Assembly (NCBI GenBank): GCA_024220525.1
Contig: JAMYWO010000196.1
Span: 58,118-79,211, forward strand
DNA from: Cochliopodium minus
Lineage: Eukaryota; Discosea; Himatismenida; Cochliopodiidae
Length of the DNA: 21,094 nucleotides
Direction of reading: 5' to 3'
Below are positions 1 to 21,094 of this stretch, one piece after another. The translations under genes were made by a program, and so were the position numbers. Position 1 is the first letter of the stretch; the number at the start of each line of letters is the position of its first letter. The notes below the pieces were generated by a model. It worked only from the letters and a program-made list of their open reading frames with translations. It had not been told where the DNA came from and ran no database searches.

Positions 1-77
1 TTGAGAACGAGAGTAGAGCCTTACCCTGTCTCTTATCTTCTCTCCAAACTTTCTAGTGAACGTGAAGTAATATTTTT
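1..77 (+). repeat. Exact 77-nt direct repeat, copy A (at the window edge)
   Basis: Bases 1-77 match 11567-11643 exactly. The match covers a 66-nt coding stretch plus the first 11 nt of the following intron. Copy A then has an A where copy B has one more T in a T-run. After that single indel about 21 further bases agree, and scattered similarity continues through the intron (for example a shared AATATTTTTATTTAAATTAA). The exons after the two introns are unrelated. Confidence 0.9.
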
Positions 78-1038
78 ATTAAATTTATACTTTTTTTAAA
101 TTAATATTATAAATTATTTTTTAATTTGTTTTTTATTTTTTAATTTGTTTTTTAAAAGTAATTTTATTGATTTTTATTTAAATTCTTTTTAATTCTTTTT
201 TTTTAATATTTTTATTTAAATTAATTTTTTTATTTTATTTTTTTTTATTTAATATTTTTTTTTTGTTTATTTGTTTATTAATTTCTTAATTTAGGAATTT
301 TCTGTAGACTTTAAACAAGAGAAATATGAGAGAATGTTCGCAAAGGAGATGGAACATGAGGGGAGAATCGTTGTGGAGGCCACCCCTACTCTCGACCCTT
401 CCCTTTCCGAAAAGAACGAAAAAGAAAACTACTTCAGCATCATCAGACATAAAACTTATTCCGATTATTATTTGCCTAGAGAAGGTTTTTTTTTTTTAAT
501 TAATTTTTTAATATAATTTATTTTTTATTTTATTTTATTTTTTTTTTTATTTTATTTTTTTTTTTTAAACTTTTAACTCCATTTTGGACCTTTTCTTGTA
601 CAAAATTTTATATTTTTAAATTTTGTTTTTAATATTTATTTTAATTCAATTATTAAATTTATTTTTTTTTTGTATCAATTTTTAATACTTTTAATTTATT
701 TTGTAGCGAAGAAGTTCCAAAACAATAATGACAGAAAACCAAAAAGAAAACCTTTCAACAAAGACAACAGAGGAGGAGGTAAACACTTCAGAGACAACAG
801 AGGAGGAGGAAGAGACAACAATAACAACAGAGAAAACAACAGAGGAAACAGAGAAGAAGATGATGAAGATGACCAAGTCGATAATGTCCCAGAGTTGGAT
901 GAACATCAACTTTTGCAGTTGAAGAAGTTTCGTTACTTGACCCTCCAGAAGAGAATCGAGCTTTACAACCAGACTTTGAAGGATTCTGGCCTTGATTCTG
1001 TTGCTAGGGATTGGTTGCTTGAAAGCCCTTCCAAATAA
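1..1038 (+). CDS. 3' part of a gene with an RG-rich, acidic C-terminal tail (5' end outside the window)
   Basis: Three exons join in phase: 1-66 (open at the left edge), 295-484 and 707-1038, ending in TAA. Both introns are GT-AG and T-rich. The first exon gives 22 residues from LRTRVEPYPV to SSERE. The second exon is charged and polar. The last exon starts with a basic Asn/Arg/Gly stretch holding two RGGG motifs (KPKRKPFNK, then RGGGKHFRD), continues with the acidic run EEDDEDD, and ends with a Leu/Lys-rich helix-like segment. RG motifs next to acidic tracts are common in RNA-binding or translation-associated proteins, but I recognise no family and claim no function. The first exon is identical to part of exon 5 of the 9901-12975 gene, so the two share an upstream module or the assembly has split a duplicated locus. 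Exon structure is fairly sure; identity is unknown. Confidence 0.6.
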
Positions 1039-1208
1039 ATATTCTTTTTTTTAAAAAAAATAAATTAAATTGAAATAAATTATTCTTCAAAAAAAAAAAA
1101 ACTTTCCTTTCAAAAAATAATTTTTTTTTATACAATTAAAATTTTTTTTTTTTTAATTAAAACAAAAATAAATAAAAATAATAAATTATTTTCCCATTTT
1201 CCTTTCTA

Positions 1209-2623
1209 CTACTTTAGATCCCCTCCCTTAAATGGAAGTAATACAGAGACAAGGGCTGCCAACAAGCAGGATCCAGAGAAAAAGAGGATGGGATACCAGA
1301 AGCTTATTGGAGAAAGAACAGTGACAACAAAAGATGTTACTACTCCTCCAATTCTCCCCACAGCATAATCCAAACCCAAACCAGTAGTTCTCAACTCCGT
1401 AGGAAAAAAGTAAACTTTGAAAAAAAAAAAATTTAATTTTTATTTTTATTTTATTTTTTTTTTTTTTTATTATTTTTATTATTTTTTTATTTTTATAATT
1501 TTTTATTTTTTACCTGTCATTACAAAAGCATTTGAAAAAGCAGCAGATATGAAACCACGAGACAACAAAGCAAGAATCAACAAAAAAATTTCCTTCAGTT
1601 TGAACCCCAACAAAAAAGTGAAAACGAAACTCATCAAAAACTGAAACACCAAAAACTTTTTTTCGTTGATATATTTAATCGCCAGAGCTGTCAACAAAAC
1701 TGATGGAAATTCAGCACAAGCAGTTAATAACCTAAATTTTATTTTATTTTGTTATTTTATTTTTTTTTCTTTTTTTATCTTTTATTTTTATTTTTATTTT
1801 TTATTTATTTTTATATTTTTATATTTTTATATTTTATTTTATTTTTATTTTATTTTTTATTTTCCTTTTTACGTGTTGAAATAAACACCTCCATTTTTTT
1901 CTGCGAAGAAGATTGGAGTGAGAATGGCTATACCGTAGTAGCAGAAGACACAAATAAACCACAACAGCAAAGACAAAATGGTGACGTTTCTCACTTCCCT
2001 ACCAAACAATCTAAACAGCTTGAATTTCTTTAATTTTTCTTTTTTGTAAAATAAAAATAAAAATTAATAAAAATTAAGAAAAATAATAAATTGAAACAAA
2101 AAATGATTTTTTAATAAAAAAACAAAATTTATAAAATTAAAATTAATTTAAATCAATAAAAACAAATAAGATGAATAAGAAAATAAAAAAAATGATTTTA
2201 AAATTTAAAATTTTAAATCAAAAATAAAAAGATCAAAAAATATTTACCACAAAAACTTTCATTGTAATAAACAATATCAATCTGATCATAATCATTATTA
2301 TTATTATTATTATCATTATTATTATTATCATTATTTTTCTTATTATTTCTATTTTGATTATTGTTATTGTTGAGATCCTCTTCTTCGAAAACGATTTCAT
2401 AAGGCGGAAGATTTTTTTTGTTTATTTTGGAGATTAAATTGAAGCATTTGATGAGTTTAGGTTTGTCTTTGATGGAGGAGAGGTAATGCGGAGATTCCGG
2501 GACGAAAATGAAAAAAATTCCGAACAAAACGATTGGTATTGCACTCACCACCAAAAAAGGTCTCCATCCCTTATTTTGTAACACCAAATAAGCTATCCCT
2601 GATTCCAAAATGATTCCTACTGA
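1209..2623 (-). CDS. Major facilitator superfamily transporter (SV2/sugar-porter-like), 5' exons missing
   Basis: Four minus-strand exons join in phase: 2623-2248, 2038-1873, 1731-1514 and 1414-1209. Residues read as TM5-TM12 of an MFS carrier. The first exon has GWRPF followed by a helix and PESPHYL, the usual TM5-TM6 end and cytoplasmic motif. A long Asn-rich acidic loop follows. The next exon has a TM7 segment with WFICVFCYYGIAIL, then AEFP before TM8-TM10. The last exon has YFFPTELRTTGLG and RIGG, the conserved TM10-TM11 motif. This points to an organic solute/proton symporter at a membrane; the substrate cannot be told. TM1-TM4 and a start codon are absent. Upstream lie only the low-complexity tracts around the ambiguous base at 2766 and then a different gene, so the truncation is probably an assembly loss. 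Some introns are T-rich and some A-rich on the coding strand. Confidence 0.8.
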
Positions 2624-2690
2624 CTAAAAAATAAAATAAAATTTTTTTGTTTTTTTTATTTTTTATTTTTTATTTTTAAATTTTGTTTCT

Positions 2691-2870
2691 TTTATTTTTA
2701 TTTTTATTTTTATTTTTATTTTTATTTTTATTTTTATTTTTATTTTTATTTTTATTTTTATTTTTNAAAAAATAAAAAATAAAAAATAAAAAATAAAAAA
2801 TAAAAAATAAAAAATAAAAAATAAAAATAAAAAATAAATAAATTAAAAAATAAATAAATTAAAAAATAAA
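2691..2870. repeat. Low-complexity junction: (TTTTTA)n, one ambiguous base, then (AAAAAAT)n
   Basis: About a dozen copies of a TTTTTA hexamer run to 2765. Position 2766 is the only ambiguous base in the window. From 2767 the composition flips to A-rich with a heptamer period (AAAAAAT), decaying into AAATAAAT-like sequence by about 2870. The two arms differ in period, so this is not a simple palindrome. The stretch 2624-2915 contains no gene; it is where the missing 5' exons of the MFS gene should be. Confidence 0.85.
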
Positions 2871-2915
2871 TGACAATAAATAAATTATCAAAAATAAATA
2901 AAAATATGAAATAAT

Positions 2916-4368
2916 TTAGTTTAAATTGTTTTTACAGAGAGCATCTTTCCATTCAGTAAAGTCGTGTCTTTCATGATTTGTGATGAAGTAGATATACTCT
3001 GCGGATTCCAAAATTTCTCTTTTCTTTGAAGTTATTTTGAATCTCTTTTTGTCCTCATTCACAAATATGTCGCAGTCTATCAAGTTTATTCTCTTCATGT
3101 CCGTTTTCGATATCTATAAAAAAAAATAAAAAAATAAAAAAAAAAATAAAATAAAAATTAATAAAAAAATGAAAATAAAAATAAAAATTAATGAATCATA
3201 ACAATTTCTCGAAAATAAAAAATTGAAAACAAAAACTAAAAAACTGAATGAAAAAATTTTTCAAAAAAAAAAATTTAAAATAATTGAAAAAATAAAATAA
3301 TATTAAAAAAAAATATTCAATAATTAATTTAAAAATAAATTTTACGTCTTTGGATCCAAAATGATGGAGAATGTGATTTTCGAGGAGACAGTACCTCCAA
3401 ACCCTTCCTTTTGCATTTTCTGCGGCTTGGATTTGAGCCCATCCCTTTTTAGCGAAATGAGTGGGTTGTTGGAAGCTCAATAATTTGTTTGTGTCTCTTT
3501 CCAATGAAAAATTGCTGATAGATTCCTATCAAAAAGGTATTAAATTTTGATTAAAATGAAATAAAAAATATTTGTTAAAAATAAAACAAATAAAAAACAT
3601 TAATGAAAGTCAAATTCAAAAAATCAAAATAAAAAACAAAAATAAATAGATGATAATTTTAATGAGTTTTATGATCTCCACAACAGAATAAATAATAAAA
3701 AATAAAAAATAAAAGTAAATAATTAAGAAAATAAAAATGAAAATAAAATTAAAAAATAAATAATAAAAATGAAAAATAATAAAAGTAAATGGAATAAATA
3801 ATAAAATGAAAATGAAGTTACCATTTGAGTTTCGGTACATACTAGGGAAAGGTTGTTGTACCAATTTATTTGATCTTTGCTGGATTCGAAGATGAGGTAG
3901 AAGTAATCAAAATTGAGAAAGATTTTGTTGATGGGATTCAAGATCTCAATTGCTTTTGTCAGTTTGTTGTCTTTGTTTCCTATCAAACGGATAGTACATC
4001 CCGCCAATTCAGCTATTTAATAAAATAAAAAAATAAATTAAAATAAATTAAAATAAAATAGATAAATAAATATATATAATAATATTAATGATAATAAAAA
4101 TAATAAATAAAAAATAAATAATAAATAATAAAAAATGAAAAAAATAAAAAATAAAAAATAAAAAATAATAAAAATAAAAAAAATAAAACAATTAAAGAAG
4201 TGAATTTGAAATTTTACCAAACCCTTTGTCCATTGGATTGTTATTTAATTTTAAAGCAACAAATTCTAGTTTGTACATTGCCATTGACACGAGATACTCT
4301 GCTCTCGTCTTAGTCTTTCCCGCAAACTGCACCCAAAGTTTTTGAGACAAAGATTTTGCTTTGCTCAT
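2916..4368 (-). CDS. Tandem pleckstrin-homology (PH) domain protein
   Basis: Four minus-strand exons join in phase (4368-4218, 4012-3822, 3525-3346, 3113-2916) and give 239 residues. ATG at 4368 follows an A-rich context. The C-terminal half is a recognisable PH domain: AKKGWAQIQ (first strand), GRVWRYCLLENHILHHF (second and third strands), INLIDCDIFV, FKI, AEYIYFITN, and the closing helix FTEWKDALCK with the invariant Trp. The N-terminal half looks like a weaker PH or PH-like fold, ending in YLIFESSKDQINWYNNL. PH domains bind phosphoinositides or proteins at membranes; no catalytic domain is present. A small two-PH adaptor is my inference. The stop follows NNLN, but a GTAAAA donor-like site overlaps CKN, so the gene may continue into sequence lost at the 2766 junction. 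Introns are T-rich on the coding strand. Confidence 0.75.
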
Positions 4369-4869
4369 TGATTTTTTGATTAGAAATTCTTTGTTTTCAT
4401 CATTTATTCTTTTTAATTCAATGAAAATTAATAAATTGAAGAATATAAATTCTTGAAATCAAATATTATGAAAAAAAGGTTTAAAAAATATATTTATTTC
4501 TATCCAATCTCAATAATTTTATTATTCTTATTCTTTCTTTTTTTTATTTCTGTTTGATTGAAGGTAAAAATATATATATTTTTTTTTTTACTTGTTTAAT
4601 CTTATATTGGTCTTATCAAGGCTCTTGTTCCCCAATTTGATGATAAGATAGAATAAAAGAAACCATCCCCCAACAATCCCAAATATCAATCCAAAAATGA
4701 ATGCTACTAACATTTCAAAAATATAGTTTTTGAGATAGATTTTAAAAGGTATAACAAATGATCTCTTCAATTTTTTTTTTTTTTTAAACTTTCAGTTAAA
4801 TTTTTTAAAAAAAAAAAAAAATTTGAAATTATTTACTTTATACCTTCTAATCCTTATATCAGTTTTCAT
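4369..4869. promoter_or_regulatory. Divergent intergenic region between the PH gene and the TLC gene
   Basis: About 500 bp separate the start codons of two genes that face away from each other. It holds one doubtful small minus-strand ORF (4713-4588) and long poly-T/poly-A tracts near 4771-4820. It must contain both promoters if the gene models are right. No defined promoter element could be identified. Confidence 0.4.
4588..4713 (-). CDS. Doubtful small single-pass membrane protein ORF
   Basis: From ATG 4713 it encodes 41 residues: MLVAFIFGLIFGIVGGWFLL leads a hydrophobic helix with small-residue spacing, followed by a basic tail (KLGNKSLDKTNIRLNK). The frame stays open upstream as far as a TTG at 4770, so a longer form or an upstream exon is possible. 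The helix followed by a basic tail resembles a real small membrane protein more than random AT-rich sequence. However, there is no family match, and it sits in the divergent region between two stronger genes. Confidence 0.3.
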   Translation of the reverse strand: MLVAFIFGLIFGIVGGWFLLFYLIIKLGNKSLDKTNIRLNK

Positions 4870-6149
4870 ATGGATAAGGTTCCTTTTCCTCTTGATGGTA
4901 TTCATTCCTCTTATATTAAAAGTTGGACCCAAACACCAGTGGATATTCAATACAACTATATTATCATTGCATTCCTATCTGCATTGAGCTATGCTTCTTT
5001 GAATTTCTTTTGGGGAGATCTTCTATTCAAGAAATTTTCAAAAACTTATATCACTCTCGATCAACCAAGGAAGAATGTGTGGATAAATAAGTAAGAATAA
5101 TCGGTTTTATAAAAATATTCTCTTAATTATTGTCATTCATTTATAAAAAATTTGGATTTTGAAACAACCACCTTTAAATGAAATCCATAATTAGATAGAA
5201 GAAAAAAACCTTCAAATATAATGAACAAATAAAATCAAATATAAATGTTATTATGAACCAATATTATATGTATTCAAATGAATAGTTTATCGAAAGAGAT
5301 TCGAATACATTTCGTTGATATTTAATATTAAAATTTTATTCAATTTTTCACTGAAAATAAAAAAAAAAAGATTTGCTTCGGTATTGCATTCTATTCAGAG
5401 TGGGATTGGATCATTGTGGGCTGTATTTATAATAGGAAGAGAACGAGGAATGTCATCAGATCCTTTCTTCACCGTGGTTCCCGAATTTGAAATATTGTTG
5501 AGTATCACCATTGGTTATTTGATACAGGATACTATATTCATAATTGTGAAAGAATGTCCAACAATCTACTTGGATCTTTTTCACCATTCTATTGCTTTAT
5601 TTGCCTTCATATGTAATGTTGTAAGAAAAATTTTATTTTATTCCATAATAAAATCTATTCGATTATAATCGATTACATCAACATTTATCATTCCAAAAAC
5701 TATATTCCATCTATCCATATCATAATTATTGAATTATAGAATTGCATATAAGCTTCATTTAATCATTTTTTTTTTAAAAAAAAAAGATTTATCACAGATC
5801 CACTTATTGGGCAATGTTCTTTTTATTAATGGAACTCACAACACCATTTTTGAACATGAGATGGTACCTCATAAAGATGGAAAAAACAAAAACAACATTT
5901 TACACCGTAGTCAACTTGTTTGTGTTTCTCACTTGGTCTTTGTGCAGAATTTTCGTTTGTATTTACATAGGTTTTGAGATTTTTAGATTGTATCCTTTGT
6001 TACATAAAATAGAGTATCATTTGGCTTTACATTTTTATATTGCTTACGCTGGTTTGATTTATTTAAACTTTTCTTGGTACTTCAAAATTTTTGCTTTGTT
6101 CATCAAATTGTTGAAGGGTGAATCCACAGAAAGGACTAAAGAAGACTAA
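4870..6149 (+). CDS. TLC-domain (TRAM-LAG1-CLN8) multi-pass membrane protein, TMEM56/TLCD4-like
   Basis: Three exons join in phase (4870-5090, 5371-5620, 5787-6149) and give 277 residues. The start at 4870 lies just after a stop-rich leader. Features are an N-terminal TM near residues 28-50, then NKFASVLHSIQSG (the W/N-x-R/K..S..H start of the TLC core), a D/H-rich middle TM region with YLDLFHHSIAL, and RSTYWAMFFLLMELTTPFLN, which closely fits the TLC signature E-L-(S/T)-TPF-N-RW. Later TM segments include FLTWSLCRIFVCIYIG. The tail is basic (STERTKED). The family sits in the ER, Golgi or plasma membrane and includes lipid-handling proteins. Ceramide synthase is unlikely because the Lag1p motif (HxxxDD) is not seen. 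The splice model is supported by the TLC motifs running across both junctions. Introns 5091-5370 and 5621-5786 are plain AT-rich without hexamer arrays. Confidence 0.85.
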
Positions 6150-6389
6150 ACCCTTTTTTTAACTTTGTTTGATACATTTTCTAATTTATTAAAAAAACTA
6201 AACAAAACATTCTCTATTTCATTGTTTTGAACAGATTTAAAATCCAATAAATTATTTCTCTCGGAGCAAAATTTTAGTTATGTACCAAAAAGGTCAAGAA
6301 TCTTTAAACTTTTATAAGAATAAAATGATTTATTTTTCATATAATTTCTTTTTTGCATTTTCAATTATATAAAATAAAATTAAAAAAAT

Positions 6390-7613
6390 ATGGAAGAAAA
6401 ATCAAATATAATTACAGAAGAATTATCTTTCAAACAATATATCAAAGCCCCCAAAAAGCTAAGAAAAAAATTGAAAGAAGAAGATTCCTTATATGAGCTC
6501 AAAATTAGTGAGAATTCCAACGAAGAATGGATATTAACTCATAATGATATAAAAAAGGCAACCATGAGAAGAAAAGATAAAATGGGATTCGAAATTACTG
6601 GGGAGAAAGAACATGTGGAAGCATTGATGAGAATCATTGCTTCATGTTTCAGCGATAAAATGAATAATATAGTTTCTGTTCAAATGAATAATTCACTCAA
6701 AGAAACTAAAGTAGATATAGAAATCAATGAAGAAGATGTTCAAAAGAAAATCTTTGAAATTTCAAAGGAAAGAGGATTGTTGGTGTTATTGATTGTGATG
6801 GATGATTTGGAAGGGATGGGAATGAAGATTAAATGCGATAAAATGCAAATCACATGGATATATCTCTCCCCAATGGATGATTATTTAACAATAGATAATA
6901 AAGAAGATATCATCTCTTCAAATGAAAAGAAAATCAAAATTGTAAGAGAAATTAAAAAAGTTTTAAAAGTTTTTTATTTTAATTTATTTGAAATGTCAAA
7001 AAAAAAGACAGGATTAGATTTGAGGAAAGCATTTTTTTATTGTAGAGAACACACTCCTTCGTTTCTTTATCAATTAATGTACGGAAAAATAATCTACGAA
7101 AGAGAAGATATAAGGAAAACAATCATTAACTCGACATTTCCTGCTAACCTAATCAAATCGCTTTGTTATTACCATTCCACCATTATTAAAAAACTAAAAT
7201 TAGCAATAACCCACAAAAATAACAAGACAGTAAGAAAAGAAACTTATTTAGATTTGATAAGAAGCACTCTTTCTTTGCTTTGGGTCTCTTCTCACTTAAA
7301 ATTAAGATCTGATTTCTCTTTTTTTATTCCTTCTAATGTTTTTACTTTGCTCAAAGATTTAAACTCTCCAAATTTCCATTTTGAAAAATTTTCCAAGAAT
7401 TTGTGTGAAGATCTCTTTTCTTGTCTCTCTTTGTTTAAGGAGAGGGAGGAGATTGATCGTATCCCTTCCGTTGATGATTGGATCAAATCTTTCTCCTTTG
7501 ACATCAACCACTCTATCACCATTCAAGATATTGGAAGTACCAAGAAGATTGATTCTTTATTCACTTCTCTCGTTTTAAAATATAATATCATCTTTTTTGA
7601 AAATAAAAATTGA
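6390..7613 (+). CDS. Intronless 407-residue protein of unknown function
   Basis: A single uninterrupted frame, ATG in an A-rich context (AAAAAAATATG) and TGA stop. No signal peptide, no clear TM segment. Residues 1-70 are strongly charged (KKLRKKLKEED). Around residues 65-190 a mixed alpha/beta region includes KMGFEITGEKEHVEALMRII and LLVLLIVMDDLEGMG. The C-terminal half is helical with many Leu/Phe/Ser. I do not recognise a family. The length, the codon use and the lack of stops in AT-rich DNA make it a real gene. It stands out because most clear multi-domain neighbours have introns. An orphan or fast-evolving protein is likely. Confidence 0.75.
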   Translation: MEEKSNIITEELSFKQYIKAPKKLRKKLKEEDSLYELKISENSNEEWILTHNDIKKATMRRKDKMGFEITGEKEHVEALMRIIASCFSDKMNNIVSVQMNNSLKETKVDIEINEEDVQKKIFEISKERGLLVLLIVMDDLEGMGMKIKCDKMQITWIYLSPMDDYLTIDNKEDIISSNEKKIKIVREIKKVLKVFYFNLFEMSKKKTGLDLRKAFFYCREHTPSFLYQLMYGKIIYEREDIRKTIINSTFPANLIKSLCYYHSTIIKKLKLAITHKNNKTVRKETYLDLIRSTLSLLWVSSHLKLRSDFSFFIPSNVFTLLKDLNSPNFHFEKFSKNLCEDLFSCLSLFKEREEIDRIPSVDDWIKSFSFDINHSITIQDIGSTKKIDSLFTSLVLKYNIIFFENKN

Positions 7614-7711
7614 TTTATAATATAATCAAAAAAGAGATCTCTTATTTGAGGACATCATCATTGATTTCAATATCCTTTTTCAAATTTATCCTTGAATAAA
7701 AATAAAAAAAA

Positions 7712-8918
7712 ATGAAGGAACAAACAAAAGAAAATTTGAAATGGGGAGATGAGGAGGAAGAATACAAAACTATCACTGAATATAAAAATACTGAAACTGG
7801 CAAAGTAAAGGTTGTAAAAAAAATTAGGAAGTATAAAAAAATCGAGAAAATAAAGAAATCTGTTCTTGAAAGAAGGGTATAATTGATTCCATTAATTTAC
7901 CTTTAATTATGAAGGAATATAAAAATAAACTTAATTTTCTCAATTTATTAACAAAAATTTATATTTTGATTGCTGAAAAAAAAAAAGAAATGGAAAAAGT
8001 TTGGAAGATGTGAAGGACAAGAAAGAGGTCCTGAAGCTGGAGTCACTGAAATATCAAATGATATTGTAAATATTGAATTAACTGTTGATTCTAAAGATTC
8101 CAAAGATTCCACCATTTGCAGGTAAATTAAATCGAAAAAAAAAACAAAATAATGAAAAATAAAGACATAGATGAACATCAAAAAAAGAATTAAATGATTA
8201 TCTTCCATCATATCGCATAAGGAAAAATTATTTTCATTTTAATGCGATTATTCCAATATACACTAAATGAAAATAACAATTTTATTTTGATATTTCGATG
8301 TTTGATTTTTTTATACTGTCCAAAATATGTCTGGATATCGAGACATATTTATAAAAACTAAAAATTATTTCCTTATGTCACTCATATATCAAAATTACAG
8401 TAATGAAATATTGAAATATACCATTAATCTATTTCTATTTAAATCCTTATTCCTATCATTTTAACCCATATTGTCCAATAATTCTATTTTATAATACAAG
8501 ATATTGTGGATTGGAACATTGGTCTAGGGATTGTCCCCATAAAGATGAAATCTCCAATCTCTTGGACATCATCTCCAGAGTGGAAAATACCAAAGAAGAT
8601 ACAGAAACAATCAACGTCACACAAAACTACAGAAACAACAGAAATCAAATCAGAATCACCGAACCAACCAATGCCATCAGAATCAATGGACTTTCAGAGG
8701 AAGCAGATAAAGATTACATCTACGAAAAATTCAGAAGATATGGAGAACTTGAAAGAGTCCATCTTGTTAGGGATCGTGATACCAACAAATTGAGAGGTTT
8801 TGGATTTGTCACTTATAAGCGTGTTTCTTCTGCTATTGAGGCTTTGAAAGAATTGAATGGTCATGGTTATGAAAATCAAGCTTGGACTCTTGAATATGCT
8901 CATCCTGTCAAAAATTAA
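7712..8918 (+). CDS. EIF3G: Translation initiation factor eIF3 subunit g
   Basis: Three exons (7712-7876, 7988-8121, 8501-8918) join in phase to give 238 residues. The N-terminus has NLKWGDEEEEYKT and a TEYKNTETGKVKVVKKIRK stretch, then ERR|KWKKFG, the hallmark eIF3g/TIF35 order (WADE-like acidic start, G-K-V-K, W-K-K-F-G). A zinc-binding CCHC motif follows at about residues 99-111 (CRYCGLEHWSRDC, then PHK); its codons are split by the second intron. An RRM fills about 158-236, with RNP2-like AIRINGL and RNP1-like LRGFGFVTY, ending WTLEYAHPVKN. In other eukaryotes eIF3g works in the cytoplasmic eIF3 complex, in scanning and reinitiation, and binds eIF3i. The protein is shorter than animal eIF3g (about 320) but close to the yeast length. 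Start ATG 7712 is preceded by a run of A. Identification is strong. Confidence 0.93.
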
Positions 8919-9053
8919 GAAAGAGGGGGAATGGATTTATTTTTTAAAAACCCTTTATAATATTAAATATTTAATTTTCAAAATTTTGTTCTTTTGAAAA
9001 ATATCCTTTCTTTGTTGAATTATTAATTTTTCCATTTCCCTATATTTTTGATT

Positions 9054-9212
9054 TCATTTGTCTTTCTTTTTTGATTCGTTTTCAAGCTTTTCCAAATTCT
9101 TTATTTTTTCATTTGTAATATCTATTTGTCTCAATATCTCCAAATAATTTGTTTGTTTATCTAGTATGCTTGTTATTATTTCATTTTGTGATCTTTCTTT
9201 ATTTTTATCCAT
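9054..9212 (-). CDS. Small coiled-coil protein, possible
   Basis: ATG at 9212 gives 52 residues. After a charged start (MDKNKERSQNE) there is one long heptad-like helix (IITSILDKQTNYLEILRQID, then NEKIKNLEKLENE) and a Lys-rich end. Small proteins of this shape occur as subunits of tethering or trafficking complexes, but no specific family can be assigned. It is convergent with eIF3g, about 135 bp away, and divergent from the small gene at 9385. The heptad pattern is better than expected for noise, but the size makes this tentative. Confidence 0.4.
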   Translation of the reverse strand: MDKNKERSQNEIITSILDKQTNYLEILRQIDITNEKIKNLEKLENESKKKDK

Positions 9213-9384
9213 CTTCAAGTTGGTGTATAAGAGTATTTTATGTGATTTATTATTCTCCTTTGAATTTTTTTTATAAATATGTGATAAAGAAAGACTTAAA
9301 ATTTGAAACCACAATGTTTTTCAAGACCTTCAAAAAAGATGAAAGTTTCTGATGTTAAATTATGAAGAAAAATATTTTAAAAAA

Positions 9385-9594
9385 ATGAAGAATATATTTA
9401 TTAAGAACAAAAATGTCTTCAAATCATTTCAATTGAAAAGAACCTATTGTTATTGGAGTTATGAAGAGTTCAAAAGACCTCCAGATACCATCTCTTGGGG
9501 AAATTTATTATATCATAAAGCCAAAAAACCATTATATCATTCCAAACCACAATATTATGATTATGAAGGTAAAATAATAAAATCAAATGAATAA
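9385..9594 (+). CDS. Small protein with a mitochondrial-presequence-like N-terminus
   Basis: The frame opens at ATG 9352, but ATG 9385 is preferred because AAAAAA precedes it, as in the neighbouring genes, and because the resulting N-terminus has no acidic residue. It gives 69 residues. Residues 1-21 (MKNIFIKNKNVFKSFQLKRT) are basic and could be amphipathic, ending at R-T-Y, which fits the R-x-Y type of matrix-peptidase site. The mature part is polar and aromatic-rich (YWSYEEFKRPPDTISWGNLL, then HSKPQYYDYEGK), reminiscent of small mitochondrial ribosomal or respiratory-complex subunits. I do not recognise the family; the mitochondrial assignment is inference from composition only. Confidence 0.5.
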   Translation: MKNIFIKNKNVFKSFQLKRTYCYWSYEEFKRPPDTISWGNLLYHKAKKPLYHSKPQYYDYEGKIIKSNE

Positions 9595-9900
9595 ATAACA
9601 CCCTTTAAATAATAAATCAATCTTAGATTAATTAAGAAATTCTATTATTATACTCTTTGATTAAATGTTTAAAGTTACATAAAGAAAAATGATCCTTTAT
9701 ATTTAATAATTTTAAGAGATTATAGAAATATTTACAATTAAACAACATATGGAGGAATAATTTTTCAAAATCATCCTTTATTATTTCATTTATAACGATT
9801 ATTATAGAAGATAAAGCATTTTTAGAATTAATCCCCAAATAAATTTTCACAATCAAAATTATTTACATTTTTTTCAAATAAAAAAAATATAGATACTGTA
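9595..9900. other. Intergenic stretch, nothing convincing
   Basis: About 300 bp of AT-rich sequence between the small gene ending at 9594 and ATG 9901. It contains a weak minus-strand frame (9856-9632) beginning at TTG with no recognisable domain. The last 30 bp before ATG 9901 are A-rich. It presumably carries the promoter of the 9901 gene, but no element can be named. Confidence 0.4.
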
Positions 9901-10776
9901 ATGGGAGTATCCATCTTACCACATGGAGATAATCTCTATTCATATCTGGTGATAGACAAAAAAGAGAAATTGGCAGTAGTAATAGATGCAGGAGAGCCAG
10001 ATATGATCATCAAAGAAGCAAAGAAAAGAAATGTGAAGGTAGCAGCAGTTCTCTGCACAGATAATCTCCCTGATTTCACACGTGGAGTCAACAAGATAAG
10101 AGATTCCATCGCTGCAGATACATTCACCACCATGGTAAGAAGAACAAGTGGTGTAGTGATGGCATCTGATCAAACCCAATTAAAAATTGGTAAAATAAAA
10201 TAGTTTTTTTTTTCAGTGAAATTAATATTATTTTTAAATTAAATTAATAATTTATATTGAATTTTTGTTTTTGTTTTAGGAGGATTGAGAATTAGAATGA
10301 TCCCTTGTATTTTGGGAATGCCCACTGGTTCTTCTATGTTCTATGTCGAGGTTGACAACCCTAAGGATCGCTACCACAACCCTCCTAAACCTAGATCCGC
10401 TTTCTTCTCTGGGAAGTTTCTCACCTCCAATGGTCTTCTCCAATTCAGCAGAAGTAAAATTTATTTATTTTTATTTTATTTTATCATTATTATTATTATT
10501 TTCATTTTACTTTTTATTTTAATTATTTATTTATTTTATTTATTTCAATTATATTAATTCTTGTCATTTTTTATCTTTCTTCATTTGAATTTCTTTTATT
10601 TTTTGTATTTATTAATTTATTTTAACAATATTTTATTTTTTTTTTATTTTTATTTATTTTAATTTCTTCTATAAATAAATTTTTTCTTTTTATTTATTTA
10701 TTTAATTATTTTATCATGATTTTATTTTTTTAATTTTTTATTTTTATTTTTATATTTATTTTTATTTTTATTTTTA

Positions 10777-10807
<31 letters not shown>

Positions 10808-12975
10808 CATTTATTTAATTATTTTAATCATGATTTTATTTTTTTTAAATTTTTCTTTATTTATTTTTTAATTCTTTATTTAAATATTGAATTTTATTAA
10901 TAATTTATTAATTTTATTTAGAATCATCCGAGCATGTGGGAAAAGTGATCCAAAACGAAATTTTCACATTGGACTTTTCTTGCCAAGTTTTCCCTGCAGT
11001 GGAAGAAGCTCTCAAAAACATCTGTTTCCTTGGAAGAAGTCAAATTAGAAAAAAAGAAATTAAAAAAAAAGTAAATTTTTATTTTTTTATTTTTGAATTT
11101 ATTTAAATAATTTTTTTTAAATTTTTTTTGATTTTATTAATTTAATTTTTTATTTTTTCTTTTTATTTTTAATAATTTTTATTTTTCAAAATTCATTTTT
11201 TATTTTTCATTTTTTTTAGATTGTTGAAGTTTTTTCAAAGAGAAAGAGAAATTTGCCTTGTGTCCCTTTTGACTTGGAAGACGAAATCGAAACCAACCCT
11301 TTTCTTGGGATCATGAGAGTAACCATTTTTTTAACATTAATTTCAATTTTTGTTAAATATTTTTTTCACTTTTTTTTAATTTTTTTTAATTTTTTTTATT
11401 TTTTATTTTTTCATTTTTTATTTTTTGTTTTTTATTTTTTATTTTTTATTTTTTTTTTATTTTTTATTTTTTATTTTTTATTTTATTATTTTTTTATTTT
11501 TTATTTTTGTTACTTAAATTTATCAATATTTTTTTTCTCGTTTATTAGCATGATCTCTACCATTTTTTGAGAACGAGAGTAGAGCCTTACCCTGTCTCTT
11601 ATCTTCTCTCCAAACTTTCTAGTGAACGTGAAGTAATATTTTTTATTAAATTTATACTTTTTTTAGTTTTATTTTTAAAATTTTAAAATTTTTATTATTT
11701 TAAATTAATATTATTTTTTTGTTTTTTATTTTTTATTTTTTTTATTAAAGTTATTTTTTTAGTTCTTATTAATTCTTTTTTTTAATATTTTTATTTAAAT
11801 TAATTATTTATATTTTTTAAAAAGATAGGATTCGGAAAACATTTTGGAGTAGAGGATTTTGATAATGTAAAATTGATTGAAAGATTAGAAAAAATGGGAG
11901 ACAATGAGGAACTGACAGAGCCCCAAATCCTTACTAAACTTGTTTTGCTTTTGTCCTTGCTTTCCAACAAAATTTCAGAGGAGCTTGGTCGTGTTGGAAG
12001 AAGTAACATTTTGATAAAAGATGATAGAATTGGGTTTAGATTAAGAAAGGGAGAAGATTGGGGTAAAAATAAATTTGATTTTATTACATTAAAATTTTTT
12101 TAATTTTGTTTATTTTTTATTTTATATTTTTTTATTTTTTATTTTTTATTTTTTATTTTTATATTTATATTTTTTTATTTTTTTATTTTTATTTATTTAT
12201 TTATATTTACTTATTTATATTTTATTTTTTAATTAATAAATACTTTAATTTTATTTTTTATTATTTATCTTTGATTTTGTGATTTACTTCAGGTGCTACT
12301 CTGTTTTTGATGGTTAACGAAAAAAATCCCAGACTTTGTCCTGTGAGATGCCTCAAAAGATACTTGGTTCTCACTGAGGATTATAAGTTCGAAGAGGCGG
12401 AATACGGGAAGGAAATCGATCGTTTGTTTTTGTCACATGAAAAAGATCAAAGAAAGCCTTTGTTGGAAAGTAAAAAAAAATTTTTTAATGTTTTTATTTT
12501 TATTTTTTATTTTTTTAATTTTTTTCAGTTTTTTTTCAAAGTTTTTTTTTCATTTTTTTTTTTTAAAGATCAAATACTGGATATTGTCAAAGTTTTCTTG
12601 AAAGAAAGTGATTATGATCTGGAGTATTCTTCGGTCAGATCTTTCTACGAGAAAAGAGCCAAAGAGATATCCCACGAGGGAGCCAAATTTTATTCCTGCA
12701 ACAACCTGTTGTTGTCGAAATACAACAAAGCAGAAGCACTCATCTGGTGGCTCAAAGAAAAAAAGATGAATCCAAAGAGGATTATTTTTGTTGACGATAA
12801 CAGTGATAATGCCTTTTCTGTTTATATGCATATTTGTAACACTACCCAGATTAGTATTCATTCTTATTGGTACACCCCTCCGTCTTATGGGAAAGATGAG
12901 TTGTCTGATCAAGAGATGAGAAAGATGTTCTTGTACATTTCCCAAAACAAACAATTATCTTTGAAACAAAATTAA
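9901..12975 (+). CDS. Multi-domain pseudoenzyme: glyoxalase II-like, tyrosine-recombinase-like and HAD-like regions
   Basis: Eight exons join in phase (9901-10189, 10280-10453, 10922-11070, 11220-11318, 11549-11632, 11825-12062, 12293-12469, 12569-12975), giving 538 residues. Residues 1 to about 250 follow the hydroxyacylglutathione hydrolase (glyoxalase II) line: NLYSYLVIDKKEKLAVVIDA, a KVAAVL strand, then IPCILGMPTGSSMFYVEV, AFFSGKFL and the C-terminal NPFLGIMR. The metal-binding THxHxDH loop reads CTDNLPDFTRG, and the later His and Asp ligands are also absent. Residues 266 to about 445 resemble a tyrosine-recombinase core: LVLLLSLLSNKISEELGRV, RIGFRLRKGE, PRLCPVRCLKRYL, DRLFLS and YSSVRSF, without the catalytic Arg/His/Tyr set. 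Residues 440-538 look like a HAD/DUF2608 C-terminal half (NKAEAL, PKRIIFVDDNSDN). Function is unknown; a scaffold or sensor is possible. The joint after exon 5 falls at the 77-nt repeat and may be an assembly chimera, and exons 6-8 could be a separate gene. Confidence 0.6.
10740..10805 (+). repeat. (TTTTTA)n hexamer array inside an intron
   Basis: The intron between exons 2 and 3 of the 9901 gene contains about eight near-perfect copies of TTTTTA around 10757-10804, embedded in 470 bp of T-rich DNA. The same hexamer precedes position 2766 and forms the right end of the window. Confidence 0.8.
11567..11643 (+). repeat. Exact 77-nt direct repeat, copy B
   Basis: Second copy of bases 1-77, lying in exon 5 of the 9901 gene and the start of the next intron. 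The following introns stay related but differ by many small indels, while the exons after them (295 on in copy A, 11825 on in copy B) do not resemble each other. Confidence 0.9.
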
Positions 12976-13054
12976 AAAGAATAAAATTTATTTAAAAAAA
13001 AAATGTTTTAACAAGAAATTGGTTTTTTGAAGTTTATTTAATTTAAATAAAATT

Positions 13055-14285
13055 TTAGTTTTCTTTATTTTTTTTGTCAGTGTAGTATTTGTATCCAAAA
13101 AAGGAAACACCAACAACAGTCAGTCCCAAAACTACACCTGTCAAAGTTTTCCAAATACTGAATTCACTTTTTAATGAATAAAAAAAAAATTAATCTTAAA
13201 AAATATTTAAAAATAATTAAAAATTAACCTATCTTCTTTTGGTACAGTCAATCCCCATCTTTTTGGTTGAAGAAAATGATCCAAAACGTCCTTACGAATG
13301 AGTGGCAAAGTAGTCAAAACATTTTCCTTGTTTCCATTCATTTCAATGTAATATTTTAATTTTGGTTCGGTACCTAAAAAACAAATTTATTTTTTTATTT
13401 ATTTTATATTTTTATTTTATTTTTTTTTATATAATATTTTAAAATATTTTAATTTTGTTTGATTTTTACCACTTCCTCTCAAAGTCACTTCAGCTCCATT
13501 TGAGAAATAAAAGGTTATCATTTGGGTAGAATTTGAAAGAGGGAGGGTTGGTTTAAAACCTTGCACTCTGCTGTCATGTCTTTCCAAAAAAATTAAAAAA
13601 AAATAAAAATAAGAAAATAAAAATAAGAAATTAAAAATTTTTTTTAAAAGAATTACAAAAAAATAAAAAAATAAATTACCCTTTTCCTGTCAAATCACGA
13701 ATGTGAGAAATAGGAAATTCTCCGCACAAAGCAGTGTATTTTCCATTGTTTCTGATTTCATCAAAAAGGTTTTTCATAACTACCCATTTATTTTCGATTG
13801 AAAAAAAATGAAATTGAAATTTAAAAATTAAAAAATAAAAAATAAAAAATAGATAATAAAAAATAAAAAAATAAAAAAATAAAAAATAAAAAAATGAATT
13901 AATTTTTTTACCAACAGGATCATAACAGTAGACATAACCATTTAAAGTAGAAAAGAAGCCAATTTTCTCGTAAATTTCGTTAAGGTAATCTTGCACTGTC
14001 ATTTTTCTGTTCTTCTTCAAGTAACCTGCCATTTCTGCAAACACTCCTGCTGTTCTAATTCCATCCTAATAAAAAAATGAAGTTATTTTGATTTATAATT
14101 TTTAATTTTGTGATTTTTTTTAATTAAATTTAAATATTTAGAATTTTTTTGTTATTTATTATTTACATTTTTTATTTTTATTCTTTTTTTATTTTTTATT
14201 TTTATTTTTATTTATTCTTTTATTTTTTATTAAAATTTATATTTATATTTATTTTTTTTTATTCTTTTTTATTTTTTATATTTAT

Positions 14286-14319
<34 letters not shown>

Positions 14320-17253
14320 ATTTATCATTTTTTTTTATTCTTTTATTTTTTATTTATATTTATTTTATTATTTTATTATTTTTTATGTTTTTTTGTTTTT
14401 TTTTTTACTTTATCCCAGCACAAATCACCAACCATGTAACCGATAGACTCTTCGAAAGCAAAGATGATGTTTTTTCCTTCTTTCTTGAGAGCGTCCGCAC
14501 GGGAACCTAACCACTTAAACCCAGTCAATGTTTCCTCATAATAAAATCCCTCTACTTCTGCAAATTTTTTCAAAGCCTATAAATAAAATTGAAAAAATAA
14601 AAATAAAAATTAATTTATAAAATAAAAAATAAAAAATAAAAATGAATATAAAAGAAAAAATATAAAATATAAAACATAAAAAAATAATTGAATTAATAAT
14701 AAAATTGAAAAAATAAAGAAAAAACAAACATAAAAATAAAAAATAAACGAAAAAACGAAAAAATGTAAAAAATAAAAGAAAATAAAAAAAATAAAAATTT
14801 AATTAAAATATTACAAAATTTACTAAAAATTTAATGAAATTATGTTAATAATAAATAAAAAATGAACGAAAAATAAAAAATAAAATATAAAATAAATAGA
14901 TGAAAAAAGAATTGATATAATAAAATAAAATTTCAAAACAAAAAAAGTAAAAAATTAAAAAAATTTTAAATAAACTAATTAAGTAAATTTGAATTAAATA
15001 AACTTTAAAAAAAATGAAAAAACTAAATAAACATAAAATATGGTAATCAAATAAAATTTGAAAATAAAAATTTGAAAATAAAAAATTAGAAAATAAAAAA
15101 AACTAAAAAATTAAATGAAATCATTTTTACTTTTGATGAAACTGCACTTGAGAGAAAGACACAATTCTTTGGGTCAACATTTGGATTTTTTTGTTTGTAA
15201 AGATACCTAATTTCGAATAAAAACAATAATTTTAAATAATTTTAAATAATTTTTTATTTTAATATTTTTATATTTTTTTTGATTTTTTTATTTTTTTATT
15301 TTTGATTTTTAATATTTTTTATTTTATTTTTATTTTATTTACCAAACCCAACTTGCCAAAATGATACCAATTTCGTTACCGTTGTACAACTTCCATTTTC
15401 CATTTACCTTTTCAGAAACACAAAATCTATCAGAATCAGGGTCATTGGCAAGAATGAGGGTAGCCTTATTTTTATCTGACAAAAAAATAAAAAATAAAAA
15501 AAAAATTTAAAATTTTAATTATTATTTTTTAATATTCATTAATTTTTTTAAAAATTTTTTTTATTTTTTATTCATTTTTTTTATTTTTTAATAATTTTTT
15601 ATTTATTTTTTTATTTATTTTTTTATTTTAAATATTTATTTTTCAATAATTTTGAAATATTTTTATTTATTTGTCTTAGATATATTTTTAATATTTTTTA
15701 TTTTTATTTTTATTTCATTTAAAATATTTTTTTATTATTTTTTGATTTAATTTTTTTATATTTTTTTATAATGTTAATTATTTTTATTTTATTTTTACCA
15801 GCGGTCTCAATTGCCAATTTGAGGGAACCCTTTCCTTCTTCAGGGTTGGGGAACTTTACGGTAGGGAATTCAGGGTCAGGCAACATTTGCTCCTTGACAG
15901 AGATGAATGGAGTAAGATTGAATGTTGAGAAAATCTTTTCTGCCCATTTTTGACCAACACCTGGTTTTATGAAAAATAAAAAATTTGAAATAAAAAATTT
16001 GAAATAAAAAATAAAAATAAAAAATTTGAAAAAAAATATGAAATAAAAATTTGAAATAAAAAATTTGAAATAAAAAATAAAAATATAAAAAATAAAAAAT
16101 AAAAAATAAAAAATAAACAAAAAATAAACAAAAAATAAACAAAAAATAAAAATGAAAAATAATAAAATTTTTTTATTTCGTGTAAAGAAAATATTAAATT
16201 TCAATTATTAGAAAACAGGGACATAATCAAAAGAAAACGACAAAAAAAAGATTAATTTTTTACCATGCATTGGTGTGAAGACGATCCCAAGATCCTTAGT
16301 GTTCTCCAAATTCTCGCTTCCAAACTGACAAAACTTATCCAAACAGTCCTTGTAGTAATTCCTCTCCACCTGCAAAGTGGGATCAACCAACAAAGAGTTG
16401 CTCTTGTCCAACAAAAGATCATTTGAAATGATATCGGACCAAGGCTCTTCGTTCTTTTCGATTTCATCTTTGATGTTCTTGTCTATTGGTTCGATGATTT
16501 GACTGCCGTTCTCCCAGTACACTTTGTAACCGTTGTATTCTTTTGGGTTGTGCGATGCTGTCACCATCACTCCTGCTGTTGCTTTGAGCAGTGTCACTGC
16601 GTATGAGACGAATGGTGTTGGTACTACTTCTGAGAACAAATAGACCTATTTTAAAAATACAATTTGTTTGGATGAGGATTTCGAAATTTAAAGGATCTTT
16701 GTTTTATATAATAAAATATAATGAAATCCCAAATTAATTTCACATTATTTTTTTTTATTTTTTTTTGGATCTTTATTAGTGATCCATATATAAATTTTCA
16801 ATGAAAGAAAAGTCCCAATATTTCCCAATATTTAAATGAATGAAATATATACCAATATATTTTAGAGAAAATGATATTTGTTTATATAATTAATTCTTTT
16901 TATACCCTTATTCCTTTCCCAAGAAAAATTTTAGCAGAGATTCTCGCATAATTCAAGGAATTGTGTCTTCCATCATATCCTATTACAACACCTCCATCCT
17001 GTTTTTTCTCATTGAGAATATGTTGGGCAATACCTTGTGCAGTTTGCGCAACGGTCAAGCTATTCATGTATGCAAATCCTCCTTTCATCACCTCTCTTAA
17101 TCCTGCAGTTCCAAAGGACAATTTAAAATTGAGTCTCTTATCCAATTCTTCCCAGTTTTTCTCATTGTAAAGATTTTCAATTTCCACTCTATCATTCTTT
17201 TCGAATGCATATTTCAACCATAAATCATATTTTTCTTGTATTTTCTCTGACAT
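13055..17253 (-). CDS. PGM2: Phosphoglucomutase/phosphopentomutase (PGM2 type) with a C-terminal membrane anchor
   Basis: Eleven minus-strand exons join in phase (17253-16906, 16645-16264, 15960-15799, 15475-15343, 15206-15131, 14576-14409, 14065-13912, 13779-13680, 13579-13470, 13373-13229, 13166-13055), giving 629 residues, near the usual PGM2 length. All hallmarks of the alpha-D-phosphohexomutases are intact: FGTAGLRE near 56, the phosphoserine loop TASHNP (Ser about 147), the metal loop NDPDSDR (308-314), [10 protein letters not shown] (406-415) and the phosphate-binding RGSGTEPK (542-549). The FEES-GYM sugar loop fits PGM2 rather than PGM1. The enzyme interconverts hexose or pentose 1- and 5/6-phosphates. 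The last exon adds a segment absent from known PGM2: [19 protein letters not shown] (about 600-618) with a basic tail [11 protein letters not shown], predicted as a tail anchor facing the enzyme to the cytosol. The start at 17253 follows a run of A and lies before the N-terminal helix. It is convergent with the 9901 gene, 79 bp apart. Confidence 0.95.
14577..15130 (-). other. Longest intron of the phosphoglucomutase gene, low complexity only
   Basis: This 554-bp intron between exons 5 and 6 is A-rich on the plus strand (AAAAATAAA-type words) with no coding potential, repeat family or RNA-like element that I can see. The neighbouring intron 14066-14408 has the opposite, T-rich polarity. Confidence 0.7.
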
Positions 17254-17453
17254 TTTTTTTTTTATAATTTTAAAGTCAAAGTGAGTAAAGATTTTATATT
17301 TATTGTGAGTAAAATATAAAGAAATGAGTAAAGATATGAGAAAAACAATAGGTATCATTCAAATGACTTTAAGAATGATCGAATGATCGACAATTTATAA
17401 CATATATCGTCAAAAATAATTGTTTTTTTCTTCCAAAATTTTGTTTTAATTTT

Positions 17454-17979
17454 TTATTTCTTCGTCCATTTTGGCATCATTGGTTGTTTTCCTGTCACAA
17501 TATCTTTCCACATGATGAAATCAGATACCAAACTAAATAAAGGATATTTGAAGGTGGCTGGTTTATTCTTTTCAAATACAAAATGTCCTACCCATGCAAA
17601 TCCATATCTTAAAAGTATTTGAAAGTATGATAAAGGTAAAAATATATGTAAAAAATGAAAAATTAATTGGTAATTAAGATCAATCATTTAATAGAAATTA
17701 GGAATTATATTGATTATTATTGTACATGTATTAAAATATTTTTAAATAGGTTCAATTAATCGTGTTTATATTTGATATATCTATTTATTTTTACCCACAT
17801 AATGGAATCATCAAGAAGTATTTCAATTTTAATGTGGCCAAGAAGAATACAAAGATCAATATGACCAATGATGTTCCAATGAAATGTAATGTTCTATTGA
17901 TTGGATGTGCATGTTCTTGTAAATAAAATGGATAGAAAGTATCAAGGGATTTATGTGTTTGGATTGATTTGTTGCTCAT
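17454..17979 (-). CDS. DUF962 / Mpo1-like (YGL010w) membrane protein
   Basis: Two minus-strand exons (17979-17795, 17607-17454) join in phase to give 112 residues, a typical length for the short DUF962 form. The first exon reads YPFYLQEHAHPINRTLHFIGT followed by hydrophobic helices. The second gives GYGFAWVGHFVFEKNKPATF, the family signature, then YPLFSLVSDFIMW. The conserved histidines (in EHAHP, LHFIG and VGHF) are present. Yeast Mpo1 is an ER Fe(II)-dependent dioxygenase that shortens 2-hydroxy fatty acids made from phytosphingosine; the retained His set suggests an active enzyme here. Four hydrophobic segments are likely. The start ATG 17979 follows an A-run. It is divergent from the cytochrome b561 gene and about 200 bp upstream of the phosphoglucomutase start on the same strand. 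Confidence 0.9.
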
Positions 17980-18208
17980 TTTTTTATTTAAAAATTGGAA
18001 ATGAAAGCATCAAAATTTTTTTACTTTTTTCTTCAAATTCCAAAAAAAGATTGAAGATATAATACTCTTGAAGATTGACCAATCAAAATTAAACTTGAAT
18101 TAAACTTTATTTTAATATTTTGAAATTTAGCGAAAATAATTACAAATAATGATTTTTAGTTCACGAAAATCAAATCATATCAAATCATATCCAATCATAA
18201 TTAAAAAA
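17980..18208. promoter_or_regulatory. Divergent promoter with a CCAAT-type inverted pair and a 10-bp tandem repeat
   Basis: This 229-bp region separates the DUF962 and cytochrome b561 start codons. GATTGACCAATC at 18073-18084 is a CCAAT core facing a mirrored ATTGG/CAATC arm. At 18171-18200 there are two copies of CAAATCATAT followed by CCAATCATAA. Both are visible in the sequence; a role as binding sites is inference. The tandem block lies within 40 bp of the chosen ATG 18209, so it may instead be in the leader. Confidence 0.4.
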
Positions 18209-19378
18209 ATGATGAAAAAATTTTTGATTTTGTTGATATTTCTTATAAATTTTGGTAATTTTGAGGAAATTGATAATGGGTTCAACCATTTGAATAATTT
18301 CATAGTGAGATGGGAATTGATAGAGGAAGAATCACAAATCAAATTCTATATTTCGGCAAAAACGAAAGGATTCATGGCAATAGGGTTCAATCTTCATCAT
18401 AGTATGATAGATGCTGATATGATAGTGGGATGGGTTGATAGAGAAAAAAATGATAACAATGTGACAGTGTTGGATTGTTATTCAACAAAATATGGACCAC
18501 CATCTCAAGATATAGATTTGGGAGGTTATATAAATGTATATGGAACATCTGGAAGTATAAATGGAGATTATACAGAGATCTCATTCATCAGGAATCTCAC
18601 CAGCTTTGATAAATATGACGTGAATATAACAAAGGGAAAAAAGATATATTTTTTATATGCTTATGGTGATGATCAAAGTGTGGATTATGATTCCTTGAAG
18701 ATATCTAAACACAAAGATTATGGAGTATTTAAGGTAGATTTTTTCACGAAGGGTCCCCTCAAGAAAAGTAGGGTTGGAGTCATCATACATTCTGCATTGA
18801 TGATAATAAGTTGGGTTATATTGTCAACATTGGGAACAATAATAGCAAGGTTTCTTTTTTTTTTCAAAATACCTTTTCATTTTTTTTTTTATTTATTTTT
18901 TATATTTAATATTTTTAAAACTATAAAAATTACTATCAAAAATAAATTTTCAATTAGATACTGGAAAAACAACGATAGTTGGTTCTATTATCACATTATG
19001 TCTCAAACCATGAGTGTTTTGTTAACTTTTCTTTCATTTTGGGTGATTGTTTCAATTAGAAATTTTAAAGCAGAGAAACATCAGGTTTTGGGATCCTTCA
19101 TTTTGATAATGGCTATAATACAACCAATTTTGGGTGCAATATCTCATTGTGAATACAAAGAAACAAGAAATTTCATTCCCTTTTGGCCAGATAAAATACA
19201 TTGGTACGTAGGAAGGATTGTTCATATACTCGCTTTAATAAATATTATTTTTGGAATGGAAATTTATGCTGAGAATGTTAACAAAAAGTATTTTACTATC
19301 ATGTTGGTAAACAATATAATCATTTTTATTTTATCATTGATTTTTTTTTTTAGATTCCTTTTATTATTTGGATTATAA
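18209..19378 (+). CDS. DOMON-cytochrome b561 fusion protein (ferric reductase-like)
   Basis: Two exons: 18209-18849 and 18958-19378. ATG 18209 is chosen over ATG 18149 because it begins a signal peptide (MMKKFLILLIFLINFGNF) after an A-run. A DOMON domain follows: VRWELI, KGFMAIGFN, MIDADMIVGW (axial Met region), DCYSTKYGPPSQDI, FIRNL and the closing IYFLYAYG. Then comes a cytochrome b561 core with four heme histidines: VGVIIHSALM, WFYYHIMSQ, EKHQVLGSF and KIHWYVGRIVH. Such proteins pass electrons from ascorbate across a membrane to iron or to a heme acceptor. The 108-nt intron (GTTTC...TTAG) has no stop and a length divisible by three, so a retained form would insert 36 residues. The spliced form restores ARYWKNNDSWF, as in the family. 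C-terminal TMs end in a Phe/Leu-rich segment. Family identity is clear; the substrate is not. Confidence 0.87.
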   Translation: MMKKFLILLIFLINFGNFEEIDNGFNHLNNFIVRWELIEEESQIKFYISAKTKGFMAIGFNLHHSMIDADMIVGWVDREKNDNNVTVLDCYSTKYGPPSQDIDLGGYINVYGTSGSINGDYTEISFIRNLTSFDKYDVNITKGKKIYFLYAYGDDQSVDYDSLKISKHKDYGVFKVDFFTKGPLKKSRVGVIIHSALMIISWVILSTLGTIIARFLFFFKIPFHFFFYLFFIFNIFKTIKITIKNKFSIRYWKNNDSWFYYHIMSQTMSVLLTFLSFWVIVSIRNFKAEKHQVLGSFILIMAIIQPILGAISHCEYKETRNFIPFWPDKIHWYVGRIVHILALINIIFGMEIYAENVNKKYFTIMLVNNIIIFILSLIFFFRFLLLFGL

Positions 19379-19475
19379 TAACTTTGTTCTTAATGATATC
19401 TGAAGTAACCATCTTTATTTAAAAAATTTTTTCTTCAATATTTTTTAACAATAAAAACTTAACTTTAAACAGGAA

Positions 19476-19685
19476 ATGTCTTTGTTAAAAGATAGAAAGT
19501 TTGTATTGTCTAACAACCCTCTCACTGAACAATTTGTCGAAATGGAGGATGTGAAAATGGAGCAGATAGAAATCAAACCTCAAAGGAAAATCTTCACAAC
19601 AAAGTTGTTCATATTTATTTCTACTCTTCTCTCCATTTCTTATTTGTTCATCTTTCTGATAACAAGTATAATAGTGCCTTATTAA
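19476..19685 (+). CDS. Small single-pass membrane protein, hypothetical
   Basis: The ORF encodes 69 residues from ATG 19476. The first 45 are charged, with alternating acidic and basic residues (QFVEMEDVKMEQIEIKPQRK). One TM helix follows (LFIFISTLLSISYLFIFLITS) and a very short IVPY end, so it looks tail-anchored or type II. No family recognised. The good ATG, the sharp split between a soluble and a membrane part, and the position between two solid genes on the same strand favour a real gene. TAAACAG just before GAAATG could be a 3' splice site, so a short upstream exon is possible. Confidence 0.55.
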   Translation: MSLLKDRKFVLSNNPLTEQFVEMEDVKMEQIEIKPQRKIFTTKLFIFISTLLSISYLFIFLITSIIVPY

Positions 19686-19832
19686 ATAATTTTGATTAAA
19701 ACTGTTAAAAATGAATAGACATTAACAACTTTGTTAGCGGATATTTAACCAACAAATATTGAACATCTCTTAAAAAATAATTAAATACTTTAATAATTTA
19801 ATTGTGAAGATTAATTTTGAACAATCATTTGG

Positions 19833-19874
19833 ATTATCACTTTGGTTTTTATTGGTGATAATAATTTAACCAAA
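19833..19874 (+). ncRNA. Candidate H-type pseudoknot in the leader of the Sel1-repeat gene
   Basis: Two complementary pairs interlock. ATTATCAC (19833-19840) pairs with GTGATAAT (19855-19862). TTTGGTT (19841-19847), in the loop of the first pair, pairs with AACCAAA (19868-19874). All pairs are Watson-Crick. The arrangement 5'S1-5'S2-3'S1-3'S2 is that of an H-type pseudoknot, 14 nt upstream of ATG 19889. The sequence is certain; its folding or use is inference. Confidence 0.35.
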
Positions 19875-19888
19875 TAAAAAAAAAAAAA

Positions 19889-20974
19889 ATGAAACAAAAT
19901 CAAAATTTGGAGTTTGTGTATAATAGAGATACAAGCAAAGAATATAATGAAAAGGATAATACTTATGATATGACCCCAAAAAAAAAGAACAACGTAGGAT
20001 TATATATAGACGATATGATCACCAATAAAATCAAATACAATGATATCCAGGAATTATATGAATTATCTGATTCTAATGCTGATGCTGCATTCCAATTATT
20101 CCAGATCCTTATGGAAAATGAATTGCAAAAAGAAAAAGCGCTAAAATATCTCATCAAAGCTGCAGATTTGGGAAATTCATTCGCTCATATGCAATTGGGA
20201 TTTTGTTACAACAATGGTAAAATAAATTAGCCTTAAATTTTCAACTTTCAAAAAAAAAAAAAATTAATTAATCTTTATTTAGGGATATCATTCCAGAAAG
20301 ATAATAAGAAATCTTTCTTTCATTATCAAAAATCTGCAGATTTGGGCAATTCTAATGGAATGTGAGACAATTTTTTATTGAAAAAAAAAATATTACAATT
20401 TATTTTCACCAAAAAAAAAAGGCACAACCTTGCAAATTTGTATTACACAGGAGAAGGAACCGAAAAAAATGTCAAGAAGGCTTTAGAATATTTTGAAAAG
20501 TTAATTTTTTTTTTTATTTCAACTATTTTTTTTTGTTTGGGATTTATTTTTTTTTTAAAAAAAATTTATAGAGCAAGTGCTTTGGGAAACAGCAATTCAC
20601 AAAAAATGTTATTTAGATTATATTCACTGGGAGCAAGTACGATGAATCAATTTTATTTTTATTTTTTTAACAAAAATTTTAAATTCAAATTTGATACTAA
20701 TAGAGGATGTTCCAATCAACAAAGAAAAAGCAATGAAATATGCGACTCCTCTTGCAGGTAAACAAAAAAAAAAATGAAAAAAAGTGATTTCTCAATCAAA
20801 AAATGAAATAAATAAAAAATTTTATAAAAGAAAATGGAGATTATGAAGCAATGTCTGAATTGGGATTTTATTACCAAGAACGTGACAAAAAACTTTCTTT
20901 CGAGTGGTTTGAAAAAGCATCTAATAGTGGTTCTCATGTTGCTTCTAATTTATTGGGAGTATTTTATGAAAGAG
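19889..20974 (+). CDS. Sel1-like repeat (SLR) protein, 3' end outside the window
   Basis: Six exons join in phase (19889-20216, 20283-20361, 20422-20499, 20572-20636, 20704-20757, 20831-20974), with a further donor at 20975. After about 65 residues of polar N-terminus there are consecutive Sel1 repeats: KALKYLIKAADLGNSFAHMQLG, FHYQKSADLGNSNGMHNLAN, LYYTGEGTEKNVKKALEYFE, KASALGNSNSQKMLFRLYSLG, VPINKEKAMKY, and SFEWFEKASNSGSHVASNLLG. The A-x-x-G...A-x-x-x-L-(G/A) pattern with G/Y turns is that of ERAD adaptor Sel1/Hrd3 and many regulatory scaffolds. No signal peptide or TM is seen in the visible part, so a cytosolic scaffold is more likely than Sel1L itself. Introns are short (60-80 bp) and often follow repeat boundaries. 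ATG 19889 follows a long run of A. The gene continues past the right edge. Confidence 0.85.
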
Positions 20975-21033
20975 GTGGAATCATTTAAATTTTCATTTTT
21001 TTAATTTTTTTAATTTTTTTTTTATTTTTTATT

Positions 21034-21094
21034 TTATTTTTATTTTTATTTTTATTTTTATTTTTATTTTTATTTTTATTTTTATTTTTATTTT
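21034..21094 (+). repeat. (TTTTTA)n hexamer array at the right edge
   Basis: After the last visible exon of the Sel1-repeat gene the sequence becomes T-rich (20976 on), and from about 21034 to the end it is almost pure TTTTTA, cut by the window edge. It belongs to the gene's next intron. The stretch 20975-21094 contains nothing else. Confidence 0.85.

Follow-up and report, generated by a model that had tools for sequence, protein, structure and literature searches.

A PGM2-type phosphoglucomutase gene whose last exon encodes a predicted C-terminal tail anchor, probably for mitochondria

Enzymes of the PGM2 type pass nucleoside-derived pentose phosphates and storage-sugar glucose-1-P into central metabolism. 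In the window, that is, the whole 21,094-nucleotide stretch of Cochliopodium minus DNA analysed here, a gene of this type continues beyond the apparent end of the enzyme into one more exon, which encodes a hydrophobic segment and a short basic tail. This locus raises the question of whether that exon is a genuine part of the gene and, if so, whether it would make a membrane protein of the enzyme, and at which membrane. The features that bear on the question are these:

17253..13055, minus strand: PGM2-type phosphoglucomutase/phosphopentomutase gene, 11 exons, 629 residues (gene model, Pfam, bacterial homologues)
13373..13229, minus strand: exon 10, which holds the end of the enzyme body, residue 592 (gene model; alignment with the presumed human PGM2 sequence)
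13228..13167, minus strand: intron 10, 62 nt, donor GTTAAT, acceptor AAAAAG (gene model)
13166..13055, minus strand: exon 11, the added tail, from S593 (shared codon) to N629, with the stop TAA at 13057-13055 (gene model, codon score)
13159..13158, minus strand: AG of an alternative acceptor (TTCAG) that also preserves the frame; it would start the exon at 13157 and give 626 residues with an identical anchor
13147..13091, minus strand: hydrophobic segment, codons 600-618, with a GxxxG pattern (G603, G607) and a 19-residue Kyte-Doolittle value of 1.69
13090..13058, minus strand: C-terminal basic tail, codons 619-629, net charge +2 (sequence)

All ten introns of the gene follow the GT-AG rule, and the joined exons give 629 residues with no internal stop. 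In Pfam the protein has each of the three alpha/beta/alpha mutase domains (PGM_PMM_I, PF02878, 1.7e-41; PGM_PMM_II, PF02879, 1.8e-23; PGM_PMM_III, PF02880, 6.1e-12). The active-site motifs are intact: TASHNP at 145, DPDSDR at 309, EES at 409 and SGTEPK at 544, which we take to be the catalytic Ser loop, the metal loop, the sugar loop and the phosphate loop, respectively. With these domains and motifs in place, the view of an earlier note on this DNA, that the enzyme is complete and keeps its catalytic motifs, is borne out. The closest homologues found in mainly prokaryotic collections are bacterial 'phospho-sugar mutases', at no more than about 37% identity; the best one listed from the plasmid collection has 36.5% identity at 88% coverage (9e-83) and spans residues 3-556, and among the 30 listed of 43 matching records the furthest-reaching match ends at 586. 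In the PDB the best match (2.1e-17) is 1tuo, a putative phosphomannomutase, and PGM1 structures match at 3.5e-11 or weaker. The protein lies nearer to the PGM2/phospho-sugar mutases than to PGM1, the E-values for the phospho-sugar mutases and for the PGM1 structures stemming from different databases. No NCBIfam model reached its curated cut-off, the top one being Arch_GlmM (133.5 against 439 bits). An alignment of the C-terminal half with what we take to be the human PGM2 sequence gives 109 identities in 230 aligned positions (47%). The three Pfam domains and the motifs GTAGLR, TASHNP, DPDSDR, TLTGFKW, EES and SGTEPK are common to this protein and the PGM2/phosphopentomutase subfamily (human PGM2, yeast Pgm3 and the bacterial phospho-sugar mutase); what sets it apart from that subfamily is 37 additional residues that form a predicted hydrophobic helix and a basic tail. 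Judged by its sequence, the enzyme is a PGM2-type alpha-D-phosphohexomutase, with predicted activity on glucose-1-P or pentose-1-P.

The rest of the window holds several features of its own. A convergent open frame (12283-12975, plus strand) with a DUF2608 match comes to within 79 bases of the PGM2 stop, and for a 409-residue open frame (6384-7613, plus strand) Pfam gave nothing at E 0.01. The 32 bases at 1-32 recur, identical and in the same orientation, at 11567-11598, and by eye the repeat extends further; this pair, about 11.5 kb apart, may be a duplicated gene piece or an assembly duplication. At 2700-2850 a (TTTTTA)-like run meets an (AAAAAT)-like run at a single N (2766), which probably marks where two inverted simple repeats were joined in the assembly.

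In our alignment the presumed human PGM2 sequence ends at residue 592, exactly where exon 10 stops; the 37 residues of exon 11 are thus an addition to an enzyme that is already complete. The earlier note had described an in-phase AG|T junction leading to one hydrophobic segment, a short basic tail and a stop 11 residues past the helix, and each part of this description was recovered. The junction 13229|13166 is in phase 2 (GAT AG|T), and exon 11 (13166-13055) falls inside the interval 13055-13170 given there for the tail. The most hydrophobic 19-mer of the entire 629-residue protein is 600-618, with a mean Kyte-Doolittle value of 1.69; the net +2 tail follows, and TAA comes after residue 629. 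The runner-up segment (1.46, at 128) is within mutase domain I. By hydropathy, the protein thus has the make-up of a tail-anchored protein, namely a single C-terminal hydrophobic segment and a short tail of 11 residues. Structure prediction for the last 36 residues alone, run without an alignment, gave one helix over residues 3-35 of that piece (mean pLDDT 91), and this continuous helix of the isolated tail may lend weak support to an anchor; Pfam had no match in the tail. Six acceptors are listed downstream of the donor. With two of them, which start the exon at 13166 or at 13157, the anchor stays in frame and the helix is the same; with those at 13194, 13137, 13131 and 13062 the anchor is lost.

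Coding was scored against intron sequence with codon usage learned from 29 long ORFs, 7,317 codons in all, that lie in twenty 10-kb stretches of this genome. On this score the final 37 codons reach +38.2 bits, more than any of 264 intron windows of equal length (maximum 7.8); these windows overlap one another, and they derive from the very nine introns on which the non-coding table was trained. Exon 11 has 1.0 per codon, the second lowest value of the 11 exons (exon 5 has 0.75), and the margin of its own frame over the next best is only some 7 bits. GC content falls from 0.338 in exon 10 to 0.065 in intron 10, rises to 0.312 in exon 11 and falls again to 0.117 in the 60 nt past the stop, the 28-nt steps beyond the stop being uneven (0.036, 0.25, 0.036 and 0.143). 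Together, the codon score, the GC contrast and the frame-keeping acceptors indicate that exon 11 is probably real, and we infer that it is joined to exon 10 by splicing in vivo. Hydrophobicity alone proves little here, since 4,126 of 20,000 random peptides with intron-like codon usage contain an equally hydrophobic segment (with genome codon usage, 279 of 20,000 random 36-residue peptides do, or 1.4%); it is the coding evidence that carries the case.

One could object that transcripts mostly keep the 62-nt intron, with exon 11 used rarely or never, so that the cell would have an ordinary soluble PGM2 of 599 residues. Such a product would end only 7 residues past the presumed end of human PGM2, and the donor of intron 10, GTTAAT, is the sole one among the gene's ten that does not start with GTA. 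Against this objection, exon 11 looks like coding sequence set between AT-rich flanks, with no stop before its own, and intron 10, at 6.5% GC, is like the gene's other nine introns, which together have 8.4% (a 200-kb sample of the genome has 17.0%); we consider disuse of the exon quite unlikely. The same retained form makes a splice switch possible, a reading that overlaps with the anchored one: with intron 10 retained the product would be a complete soluble enzyme, with it spliced out an anchored one, and the cell would make both. Besides the donor that is atypical for this gene, there is a precedent in FALDH, whose forms with different tails go to the ER or to the peroxisome, according to the excerpted text of PMC5450235. 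An atypical donor alone is no proof of regulation, and we rate such a switch as a tentative possibility on the unlikely side.

Nor does the other end of the protein offer a competing signal. Translation from an in-frame ATG at 17358, which precedes the PGM2 start by 35 codons, would begin with a hydrophobic stretch, MIPIVFLISLLISLYF... (17254-17358, minus strand); a hydrophobic N-terminal extension from this ATG was rejected on its codon score (-6.6 bits) and its GC content (18%). Because that stretch scores as non-coding, no N-terminal signal competes with the tail; as judged from the protein start and the codon score, the protein also appears to lack an N-terminal signal in the way that tail-anchored proteins do.

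We then compared the C-terminus with that of 92 homologous loci, comprising 9 from the plasmid collection (examined from among 43 records matched), 80 from bacterial genomes (the best 80 of 590 confirmed stretches from an alignment scan) and 3 from viral contigs; a single-sequence scan of the genome contigs collection found no relatives. A comparable tail was found in none of these 92 loci from bacterial records and viral contigs. From the SGTEP start to the protein end there are 86 residues here and 36-53 in all 92, and the best 19-mer starting at least 10 residues past the SGTEP start is no higher than 0.91 in every one of them, against 1.69 here. The statement in the earlier note that known PGM2 proteins are soluble agrees with these loci, as it does with the presumed end of the human protein at 592. 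In the titles, abstract openings and excerpts screened for anchored phosphoglucomutases, none described an anchored PGM2. A weak own-genome match, on C41, lies within a long ORF and was taken as chance.

It might still be supposed that, rather than spanning a membrane, the hydrophobic tail packs on the enzyme or oligomerises via its glycine pattern, the segment being moderately hydrophobic and carrying GxxxG at 603-607. Its placement in a separate exon beyond a complete enzyme, the basic tail that follows it and the finding of a matching segment in 0 of 92 loci argue otherwise, and we hold this to be very unlikely.

If the tail is a membrane anchor, its hydrophobicity and charge bear on the choice of membrane. 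The excerpted text of PMC5450235 gives yeast ER anchors a GRAVY above 1.75 and mitochondrial anchors a lower hydrophobicity than ER anchors; it describes mitochondrial tails as less charged than peroxisomal ones, which are highly positive, and reports that the tail of ACBD5, peroxisomal at +4.9, leads to mitochondria at +2.9 and mainly to the ER at +0.9. For hydrogenosomal anchors, the excerpts of PMC3174187 give a segment of 19-23 residues and a tail of 2-16 residues with 2-7 positive ones; on these measures the PGM2 tail has a segment of 19, a tail of 11 and 4 positive residues. The PGM2 anchor, at 1.69 (in a 19-residue window of our choosing) and with a tail of +2, shows the low-to-moderate hydrophobicity and moderately positive tail of mitochondrial outer-membrane anchors, borderline towards the ER, and lacks the highly positive tail of peroxisomal ones. 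Given a value below both the yeast ER level of 1.75 and two SNARE anchors of the same genome (2.23 and 3.48; two examined of nine synaptobrevin matches), together with the +2 tail, we favour the mitochondrial outer membrane over the ER or the peroxisome as the predicted target. The earlier note had left mitochondria, peroxisome and ER side by side: its tail anchor stands as the best reading, and its choice of membranes now leans towards mitochondria, with the tail charge borderline to the ER. The two SNARE-like proteins (L124 and L126) have strongly hydrophobic C-terminal anchors, and L124 ends almost without a tail.

A simple sum on a biological hydrophobicity scale gives +2.2 for the PGM2 segment, which is not favourable; since the same sum gives +2.28 for BAK and +4.13 for CYB5A, on what we assume to be their sequences, this measure does not discriminate. 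The genome contains pieces of the GET3 family as well as a match to ATP synthase gamma, so that an ER insertion route and mitochondria are both likely present. The GET3-family pieces are on contig C98, one covering profile positions 6-144 at 143.6-144.5 kb and the other 139-304 at 119.9-120.9 kb; about 23 kb apart, they may be two copies, one of them near the contig end, or the result of a rearrangement. The only Fe-hydrogenase-family match in the genome reads, in our judgement, like Nar1; if the organism had hydrogenosomes, those would be the likely target of the anchor. Anaeramoeba, in which genome and introns are likewise AT-rich (for A. ignava, PMC11550330 gives 80.65% A+T and 91.86% in introns), was considered a less likely source in view of this Nar1-like match and the ATP synthase gamma match. 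Fis1, wanted as a yardstick, was not found in the genome, and neither was 5.8S rRNA when it was searched for.

The anchor may be genuine and yet serve the ER or another secretory membrane via GET3, pieces of whose family are in the genome; the tail charge of +2 is borderline with the ER, and the ER anchor of CYB5A, in its presumed sequence, has a Kyte-Doolittle value of 1.71, close to the 1.69 found here. That 1.69 is lower than both SNARE anchors of the same genome and lower than the yeast ER level in the excerpts of PMC5450235 speaks against this target, which we judge rather improbable. Moderate hydrophobicity with a basic tail would fit a peroxisomal anchor as well. There, however, the expected tails are highly positive (in the same excerpts of PMC5450235, +4.9 for ACBD5, with +2.9 already leading to mitochondria), against +2 here, and PEX3 had no match in the genome, although that search also gave no signal in any control; a peroxisomal target appears highly improbable.

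A tail-anchored PGM2, probably on mitochondria, is in our view the best explanation of this locus, with a probability of roughly 0.6. The enzyme body (residues 1-592) would fold in the cytosol, and the helix 600-618 would insert post-translationally, once the chain has left the ribosome, with the mitochondrial outer membrane as the most likely destination. The approximately 11 mostly polar, net basic residues that follow would end on the far side, leaving the active site to face the cytosol. The interconversion of glucose-1-P and glucose-6-P, and that of pentose phosphates, would thereby be placed on the organelle surface.

In its segment of 19 residues, moderate hydrophobicity, glycines and basic tail of 11, the predicted anchor is like the mitochondrial tail anchors of FIS1, CYB5B and BAK, and its end, YKYYTDKK, resembles YRYYTSESK, the presumed end of CYB5B. 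It differs from those tail-anchored proteins in that the cytosolic domain is a metabolic mutase and the location is predicted. The hydrogenosomal tail anchors in the excerpts of PMC3174187 share the same features. Anchored sugar enzymes are already in print: the excerpted text of PMC2173943 describes two glucokinases, one from a diatom and one from the red alga Cyanidioschyzon, each with a membrane helix predicted at the C-terminus. What these have in common with the present protein is an upper sugar-phosphate enzyme joined to a C-terminal helix; that enzyme is a kinase and this one a mutase, and no shared ancestry is implied. In the excerpts of PMC8781159, CpPGM1B of Cryptosporidium is found at the vacuole membrane, with a signal peptide and no transmembrane domain. 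Both would be phosphoglucomutases at a membrane (here by prediction), CpPGM1B belonging to the PGM1 subfamily and having its signal peptide at the N-terminus. A tail-anchored PGM2 would be a new case beside the anchored glucokinases.

A search of the genome for the PGM_PMM_I domain gave three matches. Two are exons of the PGM2 gene; the third, on C552, is a piece that in our judgement resembles a GlmM/PMM-type enzyme. A PGM1-type model had no match in the genome, and the same model also missed the PGM2 gene; as exon-wise searching can miss split genes, the absence of a PGM1-type gene is suggestive only. If that gene is truly absent, the PGM2-type protein may be the cell's main phosphoglucomutase, and its anchor could, within the limited sensitivity of this search, govern the site of much hexose-phosphate interconversion. 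An improbable conjecture is that a 3' exon acquired late holds the sole PGM1/PGM2-type enzyme on the surface of mitochondria and that keeping intron 10, which is short and has an atypical donor, frees a soluble form; a single splice choice would then set where glucose-1-P and pentose phosphates are interconverted. If the anchored reading is true, this gene would be a simple case of a soluble metabolic enzyme turned into a membrane protein by one added exon.
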